Of a stretch of DNA of 64,000 nt, positions 1 through 64,000 are shown piece after piece. The stretch comes from Pseudoalteromonas rubra (lineage in GTDB: Bacteria; Pseudomonadota; Gammaproteobacteria; Enterobacterales; Alteromonadaceae). The first letter of the stretch is position 1. Each line of letters starts with the position of its first letter. Location of the stretch: NCBI RefSeq assembly GCF_005886805.2, contig NZ_CP045430.1:186001-250000 (forward strand), in the 5' to 3' direction. The translations under genes and the position numbers were made by a program. A model generated the notes under the pieces. The model was not told the DNA's origin. It was given only the letters and a program-made list of their open reading frames with translations, and searched no databases.

Positions 1-601
1 CGCCCAAACCTTTAGACAAGCAAATTGTCATAGAATCAAAATGCGCTGCAATAGCCCGAATATCGACTTCCAGTGCGACTGCCGCGTTATAGACCCGGGC
101 ACCATCAAGATGTAGCTGCAAACTGTGCTGATCGCAAAATTCACGAGCCTGAGCTAAATAGTCCAAACTTAGCACCTTGCCGCCAATGGTATTTTCCAGG
201 CTCAACAGCCTGGTGCGGGCAAAGTGAAAGTCATCGGGCTTGATATAAGTGGCCAGCTTTTGCAAATCCAGGCTGCCGTCGGGTTCATTCTCCACAGGCT
301 GCGGCTGAACCGAGCCCAGCACTGCCGCGCCACCAGCTTCATACCGATAGTTATGTGCGCTTTGCCCGCATAAATACTCATCTCCGCGCTCACAATGCGC
401 CAGTATCGCCAGTAAATTAGCCTGAGTGCCTGAGCTGACAAACACCGCCGCCTCAAACCCATGACGCTGCGCCGCAAACTGTTCCAAATAGTTAACCGTA
501 GGGTCATCCCCGTAAACATCATCGCCTACTTCTGCCTCAACCATAGCCTGAAGCATGGATTTACACGGTTTGGTAACGGTATCGGACCTGAAATCTATCA
601 T
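1..601 (-). CDS. ltaE: Low-specificity L-threonine aldolase, C-terminus cut by window edge
   Basis: This is a PLP-dependent fold-type I enzyme that cleaves L-threonine/allo-threonine to glycine and acetaldehyde in the cytoplasm. About 200 N-terminal residues are visible. The protein opens with the family signature MIDFRSDTVTKP, continues through VGDDVYGDDPTVNYLE and a conserved SSGTQAN phosphate-binding stretch, then LDGARVYNAA. The last visible residues, TICLSKGLG, hold the expected PLP-binding lysine. The start at 601 is preceded on the minus strand by an AGGAAG ribosome-binding site. The remaining roughly 130 residues lie outside the window to the left. The listed minus-strand frame at 202-522 is an out-of-frame shadow of this gene. 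The neighbouring VOC gene is upstream on the same strand with an 85-base gap, so they may share a transcript. Confidence 0.93.
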   Translation of the reverse strand, partial: MIDFRSDTVTKPCKSMLQAMVEAEVGDDVYGDDPTVNYLEQFAAQRHGFEAAVFVSSGTQANLLAILAHCERGDEYLCGQSAHNYRYEAGGAAVLGSVQPQPVENEPDGSLDLQKLATYIKPDDFHFARTRLLSLENTIGGKVLSLDYLAQAREFCDQHSLQLHLDGARVYNAAVALEVDIRAIAAHFDSMTICLSKGLG

Positions 602-686
602 TGTTGTTCTTCCTGTTTACGGCGATATTGAACCGCCAGTAAAAAACATTTTTTGCTTTTACACAAGCAAGACACGGCGACTTGTG

Positions 687-1076
687 TTACTCACCCACAT
701 AACGCTTTTCAACCCGCCAGGGCGGGTTAAGTCGATTCTCACCAGCCCAGTATAATTTGATTTTGTTACCGGACGGATCAGCCACTATGGCTTCACGCCA
801 TAGGTAAGGCTCGTCGGTTGGTGCTTGTAATAAACTGATGCCGCGGGATTCTATCATCGCAATCCAATCCTCAAGCGCTTCGTGCTCAAAATAAATCGTA
901 GTATTGTGAAGAATATCGTCCTCACACAGAGACAGTGAGAAAGTCGCCTCTCCTTCGGGGCAAACAAAACGAGCATAGTGGGGCGTATCGACTATTTGGG
1001 TAAAGCCCAGTTTAAGATAAAACTCGACGGCCTGCTGCATATTATGGACGCTCATCGTTACCTGATTTAAATTCAT
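687..1076 (-). CDS. VOC (glyoxalase/bleomycin-resistance fold) family protein
   Basis: This 129-residue protein belongs to the vicinal oxygen chelate superfamily of small metal- or ligand-binding proteins. The start at 1076 was chosen over the longer frame to 1145 because an AGGAGA Shine-Dalgarno sits just upstream of MNLNQVTMSV. Family features are the opening beta-strand followed by MQQAVEFYLKLGF, a middle EGEATFSL strand, and a C-terminal half ending in EAIVADPSGNKIKLY, where family members carry a metal ligand or its replacement. Substrate cannot be deduced: relatives include glyoxalase I, fosfomycin/bleomycin resistance proteins and extradiol dioxygenases. The last residues (after KLYWAGENR) extend past the usual family end and are encoded by a perfect inverted repeat at 711-728, so the tail may be an accretion. 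Confidence 0.85.
   Translation of the reverse strand: MNLNQVTMSVHNMQQAVEFYLKLGFTQIVDTPHYARFVCPEGEATFSLSLCEDDILHNTTIYFEHEALEDWIAMIESRGISLLQAPTDEPYLWREAIVADPSGNKIKLYWAGENRLNPPWRVEKRYVGE
711..728. repeat. Perfect inverted repeat in the 3' end of the VOC gene
   Basis: AACCCGCC, two bases, then GGCGGGTT form an 8-bp GC-rich stem. It lies inside the last codons of the VOC gene, before the stop. In RNA of the minus strand it would fold as a terminator-like hairpin but is followed by GAAAAG rather than a U-run. Confidence 0.6.
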
Positions 1077-1145
1077 GTTCTCTCCTTTTTGGTCGTCACA
1101 ACGCGATATCGCGCTGAAAGAAAACCGAGAATAAAACCTCAACAT

Positions 1146-1353
1146 AACTTTAGGTCAATACTTTGATATAAACTTTTGAAAGAGGGCAATACTTAACCAG
1201 CACCATGCCGAAATAGGGGCTGCTTTTCACACTGGCATACGATCCCGTATAGCGCACTGAATGGCGGAGGAAGAGAGTTACCTGTATTAAAGATCCGAAA
1301 TGAAAAGATGGCTGACAGGTTCTGTCTATCAGCCACATGAGGAAACTCTACTG
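1146..1353. other. Intergenic stretch without a recognised gene
   Basis: Two short overlapping minus-strand frames exist here, but neither has a ribosome-binding site or recognisable sequence. It probably holds the promoter of the VOC gene and the downstream region of the efflux operon. Confidence 0.5.
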
Positions 1354-1390
1354 CCAGACGCCCCAAAATCATCATTTCGGGGGCGTCTGG
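1354..1390 (-). terminator. Hairpin downstream of RND efflux operon
   Basis: An 11-bp perfect stem (CCAGACGCCCC paired with GGGGCGTCTGG) around a 15-base loop begins 5 bases after the RND gene stop codon. The T-run after the stem on the minus strand is absent, so it may be a weak terminator or an mRNA 3' stabiliser. Confidence 0.6.
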
Positions 1391-1395
1391 TGAGC

Positions 1396-4300
1396 CTAAG
1401 CCTTAGCCTGTGACTCAGTCAGGTGATGTTGTGCCGCCAGACCTCTGTCTTCGAGGATCACATACAGACACGGTAAGATAAACAACACCAGAAAAGACGA
1501 CGCTGCAATACCAAACAGCAAACTCACCACCAGAGGCTGTAAGATCTGAGCCTGCAAGCTGGTTTCAAGCAGCAATGGTAACATACCCGCAACGGTCGTC
1601 GCTGTGGTAATAAACACCGCCCGAAAACGTTCCCTCGCCGCCTGCACCGCAGCCTGATGCGCATCCAGCCCCTGCTTTTGATGTTCCTTGATATAAGTCA
1701 CCAGCAAGATGGAGTCATTCACCACAATACCGGCCAACGAGACAAACCCCATCATACTTGGAATGGTAAAGTCATATCCCAGCAATACATGTCCCCAGAG
1801 TGCCCCGATCAGCGCCAGGGGGATCGCCAGCATAACCATCACAGGCTCCATATAACTTCTGAACTGAAAACTCAGAATAATAAAAACCCCCACCAGCCCC
1901 ATCAGAAACTTTTTACCAATTGACGACCCTGTGCTGCCACCCTCTTTCACTTCGCCTTCGTAACTCACAGATAATGAGGGATATTCAATCAGTAAAGGGG
2001 CAACCACAGCTTTGTCGACTGCCGCAATGATCTCTCCGGTATTGGCAATCGCAGCATCCACATCACCAATAATGGTGACTGACCGCTGACCATCTACCCG
2101 ATTAATGCGGGCATAGCCTCGCGCCGGAATAAGCTCCGCGACGGCCGATAATGGCAGTTGTCTGCCGTCAGCGAGGGTGATGGGGTAATTCTGTAACTGC
2201 CACCAGGACGATTTATCTTCTTTTCTGAGTCGTACGTCCAGCTCGATGGTTTCATCGCCGCGCTGAAACTCATCGGCTTTTTGACCAAAAAAAGCGGTTC
2301 TGAGCTGATTAGCTATGGTTGCGCCGTCCACGCCCAGCGACATTGCTCCGGGCAAAAGGCGTACCATCCACTCTTCTTTGCCCGGACGCAGGTCATCCAT
2401 CAGGTTCTGCACACCGTCATATTCGGCCAGTGCCTGCACAATAGCAAATGACGCGCTCGATAACATAGCAAGATCATCACCATATAATCGGATTTCTATC
2501 GCGCGCCCGGCTGGGCCCACAGCTGGCTGCTTAAATGCCAGTGCCAACGCGCCGGGGATCTCGCCAACCGCATCGCGCCAGCGGTCCTGTAACTCAAGCA
2601 GGCTGGTACTTCGGGTTTCGGCCGTAAGCAAATCAGCACGCACGGTAGCAACATGTGTTCCCTCTTCACCGGCATCCTGGTTACTGTTGTACTCAACAAT
2701 GACGTTTTGGACCAACGCCTGCTGGTGTGGCTGCGCAGGTGTATACTCCTGGTTTAAATCGTTCAGCTCATTCACTGCACGGGTAACCAGCAGCTCCGTT
2801 TCATACAGTGGCGTGCCCTGGGGCATCAGCAGTCGCATTTCAAGAATGTCTCCCTCCAACTCAGGAAATGCCTTAAACTTCAAAAACCCACCCGCCATCA
2901 ATGAAATGCTCAGAAAAAACACAGCCAGCACCGCACCGACCGCGGCATAGCGATAAGTTACGGCACGCTCAACCCATTCCACCAGCACCTCAGTGCGAAA
3001 ACGCTCAAAGCGTTGATTGAAGCGCATTTTGAATCCTGATGCCGTTTCATCCTGCTTGTTGTGTAAAGAATGCAACAAGTGATTAGGCAGAATAAGGAAA
3101 GCCTCAACCAGGCTCACAACCAATACCGCCAGCAACATCTGTGGAAACACTTTCATGATCTGGCCAATATCACCCGCAATAAATGCCAGCCCGACGAATA
3201 CGGAAGCCGTGGTTAAAAAGGAAGACAATACGCCGGGCGCGACCTGCTTAACGCCTTTAATAACGCCCTCATCAATGTCTTCGCCTCGTTCTACATGACT
3301 GGCAATGCTTTCAGCAATCACGATCGCATCATCCATCAGTATTCCGATGGCCATCAACATACCAACCATAGAGATCATATTGATGCTGACCCCGAGCACT
3401 GTCATCAACCAAAATGCGCCGAGAAAAGAAATAGGCAGCCCCATCGACACCCAGAATGAATAGCGCCAGGTAAAGAACAGCCACATCACGGCAAACACCA
3501 GTAAAAAGCCCTGCCATGAATTGGTACTGAGCATGGCTAACCGGTCCGAGACAATTTTGGCCTGATCTGAGGTCAGTGCCATTTCGATCCCAGCCGGAAT
3601 TTGCTGTCGTTCCCGTTCAACAAACTGATAAACCTGCTCCACCAAATCGAGTGCATCCTGCGCTTTGGTTTTCTTGATTTTAAGCAACGCTGCGGGTTTG
3701 CCATTGAACTCAACTTTCGCCTCGTCCAGTTCAAAGCGCTCTATAACTTGCCCCAGGTCTTTAAGCTTAAGCTGACCGCCTGACTGAGTACTGGCGATCA
3801 CCAATTCACCCAACTCTTTGGCGGTCACGCCTTGCTGATCAAAGCGAATTTGCAGCGTTTTACCTTTGGTCTCTAAATTACCAGCGGGCAGTTTGATGTT
3901 TTGTCGCTCTATATGACTAACCACATCGTTTATAGATAGTCCGTACTGGCGTAACAGCGACAAAGACAATTCAACTCTCAGCTGACGATCTGAAAATCCA
4001 TGGATCTCAACCAGAGAAATATCGGGCAATCTCTGGAGTTTGCGCTTTACTGACTCAGCGTAGTCTTTAAGCTCTGCTGCCGGCAGGTCCGCACTGATGG
4101 CTAAGGTAATGAGCGATTCAGTTCGGCCAAGCTCTTTGATAACCGGGCTTTCGGCCTTGTCCGGAAAAGTATCTATGGCATCGACCTCAGTTTTTACGTC
4201 TGACATCAGCCGGGTGATGTCGCCACCTTCTTGCATCTCGACAACCATTTTGGCCATGCTTTCGCGCGCTTCACAGCTGATCTGTTCTATGTCGCTCAGC

Positions 4301-4512
4301 CCATCCATAGCCTCTTCCAGGGGCACACATAAAGCAAGTTCAGACTCTTCCGGGTTAGCACCCGGATACGGCACACTGACCTGAATCTGGCTGGGCGCAA
4401 TTTCAGGAAAGGTTTCTCGTTTTAGCTGGGGAAGCGCACTCAGCCCAAGCACAATGATGGCCAGCATCAGCAGATTGGCCGCGGTCGGGTGGCGGGCAAA
4501 ATAAGCAATCAT
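1396..4512 (-). CDS. RND family efflux transporter permease
   Basis: This 1038-residue inner-membrane protein is a proton-driven resistance-nodulation-division pump, the usual length for the AcrB/MexF-type superfamily. It begins with the N-terminal transmembrane helix typical of RND proteins (MIAYFARHPTAANLLMLAII). TM4 carries the paired aspartates of the proton relay (ILMDDAIVIAES). The second half has the duplicate fold and the motif AGIVVNDSILLVTYI, where AcrB has its relay lysine; here Asn-Asp replaces it, as in many uncharacterised RND subfamilies. The start codon overlaps the stop of the upstream membrane-fusion gene by 4 bases (ATGA), so the two are translationally coupled. No outer-membrane TolC-type gene is present, so a shared TolC is inferred. 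Substrate is unknown. Confidence 0.95.
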   Translation of the reverse strand: MIAYFARHPTAANLLMLAIIVLGLSALPQLKRETFPEIAPSQIQVSVPYPGANPEESELALCVPLEEAMDGLSDIEQISCEARESMAKMVVEMQEGGDITRLMSDVKTEVDAIDTFPDKAESPVIKELGRTESLITLAISADLPAAELKDYAESVKRKLQRLPDISLVEIHGFSDRQLRVELSLSLLRQYGLSINDVVSHIERQNIKLPAGNLETKGKTLQIRFDQQGVTAKELGELVIASTQSGGQLKLKDLGQVIERFELDEAKVEFNGKPAALLKIKKTKAQDALDLVEQVYQFVERERQQIPAGIEMALTSDQAKIVSDRLAMLSTNSWQGFLLVFAVMWLFFTWRYSFWVSMGLPISFLGAFWLMTVLGVSINMISMVGMLMAIGILMDDAIVIAESIASHVERGEDIDEGVIKGVKQVAPGVLSSFLTTASVFVGLAFIAGDIGQIMKVFPQMLLAVLVVSLVEAFLILPNHLLHSLHNKQDETASGFKMRFNQRFERFRTEVLVEWVERAVTYRYAAVGAVLAVFFLSISLMAGGFLKFKAFPELEGDILEMRLLMPQGTPLYETELLVTRAVNELNDLNQEYTPAQPHQQALVQNVIVEYNSNQDAGEEGTHVATVRADLLTAETRSTSLLELQDRWRDAVGEIPGALALAFKQPAVGPAGRAIEIRLYGDDLAMLSSASFAIVQALAEYDGVQNLMDDLRPGKEEWMVRLLPGAMSLGVDGATIANQLRTAFFGQKADEFQRGDETIELDVRLRKEDKSSWWQLQNYPITLADGRQLPLSAVAELIPARGYARINRVDGQRSVTIIGDVDAAIANTGEIIAAVDKAVVAPLLIEYPSLSVSYEGEVKEGGSTGSSIGKKFLMGLVGVFIILSFQFRSYMEPVMVMLAIPLALIGALWGHVLLGYDFTIPSMMGFVSLAGIVVNDSILLVTYIKEHQKQGLDAHQAAVQAARERFRAVFITTATTVAGMLPLLLETSLQAQILQPLVVSLLFGIAASSFLVLFILPCLYVILEDRGLAAQHHLTESQAKA

Positions 4513-5825
4513 AACGCCTGCTCCTGATCCGCCTGTGCTTGAGTACGCAGTGCACGGCCAGGGACCGCCGGGATCACATCACTCAGCACCACTACATCAC
4601 CTTCGCTGACACCGCTTCGGATCACAGTACGGCCATTGGATTCAAATGCGACTTCAACATGGCGGATCACCAGTTTACCGTTTTCCAGCAGATAAAGCCT
4701 GCTACCGTGCAGCGCATCAGATGGTACCGACAATAAAGGTCGCGCAGCACCTTTTACTTTTACCTGTACATACATATCGCTGATCAAAGGCGGTCGTTTA
4801 CCCGGCTCAAACGCTTTGTAGTCAAACGCAACATCAACAATAAGAGTGACCGTATTTCCCTGTGGGTCGATACTTTCACCGACGCTGGTGAGTTTGCCTT
4901 GCCAGCTAAACTGCTTGTTACCAATGTATAAGCTGGCCTCAGCGTTCAGGTCCCAGGTTTGTACATCCGGGAATTCACCTTCAATTAACTGAGGTGACAG
5001 ATACTGGCCAAAGTGACGCATATCACTCAGTGCAACCTGGACGGGAATTTCCATCAGATCAGTCCGGTGTGCTGTCACCAGGCTCTCACGCTCGGCCACC
5101 ACCTGTTGCATTTCCACCGTTTCTTCAGCGATACGCGCGTCAAAAGGTAAAATAATGGTGGTTTTTGCCAGTTTTCGCTCTGCCTCACTCAATCTGGCCT
5201 GTGCCAGCTTCACTTTTGCCTCTGCCACCGCCATGTTGTCAGGATGCTGATCAACGGCATTGCGAACATCAAGCACTTTTTGTTCCTGAGCCCAGACATT
5301 CGCCTGCTCGGCATCAACCGTAGAGACTGACACTGAACCAGATTTAAGCAGGCCTTGCTTGCGCTTGAGCTCTTTTTGTAACACGCTCAGGCGCTGCTCT
5401 TCCAGACGCAGTGATAAAACGAGCTTTTCATCATTAAGCTGGGTACGGGACAATTCGGCCCTGGCTGAATTTAAATCGGAGCGGGCCTGTGCCAGCTTAA
5501 GCTCATAGTCTATCGGGTCAATTTTTAGCAACACAGTGCCGGCTTTAAGCGCCTTGCCCTTCTCCAATTTAGGATGTCGATAAATAACCCGGCCACTGAC
5601 CTCCGACAGCGCCTGCCAGCGCTCTTTAGGACGCACTCGCCCAAACCCCGTCACATAGGGTTCAATTGGGGTATTTTTAACCTCTGCGGTCTCAACCAAT
5701 AAAGCATCTGTGCCATTGCTGTGTTTTTGAGGTGATTTTTTGCCCGATGCCAGGGCGATTAAAATCAAAATGCCCAGAGCTGGTAATATCAGCAACCAGC
5801 GCCTTTGTTGCCAGTTAATCTTCAT
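4509..5825 (-). CDS. RND efflux periplasmic adaptor (membrane fusion protein)
   Basis: A 438-residue HlyD/AcrA-type adaptor that would link the adjacent RND pump to an outer-membrane channel. The start MKINWQQRRW at 5825 is preferred over the longer frame to 5906, because the extra 27 residues lie inside the TetR gene. An N-terminal membrane anchor (WLLILPALGILILIALASG) is followed by a lipoyl/barrel-sandwich half, a long alpha-helical coiled-coil hairpin with regular heptad Leu/Ala and many Gln/Arg/Lys (roughly residues 100-200), the second lipoyl half and a C-terminal beta-barrel. The start overlaps the TetR stop by 11 bases and the stop overlaps the RND start by 4 bases. The TetR-MFP-RND order suggests control by the local repressor. 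Confidence 0.93.
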   Translation of the reverse strand: MKINWQQRRWLLILPALGILILIALASGKKSPQKHSNGTDALLVETAEVKNTPIEPYVTGFGRVRPKERWQALSEVSGRVIYRHPKLEKGKALKAGTVLLKIDPIDYELKLAQARSDLNSARAELSRTQLNDEKLVLSLRLEEQRLSVLQKELKRKQGLLKSGSVSVSTVDAEQANVWAQEQKVLDVRNAVDQHPDNMAVAEAKVKLAQARLSEAERKLAKTTIILPFDARIAEETVEMQQVVAERESLVTAHRTDLMEIPVQVALSDMRHFGQYLSPQLIEGEFPDVQTWDLNAEASLYIGNKQFSWQGKLTSVGESIDPQGNTVTLIVDVAFDYKAFEPGKRPPLISDMYVQVKVKGAARPLLSVPSDALHGSRLYLLENGKLVIRHVEVAFESNGRTVIRSGVSEGDVVVLSDVIPAVPGRALRTQAQADQEQAL

Positions 5826-6456
5826 GTTTTTCTCGCTCTTTAAAACACCCGTACTTAAACATGTTGGCATTATGGGTTGCCATTTTTGCCAGTTGTTCAT
5901 CGTCAAACTCTATGCCCATGGCTTTGGCCATGCCTTCACGCATATACCAGGGAAAAATCAACAAACCCATGAGGTTTAAAATGAGTAACCTGTCGTCCAG
6001 CTCTTCTTTTATCAGCCCCTGCTGCTTAAACTGAGCCAGCATGCTAAAGAAAAAAGGCTTGCGACTGTTTTGTAGCGTGTCTATCAGATACTCGCGGCAA
6101 ATTCCCTGCTCCAGCACGATTTCTTTGAACATCAAAATTGGAAATGATGGAGACTGTTTAATCACGTCATAAAAGATGTGAAAGACATCTTCCACATCGA
6201 ATGCTCTGTCCTGGTCAATGGCCTGCTCAATACCGGCAATCACTTCACCAGTGACTTCCATAAACATCGCCTTATACAGGCCTTCTTTATTTTCGAAGTA
6301 GTAACGGATCAGCGCCGCATCCACACCAGCCTCTTGTGCCAGCATACGCGTGGTAACCTGCGAATAAGGTGCTGTGGTAAAACAGCGCCTGGCAGCCAGC
6401 ACCAGACGTGCTCTGCCATCTTCATCGTTTTTATCGGGACGACCTCTGGTTTTCAT
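5815..6456 (-). CDS. TetR/AcrR family transcriptional regulator
   Basis: A 213-residue TetR-family regulator, first gene of a three-gene efflux operon and therefore likely its autorepressor. The N-terminal helix-turn-helix is clear: residues about 15-60 include ARLVLAARRCF, the recognition region TTRMLAQEAGVDAALIRYYF and the following ENKEGLYKAM, all family hallmarks. The C-terminal two thirds form the ligand-binding and dimerisation domain, with an unknown inducer. The 3' end overlaps the start of the adaptor gene. The operator should lie in the region just upstream (about 6457-6600), but I could not pick out a convincing palindrome by eye. Confidence 0.92.
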   Translation of the reverse strand: MKTRGRPDKNDEDGRARLVLAARRCFTTAPYSQVTTRMLAQEAGVDAALIRYYFENKEGLYKAMFMEVTGEVIAGIEQAIDQDRAFDVEDVFHIFYDVIKQSPSFPILMFKEIVLEQGICREYLIDTLQNSRKPFFFSMLAQFKQQGLIKEELDDRLLILNLMGLLIFPWYMREGMAKAMGIEFDDEQLAKMATHNANMFKYGCFKEREKHED

Positions 6457-6727
6457 ATTGCTCCTGTCTGCGCCTGCTCATATCCTGAAATCGAACATAA
6501 AGAAGGCGATTAATTCAACACCTGATGAATAAACCAATTCTAGGGCACTGATAAATTTTGACCACAGAAACAATTCTCCAAATCACACTGCTTTGATGAA
6601 TAGCAAACAAAGTGAGATACGCGTTTTTTGCTCCAGCCCCTTCAACACTGAGGTGTTTATAATCAAACAACGCCGACCTACGTATTTCATTTGCTTTATG
6701 TTTCAACAAAACCAAACCCTGCCGTCA
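6457..6727. other. Upstream region of the efflux operon
   Basis: No gene was recognised. The region should carry the promoter and operator of the TetR-MFP-RND operon. Short frames on both strands lack ribosome-binding sites. Confidence 0.45.
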
Positions 6728-6748
6728 TTCCGGCCTTCGAGCCGGGAA
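6728..6748. repeat. REP-like hairpin (GTCATTCCGGC...GCCGGGAA)
   Basis: TTCCGGC, a six-base loop, then GCCGGGAA form a GC-rich stem preceded by CGTCA. The same CGTCAT-plus-CCGG-hairpin design recurs at about 6838, 24409, 34088 and 34291, so this is a dispersed extragenic palindrome. Confidence 0.65.
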
Positions 6749-6837
6749 CTACTCAAGCACCACTCAACTTCCGAAGTAACATCCCGAAACTAAAGGCAAA
6801 CCGTGTAAAACAAACCATTGATATCGTGGGTGAGTAG

Positions 6838-6863
6838 ATCCCGTGTCGAGCACGGGATGACGG
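6838..6863. repeat. REP-like hairpin (ATCCCGTG...CACGGGAT GACGG)
   Basis: An 8-bp perfect stem with a five-base loop, followed by GACGG. It is the second copy of the dispersed palindrome and lies about 100 bases from the first, in the opposite orientation. Confidence 0.65.
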
Positions 6864-7000
6864 AGAAAAGGGCTCGGTCAATAAATTAGAACGAGCCCGA
6901 GTTATAAACACACAGCTAAAACTGAGCAGGATAAAGTAGAAAGTGGCTGCATCAGCTTCATGCAAAAATAAACGCCCAAAAAGTACACTTCTCATTACAA

Positions 7001-7297
7001 CTAGATAGATGAGTATAAATCTCGCCAGTCCCGGTTGGTTCTTTCTATCAGGTCTACCTTCCAGCTCCAGCGCCAACGTTTGAGCAACTTTTCACGTCTA
7101 ATTGCAGAAGAGATACACTCGCAAGTTTCAAAATACACAAGATTGAAGATCTAATACCTGGCTGTGAAGTACCCTTGATCAACCCTACTTTTGTGCTGCC
7201 AAACTCGTTGTTTAAGGTGTGCAGTTACACCAACATATAAAGTGCCATAAGGCGCGGAGGTCATAATGAAATTCATAATATATACAATAACTTGCAT
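7001..7297 (-). pseudogene. GIY-YIG endonuclease gene with in-frame stop
   Basis: Reading the minus strand from the ATG at 7297 to the TAG at 7001 gives a nearly complete single-domain GIY-YIG nuclease of the short (about 85-100 residue) bacterial family. It contains PYGTLYVGVTAHLKQRVWQH, FNLVYFETCE, SAIRREKLLKRWRWSWK and a C-terminal TNRDWRDLY. A TAG at 7151-7153 interrupts the frame right after FTARY, in the middle of the conserved core, and everything resumes in the same frame. The N-terminus also shows a short apparent duplication (ATTATG repeated 12 bases apart) where relatives have VYIL directly before the GTLY motif. This short GIY-YIG family is often found near extragenic palindromes, and two REP-like hairpins lie next to it here. 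The longer frame at 6753-7076 is a shadow. Confidence 0.8.
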
Positions 7298-7677
7298 AGA
7301 TAAGTCCGTTTCTTTGCCTGTATGCAAAACTCCAGCACAATAAAAACGTTGCCGCTTTTTCAGAGCGCCTGGATAACAAGTTCAGACCAAAACCGCTAGA
7401 TTCACTCCCTGACAACGTCGCTCAACTGACCAGAAATCCGCCAAGAAAAAATAAACAATTTGCTAACCTGAACTACGCACTTCGCTTCCCTACCCAAATG
7501 GGTAGTAATTTTACCGTTAAATAAGTTAAAAATAATGAACACATTAATATTAACCTGAGCTATTATTTAACATGAAAACAACAGGTGCATGCACTTACCT
7601 GAATGAAGGTAAGGCCAAAGGAAATTGCAGCTTGTACAGATAACTTATTGAATAATAAAACTTGAAGGAGCCAAGAC
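7298..7677. other. Intergenic stretch upstream of a hypothetical gene
   Basis: This is A+T-rich, with no recognisable coding sequence on either strand. It should contain the promoter of the plus-strand gene at 7678. Confidence 0.45.
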
Positions 7678-8106
7678 ATGTTTGAACAATTTAAGTCGTG
7701 GGCTACATCTGCTCATAAATCCGGCACGGATATGTTTACTTCAAACTTAGTCCCATTGAGCGATGTAACAATTAAAACCGTGTTTAATCAGGGTGTTCAT
7801 GATATTGCCAAGTACTCTCGCAATGGCCGCTCAGTATATATCAAGCATGTTTATCTCAATCGCCTTAACGAAACGGTAAAGCCAAACATTAGCGCCAGTG
7901 ATATCGACTTTTTTCGTTCATTAGACCAAATATTTCAATATTGTTATGTGCTGGTTTATGTCAAATGTAGTCGTTCCAGTAAATACGATAGTGCATTTTT
8001 TCTGGATGATTATGAGGCAATTAAAGGGATCAGCAAAAGTGAGGCCATGCAACGCCAGACCGATCTGACCTCCATCGCCCGAATAATTAGAAGTGAGTTG
8101 CTCTGA
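7678..8106 (+). CDS. Hypothetical protein, 142 residues
   Basis: I do not recognise a family. The start is well supported: an AAGGAG ribosome-binding site lies seven bases before the ATG. The protein has no signal peptide or clear membrane segment. It is a mixed alpha/beta sequence with a hydrophobic strand near residues 85-98 (QYCYVLVYVKC) and a basic C-terminal helix (SIARIIRSELL). It stands alone on the plus strand between minus-strand genes. A cytoplasmic location is inferred from the lack of export signals. Confidence 0.7.
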   Translation: MFEQFKSWATSAHKSGTDMFTSNLVPLSDVTIKTVFNQGVHDIAKYSRNGRSVYIKHVYLNRLNETVKPNISASDIDFFRSLDQIFQYCYVLVYVKCSRSSKYDSAFFLDDYEAIKGISKSEAMQRQTDLTSIARIIRSELL

Positions 8107-8428
8107 CGTTCTGCCTGGCAGGTAACAAAGTTACAACCTTCAATGCCTAACGCAGTTTATTTTGCTCAAGTAGAATAAAACAGCAAAAAGTGATACCCGA
8201 AGGTCCAGCTACAATGCCCCAACTTGGAATGGCGTGAACAATACAGAGGACAAAAGTGTCACTCGCTAATCTCAGAGCCCGCTTGCCTGCTCACTTCAAC
8301 CATCCAGTCCTTGCAAAGGACTCCTGAGAACCTCTCCAGCCTCCCCGGCACCATGCTTCAAATACCCGATTAACACCTAATCGATGCCACCCGACCCTTG
8401 TTCGCATACGCACTTTAAAGCTGCAGTG
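8107..8428. other. Convergent intergenic region, no gene seen
   Basis: About 320 bases between the 3' ends of two convergent genes. I see no coding potential, clear terminator hairpin with T-run, or repeat. Confidence 0.45.
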
Positions 8429-9532
8429 CTAAAAACGATGTGCAGTTAACTTTTGCTGCGTTACCTGAGCATAACTGTTAGCAAACTGACCTTCACGGGT
8501 TTCAAAAATAAACTGGATCTGAGTCAACCCAAGCAGATCACATGGGTCTTCCTGCTCAAGACGCATATAATGTTTGAGCTGAGAGCGACCGCGCTGAGAA
8601 CTCATCAGATAATAAACAAATGCCCAGCTACTTCTGTACATCACGCTCTGCGCTTTACCTTGCCATGAACCAGCAGCTTCAAACAGACTATTTGGATGCA
8701 GCAAGCCTCCCACCAAATAATCATTACGTACCCAGGCTCCATTAGGTTTTAACTGGCTAAGATTCATAGAAGTTTCGATATATTCAAAATATTCAGCAGT
8801 GCCTTCGTTAAACCAGCGAGGTGTATTGCCAAGCACAGCCTGATTAATTGCATGAACCGCTTCATGAATGGCTGTGCGCATGGCTTGTGACTCACTACGA
8901 AATTCAACTACGGCAATATTATGGGCGGTTTTGTAAATCCCCTGATTTCCTGCCGCACTGGAGCCCAGAACATCCAACATTTTTTTATAAGCACGGCGAT
9001 TATTGGCAATCACAATACGCAGCTTCACCTTGCGCATTGCTTCAAGGCCAATGATCCCCGTATAAGTACGAAAGACGGCGTTTAACCTGGCTTCCAGACG
9101 GTTGCGAAACGCCTGCCCGAGGACACCATAATCCAGTTCCAGGTCAAAATAGTCCAGTGCATGGTTCGATTTAAACTGGTATTCACTCGCCCCTTGTTTC
9201 GCAGGCCTGTCACTGAAGTGCGTAATACCCCGATCATCCTGCCAGGTATAGATGCCATTAGCACTTTGTATTTTCACTTTACCCTGCGACGCGCTGTTAC
9301 AACGATACTGTATTGGCGCACCACATATGTTATGGTCCGCCTCCCGCTCAACGATCTGCTCTGATGCGGTGCTCGCGCTTTGCTCTCTGGCCGTATTATG
9401 TTGCTCCAGCTCTAAGGCATCCGGTTCAATGAACCGTTCGAGCCCCAAACGCTCAACAACTATTTCCCGATTAAGATAAAGCGCCAGTAAAACGAGCGCT
9501 GAAAGTGCCAAGTTCGATTTCCAGTCTCTCAT
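8429..9532 (-). CDS. Exported HExxH (gluzincin-like) metallopeptidase with DUF4124-like domain
   Basis: A 367-residue protein with an N-terminal signal anchor (SNLALSALVLLALYL). The start at 9532 is fixed by an AAGGAGG ribosome-binding site; the longer frame to 9562 is not. After a variable acidic linker, residues about 95-125 hold a DUF4124-type module (GIYTWQDDRGITHFSDRP), common at the front of gammaproteobacterial envelope proteins. The second half contains a zinc-peptidase signature: AIHEAVHAINQ provides HExxH, and the downstream WFNEGTAEYFEY gives the third glutamate ligand, as in DUF1570/gluzincin proteins. Location is probably periplasm or inner-membrane outer face. The substrate is unknown; cell-wall or protein processing is only a guess. 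Confidence 0.8.
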   Translation of the reverse strand: MRDWKSNLALSALVLLALYLNREIVVERLGLERFIEPDALELEQHNTAREQSASTASEQIVEREADHNICGAPIQYRCNSASQGKVKIQSANGIYTWQDDRGITHFSDRPAKQGASEYQFKSNHALDYFDLELDYGVLGQAFRNRLEARLNAVFRTYTGIIGLEAMRKVKLRIVIANNRRAYKKMLDVLGSSAAGNQGIYKTAHNIAVVEFRSESQAMRTAIHEAVHAINQAVLGNTPRWFNEGTAEYFEYIETSMNLSQLKPNGAWVRNDYLVGGLLHPNSLFEAAGSWQGKAQSVMYRSSWAFVYYLMSSQRGRSQLKHYMRLEQEDPCDLLGLTQIQFIFETREGQFANSYAQVTQQKLTAHRF

Positions 9533-9606
9533 TGTCCGCCTCCTTGGCGACTGAAGTATCAAGATAGAAGGTTGATAGCGTAGCAGTTATGACTGCTAAG
9601 TCCGTG

Positions 9607-10371
9607 TTATTCGTTTTTCTTCGTGGTCGCCCAGTATTCTCTGATTTTCTGATAGCGACCAGTCTGAACCAGTTGTTTGAGGCTGGTATTAAACTCGTCT
9701 CTGAGCTGTTTGTCTGTAAACGCAACATAAAACCAGAGCGGATTATTCTCAAAGGGTAACAACACTTTCCCCCACTGATTATTAATGTGCACCGAAGATG
9801 ACTGGTTGAGTTCAGACAAATGCCAGCGCAGTAAAGTATCATCAATCAGGATCACGTCACATTTGCCATTTAACCACTCAATCACTTGCTCCCGTTGCTT
9901 TGAATACTCAAGGTAATCCTCTTTGCCAGCCACAATCTCAGTGAGTTCAAGGTGTTCCGACGCATTTTGCCACGCGCAAATACTGTGCCTGGCAAGCTCC
10001 TGCATTGAAGTCAGAGTGAATCCTGGATCGCGGCTGTGAATAGCATAATTACTGTAAGAAATAAAAGGCACGGAATAATACAATCCAGGCTGTGCGCGAG
10101 ACATTTCAACTGCAACATCTATGTCACCCTGTTCGAGTAAACGCTGCATCCGCTTAATGGATACAAATAACGTTTTATATTGCCAGCCCAGAGGCTCTGC
10201 TGCCTGTTTAAATAGCTCAACACTGATACCTGAGCCACTGCGTTCATCCACATAGGGTGGACGACTCAAGCCAAACCCTACCACTAACTCTGTAGAAAAT
10301 GCAGCATGACTAACCAGCAACAGATATGAAATGATGGCTATACCAGTCAGAGACTTACAGCGCTCACGCAT
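9607..10371 (-). CDS. Periplasmic substrate-binding protein, SBP_bac_3 type
   Basis: A 254-residue family-3 extracellular solute-binding protein with a signal peptide (about residues 1-26, ending HAAFSTE). The two-lobe fold is suggested by the opening strand ELVVGFGLSRPPYVDE, by GDIDVAVEMSR and by the late segment GRYQKIREYWAT typical of the family's last helix. No permease or ATPase gene is adjacent. Such orphan proteins are common in Pseudoalteromonas, Shewanella and Vibrio, and may serve sensing or unlinked transport. It lies 74 bases upstream of the peptidase-like gene on the same strand, so cotranscription is possible. Ligand unknown (amino-acid-like by family). Confidence 0.85.
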   Translation of the reverse strand: MRERCKSLTGIAIISYLLLVSHAAFSTELVVGFGLSRPPYVDERSGSGISVELFKQAAEPLGWQYKTLFVSIKRMQRLLEQGDIDVAVEMSRAQPGLYYSVPFISYSNYAIHSRDPGFTLTSMQELARHSICAWQNASEHLELTEIVAGKEDYLEYSKQREQVIEWLNGKCDVILIDDTLLRWHLSELNQSSSVHINNQWGKVLLPFENNPLWFYVAFTDKQLRDEFNTSLKQLVQTGRYQKIREYWATTKKNE

Positions 10372-10754
10372 ACAACAATCGAACCTTTTCGATAACTCAA
10401 CCCAAATTTGAGTCTAGCATAAATTCACTCATCTCCCCCTTCAAGCCAAATACTAAGATTATCAGGTACTGGGGCTAAGAATGGCTCTACCACCAAGTTA
10501 ACGCCAAAAATAACGCCTCCCGATGTCATCTCATCACCAGATCCATCGACACCCCGAGCTCCGACACGGGAACCACTTGCAGACCGCTCAGCAGCTGATT
10601 ATGAGTAGGTTGTCATACGCTGATGGTTATCAAAAGCGATGGAATGGTAGTGAGCTGTTAATTAGGGAAAGCTGGCGAATAAACGGGGCAGTGAAGTTCT
10701 CTGTGATTAGACAGTGCTCGCACTCAGGACCTTGTCCATGCCAATCAAAAATAA
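10372..10754. other. Intergenic stretch with a degenerate palindrome
   Basis: No convincing gene. Around 10525-10575 the text CGATGTCATCTCATCACC followed by CCCCGAGCTCCGACACGGG loosely recalls the REP-like hairpins elsewhere in the window, but it is too degraded to call. Confidence 0.35.
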
Positions 10755-11018
10755 CTAAGACAGATTAATAGGATCTTCACGCCAATCGTAGTTACGTGCC
10801 TTACTCAAACAATGATTCGGTGCTTTTTGCACATGGCCTATGGTTAAGATACCCTCTTCATGCATTGTGAGTAGGAGATCGCCTGTCTCCAAAGGCCGTT
10901 TTACACAAGGAGCACTATAAAACTCTGTGACCACCACATGCTCAAAAGGCTGCTCTGCCCAACGCTTTGGCTGTGGCTTAAACACATGGACCAGCGCTGT
11001 AATCAATGGAGTGAACAT
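10755..11018 (-). CDS. Small hypothetical protein, 87 residues
   Basis: This frame begins 7 bases after the stop of the UPF0149-like gene, so it is probably its cotranscribed partner. The sequence has no signal peptide and includes a possible beta-rich middle (HVVVTEFYSAPCV, GDLLLTMHEEGILTIGHV), reminiscent of a small SH3-like or barrel fold. I do not recognise the family. Spacing and sense orientation support it more than the sequence does. Confidence 0.55.
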   Translation of the reverse strand: MFTPLITALVHVFKPQPKRWAEQPFEHVVVTEFYSAPCVKRPLETGDLLLTMHEEGILTIGHVQKAPNHCLSKARNYDWREDPINLS

Positions 11019-11025
11019 CAGACGG

Positions 11026-12276
11026 TTACTTCTGCCGCAGCCAGAATAAGCTTCCCTCTACGCTCAGCCAGGCTTTTTTACCGCCCGCCTCAAGATAATA
11101 ATCGACCTCTTCTTCACTACCGGGTGCGTAAGTATCAAAACAAGGCTTCGTCTTTTTCTGCCCGGTCGCTATCATCTGAAAATGGCTGTTACGATCCTTT
11201 AGGGCCTTTTTGGCTTCGCGACTTTGAGAGGTATCTCCCTCTGTGGCATACAACATCAGAGCGTGTGCTGCCTGAGTAAATGTTGAGTACTCGCTAAACT
11301 GACCCAAACAATCTCTTAGCTGTGCCCAGTCCTGCATAACAATAAAACAATTCAGTAATAAATACCGGTTGCCCTGGTTGTCATTGGGATTCAGCTTAAG
11401 CAGATCCTGAAGCTCTTCAGCCGCTTTATCAGGATTGCCATAACACAGGTTCAAATGTGCGCGCTTAGCACGCAGCATCATATAGGGCCGTGTCTCATGC
11501 ATTTTCCAGAAAACCCCCATGTTTTCTGTTCTATAATCAGGGGTGATCATGTTCTCTTCAAACCGCTTAACCAGACTGTCGAACTCCGCAATGGCATCCT
11601 CATCGTCGCGATCTAAAACTTCTTCCAGCATGTCGTTAAACACTTCGTGGGCTTGCTCAAGCATTTCTTCATCGGTAATACCATATTCACCCAACACTTC
11701 CACCATATCATCCGCAAAACGCATGGCGTAAGCGGTATTGGCAACATACGTTGGGATCATACGGCGTTGCTTTAACAGCACTTTGGTAAAATCCCCGCTG
11801 TCGTCATCAAATTCTCGTCGGGCCTGCTCATAGCTGGTAAAACCACGTAGAATTTCTTTCAGCCACTGTAACTGCTGACGCTGCTCGGCATTAATATGCT
11901 CGGTATTTATCCAGGTAAGCGCACGCAACATGCCCATGCAATACAGTGGCAAGGGTTTGCTGTTGCCCAGACTATCCTCGGGATCCGTTTTAGATACTAC
12001 GCATTGCTTAGGTAAGGTATTTTCATCTCGCGCTATTCTGCGAAAGCACAGGGTATGAAAATCCATCACGGCTTCTAATTGCTCAGCGTGCTCAAGCGTG
12101 TAGTGACCAAATAAGTGCTCAAGCCATTCACTTGGCAAAGGGGGCTGCAACGCAACACCCAGCCCCATTAAATATCCTTCAATGTAAAGAATATCTGGCT
12201 GGAGCTCACTATTTGCCGAAAAGGCTTTTACAGCTTTTTTAATCAACTGAATAGACATAGAAAATTGTTTTTGCAT
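11026..12276 (-). CDS. UPF0149-like / TPR repeat protein
   Basis: A 416-residue cytoplasmic protein. The N-terminal third resembles the UPF0149 (YecA/YgfB) fold: IEGYLMGLGVALQPPLPSEW early on, and LYCMGMLRALTWI later. A long acidic helical middle follows (EEVLDRDDEDAIAEFDSLVK). The C-terminal part has tetratricopeptide-like helices with GNPDKAAEELQDLLKLNPND and GNRYLLLNCFIV, a pattern of TPR/ST7-like domains. Two ATGs are possible, 12276 and 12258; neither has a strong Shine-Dalgarno, so the start is uncertain by six residues. Function is not known, and the TPR part suggests protein-protein contact. A small gene follows after 7 bases. Confidence 0.75.
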   Translation of the reverse strand: MQKQFSMSIQLIKKAVKAFSANSELQPDILYIEGYLMGLGVALQPPLPSEWLEHLFGHYTLEHAEQLEAVMDFHTLCFRRIARDENTLPKQCVVSKTDPEDSLGNSKPLPLYCMGMLRALTWINTEHINAEQRQQLQWLKEILRGFTSYEQARREFDDDSGDFTKVLLKQRRMIPTYVANTAYAMRFADDMVEVLGEYGITDEEMLEQAHEVFNDMLEEVLDRDDEDAIAEFDSLVKRFEENMITPDYRTENMGVFWKMHETRPYMMLRAKRAHLNLCYGNPDKAAEELQDLLKLNPNDNQGNRYLLLNCFIVMQDWAQLRDCLGQFSEYSTFTQAAHALMLYATEGDTSQSREAKKALKDRNSHFQMIATGQKKTKPCFDTYAPGSEEEVDYYLEAGGKKAWLSVEGSLFWLRQK

Positions 12277-12434
12277 GAGTTTAGTGTGTTATACCGCCCA
12301 GCAGCGCGAAGGTAAAGGCATTAACCATTAAATAACAGCTGTTATACAAAAAAACCGGTTGTTCGCTCATTAAGTATGCACTTATACAGCGTTAAAGATG
12401 GCTAGCCTTGTATAACCACGACAAAGTACGACAT

Positions 12435-12471
12435 AAAAAAAGCAATGCCACACAGGGAGCCTGGCATTGCT
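12435..12471 (-). terminator. Rho-independent terminator-like hairpin, minus strand
   Basis: AGCAATGCCA and TGGCATTGCT make a perfect 10-bp stem around an 11-base loop. On the minus strand it is followed by six or more T. No recognised gene lies immediately upstream of it on the minus strand (12472-12949), which makes it an orphan. Confidence 0.7.
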
Positions 12472-12949
12472 ATAAAGGCCATCTGAATATCCAGATGGTT
12501 CACATGAGATCGGAATCAACAAACACCCGATTTGTCAAAAATACCTATGGCGTAGATCGCATAAGCGGTGAGCATACACGCTCAGCTTTGTGTAACTCAC
12601 AACCACAAAGACATCGCTGTCATTCAGCCAAAAATAAGTGCGTAGTAATCCCGTATTCGCAAAACCAGACCTGTAATCTGCTTATCCTCAGTACATTAAA
12701 TTGGGTACCACGCCGTTGGCAGGCACTACAGTCGCACATCATCCACAGCAAAAGCAATTACAGACGATTACAATGTAACCACATTAAAGGTACAAGCAAA
12801 AGCCTGACAGCATTAGATTTTGGTCGTATAGGCACACTATTCATGTCAGCCAGGCGACCTGTATTCGAAACGAGTCGCAATACTCGATATATCTGAGTGA
12901 GGGATTTATAAGACATACCTCCCAGAACAGGGAAGGTAAAGAGCAGAAT
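12472..12949. other. Intergenic stretch between two minus-strand terminators
   Basis: Both strands were read. Frames at 12408-12896 (+) and 12758-12976 (-) exist but have no ribosome-binding site and no recognisable composition. The minus-strand one starts inside a terminator. The region may encode a short untranslated RNA ending at the orphan terminator at 12435; this is speculation. Confidence 0.35.
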
Positions 12950-12974
12950 AAAAAAAAAGGCCGCATACGCAGCC
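12950..12974 (-). terminator. Rho-independent terminator, minus strand
   Basis: On the minus strand GGCTGC-GTAT-GCGGCC (one G-T wobble) is followed directly by eight T. It lies about 65 bases after the stop codon of the Cys-rich exported protein gene and is the natural end of that transcript. Confidence 0.8.
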
Positions 12975-13037
12975 AAAAGCTCAATTTAGAATAATCACTT
13001 AAATCCAGTCAGCGGACAATGCCGCCAACAGGCTGTT

Positions 13038-13343
13038 TTAATTATCTGTGCAAGTAACCGTTTCAATTAGTTCACAACAGCGGTTTTTTGAGCCACTGTC
13101 TTTTTGAACCCACTTAGTGCCACCGGCATAGCGAGCAAAAGTACACTCGTCTTCACCACACTTAGTAGTAAGACGAACCGCATCATCAAACCCATTGATA
13201 TGGCAATAGCCATATGCATTGTAAGCAGTCGCCCATACATCCAGCTTTACTGAGCTGTTGGCATAAACACCCGCGTTATGTAACACCACTTCTCTGGCCG
13301 CAGAAAAAAGCGCACACGTGCTAAGTGCAACAGCAATAATCAG
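13038..13343 (-). CDS. Small exported cysteine-rich protein, start codon unclear
   Basis: A canonical start (GTG at 13289) gives 83 residues but cuts off an obvious signal peptide. The frame continues upstream as KKLIIAVALSTCALFSAA before meeting TAA at 13356-13358, with no ATG, GTG or TTG in between; CTG at 13343 is the first near-cognate codon. An AAGGA lies around 13361-13366. The mature part (from about VVLHNAGVYAN) has six cysteines and no long hydrophobic segment, as expected for a disulfide-bonded secreted protein. A terminator follows. Either an unusual start codon is used, or a small mutation has removed the ATG and the gene is decaying. Family not recognised. Confidence 0.6.
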   Translation of the reverse strand: MIIAVALSTCALFSAAREVVLHNAGVYANSSVKLDVWATAYNAYGYCHINGFDDAVRLTTKCGEDECTFARYAGGTKWVQKDSGSKNRCCELIETVTCTDN

Positions 13344-13562
13344 CTTTTTCTTTTCTTAATCCTTTCGCTTATTTTTAGAGTTTCATTGACGGGTAATTTG
13401 CTACCCAGCCTGAAGATAAAATGTACTGATTGATTTTTTGCTTCATAATTGTGAATAAGGAGTTACCAAAATTTGGGTGAACTGTATTCAATGCTTTAAT
13501 GATCTTCACAAAGGATTTAAACTAAAGACGTTTCAAGCACATAAAAACAATAAGGATAGCCC

Positions 13563-16500
13563 GTGCAGCAGTTTGGCATCTATGAACAACTAATCACACA
13601 GGTAGTAGAGCAACAACTTGATCGAGAACGATTTTATGTTGGCGAACGTCAGCTAGAAAGTGATGAAGCAGCCATTTGGCTATCACGTTTTATGTCAAAG
13701 CTCATGCAACTTGCAATCGACAGCATACCAGCAGGTGAAAAAAACCGTTTGGAACAACAGATCCAGCTCGCTAACAAGTTTGTTTTTTGGCTTAAAGATC
13801 AGCTAAGTGAAGCACAGAGCATCGAAGAGAACTTAGTTAATACACAAGGTAAAATACTCACAGCCTTGTTCGATAAACGTAACCCTTTAGCAGCTGACCT
13901 GGCACAATATAGTGATACCATCTTTCCTCAAACCGGGCTTACTCAAAGCGAGTTGTTCTCTGGTGCTAATGCGGGCTTGTCTTTGGAGAGCGAGCTAAAG
14001 CGAGAAATACAGTCCTCAGATACAATATACTGGTTAGTTTCGTTTATCCGTTGGACAGGGATCCGTATATTCAAAGAGGTGCTGCGCGAATTTACTCAAA
14101 GTGGTAAAAAGCTAAAGGTCATTACCACCTCATACATGGGGGCTACAGATCAACGCGCCATTGACTTTTTGGCAGGTTTACCAAACACCGAAGTCAAAAT
14201 CAGCTATAACACACGCAATGAAAGGCTCCATGCCAAGTCTTATTTATTCATGCGTAACAACGGGTTTCATACAGGCTATATCGGCTCTTCCAACCTCTCA
14301 TACTCCGCACTATCAAACGGGCTTGAGTGGAACTTAAAGATCACGAGTCAGGAAATCCCTCATATAATCAAAAAGTCGCTCAGTACGTTCGAAACCTACT
14401 GGGAATCAGATGAATTTGAGTTATACACCGGTCAGGAAACCTGTAAGCAGAAACTCAAAGCAGCTTTATCAAACGATAAAGATCAGGTCTCAGATGTCAG
14501 CCACTATTATTTTGACTTAGCCCCTAAACCTCATCAACGCACCATACTTGATAAACTCAGTGCTGAACGAACACTCCACAATCGCACTAAAAACCTGGTA
14601 GTCGCTGCAACCGGTACAGGTAAAACTCTTATTTCCGCTTTCGACTTCCAGCAATTTATCAAAGACAAGCCAGGTGCCAAATTGCTATTTGTTGCACATC
14701 GAGAAGAAATATTAAAACAAGCCAGAAGCGCTTTTAGAGCCGTTTTAAAGGACAACCAATTTGGAGAACTTTGGGTTGGTAACCATAAGCCAGAGCATTA
14801 TCGTCAGCTCTTTGCATCAGTGCAAACACTCAACAACCAGCTTGACTCCCTAAACCTAACAGCCGATTACTTTGACTACGTGGTAATAGACGAAGTACAC
14901 CATATAGCAGCGCGTAGTTATCGAGATATTTTAGAGCTTTTTACTCCTCAAATACTACTGGGCCTGACAGCTACACCTGAAAGGCAGGATGGCGGAAATA
15001 TCCTAAACGACTTTGATGGGGTCATTGCGGCAGAATTACGATTGCCAGAAGCGATCAACCAAAGGCACTTATGTCCATTCCATTACTTTGCTATTGATGA
15101 TGAGACTGACTTACGGACTATTCCATGGAAACAAGGACGCTACGATATAGCCGCGCTTACACAGCTATACACGCATAACGACCAAAGAGCGCGAAAAATT
15201 ATCGCCAGTATGCAGGATATTCTCGTCAACGTGCATCACATCAAAGCGCTGGCGTTCTGTGTCAGTAAAGCGCATGCCAATTTCATGGCAAAGCAATTCA
15301 ATTTAAATGGCATCAGCGCAAATGTGTTAACCAGCGATAACACCCAAGAAAGACACAAAATGCAAGAGGCCCTACGCAGCGGCGAAATCAATATTTTGTG
15401 TGTGGTAGACATTTTCAACGAGGGTGTCGATATTCCAGAAATTGATACATTGCTGTTCTTACGTCCAACCGAAAGCCTGACATTGTTCTTACAACAACTA
15501 GGTCGGGGCCTGCGGCTTAGCAATGATGAAAAAGAGTGCTGTACCGTGCTCGATTTTGTCGGCAATGCCAGGCCAGAATACGATTTCGCCACCAAATTCA
15601 GGGGCCTGATTGGCAAAACAAATACCGCCATCGGCAATGAAATTAAAGACGGTTTTCCACATTTGCCGCTGGGTTGTCGCATTGAGCTACAAAAACAAAG
15701 CAAAGAAGTTATTCTCAATAATATTCGTAAAGCGGAGAATAACTTAAACAGGTTAAGAGCCCTAATTAACCGCTTTGCGCAGGATACCAACCTGCCTTTA
15801 ACCCTGGCCAATTTTCTACAGGTTAATCCCAGTGTCACGCTTGAGGATACCTATAAGGCCACACAATCTGGCATAAGCCGATGGCACATTCTGACTCAAC
15901 CTCAATTGGTTGAGCGTGAACTATTGGTCATTAAAGCTTATAACCGTGCAATCAATACCCAACTGCTGGTGTGTAACTCACTTACCTATCTGAGCTTTCT
16001 GCATGCTTTGTGCGACAACCAGTTCGATGTATCACAAGTCAAACAGTTTGATAGCAAAACAAAAGATGCTTTGGCTATGATAACGTTTTACAACTTTTGG
16101 GAAGCACCACAAAATCAGGCAAACTCGAAATCCGTAGCCGCGAGCCTTAGAGCATTAAACCATCCCGTTCTAACTGCTGAGCTAAAAGATGTATTATCTA
16201 TTTTGATCAATCGTGTCGAACACTTAGAACAACCACTGACATCTTTGCCTAACAAAGCACTACAGCTACATAGCCGATACACTCGAGAACAGATCTTCGC
16301 GGCCATGGGAGAGCACACCTTTGCAAAACGCTCATCATCACGCGAAGGCGTGAAAGAATTCAAGTCTCTGAATATTGAGACTTTGTTTGTTACTCTAAAT
16401 AAATGCGAAAAAGTTTACTCACCCACAACTTTATACAATGATTACGCCATCAGCCCTACCCTTTTCCACTGGCAAAGCCAGAACACAGCCCGCCCGGAAC

Positions 16501-16730
16501 GCGGAAAGGGGCTGAGTTATATCCAGCATAAAAAAACAGGAAAACGATTATTTTTGTTTGTTCGCGAACAAAACAAAGACGAAAACGGCAGAACCATGGG
16601 GTTTGTCAATTTTGGCGAGGTCAGCTACGTTCAGCACCAAGGCAGCCAACCTATGGATATCACCTGGAAATTGCACCACCCCATGCCTAATGATATTTGG
16701 CATGAGGCGGGGAAATTAGCGGTTGGATAG
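13563..16730 (+). CDS. PLD-nuclease / DEAD-like helicase with DUF3427-like C-terminus
   Basis: A 1055-residue protein with a GTG start preceded by AAGGAT. Order of domains: an N-terminal helical region (1-130); a phospholipase-D-like nuclease domain (about 130-290) with HAKSYLFMRNN and IGSSNLSYSAL; then a superfamily 2 helicase core with Walker A AATGTGKT, DEAH-box variant VIDEVHH and motif III LTATPER; motif VI QQLGRGLRL; and a C-terminal DUF3427-like region with YSPTTLYNDYAISPTLFHWQ and GRTMGFVNFGEVSYV. DUF3427-PLD-helicase proteins occur widely in defence islands and next to restriction genes. This copy converges on the four-gene minus-strand operon, whose second gene is also a PLD-helicase of a different subtype. 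Function is inferred as nucleic-acid recognition and cleavage; unproven. Confidence 0.88.
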   Translation: MQQFGIYEQLITQVVEQQLDRERFYVGERQLESDEAAIWLSRFMSKLMQLAIDSIPAGEKNRLEQQIQLANKFVFWLKDQLSEAQSIEENLVNTQGKILTALFDKRNPLAADLAQYSDTIFPQTGLTQSELFSGANAGLSLESELKREIQSSDTIYWLVSFIRWTGIRIFKEVLREFTQSGKKLKVITTSYMGATDQRAIDFLAGLPNTEVKISYNTRNERLHAKSYLFMRNNGFHTGYIGSSNLSYSALSNGLEWNLKITSQEIPHIIKKSLSTFETYWESDEFELYTGQETCKQKLKAALSNDKDQVSDVSHYYFDLAPKPHQRTILDKLSAERTLHNRTKNLVVAATGTGKTLISAFDFQQFIKDKPGAKLLFVAHREEILKQARSAFRAVLKDNQFGELWVGNHKPEHYRQLFASVQTLNNQLDSLNLTADYFDYVVIDEVHHIAARSYRDILELFTPQILLGLTATPERQDGGNILNDFDGVIAAELRLPEAINQRHLCPFHYFAIDDETDLRTIPWKQGRYDIAALTQLYTHNDQRARKIIASMQDILVNVHHIKALAFCVSKAHANFMAKQFNLNGISANVLTSDNTQERHKMQEALRSGEINILCVVDIFNEGVDIPEIDTLLFLRPTESLTLFLQQLGRGLRLSNDEKECCTVLDFVGNARPEYDFATKFRGLIGKTNTAIGNEIKDGFPHLPLGCRIELQKQSKEVILNNIRKAENNLNRLRALINRFAQDTNLPLTLANFLQVNPSVTLEDTYKATQSGISRWHILTQPQLVERELLVIKAYNRAINTQLLVCNSLTYLSFLHALCDNQFDVSQVKQFDSKTKDALAMITFYNFWEAPQNQANSKSVAASLRALNHPVLTAELKDVLSILINRVEHLEQPLTSLPNKALQLHSRYTREQIFAAMGEHTFAKRSSSREGVKEFKSLNIETLFVTLNKCEKVYSPTTLYNDYAISPTLFHWQSQNTARPERGKGLSYIQHKKTGKRLFLFVREQNKDENGRTMGFVNFGEVSYVQHQGSQPMDITWKLHHPMPNDIWHEAGKLAVG

Positions 16731-16773
16731 CGAATCTACCCAATACATGTAACCATATGAAAAAATAAAAATA

Positions 16774-19068
16774 TTATACACTGATACTATCAAGAAGATC
16801 ATCAAAGTAATTTTGTTGATTTTCTCCTTTAGGTGGTTGTTTTAGCTTCTTCTGTACAACACTTAACTTTTTCTTCAATTCAATCAACTCTATTTCCGCT
16901 AGGCGTTGTTTATCCAACCTCTGAAGTATTTGGAATAGAATATAAAAATCCACAAGGTACCTCTTGTTATTCTCTCTCCCGAACAAATCAGTCATAGAAT
17001 CCATATCAGATGTGGAAAGCTTACCCTTCAGACTTGATATAATATTTTTAACCTCTTCTATCGAGCTAATAAAATCTCGCTTTAGCGACGAGTCTGTAAT
17101 CATCTTCTCAAGTAGCACCGACACGTCTTTTTTGTTTGTTACTCGACAGTTTATCCTTCCGTCACGTAAATAGAAGCCCAAGCTGATATGACCAGGCCTA
17201 TATTTCTTATTGTATAAGTTATAAACAAGAAGCGCCACTAGTTCCTCATTTTGCATTCTGTCAGAGGTTTTATCTTTATTCCTCTTTTTAATATAAAACC
17301 AATCAATATTACAATCTGTTATAACTCTGATTTTATCAATCACATCTTTATCAACAAATGAATTCCACATTTCAAAAGAGTTTTCTTTAATAGGATACGG
17401 CTTGTTATTTAAGCGGATAAAAAGGTCAACTGGCTCAAAATCATTATTAAGATGATAGTCTATTTCAATAACACTTAACATAAAGTCATATATTTTATCT
17501 TGAACATTCAGCTCCAACTCATTGAATCTCAACCCATTTAGCTCCCTAAGTATTTTTAGGCGAGACAACTTAAATGCATTTAATTTTGGATATACTTTAT
17601 TTCCATTTTCATCGATATAAGTTTTGCCCATAAAACCAATTATGGACAGCAAGCGCTGCTGGCCATCAATAACTTCTTTGACATTGTTTTTGCTTTTAAA
17701 AACAAAAAGTGGCGGTAAGCTAATTCCTAATATAATACTTTCAATAATAGCAGACGCTTTAAATAGATTAATCCTTTCTGGGCGCTGGTAAGATGGCCTA
17801 ATTAAATATCTACTCCCGTTAACCTCCTCTACAATTTCCTCTACAGGAATTCTCGAAGGTTCAGGCTTTTGAACACGTAAAGACGCTAACTCAATTAGTT
17901 TTAGTTTTGCTTCATTTTCACTTTGTCGAAGTTCTTTAACTCTAGTTTTGAAATCATCATCCTTTATATATAAATCAAAGCTATGATGAAAAACCTCTTC
18001 AAGAAAAACAGAAGTAGAGTAATAACGCTCTATAATTGCTTTGTAGTGGTGACTATTTTCATATGAATAATCATTTGAGTTATCACTAAAGAACTTTTTA
18101 AATTTACTTATATTAACTTTGCTATAAACTTCATCAATATCAAAACCATCCTCTCTAAGAATATATAACCCCCATAACATACATTCATTAAGAAGCCTGT
18201 TATTAAAATCATTATCGAGTTTTGAAACCAAGTTCTCAACCTTATCAATTATCGAGAACAAGTTATCGCAAACTTCGTCAGGATTTTCAGTATTATCAGA
18301 TTTAACAGAGTATAGTAATTCCATCACTTCTGCGCGGTTTGACCCAGATGCAAATGTTTTAATTGGGAAAGATGAAAGAACAAGGCACTTTCTCAAAAAC
18401 TGTAAGATTACCGATATATCGTCAGATTTCTTTGATTTACTTATAAAAAGTTCATAAATACGCTTACCCAAATCAGGGTTACATAGTAACTTTTCTCTTA
18501 ACTTGTTTGTCAAATGATCTTCATCATAGGTCGCGTTATCTATCTCAGCACTACTCAAAGGTGTAATTCCCGAGTTATACCTTCTAAAAATCTCCTTTTT
18601 TATTTTATCTTCCAAAAGAGAACTCATTTTTGGTTCATTATGTACTTCAAACTCAAAGATTCGAATTTTTGCATCATCAAACAGCCCCTGAACTTCAGAG
18701 TCTAACTTACTAAAAACTTGCCCTTGCAATTGAGGTAGCTTTGTCAGACCTTTAATATTTAGCTTCAACTCTCCATCTTTAAACTTTTTTATAGTTTCAT
18801 ATCTTTGCCTTCCATCTATAACTTCTATCGATGCCCCTGAATTGAAGAAAATTAGAGGAGGAACATCTGTTCCAAGAAGAATGCTTTCGATAAAAAAAGT
18901 AGCCTTGCTATTGTCCCACACATAGTTCCTTTGATAGTAAGGGCTATAGTCAATTTTTCTTCTTCTTCGCTCACTAAAAAGGGTTTTAATTGAAATGGAA
19001 TAAACACTAGTTTTAATATGTTTTTTGAAAATATCTTCAAATTCTTGTTCTTTTAGAAAAGCACTCAT
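16774..19068 (-). CDS. Double DUF262 (GmrSD/ParB-like) protein
   Basis: A 764-residue protein containing two DUF262 units. The first, near residues 35-110, has YSPYYQRNYVWD and EVIDGRQRYETI; the second, at about residues 430-520, has RPSYQRPERIN and EVIDGQQRLLSIIGF. DUF262 is a ParB/Srx-like domain that hydrolyses or binds nucleotides and is the N-terminal half of GmrS/GmrD type IV restriction enzymes and of SspE. The usual partner HNH nuclease domain (DUF1524) is not seen; the C-terminus is a Lys/Leu-rich helical tail. The gene starts 3 bases after the putAbiC-like gene and is the last of a four-gene operon. It is strikingly A+T-rich compared with the flanking helicase genes, which suggests separate acquisition. 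Confidence 0.85.
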   Translation of the reverse strand: MSAFLKEQEFEDIFKKHIKTSVYSISIKTLFSERRRRKIDYSPYYQRNYVWDNSKATFFIESILLGTDVPPLIFFNSGASIEVIDGRQRYETIKKFKDGELKLNIKGLTKLPQLQGQVFSKLDSEVQGLFDDAKIRIFEFEVHNEPKMSSLLEDKIKKEIFRRYNSGITPLSSAEIDNATYDEDHLTNKLREKLLCNPDLGKRIYELFISKSKKSDDISVILQFLRKCLVLSSFPIKTFASGSNRAEVMELLYSVKSDNTENPDEVCDNLFSIIDKVENLVSKLDNDFNNRLLNECMLWGLYILREDGFDIDEVYSKVNISKFKKFFSDNSNDYSYENSHHYKAIIERYYSTSVFLEEVFHHSFDLYIKDDDFKTRVKELRQSENEAKLKLIELASLRVQKPEPSRIPVEEIVEEVNGSRYLIRPSYQRPERINLFKASAIIESIILGISLPPLFVFKSKNNVKEVIDGQQRLLSIIGFMGKTYIDENGNKVYPKLNAFKLSRLKILRELNGLRFNELELNVQDKIYDFMLSVIEIDYHLNNDFEPVDLFIRLNNKPYPIKENSFEMWNSFVDKDVIDKIRVITDCNIDWFYIKKRNKDKTSDRMQNEELVALLVYNLYNKKYRPGHISLGFYLRDGRINCRVTNKKDVSVLLEKMITDSSLKRDFISSIEEVKNIISSLKGKLSTSDMDSMTDLFGRENNKRYLVDFYILFQILQRLDKQRLAEIELIELKKKLSVVQKKLKQPPKGENQQNYFDDLLDSISV

Positions 19069-19071
19069 AAT

Positions 19072-20325
19072 TTACACCAAATCATCACAAAAAATTAAAT
19101 TTTTAAAGCCACACACATTAAATTCATAGTCAAGACAATTTTCCAATATACTCCCCATTATCTCGACATCATCAGGCTCATAGTATACGCCATATATCAA
19201 AAGTTCACTTAGCACTAGTTTGACAAAATTTATAAAACAATCAGAGCTCAATCCAAATGTAGCCTTAACCTTATCACGTTCACTAGTGACGATTTTAAAT
19301 TCAAAATCATTCCTGTATTCGGAACTAAATGCTATTGAAACCCCTTCATCTAAGCTGAAAATATATGACTCACGATAGCTATCCTCGAATTCGTTCAGCA
19401 ACTCTATTTGCATCTTACTAAGAAAACTTCTCGTTGCTTCTTTAACTTCTTGGCCAAAGCAAGCAAGTGCTCGGGCTTGCACTTGCTCGTCTAAGCCGTT
19501 TTGACTATCTAGTGTATCTTTAGTAAAGCTTAAAAAGTGTAACTTATAACAGTCAGAAAAGTGCTTAAGTAAGTTATACTTCAAAACCATTCTATATAGA
19601 CCACCCGCATCATTAGAAAAAGAATTGTAGTATATAATAAACAACTGAGACTCAGACAGCAAAGACCTTACGATCTTTATATATACAAATTTATCTCTAT
19701 CTTTTAGATTTGATTGATCTATGGACTTTATTAAGCGATAAAAAACTCTAAAATATAGTTGAAGTTGACCATCTTCAGTTGAAATCACCTCCTCATAAGC
19801 CTCGTGCCCTCTACTCTCTGGAGAACCATTAGATAAATAAAGGCTTACAACTCTAGATTTTACTGACTTAAAATAGTCACCATCTTGATGCTCATTATTT
19901 AAATCAGAAACAACATTTCTGTACAACTCTATCATCGAAAAGAAAATAGAATCAAACCTTTGTTCCATCAATGTCTTAGATTGTTCTTTAAACACCTCTC
20001 TAGACTGCTTAAACTCCTCACGCTGAAGCCTAAACTCTTCTGCTTGGATTGTTAGTGCTTCAACTTGTTTATCCAGTGCTATTCTATTATTTTTAAAGTC
20101 TCTTCGCTGTTCCTTCAGAGCGTTATAAAATAAAAGGACGCTACATAAAGTCCAAATAGAACCGACTACTCCACCAAAAAAATCACCAAAGACACCGAAC
20201 TTTCCAGCATTGATTCTAAGATCTGAATTTAAGTTCTCATTCCATAGAAATAGCACTATTAAAGGTAAAAGCACTAAATTCAGTAGTACTGCAACTCTAA
20301 TTATTATATTTGTATTCCTTTCCAA
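19072..20325 (-). CDS. putAbiC-like membrane-anchored abortive infection protein
   Basis: About 417 residues, with two N-terminal membrane segments (IIIRVAVLLNLVLLPLIVLF and a second around VVGSIWTLCSVLLFYNAL) separated by a short loop. A coiled coil rich in Gln/Glu/Arg follows, then a helical domain with the pattern of the putative phage abortive infection family (PF16872 type): QRFDSIFFSMIELYRNVV, YFRVFYRLIKSID and YIKIVRSLLSESQLFIIYYN. No ATG start exists. The TTG at 20325 is chosen because GGAG lies six bases before it; the frame also opens at a TTG at 20337 with no ribosome-binding site. It begins about 33 bases after the helicase stop and ends 3 bases before the DUF262 gene. A+T-rich like the DUF262 gene. 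Role in phage response is inferred from family resemblance only. Confidence 0.78.
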   Translation of the reverse strand: MERNTNIIIRVAVLLNLVLLPLIVLFLWNENLNSDLRINAGKFGVFGDFFGGVVGSIWTLCSVLLFYNALKEQRRDFKNNRIALDKQVEALTIQAEEFRLQREEFKQSREVFKEQSKTLMEQRFDSIFFSMIELYRNVVSDLNNEHQDGDYFKSVKSRVVSLYLSNGSPESRGHEAYEEVISTEDGQLQLYFRVFYRLIKSIDQSNLKDRDKFVYIKIVRSLLSESQLFIIYYNSFSNDAGGLYRMVLKYNLLKHFSDCYKLHFLSFTKDTLDSQNGLDEQVQARALACFGQEVKEATRSFLSKMQIELLNEFEDSYRESYIFSLDEGVSIAFSSEYRNDFEFKIVTSERDKVKATFGLSSDCFINFVKLVLSELLIYGVYYEPDDVEIMGSILENCLDYEFNVCGFKNLIFCDDLV

Positions 20326-20358
20326 TCTAAGCTCCAATTATTCTATTAGATTCGTTAA

Positions 20359-23331
20359 TCACCTCAACCTCGCAAACGTCACTAAACTATCGTCCGCGAT
20401 AATGGTTTTGTAATCTGGGTTGCGGGCGACCAGCAGGTATCTGGCTTCGCCCTCTTCGTTGTATTCTTTTTGCACGTCGCGCAGTAAAAACTGGGCGTCG
20501 CCTGATTCATCAAATCGTTCAATGGCGATGGTTTTACCAGTGATTGAACCAGCGTTATCGCTGCTGATCCGCTCTAGTACCAATAAATCGCCGTCCAGAA
20601 TGGGATTTTTACCGCCATTCATTGAGTTACCGCTGGCATGGGCCAGAAAGTGCTTGTCCGGATCTACCCTGCCAGCACGGTCAGGTGCCGGGCGCCATGT
20701 CATGTCGCTGTCGTCGCCAGTTTTAAAGTGACCGCAGGCAATTTTTAGATTGGGGAAATACGGCAACTGAACCACACTGGTGCTCTCGGGTTCACTTTGC
20801 TGTTCTGGCCTATCTGGCTCTTTTTCGCCAGAGACTTTATCCGGTTCAGGGGTGGCTGCTTGCAGCTCTGAAATACGCTTGTTTTCAATACGCTGAGTGT
20901 ATTCAGCCAGTCTGAGTTCAATAAGCTCTGAAACGCAGTCTGCCAGCTTGTCGATATCCTGGTCCGGGAGCTGGCCAATATTCACTTGAGCAACCAGCCG
21001 GGCTGTTTTCAGATCTTCACCGTTTTTTTCGACCTTAAACCAGGTTGTGCCTTGCTTGGCTTTTTTAAATCCTGTGTAGGCTTCAATGGGGTTACCCAGC
21101 CAATAACTGAACCAGGCATGGCTGTCTGGTGCCAGTGCTCGTTTAGATTCAGGCAGGTCATGTGCTTTAAGGTGCGGGTAGCGTGCTAAAATTGCCGCAC
21201 TGACATTAGCCAATTCAGCTAGGGTTGGTGCGACCCTGAAGCCATCGAGCTGTATAAAAGCTTGCAGTAAAATGGCCTTAAAACACTTAGTCATACTGGT
21301 TTGCTGTACAGCATTAAGCAGAAAATCAGCACGAGGCGCTAACCAGTCACCGCCGATTTGGTCACCGATATCGGCCAGCATCGAAAACCAGCTACCGTGT
21401 TGTTTATTTACTTTTTTCAGGTCGCCGTGGTGACGATAAAACTCGCTTGCACTCGGGCTATGACCAAGCAACTGGGCCAGATGCTCATAATCTTCCAGTG
21501 CTGTGGTGCGTTGTATTTTGGCCAGTTGCTGCCAAAAGTCAGTGATCTCCAGGTCAAAATTAATGAAACACCCATCGGGCAATTTCGGCTCTCTCAGTGC
21601 TTGCGTGACCCCTTTTGCGCCTTGCGCATCAAGCAGCGCCGCCGGTTTGTTCAAAAAACTATGGTGGTTGCCAATAAAATCCAGCACGGTGAGGTGGGTT
21701 TTGCCTTCACAGGTACGTAATCCCCGGCCAAGCTGCTGTAAAAACAGAATCTTGGAATCGCTGGGCCGCAGCATCAATACCGTATCAATGCTGGGTAAGT
21801 CGGTGCCTTCGTTAAATAAATCAACGGAGAATAAAATCTCAATCTGCCCTTGCTCAAGCTGCTTTAGCGCATCATTACGGCGTACCTGAGAGTCGCTGTG
21901 TACGGCCAGCGCCTTGACACCAGCATCATTAAAGTACCCGGCCATATGTTCGGCATGGCGCTTAGAAATGCAAAATGCCAGCGTGCGTTGCTGCTTACGC
22001 GCTTGCCATTCTTTTAATGCATGTGCCGCCCGTTTACTGGTGCCAAACTGATTTTCCAGTGCATCCGGGTCGAACCGGCCATTGCGCCAGGGAATTGCGG
22101 TGTAATCAACGTCCTGATCCCAAATACCATAATACTGAAATGGTACCAGTGTGCCGTTGTCGATCCCCTGAGTGAGGTTGCGTTCAAACACCAGGTTGTT
22201 GTCGCACAGTCCAAGTATATCGGCCTGATCGGTACGCTCCGGCGTGGCGGTTAAACCCAGCAAGAACTGTGGGGTAAAGTAGTTGAGTAATGCGCGGTAG
22301 ACCCGGGCACTGGCGTGGTGAAATTCATCCACCACGATATAGTCAAAATGTTCCGGCGCAAAGCGCTGCAAATGGCGCGCTTGCCCTAACGTCTGGACTG
22401 AGGCAAAAAGGCAATCGGCGTCCGAGTCTTTCTGTTTACCCGTGTATAGCCCGGTTTTGCATTGCAATAATCGCGCGAAGGTGCGCTGGGCCTGAGTCAG
22501 GATCTCCTCGCGATGAGCCACAAACAAAATACGCTTTGCATGCATTTGTTGCGCATCAAATACCGAAAGCCAGGTTTTACCCATTCCGGTTGCCAGCACC
22601 ACAAGCCCCCGCCTGAAGCCCTGACGACGTGTGTCTGCCAGCGCATCCAATGCCAGCTGTTGATCAGCACGAGGGGTAGCAGGCTCTGCATCACTGGCGT
22701 CTTCCGCTTCTCCTGCCACCATAAACTGCGGCGCTTTTCGTCTATGTATATAGCTATCAATCCAGCTATGGCACAGAGTTTTGACGTTGCAATGAGAAAA
22801 CAGCTCAGCAAAAGACTGGCGAATATGGTTGAATTCGATGGCACCTTTGCTGCCTGGCGGATGGGTATAGTCGTGGCGAAAACACCATTCAAGCCCAGTA
22901 GTTAGAGCACTTTTACTGATATTGTTTGAACCGATAAAAGCGCAACCCGCTGCAACCTCTGCACTGTTTTCCTGTGTTTTGACAAAAATATACGACTTCA
23001 TATGAAAGCTCTGGCTTTTATCGCTTTCATAGATGCGAATATCAGCGCCGCGCTCAACCAGAGTCATTAGCTCCCGTAATGCCACTGGACTGGTAATGTC
23101 CAGATAATCAGAAGTGAGCAGTTTTAATTGCGCGCCACTGCGTAGTGCCTCAAGCAGAGGGTCGAACAACAACGCCAGTCCGCTTTGTTGAATAAAAGAT
23201 ACAGTGATTTCTATTTCGTCGGCATGGTTAATGGCATGCACAAGCTTTGGCAATAAGGGGTCAGAGCCACCCGTCGTCAGCTGACGTGCGCTATTTTGCA
23301 ATACGGTGCTCTGACTAAAACTATTCACCAC
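20359..23331 (-). CDS. PLD-nuclease / helicase / S24 (LexA-like) fusion protein
   Basis: A 990-residue, three-part protein. Residues about 20-190: PLD-like nuclease domain with FHMKSYIFVKT and FIGSNNISKSAL. Residues about 220-580: SF2 helicase with Walker A LATGMGKTWLS, DEFH-type box VVDEFHHASA, LTATPERTD and LQQLGRGLRT. A central helical region follows. Residues about 860-990 are a peptidase S24/LexA-like domain with the serine motif ASGNSMNGGKNPILDGDLLV. The lysine normally expected about 35-40 residues later (as in LexA/UmuD) is not obvious: FLLRDVQKE stands there. The GTG start overlaps the methyltransferase stop by 11 bases, so the two are coupled. The putAbiC-like and DUF262 genes follow in the same direction. 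A damage- or signal-gated nuclease is a reasonable inference. Confidence 0.88.
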   Translation of the reverse strand: MVNSFSQSTVLQNSARQLTTGGSDPLLPKLVHAINHADEIEITVSFIQQSGLALLFDPLLEALRSGAQLKLLTSDYLDITSPVALRELMTLVERGADIRIYESDKSQSFHMKSYIFVKTQENSAEVAAGCAFIGSNNISKSALTTGLEWCFRHDYTHPPGSKGAIEFNHIRQSFAELFSHCNVKTLCHSWIDSYIHRRKAPQFMVAGEAEDASDAEPATPRADQQLALDALADTRRQGFRRGLVVLATGMGKTWLSVFDAQQMHAKRILFVAHREEILTQAQRTFARLLQCKTGLYTGKQKDSDADCLFASVQTLGQARHLQRFAPEHFDYIVVDEFHHASARVYRALLNYFTPQFLLGLTATPERTDQADILGLCDNNLVFERNLTQGIDNGTLVPFQYYGIWDQDVDYTAIPWRNGRFDPDALENQFGTSKRAAHALKEWQARKQQRTLAFCISKRHAEHMAGYFNDAGVKALAVHSDSQVRRNDALKQLEQGQIEILFSVDLFNEGTDLPSIDTVLMLRPSDSKILFLQQLGRGLRTCEGKTHLTVLDFIGNHHSFLNKPAALLDAQGAKGVTQALREPKLPDGCFINFDLEITDFWQQLAKIQRTTALEDYEHLAQLLGHSPSASEFYRHHGDLKKVNKQHGSWFSMLADIGDQIGGDWLAPRADFLLNAVQQTSMTKCFKAILLQAFIQLDGFRVAPTLAELANVSAAILARYPHLKAHDLPESKRALAPDSHAWFSYWLGNPIEAYTGFKKAKQGTTWFKVEKNGEDLKTARLVAQVNIGQLPDQDIDKLADCVSELIELRLAEYTQRIENKRISELQAATPEPDKVSGEKEPDRPEQQSEPESTSVVQLPYFPNLKIACGHFKTGDDSDMTWRPAPDRAGRVDPDKHFLAHASGNSMNGGKNPILDGDLLVLERISSDNAGSITGKTIAIERFDESGDAQFLLRDVQKEYNEEGEARYLLVARNPDYKTIIADDSLVTFARLR

Positions 23332-23923
23332 TCACCCTTTCCAACAAAGCATTAAGCCAGCGTTCGTGTTCGCGGCCGGGGCGTTGGTCGCCGGTTTGCC
23401 AGGTTTTGCAGGCTTTAAGGCCGGTGTTTTGTGCAAGCAAAGTGTTCAGGCTTTGCTCTGTGAGATCGGTGAATGCGCGGCCACCTGTGGTGCGTTCGCC
23501 TTCGCCGTATTTAAACGAGATATAGATGATGCCTTCTGGTTTGAGTGCTTTTTGCAGGCGCTGAAAAACCGCCGAGAGCTCTGCCATGGGGACATGTAAC
23601 AGGCTTGCGCAGCACCATATGGCGTCATAAGTGTTGAGGTCTCTGAGTTCGTCGAAACTGAAGCAACCTACGGGTTGTTCCAGATGGAAGCTGGCGATGT
23701 TGGCAAGCTCGGCGCAGGCATCGAAGGCTTCGACCCGGTAGCCGAGGTTTTTAAACGCCAGTGCATCGCGGCCTGAGCCGCAGCCGGCATCGAGGATTTT
23801 TCCGCCTTTTGGTATGAGAGGTAAAAATTCGTCGTACAGTGGCTGCATATTTACCGCGAACGTTTCTTCGGCAAAACTGACTGCGTTGCGGCTGTAGTAT
23901 TCTAATGTAGAGTCAGACATCAC
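23321..23923 (-). CDS. Class I SAM-dependent methyltransferase
   Basis: A 200-residue Rossmann-fold methyltransferase. Motif I is ILDAGCGSGRDALAF, the acidic residue ending strand 2 is in YRVEAFDAC, and motif IV-like YDAIWCCASLLHVP follows. The C-terminal part has GIIYISFKYGEGERTT. There is no DNA-target-recognition domain and no N6-adenine catalytic (D/N/S)PP(Y/F) motif, so small-molecule or protein methylation is as likely as nucleic-acid modification. It is the first gene of the four-gene operon and overlaps the next start by 11 bases. A tandem ATG ATG start follows a GGGTGAG-type ribosome-binding site. Confidence 0.87.
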   Translation of the reverse strand: MMSDSTLEYYSRNAVSFAEETFAVNMQPLYDEFLPLIPKGGKILDAGCGSGRDALAFKNLGYRVEAFDACAELANIASFHLEQPVGCFSFDELRDLNTYDAIWCCASLLHVPMAELSAVFQRLQKALKPEGIIYISFKYGEGERTTGGRAFTDLTEQSLNTLLAQNTGLKACKTWQTGDQRPGREHERWLNALLERVSGE

Positions 23924-24522
23924 TCACCCGTTTACTCTGTGGTGTAGCTGGTAAGGAGATGATGCAGTGGGACAGGTAATGGCATTCGGGGGATTCCCGG
24001 CTCGTTGCCTGTTGTTCGGCGGTTACAACTTCCTTTGCGCGACACTTTAACACTATTCTTGTTAACTGTTCTTTTTGGCTATTCTTGTTAGCGGTCTGGT
24101 GCTACTTTGATACCGGAACCGTAGTCCGATATTTGGTGCAGACACGAGAATAATCTACAACACTTTTGTCTGATTGAGTAGCTTTTTATCCGCCGTTATT
24201 AGCGATTTTAATACAAGTGTTCAAATTTTGGTTACAAATGAGATAATGAGTCCAGTTTGTTTTTCTCAAGGCAGCTTTATCCTAATTTTGGAAAACCTTT
24301 AAAAGTAACTCATGGCGATTTTTATTACTATTACAGGGCATTACACACTGAGAATGGCGCTTTCTTCAATGTGGATAGCGCAAGCTATTGGTGTCTTCGG
24401 TGGGTGGTTTCCGGCTCGTTTGCCGGAATGACGCTACGGGCTCGTTAGCCAGGATGACACTATAAGCTATTTGGGCAGGGTGAGATGGAACTCGTTGGAA
24501 AGGTGACAAAATCAGGCTGTGT
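23924..24522. other. Intergenic region with promoter of the methyltransferase operon and REP-like element
   Basis: No gene seen. The right part carries a REP-like hairpin at 24409; a degenerate relative (GGATTCCCGGCTCGTTGCC) lies near 23991-24010. The stretch close to 23924 should hold the promoter of the defence-like operon. Confidence 0.45.
24409..24433. repeat. REP-like hairpin (TTCCGGC...GCCGGAATGACG)
   Basis: TTCCGGC, a six-base loop and GCCGGAA followed by TGACG match the dispersed palindromes at about 6728, 6838, 34088 and 34291. A partial second unit (GGGCTCGTTAGCCAGGATGAC) follows directly. Confidence 0.65.
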
Positions 24523-24550
24523 CCGACTCTGGCGTATTTACCAGAGTCGG
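24523..24550 (-). terminator. Hairpin downstream of the BNR protein gene
   Basis: CCGACTCTGG and CCAGAGTCGG form a perfect 10-bp stem with an 8-base loop, 15 bases after the gene's stop. On the minus strand no T-run follows, so termination is likely but not textbook. Confidence 0.6.
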
Positions 24551-24565
24551 TGTTGTGATGTTTAC

Positions 24566-26518
24566 TTACATAACATTATTTGCCGTTGTACAGCGGTTAA
24601 ACACATAGGCCGTTGGGCAGGTCATTTTCTTGCTTGTACCAAAGTTGCCTGTCAACTGAACTTGCTGACCATAGCGACCAGAGAGCACCAGATCAACACG
24701 AGAATTACTGGCGCTTTGTGCCCAGAAGTAAACAGGTTCTTGACCCGTTACAGATTTAGCGTCGTGTACCTTACGGATATAGTTTACATCGTTCGGATCA
24801 CGGTAGTGTTGTGCGCCCATATAGCTCCACACTTTCACGTCACCCGCTGTTTTCAGATTGCTGTTATACAGGTGCACTTTACCACCGGCCAGCTTGTCAC
24901 CGCTGGACATTGGGAAAGCAAGCTCGCTGTAACCGCTTTGGCCATGAGAGATCACCGTACCCGATGAATAAGCGTGATCAGCCCAGCAATCAGCTGAGTT
25001 GTAACAGCCAACATAATCTTTATTGCCATTCTGATCGATTACCAATGCACGGATCATACGACGAGACTCAGCAGATGTTTTTGGTACAAATCCGTGAATA
25101 CCATCGGCCTCTGTGACCAGCACTTTCAAAGAGGTCAGGTAACCACCATACCCATTCGTGGTAATGTCCAAATCTTTAACGTAAATACGCTTTTTAATGG
25201 TTGTGCTTTCGGGATGGTAGCCACTCACGATATCAACACTGGTATCTGGTTGATACAATAAGGCTTCGTTGAGCTTATTCAGGGTATTAATGTATTGCCC
25301 ACGACTTGTGTCAATCAGTGTCCTGTGTTTGGCATTTTTCCAGGTTTTACCGCCATCTCTGGAATACATAAAGTACAGGTTAGTACGGTTGTCGTTAGGA
25401 ACATGTCGGTTTTGTTTTATGCCATTTTTACCAAGCGCGAGACATTCACTTCGTGCACCAGTTTTCAATGTGCAGCTGTCTGGCATATGCACATTAAAGG
25501 CCATAGCCAATACGCCATTGCGCTCAGTACTTACTGAATAGTGACCAAAGCTCAGTTTATCATCCAGTGCAACCAGCTTTTTACTTGTCAAAGCCGTCAG
25601 GCCACCCGACTGTGGCAGATATTCCGTCATATAAAGCTGGCGACGCGCAGTTTGCTTGTACTCATTGGTCATCTCAGTAGGTGCCTGGATATAACGGGTA
25701 TTCAGCAGTACAAACTTATTATTAACCCACCATGCCTGCGGATACGTAAAGCCCAGGTTGTAGCAACTCTTAGTGCTGTCAGTACAGTTATGATCTCTGT
25801 CCAGTGTCAGGCCGCGTTCGTTCTTTGCATCGACCAGTTTGAATGAGCCTAAGTTTGCAAAAAAATTATCATGTTTATTGGATGAGCGGTAAATAAGGCC
25901 GCCACGGGTTGAGTTACGCCCGGAGATAAACACATAAACATAGCCCTGGCTGTCAACATTGAGGACTGCCGTATCATGAAAATCACTGGTGTCTTTAACA
26001 TGCACGATCACAGGCTCTTTGATCATGCCCGTTTTGTGGTTGTAGGCACCCACTGCGTACACCAAACGTTCATACCCTTTATTTGGCGCAGGCGCATTCA
26101 AGGCACAGTCTGAGTGAGCACCATTGATGATGTAATAAGTCCAGTCACCGCTCTGAACGGCCATCGGTGCCGCTTTGGCTGAGCCTGTCGATGCTGGGCC
26201 GGAATACTTAGGCACATTTTGTCCGCCCACATAGAACAGCTGATTGTCCAGACTATAGTAACTGCCGCGCAGCAAACGTTCATTCAGGGTGGTATTCAAG
26301 TGGTGATACGGCGAGACTTTGTTTTTGATATATGTGTCGTAGTTATAGTCAGAGTCATCTGAATAGCTCGGGCCTGAGTCATTGAAACTACACTTACCAT
26401 GATTGTTGAAGTTAAACGGATCAGCATATCCTTTGGTTGGGTCAAGCGCTGCGTGTGCACTAAGCACAGGTGAAAGTAATAACCCTGCTATCAGGGCTTT
26501 TGTTGCTTTTGTCTTCAT
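24566..26518 (-). CDS. Secreted BNR-repeat (BNR_4-like) protein, possible polysaccharide lyase
   Basis: A 650-residue exported protein. The start at 26518 is fixed by an AAGGAA ribosome-binding site and gives a clean signal peptide (KALIAGLLLSPVLSAHA). The long frame to 26611 adds a cytoplasmic-looking extension and is rejected. The body has beta-propeller features of BNR/Asp-box proteins: DTAVLNVDSQGYVYVFISGR and MYSRDGGKTWKN (S-x-D-G-G-K-T-W Asp box). Several Cys pairs fit an extracellular protein. The family includes sialidase-like proteins and polysaccharide lyases of the ulvan-degrading type; activity cannot be assigned from sequence alone. It is divergent from the micro-peptide gene at 26902, and the hybrid regulator nearby is of a type that often controls glycan use. 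Confidence 0.75.
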   Translation of the reverse strand: MKTKATKALIAGLLLSPVLSAHAALDPTKGYADPFNFNNHGKCSFNDSGPSYSDDSDYNYDTYIKNKVSPYHHLNTTLNERLLRGSYYSLDNQLFYVGGQNVPKYSGPASTGSAKAAPMAVQSGDWTYYIINGAHSDCALNAPAPNKGYERLVYAVGAYNHKTGMIKEPVIVHVKDTSDFHDTAVLNVDSQGYVYVFISGRNSTRGGLIYRSSNKHDNFFANLGSFKLVDAKNERGLTLDRDHNCTDSTKSCYNLGFTYPQAWWVNNKFVLLNTRYIQAPTEMTNEYKQTARRQLYMTEYLPQSGGLTALTSKKLVALDDKLSFGHYSVSTERNGVLAMAFNVHMPDSCTLKTGARSECLALGKNGIKQNRHVPNDNRTNLYFMYSRDGGKTWKNAKHRTLIDTSRGQYINTLNKLNEALLYQPDTSVDIVSGYHPESTTIKKRIYVKDLDITTNGYGGYLTSLKVLVTEADGIHGFVPKTSAESRRMIRALVIDQNGNKDYVGCYNSADCWADHAYSSGTVISHGQSGYSELAFPMSSGDKLAGGKVHLYNSNLKTAGDVKVWSYMGAQHYRDPNDVNYIRKVHDAKSVTGQEPVYFWAQSASNSRVDLVLSGRYGQQVQLTGNFGTSKKMTCPTAYVFNRCTTANNVM

Positions 26519-26901
26519 TGTTATTCCTTTTTTATTATGATTTGTACCTAAACAGCACAAATTCACGGCCATTAAACAAGAGTAAAGACGTAATAACAAG
26601 GCCATAATCAAATAAAAATTAACAATAAATCATTAAATAACGCCCAAAAAGAAAAGTTCATCACTCAAAATATAACCACATTACATTTTCGGTATGTAAT
26701 AGCTGACTAAAGAGTCCATCACAGCGCGTCTGAGGGAGCCAAACTACACCTAACTTGCCTTGTTCTTTAGCAGTCTTTCTTTGTAAAAACACTCCCCAGA
26801 TGGGGGGAGGAAGGCGTACTCATTTTTGCAACAAAACCATTTACATGCGGCTCCGAAAATGTAACAGTGATTCCCGGTGACATAACAAAACGGAGACCAT
26901 T
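26519..26901. other. Divergent intergenic region
   Basis: Lies between the BNR protein start and the micro-peptide start. It should contain both promoters. It holds a hairpin (CTCCCC-loop-GGGGAG) at 26792-26809 that is followed by TGTTTTT on the minus strand. Confidence 0.5.
26785..26809 (-). terminator. GC-rich hairpin with T-run on the minus strand
   Basis: On the minus strand CTCCCCCCATCTGGGGAG is followed by TGTTTTTAC. It could end read-through from the hybrid regulator gene, or act as attenuator for the BNR gene. A similar ACTCCCC-AAAA-GGGAGT hairpin occurs at about 33018. Confidence 0.4.
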
Positions 26902-27072
26902 ATGAAACTTAATCTAAAAACAAAAAAGATGAAGAATCTGTCAGGTAATCAAGCAATACAGGCACAGTTAACACCGCGCGTGCAAGGGGGAGCAGCAGGC
27001 GCATTCCAACCAAATAGCAAGCCACATGCAACAGGCTCAAATATTACAACATGTGATCCAAATTGGTGGTAA
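26902..27072 (+). CDS. Gly-Gly leader micro-peptide precursor 1 (56 residues)
   Basis: The ATG is preceded by CGGAGA with good spacing. The leader is Lys-rich (MKLNLKTKKMKNLSG), continues to LTPRVQGG and places Gly-Gly exactly at residues 29-30. The following 26-residue core is Gly/Ala/Asn/Thr-rich with one Cys and a C-terminal Trp-Trp. The micro-ORF at 33677 has the same leader length and shares 13 of 30 leader positions, including MKL-L, KNL, TP and GG. Double-glycine leaders are known for bacteriocins and other peptides exported and cut by C39-peptidase ABC transporters. No modifying enzyme or C39 transporter is in this window, so maturation is unknown. A bidirectional terminator follows at once, so it is a single-gene transcript. 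Confidence 0.75.
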   Translation: MKLNLKTKKMKNLSGNQAIQAQLTPRVQGGAAGAFQPNSKPHATGSNITTCDPNWW

Positions 27073-27110
27073 ACAAAGGCGCACGTTGGTCTATATAATT
27101 AATTAAAAAT

Positions 27111-27136
27111 AAAAAAGGCACACAATGTGCCTTTTT
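27111..27136. terminator. Bidirectional rho-independent terminator
   Basis: AAAAAAGGCACA, a short loop, then TGTGCCTTTTT: a perfect stem flanked by A-run and T-run. It ends the micro-peptide transcript on the plus strand and the hybrid regulator transcript on the minus strand. Confidence 0.9.
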
Positions 27137-27144
27137 ACGTTGGT

Positions 27145-30100
27145 TCACTCTCGTCGCTCAGATTCTTTCTCATACTGCTTCGTATAATGCTGCGGAGACA
27201 TATTAAACTCGGCTTTAAAGCAACTACTGAAATAAGCAGGGGATGAAAACCCGACCTGATAAGCAACCTCAGCGACTAAAGTACCCGCTTGTAACTGCGT
27301 ACGAGCTTGCTCTAAACGGTATTGCCTGAGCAGCGCATTTGGCGACAACCCTGTCAGGTTTCGGGTTTTGCGTTGCAGTTGTCGTACACTCAAAAACACA
27401 TGGCTCGCCATGCTCTCAGTATCGAATTTAGGATCCTGATAATTTTGCGCTATTACTTGTTGAATTTTATCAATAAAGGGGAGCCGTTTTGTATCACGGA
27501 GCTCTCCCACCCGGGGCTTACTACCTAAGATCTGATCGGCAAATAGCCGCGCCAGTTTTTTACGCCCTTTGATCAGGTTTTCAACCCTATGCCTTAGCAC
27601 ATCAAGATCACAAGGCTTCCCTATATAATCATCTGCTTCTGCTTCAAAGCCTAAAATTCGGCTATCGTCATCCTCTTTTGCCGTCAGTAATATCACGGGA
27701 ATATGGCTTGTTGTCTCATCCTGCTTAATCTCTTGCAGCATCTCCAGTCCTGACTTTTTGGGCATCATCACATCACTGATAATGAGATCAGGTAACTCAG
27801 ATTTTGCTTGCAACAGGCCTTGTTCTCCATCACAGGCAACTGTGCAATCAAACCACTCAGACAAGGACTCCTTAAGCATCATTCTTAGCTGTGGGTTGTC
27901 TTCCACAATCAACACATGGGCATTAGACTCAGCTTTATCAGTCACCTGAAACTCAGTCTCTGTCTGTACTCCGCAGTCTGGATCGTTCGCTATGGCTTCA
28001 CTGTAAAGAGGGAGCATGAGGGTAAACTGACACCCTTGTCCCGGCTCACTGCTCAGCACTATATCGCCTCCACAGTCACTGATTAGCTGATGAACCACAG
28101 ACAAACCAATCCCCTGCCCGCTTATTTCACTGTGCTCTCCACGCACATATCGTTTAAACACATCAGCCTGTAAGGATTTACAAATACCGGGTCCGGAGTT
28201 AGTAAACACAAGTTTCAGGAAACCGCCACGCTGATGCGCTTCTATAAAAATCTCACCTTCTTCAGGCGTATATTTCACAGCGTTAGACAATAAGTTTGTA
28301 ATTATCTGTTCAAAGTCGGCCTCGTTCAGCAACACTTCCTGTGCATCCAGGGTATGTGTAACCTTATAACGGATCTGTTTTTCGTTGGCGAGCAACTCAA
28401 ATGCATGAGCCTGCTTTAGCAGCACCTCTTTGGCAGTAAAGTGATGATTTTCAAACGGGGAGACATCGTCTTTTTTTGCATAGCGGATCAGATTGTCGAT
28501 GAGTTTTTCCAGCCTAAGGGCCTGTGAATAGGCTGCATGCCATTTGCTATTGCCGTCATTATTTTCTTGCTTCAACATGCTTTTAATTGGCAGCATGATC
28601 ACGGCCAGCGGCGTTCGCAGCTCGTGGGATACATTGCCAAAAAACACATTTTTACTTTCCATCAAGCTGGTAATTTGTGCACGCTTTTGATCTATTTCTT
28701 TGGTGCGGGATAGTACCAGCTCTTCCAGGTGCAGGTTACGTCGCCTCAGTTGGTATGTTCTGGCAAACAGAAGAAGACCAATCAACATCACAAAGCCAAA
28801 AGCATAGAGTGTGAAAGCCCAGCCAGTTAAATACCAGGGCGTTGCGATTTCAAATTCAAAGCGCGATTCAGTCCAGTCACTCGAAATCGCCCTGCTTCTA
28901 ATCACAAAATTGTATATACCCGGCGGCAAGTTAGTGTAAGTAGCGCTGCGTTGCGTTTGTTCTGCCTCCGTCCAGTCCTTATCAAAGCCCAGCAAACGAT
29001 ATTGATAATACACATCAACGTTCCGATCCCGTTTGATATTAACGAACTCAAACTTAAAATTCCTCTGGGTACTATTGAACCATCTGCCTGGCAGAATTGT
29101 ATTTTCTGAATACTGTTCATCCTGGTACACCGCATACGGCTCGCCCTGAACATTTACTCTGCTTATATGCACGCCATAAGGGACCTGGGCTTGTGTGTTT
29201 GATAATGCGGCAATCCCATTTATACCACCAAGATATAAGGTTCCTGCCTCGGATTCAGACGCGCTGTCATATGTTTTTGCCCCTATACTCAAGCGCTTAA
29301 ATGGAGTTGAATACAGTACTTGCAGCGTGTCTGACGAGACTTTGTACAAATTAGCCATATCGGCCAGCCACATGTGCTCTGCGCGATCCCGGTAAATAAA
29401 TGCAAACACTACATTGGGATATACACCGTTCAGATCTAGCTGTTGTGTGCGCTTGGCTTGCAAGTCGTGGAGCAATAACCCATAAGAGGTTGCTGCCCAG
29501 AGTCGCCCTTTAGGGTCAATATCGGCGTCATAAACAGCAAGCTTTTTATTACTTTTCGGTATTTGTAATTCAACCTTAGTCGGTGCGCCCTGACCTAATA
29601 TGTAGATTTCAAAGCCGCAAGCCAACACTTCGTCATTACTGCCTTTTTTCAGGTTTTTAAAATGCCCAGGTAAAAAGGACACCCGCCGCTCAGTGTGGGG
29701 GTCGTATTCTACGATCCCCTGAAAGGTCAGCAACCATAAACGACCATTTTCCGATTGTTCAATATCTCTTATCTCAAAGTCGTTACCCGCATTGACGGGT
29801 GGCACACTGACCCTGGTTGCTAAGGACGCGCCCTTTTCGAGTCGGTACAAGGCAGACGATGCACCAAACCACAATGTTCCGTTTCGCCCGGCATAAACAG
29901 TGTGAACATCGAGTTCCGGCTGAGCTGGATCCAGATATACAGGTTCGGATTCTGCATGGCCTTTGTACTTTACGTATACACGGTTCAGGCTTACAAACCA
30001 CAGATTATCGTCTTCATCAAACTGCAGGCCATCGATATTAGGCTGCTGGGTTACGGCAGAAATTTCATTGGCTGAGTCACTGGAGTGTTTAAGTTCTACT

Positions 30101-31104
30101 TCAAATATGGCGCGACTGGTTGCGAGCCAAACTGTACCTTGATCATCAAATACATTACTTATCAGAAATATTTGCTGAATTTGCGCATCAGAGTGGTACT
30201 TGCTAACCCGGCTCACTCTGTCATTAGAGTCTAATACAATGAGCTCAGAGCCAGTTCCCAAGTAAACCGCATGTCTTCCTGAATGCACAGAAGTAATCGC
30301 ATGGTGATCAATATCACTAAAATGGACCAGAGAAGGCTGGCTGGAGTCAGGCTGTTCGAGCCTGAAAAAACCTTGTTCAGACACAGCATACAAAGCGTTA
30401 TCAGGTCCGGTAGTGACGATTCGAGTATCGGCAAGTACCCTGTTTTGCCATAGTTTAATAAAAGTTCCGGAGGATCTTTCAAACCAAAATACTTCGCCAA
30501 GTTTAGAGATAAATAAAGGGGCGTCTTTATACAAAGTGACACTAAAGCGGAGGTTGTGTTTTACCCCTGAGCTGTGAAGGTCATATAACTGATAGGCATC
30601 TTCATCAGCAGAAAAATGGACTAGCTGACCATCATCGCCCACAAGCCAAAACTTATCCTGGCTATCCTGATATAAAGCAGCCGGTCTGAAAGCATCATTA
30701 TCCATGGTGCGGACAGAAAGAAAGCTATCCTTGAACAGACGTGTGCCCTTAGGAACCTGTTGACGCAGCGTGTCCATATAAGGCATAAAACTGTCCTGCT
30801 GGTCATTGTGCAGATACAAACCATGGCCTGTCAGCAACCACCTGCGTCCCTGAGCATCTTCCACAACTTTTCTTGCAAGCGGGTGCGGGTAGAATATGGA
30901 CTGATAACCATCAAATCTCAATACACCAGACGTACCACTGATCCACAAATAGCCCTGACTGTCTTGTGAAACGGAGTTAATGATGGTGACCATATCAAGC
31001 TTGTCGATGGATTGAAGATGCAGCCTGAGCTGGGACACCTCGCGCGCCTGGACATGGCACTGAATAATAACGAATAATATAATTACCAGGCTCCATTTTA
31101 GCAT
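27145..31104 (-). CDS. Hybrid two-component system regulator (propeller-HK-REC-AraC)
   Basis: A 1319-residue one-protein signalling system anchored in the inner membrane. Signal peptide (1-20, ending HVQA); periplasmic beta-propeller repeats of the two-component regulator propeller type (about 45-690, for example QDSQGYLWISGTSGVLRFDG and YAGRNGTLWFGASSALYRL); Y_Y_Y domain (about 700-790, with TYTNLPPGIYNFVIRS); a transmembrane helix (ALYAFGFVMLIGLLLF-like, near 800); HisKA with phospho-acceptor His in FGNVSHELRTPL; HATPase; receiver domain (VLIVEDNPQL, phospho-Asp in LIISDVMMPKKSG); and C-terminal AraC helix-turn-helix (VAEVAYQVGFSSPAYFSSCF). Such regulators often sense glycan fragments and control adjacent degradation genes; the BNR protein gene next door is a candidate target. 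Divergent from the LuxR-type gene. Confidence 0.95.
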   Translation of the reverse strand: MLKWSLVIILFVIIQCHVQAREVSQLRLHLQSIDKLDMVTIINSVSQDSQGYLWISGTSGVLRFDGYQSIFYPHPLARKVVEDAQGRRWLLTGHGLYLHNDQQDSFMPYMDTLRQQVPKGTRLFKDSFLSVRTMDNDAFRPAALYQDSQDKFWLVGDDGQLVHFSADEDAYQLYDLHSSGVKHNLRFSVTLYKDAPLFISKLGEVFWFERSSGTFIKLWQNRVLADTRIVTTGPDNALYAVSEQGFFRLEQPDSSQPSLVHFSDIDHHAITSVHSGRHAVYLGTGSELIVLDSNDRVSRVSKYHSDAQIQQIFLISNVFDDQGTVWLATSRAIFEVELKHSSDSANEISAVTQQPNIDGLQFDEDDNLWFVSLNRVYVKYKGHAESEPVYLDPAQPELDVHTVYAGRNGTLWFGASSALYRLEKGASLATRVSVPPVNAGNDFEIRDIEQSENGRLWLLTFQGIVEYDPHTERRVSFLPGHFKNLKKGSNDEVLACGFEIYILGQGAPTKVELQIPKSNKKLAVYDADIDPKGRLWAATSYGLLLHDLQAKRTQQLDLNGVYPNVVFAFIYRDRAEHMWLADMANLYKVSSDTLQVLYSTPFKRLSIGAKTYDSASESEAGTLYLGGINGIAALSNTQAQVPYGVHISRVNVQGEPYAVYQDEQYSENTILPGRWFNSTQRNFKFEFVNIKRDRNVDVYYQYRLLGFDKDWTEAEQTQRSATYTNLPPGIYNFVIRSRAISSDWTESRFEFEIATPWYLTGWAFTLYAFGFVMLIGLLLFARTYQLRRRNLHLEELVLSRTKEIDQKRAQITSLMESKNVFFGNVSHELRTPLAVIMLPIKSMLKQENNDGNSKWHAAYSQALRLEKLIDNLIRYAKKDDVSPFENHHFTAKEVLLKQAHAFELLANEKQIRYKVTHTLDAQEVLLNEADFEQIITNLLSNAVKYTPEEGEIFIEAHQRGGFLKLVFTNSGPGICKSLQADVFKRYVRGEHSEISGQGIGLSVVHQLISDCGGDIVLSSEPGQGCQFTLMLPLYSEAIANDPDCGVQTETEFQVTDKAESNAHVLIVEDNPQLRMMLKESLSEWFDCTVACDGEQGLLQAKSELPDLIISDVMMPKKSGLEMLQEIKQDETTSHIPVILLTAKEDDDSRILGFEAEADDYIGKPCDLDVLRHRVENLIKGRKKLARLFADQILGSKPRVGELRDTKRLPFIDKIQQVIAQNYQDPKFDTESMASHVFLSVRQLQRKTRNLTGLSPNALLRQYRLEQARTQLQAGTLVAEVAYQVGFSSPAYFSSCFKAEFNMSPQHYTKQYEKESERRE

Positions 31105-31440
31105 TATTGCGCTTACGTCCTTCCTGTAAAATGCGTAATTACTTTCTATAACCTTTAACAGGTACAGTCAACAAATTTGTTAAAAATTTGCCAACAGTCC
31201 TCATCCAAAAAGATGAGCTTTCTGATTTGCACAATAATCAACCACCAAAAAGACATGCCATATCGCCAACATTGAAAAGCATATCCCATTGTTTTATTTG
31301 CTAATATTTTTAATGTGTCGCTTTTACAGTGCTAGGCGTCGCTTTTCTCATAACTGATATATCAAAAAACTCATTATGTTAAAGGTGCAGAACGAAAAAA
31401 CGGAACCTGCGACAAAACAAAAAAGCACACAGGAGTCTAT
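31105..31440. other. Divergent promoter region between hybrid regulator and LuxR-type gene
   Basis: No gene. It contains two direct repeats of GTCGCTTTT 21 bases apart (listed separately) and A+T-rich stretches typical of promoters. Confidence 0.55.
31317..31346 (+). promoter_or_regulatory. Direct repeats GTCGCTTTT, possible regulator binding site
   Basis: GTCGCTTTT occurs at 31317-31325 and again at 31338-31346. The start-to-start distance is 21 bases, two turns of the helix, so both faces align. The AraC-type output domain of the hybrid regulator and the LuxR-type protein are both candidate binders. Inferred from spacing only. Confidence 0.4.
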
Positions 31441-32154
31441 ATGGATTACTCAGGTAACAAAATCAGCCATTCGGATGCGTTTGCACTGTATCCGGAGACA
31501 GCCATCACTACCTCTTTAAGCCGATTTTCAGAACCTCTGGGCATGGACCAGTTTCTCATTGTTGGGGTGAATGGCACCGAGCCAGTGTTCAGGTACCTTT
31601 CTACGTGTTCCGAACAATTCCTTCGCGCCTACTTTACGGATGGGTATTGTTTTTCTGATGACCTTATCCACTACTGCCAGCAAACACTGGCGCCGCGCTT
31701 TTGGAGCACTCATGACTATCACAATGCATCGCTTGCCCCAAAAACTCTGGGAAATCTTCTGGCTCAGGAAAACATCAATGGCGGTATAGTCATACCAGTC
31801 CACTATAGCGGTGCGATTGTGTTGGTAAACTTTTTTTCCAGCCAATCATACGATGAGATAAAATCTGTATATTATCAGCATAGTACAATATTAAGTGACA
31901 TCACACTCACTCTGATCCCCAGAATTATCAAAGAGTGCCCGGACTATTTATTTCTGCGACCAACATTAACGCCAAAGAGCAGCGAGTGTTTGCTATATAT
32001 GGCCAAGGGCATGACTAACCCTGAAATATCTGAACTGATGCAGGTATCTAAGGACAGAGTTAAGGAGCTGGTCAGCCAGATCCTTAATCAACTGGGTGCA
32101 GCAAACAGAACAGAGGCAGTACTCAAAGCAAAACAAAGCTTGCTCATTCCATAA
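31441..32154 (+). CDS. LuxR-family transcriptional regulator with autoinducer-domain-like N-terminus
   Basis: A 237-residue protein with the length and layout of quorum-sensing LuxR regulators. The N-terminal domain has scattered LuxR-like landmarks (YFTDGYCFSDDLIHYC, APRFWS, NINGGIVIPVHY). The C-terminal GerE helix-turn-helix is clear: LTPKSSECLLYMAKGMTNPE followed by ISELMQVSKDRVKELVSQIL. No luxI-type synthase is in the window, so it would be a LuxR solo; its ligand is unknown. The start has GGAG seven bases upstream. It is divergent from the hybrid regulator. Confidence 0.85.
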   Translation: MDYSGNKISHSDAFALYPETAITTSLSRFSEPLGMDQFLIVGVNGTEPVFRYLSTCSEQFLRAYFTDGYCFSDDLIHYCQQTLAPRFWSTHDYHNASLAPKTLGNLLAQENINGGIVIPVHYSGAIVLVNFFSSQSYDEIKSVYYQHSTILSDITLTLIPRIIKECPDYLFLRPTLTPKSSECLLYMAKGMTNPEISELMQVSKDRVKELVSQILNQLGAANRTEAVLKAKQSLLIP

Positions 32155-32160
32155 AAAAGA

Positions 32161-32193
32161 GGCCAACCAAGAGGAAGTACCCTGTGGTTGGCC
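32161..32193 (+). terminator. Hairpin after LuxR-type gene
   Basis: GGCCAACCA pairs with TGGTTGGCC (9-bp perfect stem) 6 bases after the stop codon. It is preceded by AAAAAAG, and there is no T-run on the plus strand, so termination is moderately supported. Confidence 0.55.
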
Positions 32194-33676
32194 GACTTAT
32201 TGACGCTCAATTTACTTAGCTGGATCCTTAATGCTCAATCCTGAGAAAACATCCTGGCTGGTTAATTACTTTTGCAGCTACGCTGCAAAACCACAGTTCG
32301 CAATAACCAACAAAGTGCCAGTACCCCGGTTGAACCTGGCTTTCAAAGCACCATTATTACTCGTTATAACACTTTGCTTATTGTAAGCTTTCGACTCCCG
32401 GGAAAGCCCGGAGTTCCCCACAAGTACACCTAATATGTTGCAGGCTTTACATATCAAAACAAAATGCTTATTTCAGCCATCGGCTAACCCGTATGACTGG
32501 TGTGTGATGATATCCAAGGGCTCAGGTATTATACCAATTTCACTTAATACCTGGCCTATTTGAAGGAGCAAATAAGACGCTAACAGCGTTAAAAATTTCC
32601 CATTTAGAACCGTTACCTAAGGTATAATCTCGTAAATTTTTGCCTCGCCTATTTGGGTGTAGGTGCCTCAACGATAGCAGGATGCGGGAGCGGTGTTATC
32701 GACCCTATTTTCTCGCCTCAAACTTGATCACTTATGGTATTACTTGCTGAGGACAGGTTTCGTGCATGCTATGGCTATTTTTGCTCTATGTCTTGAGACA
32801 TTATTTTTCTATCGTCTGCTTGCATGTCAGGCCTTTCCTAAACACGGCGATATAATGGCTATGTCAAAGCCCCTAATTTTTATTGTGGTATTGCCTGTGC
32901 GCTAGTGCCAGCTGTGCCTAATTACAGCAAGATGAGAACGCCTATTGAGCCTTGTCTTGTTATCCGGCTGACTGTTTAAGTGCATAGAAAATATACGCCT
33001 GAAAACCGGCGATGATAACTCCCCAAAAAGGGAGTACAGACATTAAAATTCGAAACATAGTGGCGTGCTTTATAGGTAAAACGCGAATAGTCCATTATGT
33101 TTTGTCTAAAAAGATATGGCGGCTGATATTAGTGCAGGTGCACTGGGGTAAAAAAGGCACATCCTGTGTGCCTCAATACAAGTACTCTCAATTACAGTCT
33201 TTTATACTGACCACCTTTTCAGGCTACCCTGGCCAGCGACTATACTTATTGAATCTATTTACCCTTTGGAATAAGACCAAATAAATTATCGAACCGTTAC
33301 TTTCTGGCGCATAAAAATACGAAATATTCCCAACCAAACCAAGCAACTTCACACAAGTGATTGCTTTTGGTAACAGCTCAATTCATAAGTAGACAATGCT
33401 CCCTCAGACCGTCCCGAAAGATTAACCAAGAAATGAGAACAAAATATGGATGTAACAAAAAAACCTCTGTACTAAACTCACTCTACGCAAAGGCTACAGC
33501 ATAAAAATCATACAAAAAACAGAGAATTACTGCTTGCTACGTTGAAACCCAACGTATGGATTGTCACTTCATACCAGAACGCAAATTTAACACATTAGAT
33601 TCTTTCAATTTACACACAGTAAACTTTGTGCGAAGAATAATACCGAACAATTTATAAACAGAAGAAGGAAATCCCC
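32194..33676. other. Long intergenic stretch without a recognised gene
   Basis: About 1.5 kb read on both strands. It contains several hairpins: TTTTGCAGC/GCTGCAAAA near 32270-32290, ACTCCCC-AAAA-GGGAGT near 33018, and GGCACA/TGTGCC preceded by AAAAA near 33151. A region around 32530-32600 ends in ATTGGTATAA-type text on the minus strand that resembles ends of old mobile elements. Frames at 32693-32905 and 33012-33284 lack ribosome-binding sites and recognisable sequence. The hairpin at 33151 is like the terminators that follow both micro-peptides, so a decayed third precursor may once have been here. Confidence 0.4.
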
Positions 33677-33850
33677 ATGAAGTTACACCTAAGCAAAAAA
33701 AACCTAAAAAACCTGGGCAATAAAAATGCACTGGACTCAGATCAAACGCCAATGATCGCCGGCGGGGCAAGTGCGATTCCGCCAACCCGAGTACAGAAAG
33801 GTTGCCCATATTTTTCTTATTTCCCAGTGAATACCTGTATCCCTCGATAA
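33677..33850 (+). CDS. Gly-Gly leader micro-peptide precursor 2 (57 residues)
   Basis: The ATG follows AAGGAA with seven-base spacing. The leader opens MKLHLSKKNLKNLGN and ends QTPMIAGG, with Gly-Gly at residues 29-30, the same length as in the micro-ORF at 26902. The 27-residue core is aromatic and proline-rich (KGCPYFSYFP) with two cysteines 11 residues apart, so an intramolecular disulfide or other crosslink is possible. No modification or C39 transporter gene lies nearby. The adjacent NRPS cluster encodes an ABC exporter of the cyclic-peptide type, without a peptidase domain. The antisense frame 33564-33809 overlaps it and is rejected. Confidence 0.75.
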   Translation: MKLHLSKKNLKNLGNKNALDSDQTPMIAGGASAIPPTRVQKGCPYFSYFPVNTCIPR

Positions 33851-33856
33851 GCAGGT

Positions 33857-33880
33857 AAAAAAGGGCACTCTGAGTGCCCT
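33857..33880 (-). terminator. Hairpin with T-run on minus strand, shared by micro-peptide 2
   Basis: AGGGCACT-CTG-AGTGCCCT stem. On the minus strand it is followed by TTTTTT, a good terminator for transcripts from the SPFH/NRPS side. On the plus strand it lies 11 bases after the peptide stop but lacks a T-run. Confidence 0.75.
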
Positions 33881-34087
33881 GTACAGTAAGCCAAGTGAAC
33901 CTCTCACATTATCTGGCCATTTCTGCCCCCCATTCAGAACAAACGTATATTTGCCGTTTTCTATAGCCCTTTACTCACAGCTCTACACACCTGATCGAGC
34001 CTGAGAAAAATGTAAAGCCCCTTTACGAGAGCGATAGGCAACGAAATCTCTATGGGTATCTGGCATATCGAGCGGTTTGTAGGTAGT

Positions 34088-34113
34088 TCCCGGCTCGGAG
34101 GCCGGGATGACGG
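34088..34113. repeat. REP-like hairpin (TCCCGGC...GCCGGGATGACGG)
   Basis: TCCCGGC, a six-base loop, GCCGGGA and then TGACGG: the cleanest copy of the dispersed palindrome. Confidence 0.7.
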
Positions 34114-34290
34114 CGGGGTGAATAGCTTAGGCGACACCTGTCACACCCAAGGTGATTGAAAGGCTACTTAGTTGATCTCATGTCGAGTGAAGGCGCATTC
34201 AACATGCAATATCGCTTCAAAGACCAGATTGGCCAAACATATTAGGCTCACAGTATGTAATGCGCACAAGCCTGCCACGGCCCGACCTCG

Positions 34291-34337
34291 CTTTGCGTCA
34301 TCCCGTGCTCAACTCGGGCTCCATTGACGACGCAAAG
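34291..34337. repeat. REP-like element inside a longer stem
   Basis: CTTTGCGTC and GACGCAAAG form an outer 9-bp stem around an inner CCCG...CGGG hairpin with the CGTCATCCCG motif. It starts 15 bases after the SPFH gene stop and may also act as a transcript end for the NRPS cluster. Confidence 0.6.
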
Positions 34338-34352
34338 ACGATTCAGGCCTTA

Positions 34353-35510
34353 TCACTTATGCAATGGTTCCCCAGATTTTGCTGAGCTCATATGATGTGT
34401 ACTCATAGGCTCACCTGGTTTAATCACACTATTTACGTAGTCAGGCACAGGCTTTGTCGCTTCCTCCGCTTTAACCAAATTGGCCGAGTCCTGAACCAGG
34501 TTTGGTACAGATCCATTCAAGCTGCTTTCTGTGTTCAGGATCAATGGCAGCCCGTCTTTGCCGCTACCAATCACAACCACTTTAGCATTGTTCGATTTTG
34601 CCAGCTCGATGGTGGCTTCAATACCGCGCCACCTCAGGTAAGTTTCAGAAATACCGCCAGCCACGGTTTCCTGAAAATCAGCAATACCCTGAGCTTCCGT
34701 TTTCTTACGCTGTGCTTCTTTCTTTGCCACTTCAAGACGCATTGCGTATTCCTCATTCAGGTAGCTCTGGTTTACCTTAGAAATGATTGCCTCATGTACT
34801 TTATCCGGCACATCTACCCGTTTGATCAGCATATCGTCTAAATTAACTAAGGTATGACCATCTTTCATGTGGCCTGTTTGCTCTAAAATCGTCTCTTCCT
34901 GAAGGTGTAACTCATGCAGCACTTCTTCAAGCAGCTCTTTTTGCACTTTTATCCGTTGATGACTGTAAACCTGCTCAGCACGATATCTTGACACTATCAT
35001 GCGTACCGCAGAGGCCACCTCCGGCAACACCATTTCTTCCAGGTACTTGGGCCCTACCAGTTGATGTAGATAAGGCACATGCTCAATGACAGGACGATAC
35101 CTGACCGTGACATTGAGTGTTATTCTGAGACCCTCGCTGGTGATTGCATCTATGCTCTCATGTGCCGTCTGAAAACGTCCGTTGTAAATTACCAACTTGT
35201 CCCAGGGCATAACCAGCACAGTACCTTCACTAAAATGCTGTTCCAGATACGTACCTCCACCAAAGCGCTTCCACAAAACAGCGACCTCACCAGAGTCAAC
35301 CCGGATAAAAATAAATGGCACCAATGCCACGATTAGAAACAAACAGATCAATATGGTTAAACCGGCTCTGAAGCGCCAGGATAATATGCGTTTACGCCAG
35401 GCCGGCTTGTAACGCCTGAGTGCCCGCATTACCAGGTTGGCAATGAGGATCAACAGGCAGGCACCCGCCAGCCCTATGAGTGCCAGATCAGGAGGCAGGA
35501 TAATATTCAT
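34353..35510 (-). CDS. SPFH/prohibitin-domain membrane protein
   Basis: A 385-residue protein with two N-terminal membrane segments (LALIGLAGACLLILIANLVM and LTILICLFLIVALVPFIFI). An SPFH/Band 7 domain follows: VDSGEVAVLWKRFGGGTYLE, LRITLNVTVRYRP and MIVSRYRAEQVYSHQR. Then comes a helical stretch rich in Ala/Glu/Lys (EEYAMRLEVAKKEAQRKKTE) and a short Ser/Pro-rich tail. SPFH proteins scaffold membrane microdomains and often regulate transporters or proteases. It overlaps the upstream ABC exporter gene by 4 bases (ATGA), so its translation is coupled to the exporter. A role in exporter assembly or self-protection is inferred. It is the last gene of the NRPS cluster. Confidence 0.85.
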   Translation of the reverse strand: MNIILPPDLALIGLAGACLLILIANLVMRALRRYKPAWRKRILSWRFRAGLTILICLFLIVALVPFIFIRVDSGEVAVLWKRFGGGTYLEQHFSEGTVLVMPWDKLVIYNGRFQTAHESIDAITSEGLRITLNVTVRYRPVIEHVPYLHQLVGPKYLEEMVLPEVASAVRMIVSRYRAEQVYSHQRIKVQKELLEEVLHELHLQEETILEQTGHMKDGHTLVNLDDMLIKRVDVPDKVHEAIISKVNQSYLNEEYAMRLEVAKKEAQRKKTEAQGIADFQETVAGGISETYLRWRGIEATIELAKSNNAKVVVIGSGKDGLPLILNTESSLNGSVPNLVQDSANLVKAEEATKPVPDYVNSVIKPGEPMSTHHMSSAKSGEPLHK

Positions 35511-37168
35511 GACGGTACTCCATCTGTTTCTACTTCATGATGTTCCATTAGTTGTCCTTCTACCATCTTCAAATGCACGTCCGCCAGATGGAAATAGGCG
35601 TCGTCATGTGTAATTGCGATCACCGTGTTGCCACGGGCCTTGAGTCTGGGCAATACCTGTTCATAGAATTTTCGTCTGAATATTGGGTCCTGATCGGCGG
35701 CCCATTCATCAAAAATATAAATCGGCCTATTTTCCAGTATGGTGCTGAGTAGTGCCAGGCGTTTTCTTTGCCCGGAAGAAAGGTCTATGGTGCTGAACTC
35801 TCCATCAATAACACTGACCTTTGCATTCATTTCTAAAAAGGTCAGCCATTCATCGATATCTTCCTGAGACGTTGTCTTGATCCCATAGAGCTGTTTAAAC
35901 AAATGGAAATCCGCAAAGACTGAGGTAAAAATACTGCGGAAGCTCTCTCGATCAGCGTCGTGAACCGCCCGCCCGTCCAGGAAGATTTGTCCGGCCTGAA
36001 GCTCATATAGACCGGTTAACATACGAATAAATGTGGTTTTACCGCTGCCGTTACCACCCGTAATAAAGGTAATTTGTCCTCTTTTAACCGTTAAGTCGAC
36101 CGGCCCGACAAAGAAAGGCCTGTCGCCAGGCTTACGATTATGCTGATAATACGCGCCCTCAAGCCTTAACTCCTCAAAGCTATCAATGGATTGTACCTGG
36201 GTATTGCGCCGTACCGTATTTTCAGCTTGCTCCCGTTTAAGGTCAGCCTCGAGCGTCAGTACATTTTGCGCCGCTTCCGTCGCCGTCGTGAACACTGGAA
36301 TACCACCAACAATACTGGTGATCGGGCCGATTAAAAACAATGATGCCGTCGTCACCTTGATGACCACTTCCGGATAAACGTCTGATAGCACAGGCACAAA
36401 AAATACCATTGCACCGGTCGCAGCGAAAAAGGTTATCTGAGAAAGGACAAAGTCGGTCGCAAACAACGTTTTGGTCACTGTTTGTGCGCGCCGCGCCTTG
36501 CCAGAAGATAGAGAAAACTCGTGTTCCAGGTCGTCTGCTCTCGGTGCGCTCAGTTTTACTTCTTTAAAACCGTCGAGCAAGTCCGACAAGCGCTGGATAA
36601 GCTGGTTTTCGCTCTGAAATGCCTGCGCCATATTACGCTGAATTTCATTGGCCCGTAAGCGGTGGATACTGCCGCCCAACATGATCAGTACACTCAAAAC
36701 CACAAACGCCATCACCGAGTGATAAGCAATATACAATGAGGTGAAAAACACCAGACTGATAGACTGACCAATGATCACAAAGAGCTGAGCAGACTGAGAA
36801 ATGGTTTGCAGCTCTTTACTGAGCGTATTGAAAATCCGCTCCTTGCCAATTTTTTCAAGCGTCGATAGTTCGGTATGCCGAACCGATTCGAATAACTCAA
36901 CCCGCATATGATCAATGGACTTTTCAACCATTTTAGCGGCTTTAGTCATTAACCTCTGCTGGGTTAATCCGTAGATCAACACCGTCAGGGTAAAGAGCAC
37001 CAGGTAGTAAAATACATGGTTTTCCTTGTGGATATCAGAAATGTTTTCTGCCACGTTGTTGATAAGAGCAAGCACCAGTGCATTGGCAAGGCCAGAGATA
37101 CAACCGAGTAATACAAAGGTCCTTTTTTTAATTTTAATGTTTCGACTTATTAAATCGTATAATACCAT
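35507..37168 (-). CDS. Cyclic-peptide-type ABC exporter (SyrD/PvdE-like)
   Basis: A 553-residue half-transporter with membrane domain first and ATPase domain second. Several N-terminal hydrophobic helices (TFVLLGCISGLANALVLALI and others up to about residue 300) precede an ATPase domain with Walker A TGGNGSGKTTF, signature LSSGQRKRLALL and Walker B RPIYIFDEW followed by the unusual AADQDP. This LSSGQRKR/FDEWAADQDP pattern is typical of the SyrD and PvdE family that moves nonribosomal peptides out of the cytoplasm. No C39 peptidase domain is present. It sits downstream of the NRPS and tailoring genes and overlaps the SPFH gene by 4 bases. Its ribosome-binding site is weak. The likely cargo is the NRPS product. 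Confidence 0.92.
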   Translation of the reverse strand: MVLYDLISRNIKIKKRTFVLLGCISGLANALVLALINNVAENISDIHKENHVFYYLVLFTLTVLIYGLTQQRLMTKAAKMVEKSIDHMRVELFESVRHTELSTLEKIGKERIFNTLSKELQTISQSAQLFVIIGQSISLVFFTSLYIAYHSVMAFVVLSVLIMLGGSIHRLRANEIQRNMAQAFQSENQLIQRLSDLLDGFKEVKLSAPRADDLEHEFSLSSGKARRAQTVTKTLFATDFVLSQITFFAATGAMVFFVPVLSDVYPEVVIKVTTASLFLIGPITSIVGGIPVFTTATEAAQNVLTLEADLKREQAENTVRRNTQVQSIDSFEELRLEGAYYQHNRKPGDRPFFVGPVDLTVKRGQITFITGGNGSGKTTFIRMLTGLYELQAGQIFLDGRAVHDADRESFRSIFTSVFADFHLFKQLYGIKTTSQEDIDEWLTFLEMNAKVSVIDGEFSTIDLSSGQRKRLALLSTILENRPIYIFDEWAADQDPIFRRKFYEQVLPRLKARGNTVIAITHDDAYFHLADVHLKMVEGQLMEHHEVETDGVPS

Positions 37169-37189
37169 TTTTATTGTCTTTTCATTGTG

Positions 37190-37218
37190 TTACCAGTGGC
37201 CTGAAAGTCCGCCACTGG
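37190..37218. repeat. Inverted repeat between exporter and small membrane protein genes
   Basis: CCAGTGGC and GCCACTGG form an 8-bp stem around a ten-base loop, 22 bases upstream of the exporter start. No T-run on the minus strand, so it may modulate exporter expression rather than end the transcript. Confidence 0.45.
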
Positions 37219-37357
37219 TCATAATACTGAGCGCTACGACGCAGTCAGAACTGCAATCCTTGTTATCTTATCTTGAGGATCTACATCCTCTGTTTTCAGC
37301 TTGCCTGTTTTTTGGTCACAATCAAAGTGATGAATTTAGGCAATGCCGGATTTTCTG

Positions 37358-37534
37358 TTATTCCTCCGCTTCTCTTGGCTCTGCCAGGCGTGTTTTAGCC
37401 AGTAATAGCACCAGTAAGCTCACCAGTGGCGTAAATACCAGGCCAATAAAGAAAAACCCAACTGGACCCGCAAAGGTATTGCGTCCCCAGTAACCAGAAA
37501 GTACACATAACACCAGATACAAAGTAACTAACAT
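37358..37534 (-). CDS. Small two-helix membrane protein, 58 residues
   Basis: The start at 37534 is set by a GAGGAG ribosome-binding site. The longer frame to 37567 has none. The protein is nearly all hydrophobic: helix 1 LVTLYLVLCVLSGYW, then NTFAGPVGFFFIGLVFTPLV and a second helix SLLVLLLAK, ending in a charged tail. I do not recognise it as a named family. It lies between the DUF697-like and ABC exporter genes on the same strand and may be part of the export or immunity module. A toxin/immunity role cannot be excluded. Confidence 0.65.
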   Translation of the reverse strand: MLVTLYLVLCVLSGYWGRNTFAGPVGFFFIGLVFTPLVSLLVLLLAKTRLAEPREAEE

Positions 37535-37631
37535 GATTTGCTCCTCTGAACTGACTAGCAGTTCCAATTAACCGATGAGCAAATAAACCAACAGACACGC
37601 CGTTGGTTTATTTGTGTTTTAGCCTCTCAAC

Positions 37632-38192
37632 TTACGCTGTAGCTTGGTTGTCTTGAGTGCTGTTGCCTTTATCTTTTCGATACTTAGCTGCAATTTCAGA
37701 GATGTCTCCCTTAATGCTTGCCAGATTAAGATCTAGCAAAGTGCCGCCGTTTTCGAAGTGTCGGATAAACGTGGAACCTACTGCATTTGTAGATGCAGCG
37801 GATACCACTGGCATAAATGCGAGTGCGCTAAGCGTGCCAATGATTGGTACCGACTTTAAGAAACTGCTAAGTCCTGCACCGCCCAAAGACTGTGGGAATG
37901 AGCCGCCAATCACCGCACTTACCGTACCGCGGATCTTATTGTCGCTGTAAGACTGACCATATACTTGAGCAATCTCACTGATCATCTTGATTTGTACCCC
38001 AGTCAAGGCCACCAAGTCGATTGCCGGTACTGGGATCAGACCCGTACCGAAAGACCATTTGGTGTACTTGTCGACAATAATGCGCGCTACGGCTTCGCGA
38101 TTCTCAACCTCAACATTTGCTGATTCCTGCTGTGGAGCAGCGCCAGCAGCCGTTGTGGCCTTGTCATCCTTCGCTGTTTTTGTCGCTGTCAT
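37632..38192 (-). CDS. DUF697-like (YcjF-type domain) membrane-associated protein
   Basis: A 186-residue protein. After an Ala/Lys/Glu-rich N-terminal region of 30 residues comes a DUF697-like domain: EAVARIIVDKYTKWSFGTGL, PVPAIDLVALTGVQIKMISE and YSDNKIRGTVSAVIGGSF. Two hydrophobic stretches (VPIIGTLSALAFMPVVSAA) suggest membrane association. AGAGG is placed well before the ATG. DUF697 proteins are often found with GTPases or in stress and secretion loci; function is not established. Its place inside the NRPS cluster suggests a role linked to export or self-protection, but this is inference only. Confidence 0.72.
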   Translation of the reverse strand: MTATKTAKDDKATTAAGAAPQQESANVEVENREAVARIIVDKYTKWSFGTGLIPVPAIDLVALTGVQIKMISEIAQVYGQSYSDNKIRGTVSAVIGGSFPQSLGGAGLSSFLKSVPIIGTLSALAFMPVVSAASTNAVGSTFIRHFENGGTLLDLNLASIKGDISEIAAKYRKDKGNSTQDNQATA

Positions 38193-38521
38193 GTTTTTTC
38201 CTCTATGATTGGAATTGTACCAACGTCATGAAAAATTCAGTTGGCATAAACAGTTGTTAAACCCACCAAGTCAGGTAAAGCCTAGACCCTAACTTGCCCT
38301 TTTTCACTTTCCATGTCCTAAAACACAGCAAGTAAATTCGTTTAAAATGCAATGGATACGATACAAAACCGCCGTTATTCACTGCTTTTATCTTTGTTTG
38401 TACTGGAACCATCGTTCTGCTCCCACTGCTTCCTGAACGTGTCGCCGTTCGCAGATCCCGCATCAGGTGCAGGTGTCTTAGTAGAATCCAAGTCGTCACA
38501 CCTGAGCGGTCACATTCACTT
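38193..38521. other. Intergenic gap inside the NRPS cluster
   Basis: About 330 bases with no gene. A minus-strand frame at 38257-38604 is a shadow of the S12 hydrolase 3' end. A separate promoter for the DUF697-like gene may lie here. Confidence 0.45.
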
Positions 38522-39889
38522 TTACGCTTCATCCAATACCGTCTGACAGGCTTCGGTACGGTGTTTATCGCTATAAAAGATGATGTTGCGAATTTCCTGC
38601 GCAATACAATCCGATTCAGTGCCGGTTTTAACGTAATTACTGAATACCATTACGTTCTGGTCGCGCTCCAACAGACGATTGAAACTGGTCACCCATGAGT
38701 ACGGATAGCTGCCTGAATACTGTAAGAATTTTTCGTATTTTCTGAGGTTTGTTTCACTTGGGTCATCCGGACAATCCGCGACTTTGCCGTACTGATTTGG
38801 GTCGATATAGGTCACAAACCAGCCATAACCGTAGTATTCACATGATGAGGAGCTACCAGTGTTGGAATAAGGTGCAAATGCAGCCAGTTTCTGGGCTTCA
38901 TTGAGTATTTTGTTGGTATATAAACCCTGATCCCATTTGTGCATATCTTCCACGGTTGAATACATATCACCGGCTGAGTAAAGCACGAGCGGATTGCTGT
39001 AAGGGTTCACCAGAATGTCTTCATACGGCGCAGGACCCCCAGTTGCTGGCGGACGACCATTGGCCAGTGGCAGATACTGGTTATCTTTGTAGATGTATCC
39101 TGTCGTCATATCTGGGTAGATACCAATGGCACTAAATGAGCCACTTTCGCTCATGTCCAGCGGATCCAGGATCTGCTCTTTGAGGATATTGCTGAACCAG
39201 AAACTGCGGTCGATGTCACCCTGAGTACCCGCTGCAAGCTGCTCAATGATGTTGCCAACCAGGTAATAGTTACAGTTACTGTATTCGTACTTGCTACCCT
39301 GGCTGAAAGACGGCTGTCCCCCCTGCTCTTCACAGGTACAAAAACGATTGCCAAACCCTTCAGGGCCGTTCAGATTAAGGGTTTCGTCGTACAAATAAGG
39401 ACGCCAGCCCCAGTCGTTATAGACTTCTTCGTTGTCACTGTAGTTCGGGATCCCCGACGACATGGCCAACAGGTTGTGCAAAGTGACGTCCGCACACTGG
39501 TTTTTAGGATACCAGGGCAGATGATCGCCGACGGTTTCCACTCTGAGGTCCTTTCCTTCGAGCATCCGCATCAGGATCGCAGCTGCGAACGCTTTGGTAT
39601 TTGAGCCAATCCGGTACTTAGATTTAACCGTGTTATCCACGTTGTACTGCATGTTTTGCGGACCGCAGTGGTATTCATAAACCACTTTGTCTACGGAAGT
39701 AATATAAATAGTCCCGAAAAACACCATGGCATCACAATATTGCCTGACAGACGTATCTATCATTTCAATTTGCGATGCGGTGATCGTAGTATCTTTCGCA
39801 GTACTTTTATTTTGCAGACACGATGCCAGGGCGAGGCTGATCAGGCACATCACCATGATATTCAGCCTTGAAGGGTTTAACCATTTCAT
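38522..39889 (-). CDS. Exported serine hydrolase, beta-lactamase/S12 peptidase family (lipoprotein)
   Basis: A 455-residue lipoprotein: signal MKWLNPSRL plus a hydrophobic core, with lipobox LASC ending at Cys24. Catalytic S-x-x-K is Ser96-Asn-Thr-Lys99 in RIGSNTKAFAAAIL. The second motif Y-x-N is in KYEYSNCNYYLVG. The usual third motif (H/K-T-G) is replaced near the end by QYSGSYPYSW. Relatives include class C beta-lactamases, DD-peptidases, D-aminopeptidases and esterases. Within an NRPS cluster with an epimerase, it may cut a prodrug or act as a D-specific resistance peptidase (precedents ClbP/XcnG and BogQ). Unlike ClbP it lacks C-terminal membrane helices. It lies just downstream of the dioxygenase gene with a 73-base gap. 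Confidence 0.82.
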   Translation of the reverse strand: MKWLNPSRLNIMVMCLISLALASCLQNKSTAKDTTITASQIEMIDTSVRQYCDAMVFFGTIYITSVDKVVYEYHCGPQNMQYNVDNTVKSKYRIGSNTKAFAAAILMRMLEGKDLRVETVGDHLPWYPKNQCADVTLHNLLAMSSGIPNYSDNEEVYNDWGWRPYLYDETLNLNGPEGFGNRFCTCEEQGGQPSFSQGSKYEYSNCNYYLVGNIIEQLAAGTQGDIDRSFWFSNILKEQILDPLDMSESGSFSAIGIYPDMTTGYIYKDNQYLPLANGRPPATGGPAPYEDILVNPYSNPLVLYSAGDMYSTVEDMHKWDQGLYTNKILNEAQKLAAFAPYSNTGSSSSCEYYGYGWFVTYIDPNQYGKVADCPDDPSETNLRKYEKFLQYSGSYPYSWVTSFNRLLERDQNVMVFSNYVKTGTESDCIAQEIRNIIFYSDKHRTEACQTVLDEA

Positions 39890-39962
39890 TGTTTGGATTC
39901 CTCAAATTTGACTACTCTGTTTGTCAACCGCCGCACCACTAACAAACCCCATTATGCGCGTC

Positions 39963-40916
39963 TTAACGCGCAGCTTTTGCCATTCCCACCAGTACTTTAC
40001 GAGTACCTGTATAGGCCTGACGGCCGTGGGTATAAAGCATGTTGTCCAGCAGCAAAATATCGTTGCGCTGCCAGGGGTAGGAAAACGTCAGATCGCGATA
40101 GACTTGGTTGATAACATCAATATCTTCTTTCGCAATCTCACTGCCATCACCGTAATAAGCGTTACGCGGTAAATAGTCAGTACCTATGCTGTCGGGCATT
40201 TCGGTGTCAACGGCAGAGCAATGAAACAGGTGTGCCTGATTAAACCAAACCTTTTCACCGGTCTGCGGATGCGTCATCACCGCAGGCCTGAACTGACGAG
40301 TCTGCAACCTGCCATCGTCAAACCATTCGCACTGAATGTCATTCTTCCAACAGTACGCTTCTACATCGTCACGACTTTGTGTCTGGAACACCTCTTGCCA
40401 GGGCAAATCTATATCGCCGTAGTTGCGCACATACATAATGCCGCGCTCTTCAAAGCGATTTCTTAACGCTTCTGGTAGCTGTTTATAAACTTCACGACTG
40501 TCAGCAAGTGGCGTATCCCCGCCGGTTTTTGCCGGTACGACACAGAAAAAGCCCATTCTCATTGGCCAGCAATTTGAATAAGCATTTTCGTTGTGTTGCA
40601 GGATCACCTGATCGGCGTGATATTCAGTGGTGGTGTAAATGTTGTTTCGCAGTGCAGTGCGAGGGGAAGAACGATAGATATACTGGCTCAACTGCTCGCC
40701 AAAAATCGTTTCCAATATTGTGCTGAACTGGTTGGTGCTGACGATGTTGAGACCGCGAAGTAACGCAAACCCATCGCGGTCAACCCAGGCATTAATTTCC
40801 TTCACATTCGCCTTGACCCAGGCAAGACCACTCTGCTTTTGTCCTGAGAGATCATGGATCCGTTGATCTGTTTCGGCGGAACTAAGATCCATGTCTGTTG
40901 ATAGTAACTGATCCAT
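39963..40916 (-). CDS. TauD/SyrP-like Fe(II)/2-oxoglutarate dioxygenase
   Basis: A 317-residue non-heme iron enzyme. The start at 40916 (MDQLLSTDMD) follows AAGGATGGGA. The longer frame to 40973 has no ribosome-binding site. Iron ligands: His108 and Glu110 in LQHNENAYSN, and His297 in YTHGRQAYTGTRKV, with Arg306 as the likely 2-oxoglutarate anchor. This spacing and the WPMRMGFFCVVP stretch after the HNE motif match the SyrP-like group, which hydroxylates aspartyl residues tethered to NRPS thiolation domains. The adjacent synthetases contain one Asp- and two Asn-type modules, so beta-hydroxylation of one of them is the best inference. It is placed just after the last synthetase gene with a 128-base gap. 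Confidence 0.85.
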   Translation of the reverse strand: MDQLLSTDMDLSSAETDQRIHDLSGQKQSGLAWVKANVKEINAWVDRDGFALLRGLNIVSTNQFSTILETIFGEQLSQYIYRSSPRTALRNNIYTTTEYHADQVILQHNENAYSNCWPMRMGFFCVVPAKTGGDTPLADSREVYKQLPEALRNRFEERGIMYVRNYGDIDLPWQEVFQTQSRDDVEAYCWKNDIQCEWFDDGRLQTRQFRPAVMTHPQTGEKVWFNQAHLFHCSAVDTEMPDSIGTDYLPRNAYYGDGSEIAKEDIDVINQVYRDLTFSYPWQRNDILLLDNMLYTHGRQAYTGTRKVLVGMAKAAR

Positions 40917-41044
40917 TTTATTCCCATCCTTCTCGTTAGGTATCAAATAAAATTTACATCGCAATTTTGACATTTATTGTTTGTTTTTTACGCACAACCA
41001 ACATCAAATTAAAACAATTTAAAAACACTTTGCTAAACAATAGA

Positions 41045-44000
41045 CTACAAATTGTAGTAACTCTCTATTATTTCTATAACCCTATCGACTTGCTGATACT
41101 GCAAAATCGACAAGTGAGTGCCCTCAACTTCATGGGCATTCACATTGGCATACAAGGTTTGCCAGCCCATATCAGTTGAGAGCCTTCGGCCTTCAAACTC
41201 CCGGGTTTGACTGGCTTTGATCACGGTCAGCGGACAACTTAGCTCTGACCCCAGGTGCACTTCTGCCAGTAACTGACCACGAAACACGGCCTGAAGGCGT
41301 GATAACTGTTCAGCTGTAAAGTGATAACCTGACTGAGCCATGACATCCACTAGGCTTATGGTTTGCTGTGTAAGAGTCTCAGCTCTGAGTACGCGAAGCT
41401 GTTCCGCTTTCAAGCTCAGTCCAAAGAATTCATTGAGATTCTCCAGCATCAACTGATCTGCTTCTGCGGCCGAAATCGACACTGAGCTATGCGTTGGTCT
41501 TGGTGTATCCAGTATGGTTATTGACGACACAGCGACACTCTGCGCCTGTCCTTCAGGCAGGGAGTTCTTGTCCAGCTGCTGCGCCATTGCCAGTGCGATA
41601 AAGCTGCCAAACGAATGACCAATAAGATGCACAGAACCGATCTGCACCTTCCCGAGTGCTAACAAGTAATGCTGCGCCGTTGCATCAACCGACCCAACGA
41701 CATCCGGGTTATGTGCGATCAGATCTGGCTGCAGGCCATAGACAGGGACCTGTTTATCTAACCCCTGTACTAATGCCTGAAAGGCCATCAGTAGACCACC
41801 TGCACCGGCTATCAACACCACAGGTGTAACGCCTGGACTGCCAGCTTGCAGGCATAACAAACTTTGAAGTTCCACAGGATGTTGCTGACTGGCTTGCTGA
41901 AAATCGCTTAAAGCCTGCGCGAGCGCATCAATACGGGTATGTTGCAGCAGCAAGGCTATGGGTACCTGGGCTTTGAGTACATCACACAGTTCAGTATGCA
42001 ATCGCATGAGCAATAACGAATGGCCACCCAGTGCAAAAAAGTCATCACTGAGCCCCACCTGCGAACACTGCAACAGTTCGCCAAGATAGTCACATAAGTG
42101 ACGCTCTAGGGGCGTGGTTGGGGCAACATACTGTTCGGGCTCGGCCAACATTAGTGTGCCAGCCTCACTGGCAAGTACTTTTCTGTCGAGCTTGCCGTTG
42201 TGGTTATGGGGTAGCTGTGCGCGGACGATTATCCACTGTGGCACCATATAAGTGGGCAAATGCTCAGCCAGTGCCGCTTTAAGCCCCGAAACATCAGGCT
42301 CAAGCGCAGACTCAACGAAGGCTACCAGCTGATCGCCGTTGTGCTGATCTCGTTTCACAATTACAACACTGGCAGACACCGCTTCCTGTGCCAACAAAGT
42401 CCTTTCTATTTCGCTCAGTTCAATGCGATAGCCGCGAATTTTTACCTGCTCATCCAGACGTCCTAAAAAGTGCAACGCTCCGTCAATCACTCGCACCTTA
42501 TCACCGGTTTTATAACAGCGCGTTTGAGTGTGGGGATTGAGCACAAAGGCTTTGTCTGTTTTCTCTTTATCACCCAAATAGCCAAGTGCCAGTGCCTCGC
42601 CACTGACATAAAGCTCTCCGGCAACGTAATCCGGCAAGAGTCTGAACTCGCTGTCCAGCACATGTGCCTTGAGGCCGGCCAGTGGCTGACCAATTGGCAC
42701 GGATTCGCCCTGATAACGCGTCACATCCTGAAGCGTGGCAGAAATGGTGGTTTCAGTCGGCCCATAAGCATTGATAACTCGAATAGCCGAGCCATAATGG
42801 CCCTGCCAGGCGCGCAGTGCCGCACTTTGCATTTGCTCACCGCCGACTGTAATGATCCGCATGCATGAACCAAAATCGACTGGATTGGCCGCCAGCTGCT
42901 GCCAGTAAGCCGTTGGCAAACTCATCAGGCTCAGATCGGCATTACGCGCCAGTTCGGCCAGCGCCTGACTATCAAGCAACTGTTTCTGTTCGGCCATCAC
43001 CAGGGTTGCGCCACTGAGTAAAGTACAAAACACTTCTTCTGCAAAAACATCAAAACTGCAACTGGCAAATTGCAGGTAGTTGTCGGCCGGCGTAATAGCG
43101 TAATTGCTTTGCAAGCACGCCACATAATTGAGCACACTGCGATGAGCAACTTGTACCCCTTTTGGCTCACCCGTAGTGCCTGAGGTGTAAATCACATAAC
43201 AAGGAGCGGTGCTATTGCACGTGTGCTGTACACAGTCGCCTGACTCAGCTGAAATATCAGCCTCACAGGCTGCCAAATCAATTAGCGGGCAAGCAGGCAT
43301 ATCTCCAAGCCAGTCTTGATCTGTGCTGATCAACAGGGCGGCTCCTGCATTAGAGAGCATATACTGACGCCTTTGCTCAGGTAGTGCTGGTGCGATCGGT
43401 AAATAGGATGCGCCAAGCTTGAGTGCGGCCAGAATCGCAATGACCAATTGTGGGCCCTGCTCCAAACATATCGCAATCACAGCCTGATCGACGGGCAGTG
43501 AATACCGAGACATCAGGTAATTTGCCAGTCGACCGGCGGCCTCATCCAGCTCGCCATAGGTCAGTGTCTGAACGGGGAGCTTCGTCCCCGCCTGATAAAA
43601 GCGAATAGCGGTGTTTTGCTTGTTACTGGCCGTAACCTGACCAAACGCCTGCTGCAACGTCTGATGATGAACAGCCTGTTTGCTCGCACCGGGCAGCTCG
43701 AAATACGGTAGCTGGGTAGTTTGGTCTGGCCTCACCAACGGCAACTGAGCCAGCGTACTATCCGGTGCCTCCATGAAGGCAGTCAGTAAATCCGCTATCA
43801 AGCTCAGGCTCCGGCGCGCCTGCTGCGCGGTTAACATCGCGTCACGGTAGCACAGCGTTAGTGAAAGCTGTTTTGCAACACCAACTGCAAGCGTTATTGG
43901 ATAATGCGTCTGGTCCCGCTCCGAGCATATTGTGACTTTAAACGGCGCGGTGTTTTCAGCCAACGGATCACTAGGGTAATTTTCAAACACATAAAGGGCA

Positions 44001-47000
44001 TCAAACAAATCACTGCTGTTGTCAATCTGGCTCCATTGCTGGATCTGTGACAGTGGCGTATGTGCATGTTGCGCCAGTGATCCCTGCAACTCTTTGATCT
44101 GCGCAAGATAGTCATTGACCGACAAGTGCCCTGGGGTATGAATCAACACCGGCTGAGTATTGATGTACAAGCCGACCCGCTCTGCGACTCGAGGCAAAGA
44201 CTCGGGACGTCCGGAAACAGTCTGACCGAACAGCACGTAGTCACTCTGGCAACAAGTACGCAACCAATAGGCCCACGCCCCCTGAACTACCTGATTAAGC
44301 GTTAGTCCACGTTGCTTCGCAAACGCGCTGAGCTGAGCAGTAAAGTCCGTACTCAATGTTTCTGTCAGCTCACTGACGCTGTGATTGTTTCCATCTGTGA
44401 TGGCCAGATGCTCTGTCACCAGCGTTGGCGTATCGATCTGCGCGAGTTGCTGTTGCCAGAATGCTTGCTCTGCATGCACATCCCGGCTTTCAAGATATTC
44501 AACATAATCGCGGAACGGATCCATGACAGATTTCACCATCCGGGTTTGCACTCTCGCACGGTAGTGCTCAACCAGCTCAGCAAACAGCACGGGCAAGGAC
44601 CAGCCATCCATGATCATATGATGATACGTCCAGACAAACCCATGACAATGCTCGCCAAACGGCACCAGCCTCAGGCGCATGCAAGGCGCACCTTGTAAAT
44701 CGATGGGATGTCGATATTCCTGCGCAGCCACCTGTGTCAGACAGGCTTCCACTGTGTCGTCATAAGGCTGCGGCTCATCAATTTGCAAAGGAACAGAGCA
44801 CTGCTCAAATACCACCTGAACAGGCTGATTAGGGGTGACAAAAAAGGCCGTACGCAGAATTGAATGACTGGCTACCAGTTGCGCCCAGGCATAGGCGAAG
44901 GCCTCAGTATCTAAAGCCCCGTCCAGTAACATCACTGACTGCTCGAGATAGGCGCTGTTATCAGCACCTTGTGCATGAAACCACATGCCTTGCTGCAGAG
45001 GCGTCATTGGATAGATATCGGCAACACTTTGTCCTGCTTTGTCCAGCAATTGATCCAGTTGCAGTCTGTCGAGCTGCGGTAACAGAGGAAAGTCACTGGG
45101 TGTGTAACAGTGCTCTGTCTGCGCAAAACAATGCGCAAGTACTTCTTCAATGGCCTGCTCAAAACGCGTGCTCAGCTGCCTGGCATCTTGTTCAGAATAA
45201 TAATCAGATGCGCACTCCAGCGTCACTGACAAACAGCCGCTCGTCACCGCCGCGGTAATTTGTAATGCCCCGAACACGTTATCCAGCTCGCTGCGCAGCA
45301 AGCCTGTGGACTCAGTGGCGTCACCAAGCAAGCCATTGTGCTGCAAGACCGTATCAAGCTGCCCCAGATAGTTGAAAAAGACCTGTTCACGGGTAGTTAT
45401 ATTCAATGAATCCCTGATCTGAGGCTCCGGGTGGGCATGGCGCAAAGCGCCAAACTCGCTGCCATGGCGGGTGGTCCAGGCAAGTTGTTCTTTAACAGCG
45501 CAGATAACCTCGGTCAGTGCCGACCCCGATACAACACTGCCACACGTTAAACGCAGCGGGAATAAAGCGGTTAACCAGCCAATGGTACGACTGGCATCCA
45601 GCGCACCTTGCAGCTGTGCACGACCATGGCTTTCGAGCATCACCACCTGATCTGTACACTGATAGTGACGTATCGCAAGCCACTGCCACGCACTGAGCAA
45701 TAAGGTTTGGATATTACTTCTGTACGGTCGGTTTGCCTCATTCAGCAGCTGCTGTGTTTGAGACTGGCTGAACTGTATTTTATTGATAATGGTTGTGGTC
45801 AGCTGACTGCCCGTAAAACTAGCGCCCAGCGGGCGTTGGCACCGGGAGACCGCCGCCGCATCCTGCCATCTGGCAAGATATTGGGTTTCCTGAGCGCGGT
45901 CCTGAAGATAAAACGCAATGGCATCCAGCGAAGCACTGGCTGGCAGTAACTGCACAGCCTGTCCGCTTTGAACCTGAGCGCAGGCCTGCTCAAGATCGGC
46001 CAGCAAAATACGCCAGGACACGCCATCAATGAGTAAATGATGAGCAATCACCAGTAGCCGATCAGCTTGTTCCGTGTCTGGTGTCACGATATGGCACATG
46101 TGCAACAAGGGGGAACCGTCAAAAGTAAACCCCGCCTGTGCCGGCGCACAGATCTCCGCCAGAGCATCCCGCCAGCAACTGCCTTTGGCGCTAAAGTCGT
46201 GAGCATGGCACACATCCGCGCTGTCGAGCTGCTCCATGATGTGTAATTGTTCCCCCCCTCTGACAGACAGTCTGAGCGCATCATGGCACTGTATCAGGCC
46301 CTGCACGGCATCGCATAAATGTGCATAAGAAACGGACTTATCTATGCTCAGCATGACCGCCTGGTTCCAGTGTTCGGGCACCGCAAAAGCCTGCTCGAAA
46401 AACCAGTGCTGGATTGGATGAGGGGTTAATTTTCCGACAAAATGCTGCTGTTCACATTCACACCCGGCTACGCTGGTTTGCGCTGTGTAGGTGATAAAGT
46501 TTGCAGCCAGCGCTTGTGCTGTACTGTGCGTAAAGATATCAGCCACAGAAATGGTAATATCCGCTGCTCTGGCCCGGCTGGCAAGCTGAATGGCCAAAAT
46601 AGAATCACCGCCACTGGCAAAAAAGTCATCCTGAGCTTGCAGGTCCGTTTTATTCAGCAATGACCGCATCAGCGTTAAAATCGGATTGTGCTCAGCGTTT
46701 GCTGTGCTGCTCGTCTCAACCGGTGTGATTTGTTCACCATCAGACTGCGCAGCCAACTGCGCCAGTGCACGATGATCAAGCTTGCCATGTGCAGTCAAAG
46801 GCAACGCGTGCAAAACCATAAATGCACTTGGCACCATGTAATCAGGCAAACGAGCACACAGTGCAGCACGCCAAACTTCACCGGAGTCGTGCTCCGATTG
46901 CGCAGCCTCAGGCACCACAAATGCCGTCAACTGTTTATTACCAGGGTGCGTTTGCGTTATCAATACTGCGCAGTCCGCAACACCAGCCTGCGCACGCAAC

Positions 47001-50000
47001 TGGTGTTCAATTTCAGCCAGCTCAATGCGATAGCCACGCAATTTAACCTGCGCATCATTACGCCCTATGTAGGCAATACGGCCATTATTGAGCCGCCGAA
47101 CCAGGTCACCACTGCGATAAACGCGTACACGTTCAGCGTTATCCAGTGTCAGTTCAATGAACTTTTCATCGCTCAGTTCAGGCTTATTCAGATAACCCAG
47201 GGCCAGCCCAGCGCCTGCAATATAGAGCTCTCCGACCATGCCGTCGGGCACGCTGCGACCGTGTTCATCAACAATGAAAATCGCACAATTGTCCACCGGC
47301 AGGCCAATATCCGGCTGCTGCTCACTGTGCCAGGTAACTTCACCTGAGGTTGCCACTACAGAAGCCTCTGTTGGCCCATAGTTATTGATTAATTTAAAAT
47401 TATGCTGACCACGGGCCGGGCTCAGCCTATCACCCCCGACTAACAAATACTTTAGCTTTGCCGGTGCAAAGGCTGAGTCTGCCAGCATGACTTCTGCAAT
47501 GGGCGTCGCCAGAAAACAATGGCTTACTCCCTCTTTGGTCAACAATGTTGACAATAAATGCGGATCATTCAGTTGCGCGCTACCGACAAACACCAGTTGT
47601 GCACAGGCGTTAAGATAAGGCCAAACTTCCCAGGTAGCCGCATCAAAGGCGATGTTGGCGGTCTGGCTGCCGACACTGTGCTGGTCCAGTGCAAAGGCAC
47701 GCTGATGCCAGTGACACAAGTTTATTAGTCCACTATGTGGGATCATAACGCCCTTGGGCTGCCCTGTGGTACCTGAGGTATAAATCACATAGGCAAGCTG
47801 ACCAGCTTCGATTGCTGGTAACGTCATTTGGGCATAGGTGGCACACTGCGCGTTCAGTTCAGGATTATCCAGCCATACCTGCTGGCAGTCCTGATAGGCC
47901 TCGAACTGACTGGTGAAGCGCATTTGCGTCAACAACCATCGACTGCCACTGTCGCTGACAATGTGCCTGATGCGTGCTTCGGGGTAATCCGCCGACACAG
48001 GCACATAGGCCCCACCGGCTTTGAGGGTCGCCAGCATGGCCACCACCAAATCGATACCGGCATCGCAACTGATCAGTACCCTTTGTTGTGACTTCAGACC
48101 CTGCCCAACCAGATACCTGGCCAAAGCGCTGGCCCGCGTATCAAGCTCACTATAGGTGAGCGTGCTATCCGCTTCGGGGTCCTTAATTGCCACTTTGTCG
48201 GGTGTCTGACGGGCAAACCGCGCGAGCTGCGCAACCAGCGTGGTGTGTTCGGACACACTGTGCGACTGCCCATTAATTGCCTGATAGCGCTGAAGCGTCA
48301 AAGGCACATCGGCGATACGAAGCTCGGTGTTATCCGCCAGTGCGTTGAGCATCACGTTAAACGCTTCGCTCATTCCCGCTATACTGGCGGCATCAAACAA
48401 ACCTGTGTTGTAACACCAGCTAAGACGCAGTCCGTCCTCAGTTTGTACCGCACTCAGTTCGATATCGAACTTAGCTGACACGGACACCGCTTGCTCCGGA
48501 TACACTTCTATATCAGCCAGTTGTAATTGTGTATCCAACCGGGGGTTAAGTGAAAAACTCAGCTGAAATACGCCCTGATGACTAAGGTCGCGTGACACAT
48601 TAAGCGCATCGAGGATCTGCTCGAAGGGCATTGCCTGATGGGCCTGAATGTCTATCATCAGTGCTTTTTGCTGGCTCAGCAGCTCACCGAAAGTCATGTG
48701 TGGCGTAAAGTGCGTACGAATTGGCAAGGTATTGATGAAAAATCCCACCAAAGGCTGCAACTGGCTTTGCTCCCTTCCCGAAAAAGGCGTACCAATTACC
48801 ACATCGTCGCAACAACTGTATTTACCCACAAATAATGCAAACGCAGTCTGCAACCAGGTAAACAAGGTGATATCGTTGTGGTGACACTGGGCTTCAATAG
48901 ATTCGAACTGCGACAGGTCAAGGTGTGCAATGTGTACTGCACCATGCGTATCCGGTGCATTGGTTCTGGCCCGATCCAGTGGCAACTGATGCAGTGGTGG
49001 TGCATCTGCCAGGTGCGCTAACCAAAAGTCTTTGTGTGCCTGCAAAGCTTCACCTTGCAGGGTCTCGCGCTGCCATTGTGCATACTCGGCGTATTGCAAT
49101 GGCAAAGGTTGCGACAGCAGCTCAGGTAGTGGCAGCCCCGTGACAAAGTGTTGATAGAATGCCGCCAACTCCGAAGTTAAAATCTCCAAAGAGTGTGCAT
49201 CCGCTGCGATATGATGCAAATTAACACGCAGTTGATGCAAGCTATCACTGCATGACATCAAGGTCAGCCGCACCATTATGTCCTGGCTCAGATCAAAGGT
49301 TTGCATGGCATCGTCGCGCTGTGCGCTAAGCCAACGTCGCTGCTGCGCCTCTGGTGCCAGAGCGCGTGCATCTATGTAGTGCAAAGGCAGTTCAAAATCG
49401 GGATTAAGCACCTGCTGCGGTCTGCCCGCTTCATCGAGCAGTATTTTACTGCGCAGCACCTGATGGCGTTCAATGATAGCCTGCCAGGCCTGCTTAAATG
49501 CAACCAGGTTTAATGGGCCCTGGAGAGTGAAAGCCGCGGGCATATGATACTGCGCTGAGTCAGGCGTCATGTGCTCGACTGTCCACAGTCGCGACTGCGC
49601 GAAAGACAAAGGCAAAGGTTGCATGGTCTGTGTACGTGGAATATCAAACGCCGAAGCACTTTGATCACCGGCTTGAGTGACCACTTTTGCCAGCTCAGCA
49701 ACACCCGGGTTCTGAAACACATCTTTTAATGTGACAGGCAGACTATGACGCTCCCTGAGCTGACTTACCAGCTGCGTGGCAAGCAAAGAATGTCCGCCCA
49801 GGCGGAAAAAATGGTCATCCAGGCCGACCTGCTCCACCCCCAGTAAACTCGAAAAGCACGCAGCAATTACATGTTCAGTATCCGTAGTTGGTGCACGATA
49901 CACCGCTTCTTGCTGCAAAACGTCCAGTGCCAGCAGCGCCTTTTTGTCTATTTTGCCATTGCTGGTCAGGGGTAAAGTGTCGACAACCACCACATTGGTG

Positions 50001-53000
50001 GGCAACATAAAGTCGGGCAGTGAGCTACGCAGATACGCTTGCAGCTGAGTCAGCGGCTCTGCCAGCTCAACACCGGGACACGGAACCACAAACGTGCTGA
50101 TCCGCGCACCTTGCTGGTCATTGCGGTTGAGTAATACGCTGACAGCTTGTAGTTGTGGATGCTGGCGCAGCTGATTTTCAATCTCTCCGAGCTCAATACG
50201 ATAACCACGCACTTTGACCTGATCGTCGGCCCGACTGATGTATGTCAGCTCGCCATCTGGCAGAAAACGCACCAGGTCGCCGGTTTTATACAGTTTTTTG
50301 TCACTTGATGCGGCGAACGGATCGGCGATAAAGCGCTCAGTATTGAGCGTTTCTCTTTGCCAGTAACCCCGGCACACCCCCTCACCACCGACATATAACT
50401 CGCCCACCGCCCCCATTGGCAACAGCTGTTGATGTTTGTCCAGGACATAACACGACGTGGTTGGAATAGCATGGCCGATATTACTCACCCCCAGCGCTAA
50501 ATCCGCTTGCGTGAGTCGCTTAAAGGTCACATGCACTGTGGTTTCGGTGATCCCGTACATGTTTATCAACTGGCAGATGTCGAATCGGTTAGCCCAGGGC
50601 CTGAGCTTGCCCGGCTGCAAAGCTTCTCCCCCGAAAATCACATAGCGCACCTGACAGCGCGCCTGATCCGCTTCGGGTAGTGCACACATCGCTGATTGCA
50701 GGACATAAAACGCACCGGGTGTCTGATTGAGTATTGTCACCTTCTCGTTCAGTAAACACTGAGCGAAGGCCTGGGTATCCTGGCTCACGGCCTTGCTGAC
50801 TACCACCAGTTTTGCGCCAAACAATAAGGCGCCATACATTTCCCAAACCGAAAAATCGAAGCAAAATGAATGGAACAAAGTCCACACATCATGCTCATCG
50901 AAGTCAAATAAAGCAGGTTCTACGTGTAATAGGCGCACTACATGACGGTGTTCTATCTGCACGCCTTTAGGACGGCCGGTGGTACCTGAGGTATAAATCA
51001 TATAAGCCAGGTGATGTGGCTCAATATCCAGTGCTAAGTTATCGCTAATCGCAACGCCATCGTAAAGGGCTTCATCGTCAATGTTGATGAGCTGCTCAGC
51101 GCAGGTGTCAAAGCGTGCCTGAGTATAGTTGTCGCAAATCAACCAGCGACTGCCAACATCACCGATGATGTATTCAATCCGGTCTCTGGGGTAATCCGGG
51201 TCAATGGGTACATACGCTGCCCCGGCTTTTAATATCGCCAGTAAAGTCACCACCATATTCACAGAGCGAGTGACACTAACGGGCAACATGGCTTGGGGTG
51301 TGATACCACATTTCACCAGCACTCTGGCAAGCCGGTTTGCCCGGTTGTTCAGCGCCTGATAACTCAAACGTTCCAGCTCATCGACCACCGCGATCCGCTG
51401 GCCAAAGCGCTCAACTTGCGCTTCGAACAGACTCACCAGCGTCTGGCTGGTATCCCAATGCGTGTCTGTGCATTGAGCATGTGCCAGAATAGCCTGAGTT
51501 TGCTGCTCGCTGAGTAACGCAACATGACCAACCTGCGTTTGCGGCGCGTCAACCAGCTGCTCCAGCATAACCGCGAAACTCTCAGCCCAGTGCGCTATGG
51601 TGTCGCTGCGATACAGATCGCTGTCGTACTTCCAGTTGAGCGTAAGTGAATGGGTCTCATTGTCCAGAATGGCACTGAGCTCCAGGTCACATTTTATGTC
51701 GATTTTGTCACTGCTGGCTGTTTGCTCTACCACACTTAAACCAGGCAGATTCAGAGTATGTGCCGATGTATTTTGTTCCAGCGTAAACAAAATCTGTACC
51801 AGCGGATGGTGGCTCATGTCACGCTCACACTGTAACGCCTCAACGACTTTATCGAACGGCACTTCCCGGTGCTCAAATACTGCCAGGATTTGCTCTTTTT
51901 GTTGCTGTAACCAGTCGTTAAAGCGCATTGACTCGGTGACTTTGGCCGGGATCACCAGCGTATTCACAAACAGGCCAATCAAGGGCGCTAACTCAGGGTG
52001 GTCGCGCCCCAGCACAGGCGTACCAACAACTACCTGCTCATTTTGCGTTAACCGGCCAACAAATAGCATAAAACTGCTGAGCAACCACATAAATGGCGTA
52101 ACCGATTGGCTGGCACACTGGGCCTGGATGCCGACAGCCAAGGATGGGCTCAGGGTCTGACGATAAACCCGGCCACAGTGTGATTGTACCGCCGGGCGAA
52201 CAAAGTCTCCGGGCAGAGATTGGATCGGATCCAGGTCTGACAGCGCTTGCTGCCAGAACGAGAGCTTGTTCGCCAGATACTCGGGTTTCAGAGTATTTTG
52301 CTGCCAGCTTGCGTAATCACCATACTGTATCTTCAGAGGTGCCAATTGAGGGGCTTTATCCTCGTTTAACGCTGCACGGTAAAGCGCTTCTAACTCTTTG
52401 ACCAACACCTGCATCGACGCGCCGTCGGACACGATATGGTGCATATTGAACGCCAGATAGTGAGTTTGCTGTTCAGATATCACTAAGGCTCGTAACAGTA
52501 CATCGTGCGTTAAATCAAATGGCCGAGCCAGAAACTCTGTCAGTTGGGTGCGGATTGTCTGCGCCCGTTCGGTCTCAGGCCAGGCGCTGGCATCGCGCCA
52601 CTCAAACGGCGTTTCAAATGCCTCTGTCACGTGCACAACAACGCCCTGATCACCTTGACTGTCGGCGATAAAATGACTGCGTAAAGCGTCATGACGGATG
52701 ATAAGGGCGTGGATGCTCGCCTGCAGCGCATTGATGTCCAGGTGGCCGGTAAGGACAAATTCAGCGGGCATATAGTACTGACTGCTGCCCTGTAACTGCT
52801 CGATGAACCACAGCCCCTGCTGAGCATAACTGGCAGGCAAAGGCAGTGAGCTATCGACTTTTGCTATCGTCGAATACGCGCCCGATACCCGCGCCTCCCC
52901 CTGCTGCTGTTGAAAATAGGCAATGATCTCAGCTTTATTCGCCACTATGCGCTGTTTGAGCTCATCCGGGAACGCGCCTTGTTGCTTAAATGCCAGTGCA

Positions 53001-53080
53001 CCGTTTTTTTCATACAAGGTGATGCCTGCACGCAATGCATCTGCGATTAACTGCTCAATTATTATCAACTGTTCCGTCAT
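41045..53080 (-). CDS. Nonribosomal peptide synthetase, terminal subunit (Thr, D-Leu, basic; TE)
   Basis: A 4011-residue synthetase. N-terminal TubC-like docking domain (1-60); module 1 LCL-C (HHIVSDG), A, T; module 2 C, A, T, E; module 3 DCL-C (YHHMIMDGWS), A, T; C-terminal thioesterase with GHSFG serine and a late His in EGTHLSIL. Specificity residues (positions 235-517 of the GrsA numbering, read by eye): A1 DFWNIGMVHK, the Thr code; A2 DAWLLGNVVK, close to Leu; A3 DVESTGAISK, acidic at 239 and thus probably a basic residue, weakly supported. The E domain has AHHLLIDGVSW and ESHGR, so the Leu-like residue becomes D, consistent with the DCL domain that follows and with GGDSI in its T domain. 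The second C domain has HHIAADA (Gly replaced by Ala). The start overlaps the upstream stop by one base (TAATG). Confidence 0.96.
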   Translation of the reverse strand: MTEQLIIIEQLIADALRAGITLYEKNGALAFKQQGAFPDELKQRIVANKAEIIAYFQQQQGEARVSGAYSTIAKVDSSLPLPASYAQQGLWFIEQLQGSSQYYMPAEFVLTGHLDINALQASIHALIIRHDALRSHFIADSQGDQGVVVHVTEAFETPFEWRDASAWPETERAQTIRTQLTEFLARPFDLTHDVLLRALVISEQQTHYLAFNMHHIVSDGASMQVLVKELEALYRAALNEDKAPQLAPLKIQYGDYASWQQNTLKPEYLANKLSFWQQALSDLDPIQSLPGDFVRPAVQSHCGRVYRQTLSPSLAVGIQAQCASQSVTPFMWLLSSFMLFVGRLTQNEQVVVGTPVLGRDHPELAPLIGLFVNTLVIPAKVTESMRFNDWLQQQKEQILAVFEHREVPFDKVVEALQCERDMSHHPLVQILFTLEQNTSAHTLNLPGLSVVEQTASSDKIDIKCDLELSAILDNETHSLTLNWKYDSDLYRSDTIAHWAESFAVMLEQLVDAPQTQVGHVALLSEQQTQAILAHAQCTDTHWDTSQTLVSLFEAQVERFGQRIAVVDELERLSYQALNNRANRLARVLVKCGITPQAMLPVSVTRSVNMVVTLLAILKAGAAYVPIDPDYPRDRIEYIIGDVGSRWLICDNYTQARFDTCAEQLINIDDEALYDGVAISDNLALDIEPHHLAYMIYTSGTTGRPKGVQIEHRHVVRLLHVEPALFDFDEHDVWTLFHSFCFDFSVWEMYGALLFGAKLVVVSKAVSQDTQAFAQCLLNEKVTILNQTPGAFYVLQSAMCALPEADQARCQVRYVIFGGEALQPGKLRPWANRFDICQLINMYGITETTVHVTFKRLTQADLALGVSNIGHAIPTTSCYVLDKHQQLLPMGAVGELYVGGEGVCRGYWQRETLNTERFIADPFAASSDKKLYKTGDLVRFLPDGELTYISRADDQVKVRGYRIELGEIENQLRQHPQLQAVSVLLNRNDQQGARISTFVVPCPGVELAEPLTQLQAYLRSSLPDFMLPTNVVVVDTLPLTSNGKIDKKALLALDVLQQEAVYRAPTTDTEHVIAACFSSLLGVEQVGLDDHFFRLGGHSLLATQLVSQLRERHSLPVTLKDVFQNPGVAELAKVVTQAGDQSASAFDIPRTQTMQPLPLSFAQSRLWTVEHMTPDSAQYHMPAAFTLQGPLNLVAFKQAWQAIIERHQVLRSKILLDEAGRPQQVLNPDFELPLHYIDARALAPEAQQRRWLSAQRDDAMQTFDLSQDIMVRLTLMSCSDSLHQLRVNLHHIAADAHSLEILTSELAAFYQHFVTGLPLPELLSQPLPLQYAEYAQWQRETLQGEALQAHKDFWLAHLADAPPLHQLPLDRARTNAPDTHGAVHIAHLDLSQFESIEAQCHHNDITLFTWLQTAFALFVGKYSCCDDVVIGTPFSGREQSQLQPLVGFFINTLPIRTHFTPHMTFGELLSQQKALMIDIQAHQAMPFEQILDALNVSRDLSHQGVFQLSFSLNPRLDTQLQLADIEVYPEQAVSVSAKFDIELSAVQTEDGLRLSWCYNTGLFDAASIAGMSEAFNVMLNALADNTELRIADVPLTLQRYQAINGQSHSVSEHTTLVAQLARFARQTPDKVAIKDPEADSTLTYSELDTRASALARYLVGQGLKSQQRVLISCDAGIDLVVAMLATLKAGGAYVPVSADYPEARIRHIVSDSGSRWLLTQMRFTSQFEAYQDCQQVWLDNPELNAQCATYAQMTLPAIEAGQLAYVIYTSGTTGQPKGVMIPHSGLINLCHWHQRAFALDQHSVGSQTANIAFDAATWEVWPYLNACAQLVFVGSAQLNDPHLLSTLLTKEGVSHCFLATPIAEVMLADSAFAPAKLKYLLVGGDRLSPARGQHNFKLINNYGPTEASVVATSGEVTWHSEQQPDIGLPVDNCAIFIVDEHGRSVPDGMVGELYIAGAGLALGYLNKPELSDEKFIELTLDNAERVRVYRSGDLVRRLNNGRIAYIGRNDAQVKLRGYRIELAEIEHQLRAQAGVADCAVLITQTHPGNKQLTAFVVPEAAQSEHDSGEVWRAALCARLPDYMVPSAFMVLHALPLTAHGKLDHRALAQLAAQSDGEQITPVETSSTANAEHNPILTLMRSLLNKTDLQAQDDFFASGGDSILAIQLASRARAADITISVADIFTHSTAQALAANFITYTAQTSVAGCECEQQHFVGKLTPHPIQHWFFEQAFAVPEHWNQAVMLSIDKSVSYAHLCDAVQGLIQCHDALRLSVRGGEQLHIMEQLDSADVCHAHDFSAKGSCWRDALAEICAPAQAGFTFDGSPLLHMCHIVTPDTEQADRLLVIAHHLLIDGVSWRILLADLEQACAQVQSGQAVQLLPASASLDAIAFYLQDRAQETQYLARWQDAAAVSRCQRPLGASFTGSQLTTTIINKIQFSQSQTQQLLNEANRPYRSNIQTLLLSAWQWLAIRHYQCTDQVVMLESHGRAQLQGALDASRTIGWLTALFPLRLTCGSVVSGSALTEVICAVKEQLAWTTRHGSEFGALRHAHPEPQIRDSLNITTREQVFFNYLGQLDTVLQHNGLLGDATESTGLLRSELDNVFGALQITAAVTSGCLSVTLECASDYYSEQDARQLSTRFEQAIEEVLAHCFAQTEHCYTPSDFPLLPQLDRLQLDQLLDKAGQSVADIYPMTPLQQGMWFHAQGADNSAYLEQSVMLLDGALDTEAFAYAWAQLVASHSILRTAFFVTPNQPVQVVFEQCSVPLQIDEPQPYDDTVEACLTQVAAQEYRHPIDLQGAPCMRLRLVPFGEHCHGFVWTYHHMIMDGWSLPVLFAELVEHYRARVQTRMVKSVMDPFRDYVEYLESRDVHAEQAFWQQQLAQIDTPTLVTEHLAITDGNNHSVSELTETLSTDFTAQLSAFAKQRGLTLNQVVQGAWAYWLRTCCQSDYVLFGQTVSGRPESLPRVAERVGLYINTQPVLIHTPGHLSVNDYLAQIKELQGSLAQHAHTPLSQIQQWSQIDNSSDLFDALYVFENYPSDPLAENTAPFKVTICSERDQTHYPITLAVGVAKQLSLTLCYRDAMLTAQQARRSLSLIADLLTAFMEAPDSTLAQLPLVRPDQTTQLPYFELPGASKQAVHHQTLQQAFGQVTASNKQNTAIRFYQAGTKLPVQTLTYGELDEAAGRLANYLMSRYSLPVDQAVIAICLEQGPQLVIAILAALKLGASYLPIAPALPEQRRQYMLSNAGAALLISTDQDWLGDMPACPLIDLAACEADISAESGDCVQHTCNSTAPCYVIYTSGTTGEPKGVQVAHRSVLNYVACLQSNYAITPADNYLQFASCSFDVFAEEVFCTLLSGATLVMAEQKQLLDSQALAELARNADLSLMSLPTAYWQQLAANPVDFGSCMRIITVGGEQMQSAALRAWQGHYGSAIRVINAYGPTETTISATLQDVTRYQGESVPIGQPLAGLKAHVLDSEFRLLPDYVAGELYVSGEALALGYLGDKEKTDKAFVLNPHTQTRCYKTGDKVRVIDGALHFLGRLDEQVKIRGYRIELSEIERTLLAQEAVSASVVIVKRDQHNGDQLVAFVESALEPDVSGLKAALAEHLPTYMVPQWIIVRAQLPHNHNGKLDRKVLASEAGTLMLAEPEQYVAPTTPLERHLCDYLGELLQCSQVGLSDDFFALGGHSLLLMRLHTELCDVLKAQVPIALLLQHTRIDALAQALSDFQQASQQHPVELQSLLCLQAGSPGVTPVVLIAGAGGLLMAFQALVQGLDKQVPVYGLQPDLIAHNPDVVGSVDATAQHYLLALGKVQIGSVHLIGHSFGSFIALAMAQQLDKNSLPEGQAQSVAVSSITILDTPRPTHSSVSISAAEADQLMLENLNEFFGLSLKAEQLRVLRAETLTQQTISLVDVMAQSGYHFTAEQLSRLQAVFRGQLLAEVHLGSELSCPLTVIKASQTREFEGRRLSTDMGWQTLYANVNAHEVEGTHLSILQYQQVDRVIEIIESYYNL

Positions 53081-56000
53081 TACAAAAACATCTCTTCTGA
53101 AGTGTCGTTTTCGTTATCATCCTGTGCCTGATGTGCCATGGCCTGTTGAATTTCAACCCACTGGGCCAGTGCAGCCACGGTCGGCCGCTCAAACAGCGTT
53201 CTGACTGACATACCGATACCCAGTCGTTCTTCAATCAGTCCGATGCATTGCGTCGCCAGCAATGAATGACCGCCCAGGCTAAAGAAGTTGTCTTCAACAC
53301 TGATTGAAGTGCGTTTCAGCACTGACGCCAAAATATCCGCCAGGACAGCCTCCACATCAGTGCGCGGTGCAATGAGTTTATCCACAGAGTCACATTGTGC
53401 CCCCAGCGCATGAAGCGCCCGCGCGTCAACCTTGCCGTTGGCAGTCAGAGGAATTGTATCAGTCAGTACATAGCGGTAAGGCACCATATAAGCGGGCAGC
53501 GATTCACTCAGTCGTGCCGACAGTTCGGTGGCAACCCCGGCATTCACCAACTCTGCCGGGTCAGGACGTGCCAGGTCCTCATCTGTCTTAGCGACCAGGT
53601 AGGCCTCCAAGTTATCTGCGGCTTCATTCAGCACCACCACAGCCTGTTCAATTCGCGGGTCCTGCTGCAATTGCTGAGCAATTTCCTGAGGCTCAATGCG
53701 ATAGCCTCTGAGCTTCAGTTGTGCATCAAGTCGATGACAAAACTGCAGTGCACCCGGCGTGCCATCATCATTGACAGACCAGCGCACCAAATCGCCACTG
53801 CGATAGAAGCGCTGCTCACTTTGCTGCACGCCAACAGGCAGCCAGACAAACTTTTCATCGCTCAAGTCACGACGATTCAGATAGCCCAGAGCGAGGTTAT
53901 TCCCCCCAATATACAGCTCCCCCATGACCCCGGCCGGGACCGGCTGCATCTGTTCATCCAGCACCAGCAAATGCGTATTAGCGATTGGCTGACCGATAGG
54001 AACCTGGATCATCGATTGTGCTGAAAGTCGGTCAACCTCCTGTTTGTCACACTGATAAGTACTGGTGCCCACCGTGGCTTCGGTTGGACCGTACTCATTA
54101 ATCCAGCAGACATTAGGTAATCGTTCACTCAGTTCGGCTAACAGCGCAACAGGTAATGCCTCACCGCCCACGACCACCTTATGTGCAGCGTCAAAGGAGC
54201 GCTCATCCGACAGGCCACATTGTTTCAGTATTGCAACAACCCCTTGTAGATGTGCTGGCGTCACTTTAAAGACCCCGGCAACCTTGCCGCACAGGCGGTT
54301 AGCCAGCTCTTTTAACATTCGCTCGTCATCAGCCAACATATCTATGCATACCCCCTGCAATAACGCAGGCCAGATAGCGGTTACTGTGGCATCAAACGCC
54401 AAGGGGGTGCTGACAACGCTAAAGCTGGGCTGCTCATCCAAATACGCATGACAAGCATGGTCAAGGTAGAGCGCCAGACTGCCATGTGATATCGCGACGC
54501 CTTTAGGCTGGCCTGTGGTGCCTGAGGTATAAATCACATAGGCCAGATCTGAAGGTTCACTGCTGGCAAAACGCGCATGCTGCTGCCTCGGTTGCCAGCT
54601 CTGTGGGCTATCCATAACCAGCACGGACAATGGCGGCTGCTGCACGGCATCAATCACGGGCTCTAACTGTGACAGGAGTTTGTTGTTGGTAATCAACCAG
54701 CTTGCACCACTGTCACGCACAATAAACTGACAGCGCGACGCGGGCAGTGTCGGATCAATCGGCACATAGGCGGCACGCACTTTAAAGGCCGCCAGCATAG
54801 CAACCAGCTGGTCACACTCAGCGCCGAGGCACAAGGCAATGCGTGCTCCCGGCTTAACGCCCTGCTCCAGCAAGTAACTGGCCAGGGTATTGGCCTTTTG
54901 CTCTAACGCCAGATAGCTGAGCATGCATGCATCCGCATCACGCACGGCCAGTTGATTTGCGGCACTCTGTACCCGGGCGGTGACCTGACTGTGAATACAC
55001 TGTGTTGATATGGCCGTGTCTGCGCCTTTGATGCTCACCAGTTGCTGCTGACGCGACTGAGTCAACAAAGCTAAGCGCTCCACCTTGTGCTCAGGCGATT
55101 TAAGAATGGTACTGATCAATACCTCGAAAGATTCAGCCAGTGCTGCGATTGTCGCGCTCTTAAACAGCGCTGAGCTAAAATTCCATTCCAGCTCAATGCC
55201 ATCACCCTTTTCAATTGCATTGACCTCTAGGTCAAACTTCATCATGGGCTCACTCGGCGTTTCTACTTCAATATGCAACTGAGGCAGCACCAAATCTGTG
55301 GTTTCGTTGTTTTGCAATGCAAACAAAATCTGGAAAATAGGCTGATGCCCCAAGTTGCGCTCGGGCTTAAGCGCTTCCACCAACTGCTCAAAGGGCAGCG
55401 CCTGATGCTTAAACGCATCCAGGATCACCTGTTTTTGCTGCTCCAGTAACTGATTAAAGCTTTGCCCAGACTGGGTGCGCATGCGAATTACCAGCGTGTT
55501 GACGAAAAAGCCAATCAAATTAGCCACTTCATTGTATTCACGACCCGCAACCGGTGAGCCAATCACCACATCGTTTGTCTGGCTGTAACGCTGTACCAGC
55601 AATGAAAATACCGTATGCAGCCACATGAACAAGGTCACGCCTTGTGCTTTACAGTGTTCATGAATGGCTCGGGTGAGCGCGGCACTCAGACGTTGTGTGT
55701 GTCGCGAACCATTCAGCTGAGCCATGGCAGGACGCGGATAATCAAGTGGCAATTGGTGCAGCGGAGGATGGCCTTCTAAGGCTGTCTGCCAGTGTTGTAA
55801 ATCTGCCTGATTAGCCTCTTTCGCCCAAATGTTGCGCTGCCAGTGTGCAAAGTCGCCATATTGCACAGCCAATGGCTGAGTCAGCTCAGCAGGCAACTGG
55901 TAGCCGGATTCTTTGGCAAAATGACGATAGAATGCGATAAACTCCCGTACCAGAATGGCCATCGACCAGCCGTCGCTGGCAATATGATGCATATTGAAAT

Positions 56001-59000
56001 GCACCCGATAGTCGTCTTTTGCAAACTCGACCAACAATACCCGCAACAGCAGATCCTGGCTCAGGTCGAATCGCGCAGTCGCGTTGTCATGCGCTCCCTG
56101 CTGCCAACGCTGTTGCCGGGCACGTTCACTCATTTTCGTTAAATCTAGCTGAGTTAACGGCAACTCGAATTGCTCGCTCACCTGCTGCACAGGTTCAGCC
56201 GCCCCCGCCACTTTCACTATCCGCGACCTCAGCACCTCATGACGTGCGATTAGCGCCTTCAGCGCTTCACTGAAAGCAGCCTTATCGAGTGTGCCGCTGA
56301 ATTTAAACCCGGCTGGCATGTGGTACTGGGTGCTCGACTCCTGGAGCTGCTCAATCAGCCACAGCCTCTGCTGGGCAAACGATAAAGGTAATGCCTGTTC
56401 CCGTGATACAGGCTGAATAGCATGCACAGCTGAGATAGGCTCACAGTGCTCCAGTGCCTGCGCCAATGACGCAATGGTTGGTGTTTTAAACAACTGAGGT
56501 AGCGTCACCTCAAGGTTTTTCTGTTGACGAATTTGACTGATCAGCTTGATGGCCAATAAGGAATGACCGCCGAGGTCAAAAAAGCTGTCGTGCAGGTCGA
56601 TATGCTCAGTCAGCAAAGTGTCACGATAGAGCTGATATAAATAAGACTGCATGGCTGTCAGCGCTGTCAGGTCTATACTTTTGCTGGCTCTGCCTTCTCC
56701 CTGCTGCGCCAGGGCTTTGAGTGCTTTGCTATCTACTTTGCCATTGGCGGTAAGCGGGATAGCCTCAACACGATTAAACTGCCCAGGGATCATATACGGC
56801 GGCAGATACTGCGCCAGATGATTACGCAAATGGCTGTCCGGCGGTACGTTACCGTTAAGGTAAAGAAGGTGGGCCTGCAACAACTGCTGCTCTTCATCAA
56901 CTGTCACCGCACAGTCGCGAACACCATCCAGTTCGCGAAGATAATGACAAATCGCATTCAAATCGATGCGGTAGCCACGCAATTTGATTTGCTCGTCGGT
57001 ACGACCACAGTATCTTAGATAACTCAGTCTCCCCTGCTCATCGCTCTGCCACTGTACCAAATCCCCACTTCGATAGAAGCGCATTGGTGGCCGTTCACCC
57101 ACACTCAAAGTGACAAATTTAGTTTGATTCAGCTCATCCAGATTGACGTAACCCGGGCTGACCACTGCCCCTCCAATCAATAACTCTCCAGGAGTATTAG
57201 CAGGCACTGGCTGATCGCACTGATCAACCACCAACATAGCAACGCCCGGATTGGGCAAACCGATCGGCACATCCGGATAACGCAGTGCCGCCTGCGGATT
57301 CAGATCCGGAGTGAGCGAAAAGACGCTACAGCCCACGGTTGCCTCAGTCGGACCATATTCATTAACCCAGGTACAAGCCGGCAGCTTAGCGCGCAGCGCA
57401 ATCAGTAAATCGCTATCCAGTGCCTCACCCCCAATCACTATGGTATGGGGTGCGCTATTGCTGCCCAGCTCATCCATCAGCGCCTGTACTGCCCGCAAAT
57501 GCGCCGGCGTCAGTTTGAATAAACGCGGTCGGATGGCATTGAACAGCAGCTCAGTAATGGCCGCAAGCTGATGAGGGCCCTGAGTCACGATTTCAACCTC
57601 ACCGCCGCACAGCAAGGGGGGAACCAGTGCGGTGATCGTGGCATCAAATGCCAAAGGTGTACTTACCACCGCAAGCGGTAAGGTTGCGTCGGCGTCCAGA
57701 TACGTATCCATGGCATGAGATAAGTAAACATTCAGATTGCCATGGCTGATCATCACGCCTTTTGGCCGCCCGGTTGAGCCCGACGTATAAATGATGTAAC
57801 ACAAGCGCTGGGCATCTGAAGTCTGCGATTCCCCTAACTCCTCCAGGCTAGGAGCAGACACTGGGTAACCGGCAAAATTTGACTCAACGTCAAATAAATC
57901 GTCCAGAAACAGAAAATCAGTGCCACTATCAATGAGTTTTTCAGTATCTTCGCTGAGTGCCAAAATCATCACAATATCTGCATCTTCTACGATATAAGAC
58001 ATTGATTTTTCTGGTGTATCGTAATGCAGAGGCACATAGACGTGACGTGTTTTAAGAATAGCCAGTACCGCAATAACCATGGCAGGACCGGACGGGAGTA
58101 ATAAGGCAATCCGGCTTTGCTCGTCAAATCCCATTTCAAGCAGGCAGTGCGCCAACTGATTGGCACGCTGCTCCACTTCCAGATAACTGTATGATTCACC
58201 ATTACATCGCAGTGCAATGCTGTGAGGCTGGATCTCAGCAATCGCGCTGAAGTGATGATGCCAACCAATATCACTGCTATCTTGTTCATTCTGGGGGGCA
58301 CTATAGGAAAGTATCTGTACCAGCTGCTCTGGGTCTATCAAGCTCAGCTCGCTCACGCGGCGTTGCGGTGCTTCCAGGCAGGATCTCAGCAACTGGGTGT
58401 ACTGACGGGCGAAAGACTCAATGCTGTGCTCGTGCCACAAGGCACTATCGTAGAGCCATTCAATCTGCAAAGTGTCGCCACAATCAATCACTGACACTTC
58501 CAGATCCAATTTAGCGCTGCGCACGCCGGTGTCATTCACAGTGACATCCAGGCCTTCCAGTTGCAGTGCTTCGTTGATCTGGTTGTTGACCCGAAAGACC
58601 ACCTGAATTAACGGATGAATACCCAAACTCCGCTCATTGTTGAGCGCTTCAACCAGTGTATCGAATGGAATATGCTGATGAGTCAACGCACTTTGCAGTG
58701 TCTCATTGCTTGTCGTCAACACATCACTGAACGTCATATCCGACTCAATATGATGACGCAGCACCAGAGTATTGATAAAGTTGCCAATAACAGGCTCAAG
58801 TTCACTGAACTCGCGCCCGGCAACCGGCGTACCCAACGCCACGTCAGATTGACCCGACAGACGGCTCATCCATGACGCAAAGGCACTCTCCAGCACACCA
58901 AACAAGGTTTGTCCGCTTGTCACAACAAAGCGGCGCAATACCTGAGTCAACTCGGCAGGGAGCTCATAACAGTGTAAGGCACCTCCACTGATCACCTTAT

Positions 59001-62000
59001 TTTCCCGTGAGTTATCTTGGGGTAATTCATGGACCCGGGGCAAGTCAGCCAGCTGATTTTGCCAGTACGTCAAACTCGTTTGCCACTGAGGCTGAGTGGC
59101 CAGGCTCCGTTGCCAGTGTACATAGTCAATGTAACTGTGCGTGAGCTTTGGCAACCCTGTTTGAGTGCCCTCACAGGCCTGGCGATAAGCGGTTTCCAGT
59201 GCGCGACACAACACCCCGATTGACCAACCATCTGAGACAATATGATGCATAGTCACGATAAGCACATACAGTTGTGCATCGAGTTGCAGCAGCTGACCTC
59301 GTAATAGCAGCTCCTGCTTCAGGTCGAATCCGGTATGGTAATCCTCAGCCAACAGCTGACGCAGGGTGTCTGCCTGCCGTTCATCATCAAAGCCACTTAA
59401 ATCCCGTTGCTGTAACACAAAGTTCAGGGTGTCATTGAAAGACTGGACCGCTTCGCCCTGCTCGTTTTGGTCATAATTAAATCTTAGAATGGCGTGCTGC
59501 TGAACCACCTGTTCAAATGCCTGAGACAAGGCCGTGATATTCAACGCACCTTTAATCGTGAAAGCGCCCTGCAAATTATATTGCTTGCTGTGGCCCTGCA
59601 TCTGATCAACAAACCAGATCCGCTGCTGTGCAAAAGACAGAGGATGCGCGCCAGATTGGTCGACCGTCACTAAGTTATGGCCTACATGAATGTCCTGTCC
59701 AAGCAGGCAACGTTCCAGTTTCTCCACCGTGGGGTTAGCAAAAATGGCTTGCAGAGACAACACTCGTTCAAATCTGGCGCGAATATGATTAGCAAGTCGC
59801 ATGGCCAGTAAAGAATGACCACCGATTGCGAAAAAGTCATCGTCTGCCGAGACCTGAGACACACCTGTCAGGTCACTGAATAAGGTGGCCAGCTGTTGCT
59901 GTAGCTCTGTTTTAGGTGGCGTATAATTACGTGCTTCGCTTAGCGATAAAGTTGCTAACTGTTTACGGTCAACTTTACCATTACTAAGCACTGGCAGTTT
60001 TTCCAGTGCTTTGAAATGGCTGGGGATCATGGCCTGAGGTAAAAGCGCACTGAGTGCATCTCGTAAAACATCAGACGTAACCACCTCCTCCTCACCGGCA
60101 GCAACGTAGTAGGCCACAAGCGTATCACTATTGGCCTGTTTACGGGCGATAACAACCGCACTTTTTACCTGAGGCAGTGCTGTCAGTTTTGCTTCAATTT
60201 CACTAATATCAATGCGGTATCCACGGATCTTGGGTTGATTGTCCAGACGGCCCAGATATTCCAGCTCACCCCGATGAGTTAACCGAACTCTGTCACCGGA
60301 ACGATAAAAGCGCGCTAATTTTCCATTTTGCATTTCACAGTGAACAAAGTAACGATCTGTCAGCTGTGGCGCACGCAGATACCCATCGGCCAGGGACGAA
60401 CCACCAATATAAAGCTCTCCCGGCATACCCAATGGCACCGGCTGAGCCTGTTCATCCAGTACCAGCACCCGGGTATGTGCCAGCGGCTTACCAATGGGGT
60501 AATGTTCACTGTTGGCATGTCTTTGAGCAGTAACGGTATGCGTTGTCACTCCGATACAGGTTTCGCTGGGGCCGTAGTGATTAACGATATGGGCTGTCGG
60601 ATAATGCTCCTGTAACTCGCTCACTAAGACCACATCCAGTGCTTCACCGCCGAGTATCCACTGCTCTATCGCCGGCTGGTTCTCACCCATAGCTGCAATT
60701 TGAGGTATTAGCTCACGAGCAAATGACGGCGTTATTTTTAGCATATTGACCTGCTGTATCGTGAGCATCTCTACCAGATACTGAGGTTCTGGTAGTGTGC
60801 GGCTCCCTGGCATAACAACTGAGCCCCCCTGCGCAAGCACCGGGTAGATACCCGTCAGGCAAAGATCGGTCGCAAGTCCAGTGACAATCCCGGCACGCGT
60901 ATGCAACGAAAACTCTATACGATGCGTAATCGACTCACAGTAACTGGCCAGGGCACCATGGCTCATCGCCACACCTTTTGGTTTACCCGTCGACCCGGAG
61001 GTGAAGATCACATAAGCCAGGTCTTGTGCATCGCGCCTCAGCGCAACTTCTGACTCTTCTGATAGAGTGCGGTTTTGTTTTAACAGCTGATGAAAATCCC
61101 ACGCCACAATGTCGCGCTCATTCAGTGCGGCTTGCACCTGCTCTGTCATCATTTCAGCATCACACACCAATAATGTACGACAGCCTGCCTGCGCCATAAT
61201 TTCTAAGATCCGCAGTACAGGGGTATCCTGCTCTATGGGCAAATAAGCGGCCCCGGCGCGCATCACGCCTATCAGCGCAACCAGGCTGTGAACCTGGCGA
61301 TTGACCAGCACGGCTACCACTTCTTCACCCTGTGCAACGTCATTGAGCGCACCAGCCAGACTGGCGCTTTGTCCACCGAGTTCAGCGTAACTCACTGACT
61401 GAGATGGATTATCAGCATCCACAATTGCCATGTGTCTTGGTGTCGACTGTGCGTGGGCCAGGATCTGAGGCAACACCAAAGGCGCTGATGTCATGTCACT
61501 TGCCTTGTCCAGGTGTTGTTGCGCGGCTTCAACAGAAGGCAACTTTACCCCGGAAAGTGACTGAGCCAGGTCGTCACTTAACGTGCGCAGTAAAGCCTCG
61601 AAATCACGGGCAATCTGAGCAACCAACCCAGGCGAAAACAAGGCAATATTATATTCAAGTTCAGCAGCCATGCCGTTATCGTGCGTCGTCAAATTTAAGG
61701 TCAGATCAAATTTGGCAGTGTGGTTATTCAGCGTGAATAGCTGCGCTTCCAATTCGCCGGAACGCAATGGTGTTACTGGCAACGCATCATAGTTAAACAG
61801 CACACTAAACAACTGAGAAGTATCCGCCAGCCTGGCAAGTGTGTCCTGAGAAACACTTTGATTTTCCAGCGCCTGTGTCATCTTTAACTGAGTACTACGA
61901 GCCAGCTCGTTAAACAACATCCCCCCATCCAGCTGCTGACGCAGTGGCAGGGTATGAATAAAACAGCCGATCATGGACTCAAACTCACTCTGCTCTCGAC

Positions 62001-62991
62001 CCAGCACTGGGACCCCAACCGTGATGTCCTGTTGCTGGCTGTAGCGATGAAGCAACACATAAAAAACGCTCAGTAGCGCAGAGAATGGCGTGACGCCCAG
62101 CTGCTGACAGCTGTGTTCGAAACGCTGGCAAAGCGCCTCACTCAGTGTAAATTGATGACTGGCACCACGAAACGAGGGCTCAGCCTGGCTGGCAAAGCTG
62201 GTGGGCATTGAAAAAGACGAAAAGTCCGCAAGCTGTTGTTGCCAATAGGCATGCTGTTGCAGGTAGTCATCAGACTGTAAAAAGCGTTTTTCCCAATGTA
62301 CATAATCCAGATATTGTAACGGTGCCGTCTGTGGCACCTCCTTTGATTGCAATATATCCAGCAATTCATTCACCAGCAACTGAACCGACCAACCATCAGC
62401 CACCAGATGATGCAGCATCAAATAGACCCAACGTCCCTGATTTTCATTCGCTGTGCTAATCAAAGCGGCGCGTATCGGTAACGCTTTTTGTAGATCAAAC
62501 CCTTGCTGCAATAAAGGTTGTAACTCGGTTTCAATCTGCCCTTGGCTCACAGGCTCAGACACATACAATTGGGTTAAGGTCAGTGACAACTCGGTATTTA
62601 CGCGCTGACATCCACCTTGTTCTGTAGCGAAAAATTGGCTGCGCAAAATATCGTAACGGGCCAGCAAGGTATTCAGGGCTGCTTCAAGCTGCGCTTTACC
62701 GACAGGCTGTGATAGCCTGAGTAGTCCAGACATAGTGTAGGCAATATCGCCTCCATGATACTGGTCGATAAGCCAGATCCCCTGCTGGGAGGCGGATAGC
62801 ATTCCCTGCTTCTGATGGTGCGCCTGCATATACTCTATCAGCGCCGGCTTGTGCGCTTTAATTTTATTGAGCTGTGCAGCTGGCACAGTTGCAAGGTGGG
62901 TACGCAGTTTCAGGCGACCCTCTTGCAGATAAACATAAATACCCTGACCATCCAGTTCGGCCAATAACGCTTCAATCGCTGAATTTTCCAT
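53080..62991 (-). CDS. Nonribosomal peptide synthetase (Asp, Asn, Asn)
   Basis: A 3303-residue synthetase with three C-A-T modules and no epimerase: TubC-like docking domain (1-60), C (HHLVADGWS), A, T, C (HHIVSDGWS), A, T, C (HHIASDGWS), A, T. Codes read by eye: A1 DLTKIGHIGK, matching Asp; A2 and A3 both DATKVGEVGK, matching Asn. The C-terminus (DDNENDTSEEMFL) is a short acidic tail with terminal hydrophobic residues, the type recognised by TubC-like docking domains, and the next subunit has such a domain. The gene begins 2 bases after the stop of the upstream synthetase, so all are one transcript. Asp and Asn carrier domains are the candidate substrates of the nearby SyrP-like dioxygenase. 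Confidence 0.96.
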   Translation of the reverse strand: MENSAIEALLAELDGQGIYVYLQEGRLKLRTHLATVPAAQLNKIKAHKPALIEYMQAHHQKQGMLSASQQGIWLIDQYHGGDIAYTMSGLLRLSQPVGKAQLEAALNTLLARYDILRSQFFATEQGGCQRVNTELSLTLTQLYVSEPVSQGQIETELQPLLQQGFDLQKALPIRAALISTANENQGRWVYLMLHHLVADGWSVQLLVNELLDILQSKEVPQTAPLQYLDYVHWEKRFLQSDDYLQQHAYWQQQLADFSSFSMPTSFASQAEPSFRGASHQFTLSEALCQRFEHSCQQLGVTPFSALLSVFYVLLHRYSQQQDITVGVPVLGREQSEFESMIGCFIHTLPLRQQLDGGMLFNELARSTQLKMTQALENQSVSQDTLARLADTSQLFSVLFNYDALPVTPLRSGELEAQLFTLNNHTAKFDLTLNLTTHDNGMAAELEYNIALFSPGLVAQIARDFEALLRTLSDDLAQSLSGVKLPSVEAAQQHLDKASDMTSAPLVLPQILAHAQSTPRHMAIVDADNPSQSVSYAELGGQSASLAGALNDVAQGEEVVAVLVNRQVHSLVALIGVMRAGAAYLPIEQDTPVLRILEIMAQAGCRTLLVCDAEMMTEQVQAALNERDIVAWDFHQLLKQNRTLSEESEVALRRDAQDLAYVIFTSGSTGKPKGVAMSHGALASYCESITHRIEFSLHTRAGIVTGLATDLCLTGIYPVLAQGGSVVMPGSRTLPEPQYLVEMLTIQQVNMLKITPSFARELIPQIAAMGENQPAIEQWILGGEALDVVLVSELQEHYPTAHIVNHYGPSETCIGVTTHTVTAQRHANSEHYPIGKPLAHTRVLVLDEQAQPVPLGMPGELYIGGSSLADGYLRAPQLTDRYFVHCEMQNGKLARFYRSGDRVRLTHRGELEYLGRLDNQPKIRGYRIDISEIEAKLTALPQVKSAVVIARKQANSDTLVAYYVAAGEEEVVTSDVLRDALSALLPQAMIPSHFKALEKLPVLSNGKVDRKQLATLSLSEARNYTPPKTELQQQLATLFSDLTGVSQVSADDDFFAIGGHSLLAMRLANHIRARFERVLSLQAIFANPTVEKLERCLLGQDIHVGHNLVTVDQSGAHPLSFAQQRIWFVDQMQGHSKQYNLQGAFTIKGALNITALSQAFEQVVQQHAILRFNYDQNEQGEAVQSFNDTLNFVLQQRDLSGFDDERQADTLRQLLAEDYHTGFDLKQELLLRGQLLQLDAQLYVLIVTMHHIVSDGWSIGVLCRALETAYRQACEGTQTGLPKLTHSYIDYVHWQRSLATQPQWQTSLTYWQNQLADLPRVHELPQDNSRENKVISGGALHCYELPAELTQVLRRFVVTSGQTLFGVLESAFASWMSRLSGQSDVALGTPVAGREFSELEPVIGNFINTLVLRHHIESDMTFSDVLTTSNETLQSALTHQHIPFDTLVEALNNERSLGIHPLIQVVFRVNNQINEALQLEGLDVTVNDTGVRSAKLDLEVSVIDCGDTLQIEWLYDSALWHEHSIESFARQYTQLLRSCLEAPQRRVSELSLIDPEQLVQILSYSAPQNEQDSSDIGWHHHFSAIAEIQPHSIALRCNGESYSYLEVEQRANQLAHCLLEMGFDEQSRIALLLPSGPAMVIAVLAILKTRHVYVPLHYDTPEKSMSYIVEDADIVMILALSEDTEKLIDSGTDFLFLDDLFDVESNFAGYPVSAPSLEELGESQTSDAQRLCYIIYTSGSTGRPKGVMISHGNLNVYLSHAMDTYLDADATLPLAVVSTPLAFDATITALVPPLLCGGEVEIVTQGPHQLAAITELLFNAIRPRLFKLTPAHLRAVQALMDELGSNSAPHTIVIGGEALDSDLLIALRAKLPACTWVNEYGPTEATVGCSVFSLTPDLNPQAALRYPDVPIGLPNPGVAMLVVDQCDQPVPANTPGELLIGGAVVSPGYVNLDELNQTKFVTLSVGERPPMRFYRSGDLVQWQSDEQGRLSYLRYCGRTDEQIKLRGYRIDLNAICHYLRELDGVRDCAVTVDEEQQLLQAHLLYLNGNVPPDSHLRNHLAQYLPPYMIPGQFNRVEAIPLTANGKVDSKALKALAQQGEGRASKSIDLTALTAMQSYLYQLYRDTLLTEHIDLHDSFFDLGGHSLLAIKLISQIRQQKNLEVTLPQLFKTPTIASLAQALEHCEPISAVHAIQPVSREQALPLSFAQQRLWLIEQLQESSTQYHMPAGFKFSGTLDKAAFSEALKALIARHEVLRSRIVKVAGAAEPVQQVSEQFELPLTQLDLTKMSERARQQRWQQGAHDNATARFDLSQDLLLRVLLVEFAKDDYRVHFNMHHIASDGWSMAILVREFIAFYRHFAKESGYQLPAELTQPLAVQYGDFAHWQRNIWAKEANQADLQHWQTALEGHPPLHQLPLDYPRPAMAQLNGSRHTQRLSAALTRAIHEHCKAQGVTLFMWLHTVFSLLVQRYSQTNDVVIGSPVAGREYNEVANLIGFFVNTLVIRMRTQSGQSFNQLLEQQKQVILDAFKHQALPFEQLVEALKPERNLGHQPIFQILFALQNNETTDLVLPQLHIEVETPSEPMMKFDLEVNAIEKGDGIELEWNFSSALFKSATIAALAESFEVLISTILKSPEHKVERLALLTQSRQQQLVSIKGADTAISTQCIHSQVTARVQSAANQLAVRDADACMLSYLALEQKANTLASYLLEQGVKPGARIALCLGAECDQLVAMLAAFKVRAAYVPIDPTLPASRCQFIVRDSGASWLITNNKLLSQLEPVIDAVQQPPLSVLVMDSPQSWQPRQQHARFASSEPSDLAYVIYTSGTTGQPKGVAISHGSLALYLDHACHAYLDEQPSFSVVSTPLAFDATVTAIWPALLQGVCIDMLADDERMLKELANRLCGKVAGVFKVTPAHLQGVVAILKQCGLSDERSFDAAHKVVVGGEALPVALLAELSERLPNVCWINEYGPTEATVGTSTYQCDKQEVDRLSAQSMIQVPIGQPIANTHLLVLDEQMQPVPAGVMGELYIGGNNLALGYLNRRDLSDEKFVWLPVGVQQSEQRFYRSGDLVRWSVNDDGTPGALQFCHRLDAQLKLRGYRIEPQEIAQQLQQDPRIEQAVVVLNEAADNLEAYLVAKTDEDLARPDPAELVNAGVATELSARLSESLPAYMVPYRYVLTDTIPLTANGKVDARALHALGAQCDSVDKLIAPRTDVEAVLADILASVLKRTSISVEDNFFSLGGHSLLATQCIGLIEERLGIGMSVRTLFERPTVAALAQWVEIQQAMAHQAQDDNENDTSEEMFL

Positions 62992-62993
62992 AC

Positions 62994-64000
62994 TTACAAG
63001 TCCATCTCCGTCATGGATTGATCATCTAATGCCACACTGATATCGCGACCACTGACAATATTACTGAGGCGTTCAACGCCTTGTGAGTCTGTCACTGGCC
63101 CTGCACTCACCAGCTCATCCACACGCACTGCCAATTGCATGACACTGGGGTTATCAAAGATGTCTCCCACTGTCGCTCTGATAGCAAAGTGCTGGTTTAA
63201 CCGGGAAATCAGCTGCATGGCCAGCACCGAATTGCCACCACATTCAAAGAAGTTGTGTCGGGTACCTAGCTGCTCGGTGTTTAACAACTCAAGATAGAAG
63301 GCCAGGATTTGAGTTTCTACCGGGTTGTTCGGCGCGCATAAGGTGGTTTGTGTCGCATAGTTGGTGTCGGGTACAGTCAGCGCGTTACGATCCAACTTGC
63401 CATTGGCCGTGGTTGGCCACTGCGAGAGCCAGCACAAATACTCCGGCAACATATAAGCAGGTAAGTGATTAGCCAACGCGCTGCGTAGCGCACTGATATT
63501 CCAGTGCTGTGCCAGCTCGCCCTGTTCAATGGCATAGGCGCACAACGCCCTCTGATCTTGCGCTGTGGTTTTAATAAATACGCGCACATCCACATCACTC
63601 AGCACCTTACGCAACTGAGCCTCTATCTCGCCTAATTCAATCCGGTGACCGTGTAATTTGACTTGATGATCGAGGCGACCGTCGAGTTCAAATCGACCAT
63701 CAGCCAGTCTGCGGGCTCTATCGCCGGTCCGATAAAGTCGTTCACTGTGTTCACCATCAAACTCATAGGTCACAAAACGGGCGTCGGTTAGTTCAGGTCG
63801 TGCCAAATAGCCATTGGCCAGGCCAGCCCCGCCTATCCATAGCTCCCCCCATACGCCATCAGGCTGCATGTCAGCACTCGATGTCGCATCTTCACTCAAC
63901 ACAATCAGGCGAGTATTGGCGACAGGCTTGCCGATGGTGATATCGTCAGGGTCAAAGATCTGAGTGGTTGCAGACCAAATGGTGGTTTCGGTGGGTCCGT
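62994..64000 (-). CDS. Nonribosomal peptide synthetase, C-terminal part, cut by window edge
   Basis: The minus-strand frame is open to the end of the window. Visible parts are the last half of an A domain (GPTETTIW core A5, WIGGAGLANGYL, LYRTGDRARRL, then ANGKLDR with the A10 lysine), a T domain (NFFECGGNSVLAMQL) and an acidic tail (DDQSMTEMDL). Residues 330/331 are Ile-Trp, shared by Gly (DILQLGLIWK) and some Cys (DLYNLSLIWK) codes, but the rest of the code is outside the window. The apparent start at 63902 is internal, because the A5 motif lies upstream of it. The T-domain motif is GGNS instead of the commoner GGHS. The acidic tail matches the TubC-like docking domain of the next subunit. 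Confidence 0.93.
   Translation of the reverse strand, partial: GPTETTIWSATTQIFDPDDITIGKPVANTRLIVLSEDATSSADMQPDGVWGELWIGGAGLANGYLARPELTDARFVTYEFDGEHSERLYRTGDRARRLADGRFELDGRLDHQVKLHGHRIELGEIEAQLRKVLSDVDVRVFIKTTAQDQRALCAYAIEQGELAQHWNISALRSALANHLPAYMLPEYLCWLSQWPTTANGKLDRNALTVPDTNYATQTTLCAPNNPVETQILAFYLELLNTEQLGTRHNFFECGGNSVLAMQLISRLNQHFAIRATVGDIFDNPSVMQLAVRVDELVSAGPVTDSQGVERLSNIVSGRDISVALDDQSMTEMDL

Follow-up and report, generated by a model that had tools for sequence, protein, structure and literature searches.

A putAbiC–double DUF262 gene pair between convergent restriction helicases in Pseudoalteromonas rubra, a candidate two-gene anti-phage unit

Gene content of the locus

The window, by which the whole analysed stretch of 64,000 nucleotides is meant, sits on contig 2 (1.35 Mb) of the Pseudoalteromonas rubra genome, which consists of two contigs with 5.94 Mb. 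Four genes follow each other on the minus strand and encode a class I SAM methyltransferase (MTase), a PLD-helicase with an S24-like end, a putAbiC-family protein, and a protein with two DUF262 units. A DUF3427 helicase gene converges on them and ends 43 bases beyond the DUF262 stop codon (Table 1). The MTase and helicase genes overlap by 11 bases, the gap between helicase and putAbiC measures 21 or 33 bases, and putAbiC and DUF262 are separated by 3 bases. The four genes may be transcribed as one unit, as the original prediction concluded from this spacing. The original prediction had described this strand, overlap, and spacing as well as the domain labels of the four genes; the former are borne out by the ORF positions and the latter agree with Pfam. 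The Pfam families PLDc_2, ResIII, Helicase_C, and Peptidase_S24 were assigned to the helicase (the last with 25.2 bits at a cut-off of 23.3), putAbiC (PF16872) was assigned with 50.9 bits, above its gathering score of 22, and GmrSD_N matched the double DUF262 protein in two stretches with 105 bits. All four ORFs are real genes, because the larger three have homologues in protein databases and an MTase homologue recurs in all 40 fetched helicase loci. A consensus promoter scan of the region returned 11 promoter-like sites, fewer than the mean of 16.8 in its shuffles. For putAbiC, the TTG at 20325 is the likely start codon, judging by the GGAG ahead of it, and yields the 417-aa form.

Table 1. 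Features of the locus, with positions given in window numbering.
Feature	Position	Strand	Size and remarks
SauUSI-like PLD-helicase with DUF3427	13563-16730	+	1055 aa; convergent to the four genes
Cargo slot	16731-20358		3628 bp, 33% GC; from stop codon to stop codon of the two convergent restriction helicases
Double DUF262 (GmrSD_N) protein	16774-19068	-	764 aa; ORF and Pfam
putAbiC-family protein	19072-20337	-	421 aa from TTG, 417 aa from TTG 20325
PLD nuclease, SF2 helicase, and S24-like C-terminal domain	20359-23331	-	990 aa; GTG start
Class I SAM methyltransferase (MTase)	23321-23923	-	200 aa; GTG start

A link of every family to restriction or phage defence, as had been proposed, is clear for three of the four proteins, but the MTase is connected to defence only via the adjoining helicase and a match to PADLOC mad2, which is partial. 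The DNA-MTase motif [DNS]PP[YFWH] was searched for in the MTase and was not found. The convergent DUF3427 helicase matched PADLOC mREase_IV with 729 bits. At residues 903 and 951 in the S24 (LexA-like) end of the minus-strand helicase, 119 of 121 aligned proteins retain the serine, and the lysine position, which we take from LexA motifs to be the catalytic one, is an arginine in 119 and gapped in two. The S24 end may therefore serve for sensing and not for self-cleavage. In one genome of the order (L225), the MTase, the PLD-helicase-S24, and a DUF3427 PLD-helicase are arranged in tandem on one strand.

The putAbiC protein is predicted to consist of two N-terminal transmembrane (TM) segments, a long helical stalk, and a cytosolic helical plus alpha/beta domain. 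The TM segments are placed at residues 11-29 and 53-71 (421-aa numbering) by a crude cut-off, which also flags a stretch within the DUF262 fold; at the level of prediction, they support the membrane anchoring first suggested for this protein. PADLOC AbiP matched it partially (residues 116-253, 31 bits, 5e-8) and AbiC at 8.5e-4, and no toxic fold was found. Relatives of putAbiC occur in at least 80 viral contigs (L106-L185), compared with three for the double DUF262 profile, and prophages may commonly carry putAbiC on its own.

Both halves of the double DUF262 protein contain the motifs QR, DGQ/RQR, and FxxxN, the strings of which begin at residues 44, 85, and 161 and again at 426, 468, and 550. 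No nuclease domain was recognised in this protein by Pfam HNH or DUF1524, by the HNH profile derived from its relatives, or by the motif [DE]HxxP. According to Pfam, DUF1524 is also absent from the operon and the convergent neighbour, where only one DUF262 protein occurs, and no second DUF262 protein was detected in the genome at E <= 0.001 with the window protein as query. In the structure comparison, the DUF262 model resembled BrxU, SspE, and ParB, with BrxU and SspE in the best rows and DndI lower. The best match in PADLOC-DB (2023) was NsnA with 187 bits (1.1e-55, two stretches), followed by weaker matches to PD-T4-2_A, a type II enzyme model, and SspE. Models of OLD or of the Nsn partners matched none of the four operon proteins and not the convergent neighbour.

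Two modules placed head to tail

What looks like one operon is two modules head to tail, an MTase-helicase pair and a putAbiC-double DUF262 pair. The GC content amounts to 53% in the MTase, 50% in the helicase, 34% in putAbiC, and 33% in DUF262, and the break falls at the helicase stop codon. An MTase gene lies just upstream of the helicase on the same strand in all 40 fetched relatives. Twenty of them were chosen from the upper ranks of the matches, which occurred in 55 of 295 order genomes, and 20 from 25 further congeners that had a match. Included in this count are one locus with the MTase in two pieces (L219), one with an MTase of 29% identity (L233), and two in which the helicase match stops at about residue 707 (L234 and L235). 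Within flanks of at most 10 kb, often less, neither putAbiC nor double DUF262 was matched in any of the 40 helicase stretches, and the MTase was matched in none of 79 double-DUF262 loci. A helicase match was present in two of these 79 loci, L041 (25%, partial) and L078 (35%). Of 108 genomes sampled from the genus, 26 have the helicase (E <= 1e-150) and 2 have double DUF262 (E <= 1e-30). A relative with 91% identity to the PLD-helicase-S24 is named P. rubra. The MTase and the PLD-helicase-S24 are best read as an old, resident restriction-type pair. The original prediction of one four-part system is not supported by these counts: its own refutation test, separate occurrence of the two pairs, went against it in the fetched loci.

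A cargo slot between the two helicases

Both helicases are convergent in 10 of the 20 fetched Pseudoalteromonas congeners, where they lie about 670 to 4990 bp apart. In four closely related loci among these (L256, L258, L259, and L260), DNA similarity to the window extends to 16721-16726 and resumes at 20357-20366, which corresponds to both stop codons, and the junctions of all ten slot loci diverge at the helicase stop codons. The nearest relative (G301) has 90% identical flanking DNA on both sides and a slot of only about 670 bp. The GC content of the slots ranges from 32 to 38% and is in every case lower than in the respective fetched stretch as a whole (38-46%).

Known defence genes occupy the slot in five of the ten relatives. 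They comprise HamA and HamB of Hachiman with 375 and 1015 bits (L263), dCTP deaminase (L267 and L274), NACHT (L259), and CARF6 together with an ORC/CDC6-like ATPase, a phosphoesterase, and a transposase-like ORF (L260). Weak or no defence matches were obtained for the other five, which carry an ORC/CDC6-like ATPase (L266), a pair with a DUF6575 protein (L258), two proteins of 143 and 293 aa, one of them weakly matching a candidate defence model (L270), or small ORFs including PDDEXK_11 nuclease-like ones (L256 and L273). The slot is a gene-exact cargo site and a defence hotspot in Pseudoalteromonas. As the main cargo follows the direction of the S24 helicase in 8 of the 10 slots, it resembles the tail of an operon. 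Outside the genus, the order loci showed no such pattern behind the helicase, as judged by ORF lengths, GC, and first residues.

The cargoes of L258 and L270 may be new systems. Since some cargoes match defence families weakly or not at all, the two-helicase slot is a compact place to seek further short defence systems. In one close relative (L257, 3072-8617), a GHKL ATPase with a receiver-like protein comes after the helicase pair, and the usual place of the convergent helicase is taken by a C5 DNA methylase together with a Vsr endonuclease.

The putAbiC-double DUF262 pair across genomes

A putAbiC-profile match lies directly upstream of double DUF262 in 29 of the 79 loci. The 79 loci comprise 77 from genome contigs and 2 from viral contigs, and the former provide no prevalence estimate, because they were retrieved by two peptide patterns. 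In the 26 loci with a full-length partner, the spacing ranges from -74 to +12 bp, and two N-terminal TM segments are predicted for all 26 partners. The pairwise distances of both proteins correlate across 27 pairs with r = 0.84, a value reached in 0 of 2000 permutations. In a quick tree calculated for 64 DUF262 proteins, which has L104 as one long branch, the 28 putAbiC-linked proteins form one clade (SH-aLRT 100), the members of which are labelled Pseudomonadota, Bacteroidota, Planctomycetota, Spirochaetota, and Bacillota. In a Shewanella sairae locus (L032), the putAbiC gene ahead of double DUF262 is apparently in pieces, while DUF262 is open.

In 14 of the 23 loci scored, the 150 bp upstream of the pair contain no co-directional ORF of at least 100 aa, which makes a promoter of its own probable for the pair in these loci. 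Upstream defence genes were identified in four of the 23, namely type IIG (L040 and L043), the type I specificity gene HsdS (L059), and Wadjet JetC (L070). No defence match was obtained for the co-directional upstream ORFs of four further loci (L027, L046, L063, and L100), which leaves L050 as the ninth locus with such an ORF. The neighbour scan covered 87 of 177 listed proteins; the 25 listed of 100 matching PADLOC families included type IIG, Wadjet, a Druantia-type methylase, type I, and type II, in one or two members each and without a control set.

The pair is rare. At E <= 1e-60, the double DUF262 profile matched 1 of 369 class genomes, the window's own, while the putAbiC profile (E <= 1e-10) matched 4 of 369, over nearly its whole length only in the window's own. 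Of 148 genomes drawn from the order, 22 matched double DUF262, nearly at full length only in the window's own genome and in one other (G069, 37% identity). A literature search, with preprints and most subscription journals outside its range, returned nothing on DUF262 with putAbiC, on putAbiC, or on 'putative phage abortive infection', and a search on NsnA gave only unrelated matches. In the excerpts of related defence literature that were covered, the combination of DUF262 and putAbiC is not described. The putAbiC-DUF262 pair may be a new form of DUF262-based defence, and it is possibly in print elsewhere.

Apparent exchange of effectors among double DUF262 relatives

With the HNH profile applied to all 79 loci, 37 double DUF262 proteins have their own C-terminal HNH, 29 have putAbiC upstream, 13 have neither, and none has both. 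The same division in the 60 complete loci gave 25 with HNH only, 27 with putAbiC only, 8 with neither, and 0 with both; 19 of the 79 were left out because the protein was shorter than 700 aa, the locus was open-ended, or less than 1300 bp lay upstream. Outside the putAbiC-linked group, many relatives are longer, at about 860 aa, with the HNH at their end, and Pfam HNH was found in all six that were scanned (L048, L054, L075, L084, L085, and L086). Three of these double DUF262-HNH proteins (L084, L085, and L086) carry N-terminal DUF4379 treble-clef zinc-finger repeats.

Among the eight complete loci with neither, L036 and L090 encode an SLFN_AlbA_2 protein upstream of a DUF262 protein that lacks HNH. 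The upstream proteins of L077 (8460-9980) and L104 (6559-7938), with 506 and 459 aa respectively, had no Pfam match and may represent another kind of effector used with double DUF262. An AAA ATPase lies downstream in L088, the HNH of L038 is probably out of frame, its near twin L069 having one, and nothing was recognised in L087 and L097. Independent exchanges are few, because the putAbiC clade has a single origin. In the quick tree, the AlbA pair (L036 and L090) groups with HNH-bearing proteins at a support of 80 and, by that placement, would be a second independent exchange.

Proposed function and alternative explanations

We consider it probable that the slot module is a horizontally acquired, self-contained two-gene anti-phage unit behind the resident pair, in which a DUF262 sensor drives a putAbiC membrane effector. 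The double DUF262 protein would be a cis-duplicated GmrSD-type NTP-binding unit that acts as sensor and switch, with altered or invading nucleic acid as the probable trigger. Once triggered, it would activate putAbiC, the predicted two-pass membrane protein with the long stalk, which in turn may shut down the infected host through damage to the membrane or through arrest, in the manner of abortive infection. The division into sensor, nuclease, and effector that had been suggested for the operon is plausible as sensor and effector within the putAbiC-DUF262 half, but it is not shared across the four genes. On a wider scale, tandem DUF262 quite possibly, though we hold this more tentatively, swaps its output between an HNH in cis, an AlbA/Schlafen protein in trans, and a two-pass stalked membrane protein, so that recognition of invading DNA would lead to membrane collapse. 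If true, the pair would amount to a restriction enzyme that has been converted into a switch for abortive infection.

Several other explanations were weighed against this one. Cooperation of MTase, nuclease-helicase, membrane effector, and DUF262 as a single four-gene defence system is already largely refuted and has a very small probability: while all four genes are co-directional and closely spaced, and the pair elsewhere lies directly behind type IIG, HsdS, or JetC genes, the MTase-helicase relatives come without the pair, the double-DUF262 loci come without the MTase, the GC break falls at the junction, and close relatives have other genes in the slot. It is unlikely, though less so, that putAbiC serves in the membrane as a tether or as a sensor, which might detect DNA injection, for example, and that the harm comes from double DUF262 through NTP depletion or an unrecognised nucleic-acid activity. 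DUF262 proteins are reported to bind and hydrolyse NTPs (PMC10952713), and the failure to find a toxic fold in putAbiC would fit this role; however, the HNH-bearing relatives join the DUF262 part to a separate effector domain, and the excess of putAbiC over DUF262 among viral contigs suggests that putAbiC can act without DUF262.

Two further readings appear improbable. The pair could be a back-up coupled to the restriction system ahead of it that kills the cell when that system is inhibited, as restriction or defence genes stand directly ahead in the window as well as in the four scored loci with type IIG, HsdS, or JetC, and as another DUF262 system, TgvAB, is reported to be embedded in a type I cluster (PMC12409362). 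Yet most scored loci have no closely placed co-directional ORF upstream, and four of the ORFs that do lie there lack a defence match. To the same low degree, the pair might be a plain toxin-antitoxin addiction module, with DUF262 restraining a membrane toxin putAbiC and phage protection as a side effect. Two tightly linked genes with the membrane protein first, at a site with changing contents, would suit such a module, but the partnerless HNH-bearing DUF262 relatives are unlikely antitoxins, and a protein of this length with two full NTPase motif sets is much for an antitoxin.

The sensor-effector reading bears on more than this locus, as the signal output of DUF262 is known for only a few DUF262 systems. 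A constant DUF262 core combined with a nuclease, an AlbA/Schlafen protein, or a membrane protein is a natural experiment that parts sensing from killing. To putAbiC, for which the search found no literature under that name, the pair offers a testable role.

Comparison with known systems

Both flanking helicases share PLD and helicase domains with SauUSI-type type IV restriction enzymes, and the convergent one also has the DUF3427. In contrast, the minus-strand helicase ends in an S24-like domain instead of DUF3427 and has a fixed MTase partner. SauUSI itself is described as PLD, ATPase, and C-terminal SRA (PMC12707154).

DUF262 occurs in at least six described systems, GmrSD, BrxU, SspE, Menshen, Dazbog, and PD-T4-2, as listed in PMC10952713. 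The DUF262 unit with QR, DGQQR, and FxxxN is shared with GmrSD, BrxU, SspE, and DndI, which combine DUF262 with DUF1524, whereas the window protein has two DUF262 units per chain, no recognised His-Me/HNH nuclease, and a membrane partner instead. We take NsnA, the nearest PADLOC match of the window protein, to be a component of Menshen (NsnABC). In Menshen, the DUF262 protein is paired with a predicted OLD nuclease (PMC10952713), but none was found at the window locus. TgvAB and GrwAB of Vibrio cholerae are likewise two-gene, DUF262-based, and located in defence clusters; both of their proteins contain DUF262 and one contains DUF1524 (PMC12137116, PMC12409362), whereas here both units are in one protein and the partner is a membrane protein.

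On the side of the proposed effector, the putAbiC Pfam domain, the partial AbiP profile match, and the AbiC match link the window protein to AbiP, AbiC, and PdpSau, which to our knowledge work as single genes. The authors of the PdpSau study compare this protein with AbiP and report that it affects membrane permeability and membrane potential in abortive infection (PMC10127798). The window putAbiC differs from these proteins by its two predicted TM segments and its long stalk, by an additional domain at the C-terminus, and by the DUF262 gene that constantly accompanies it.
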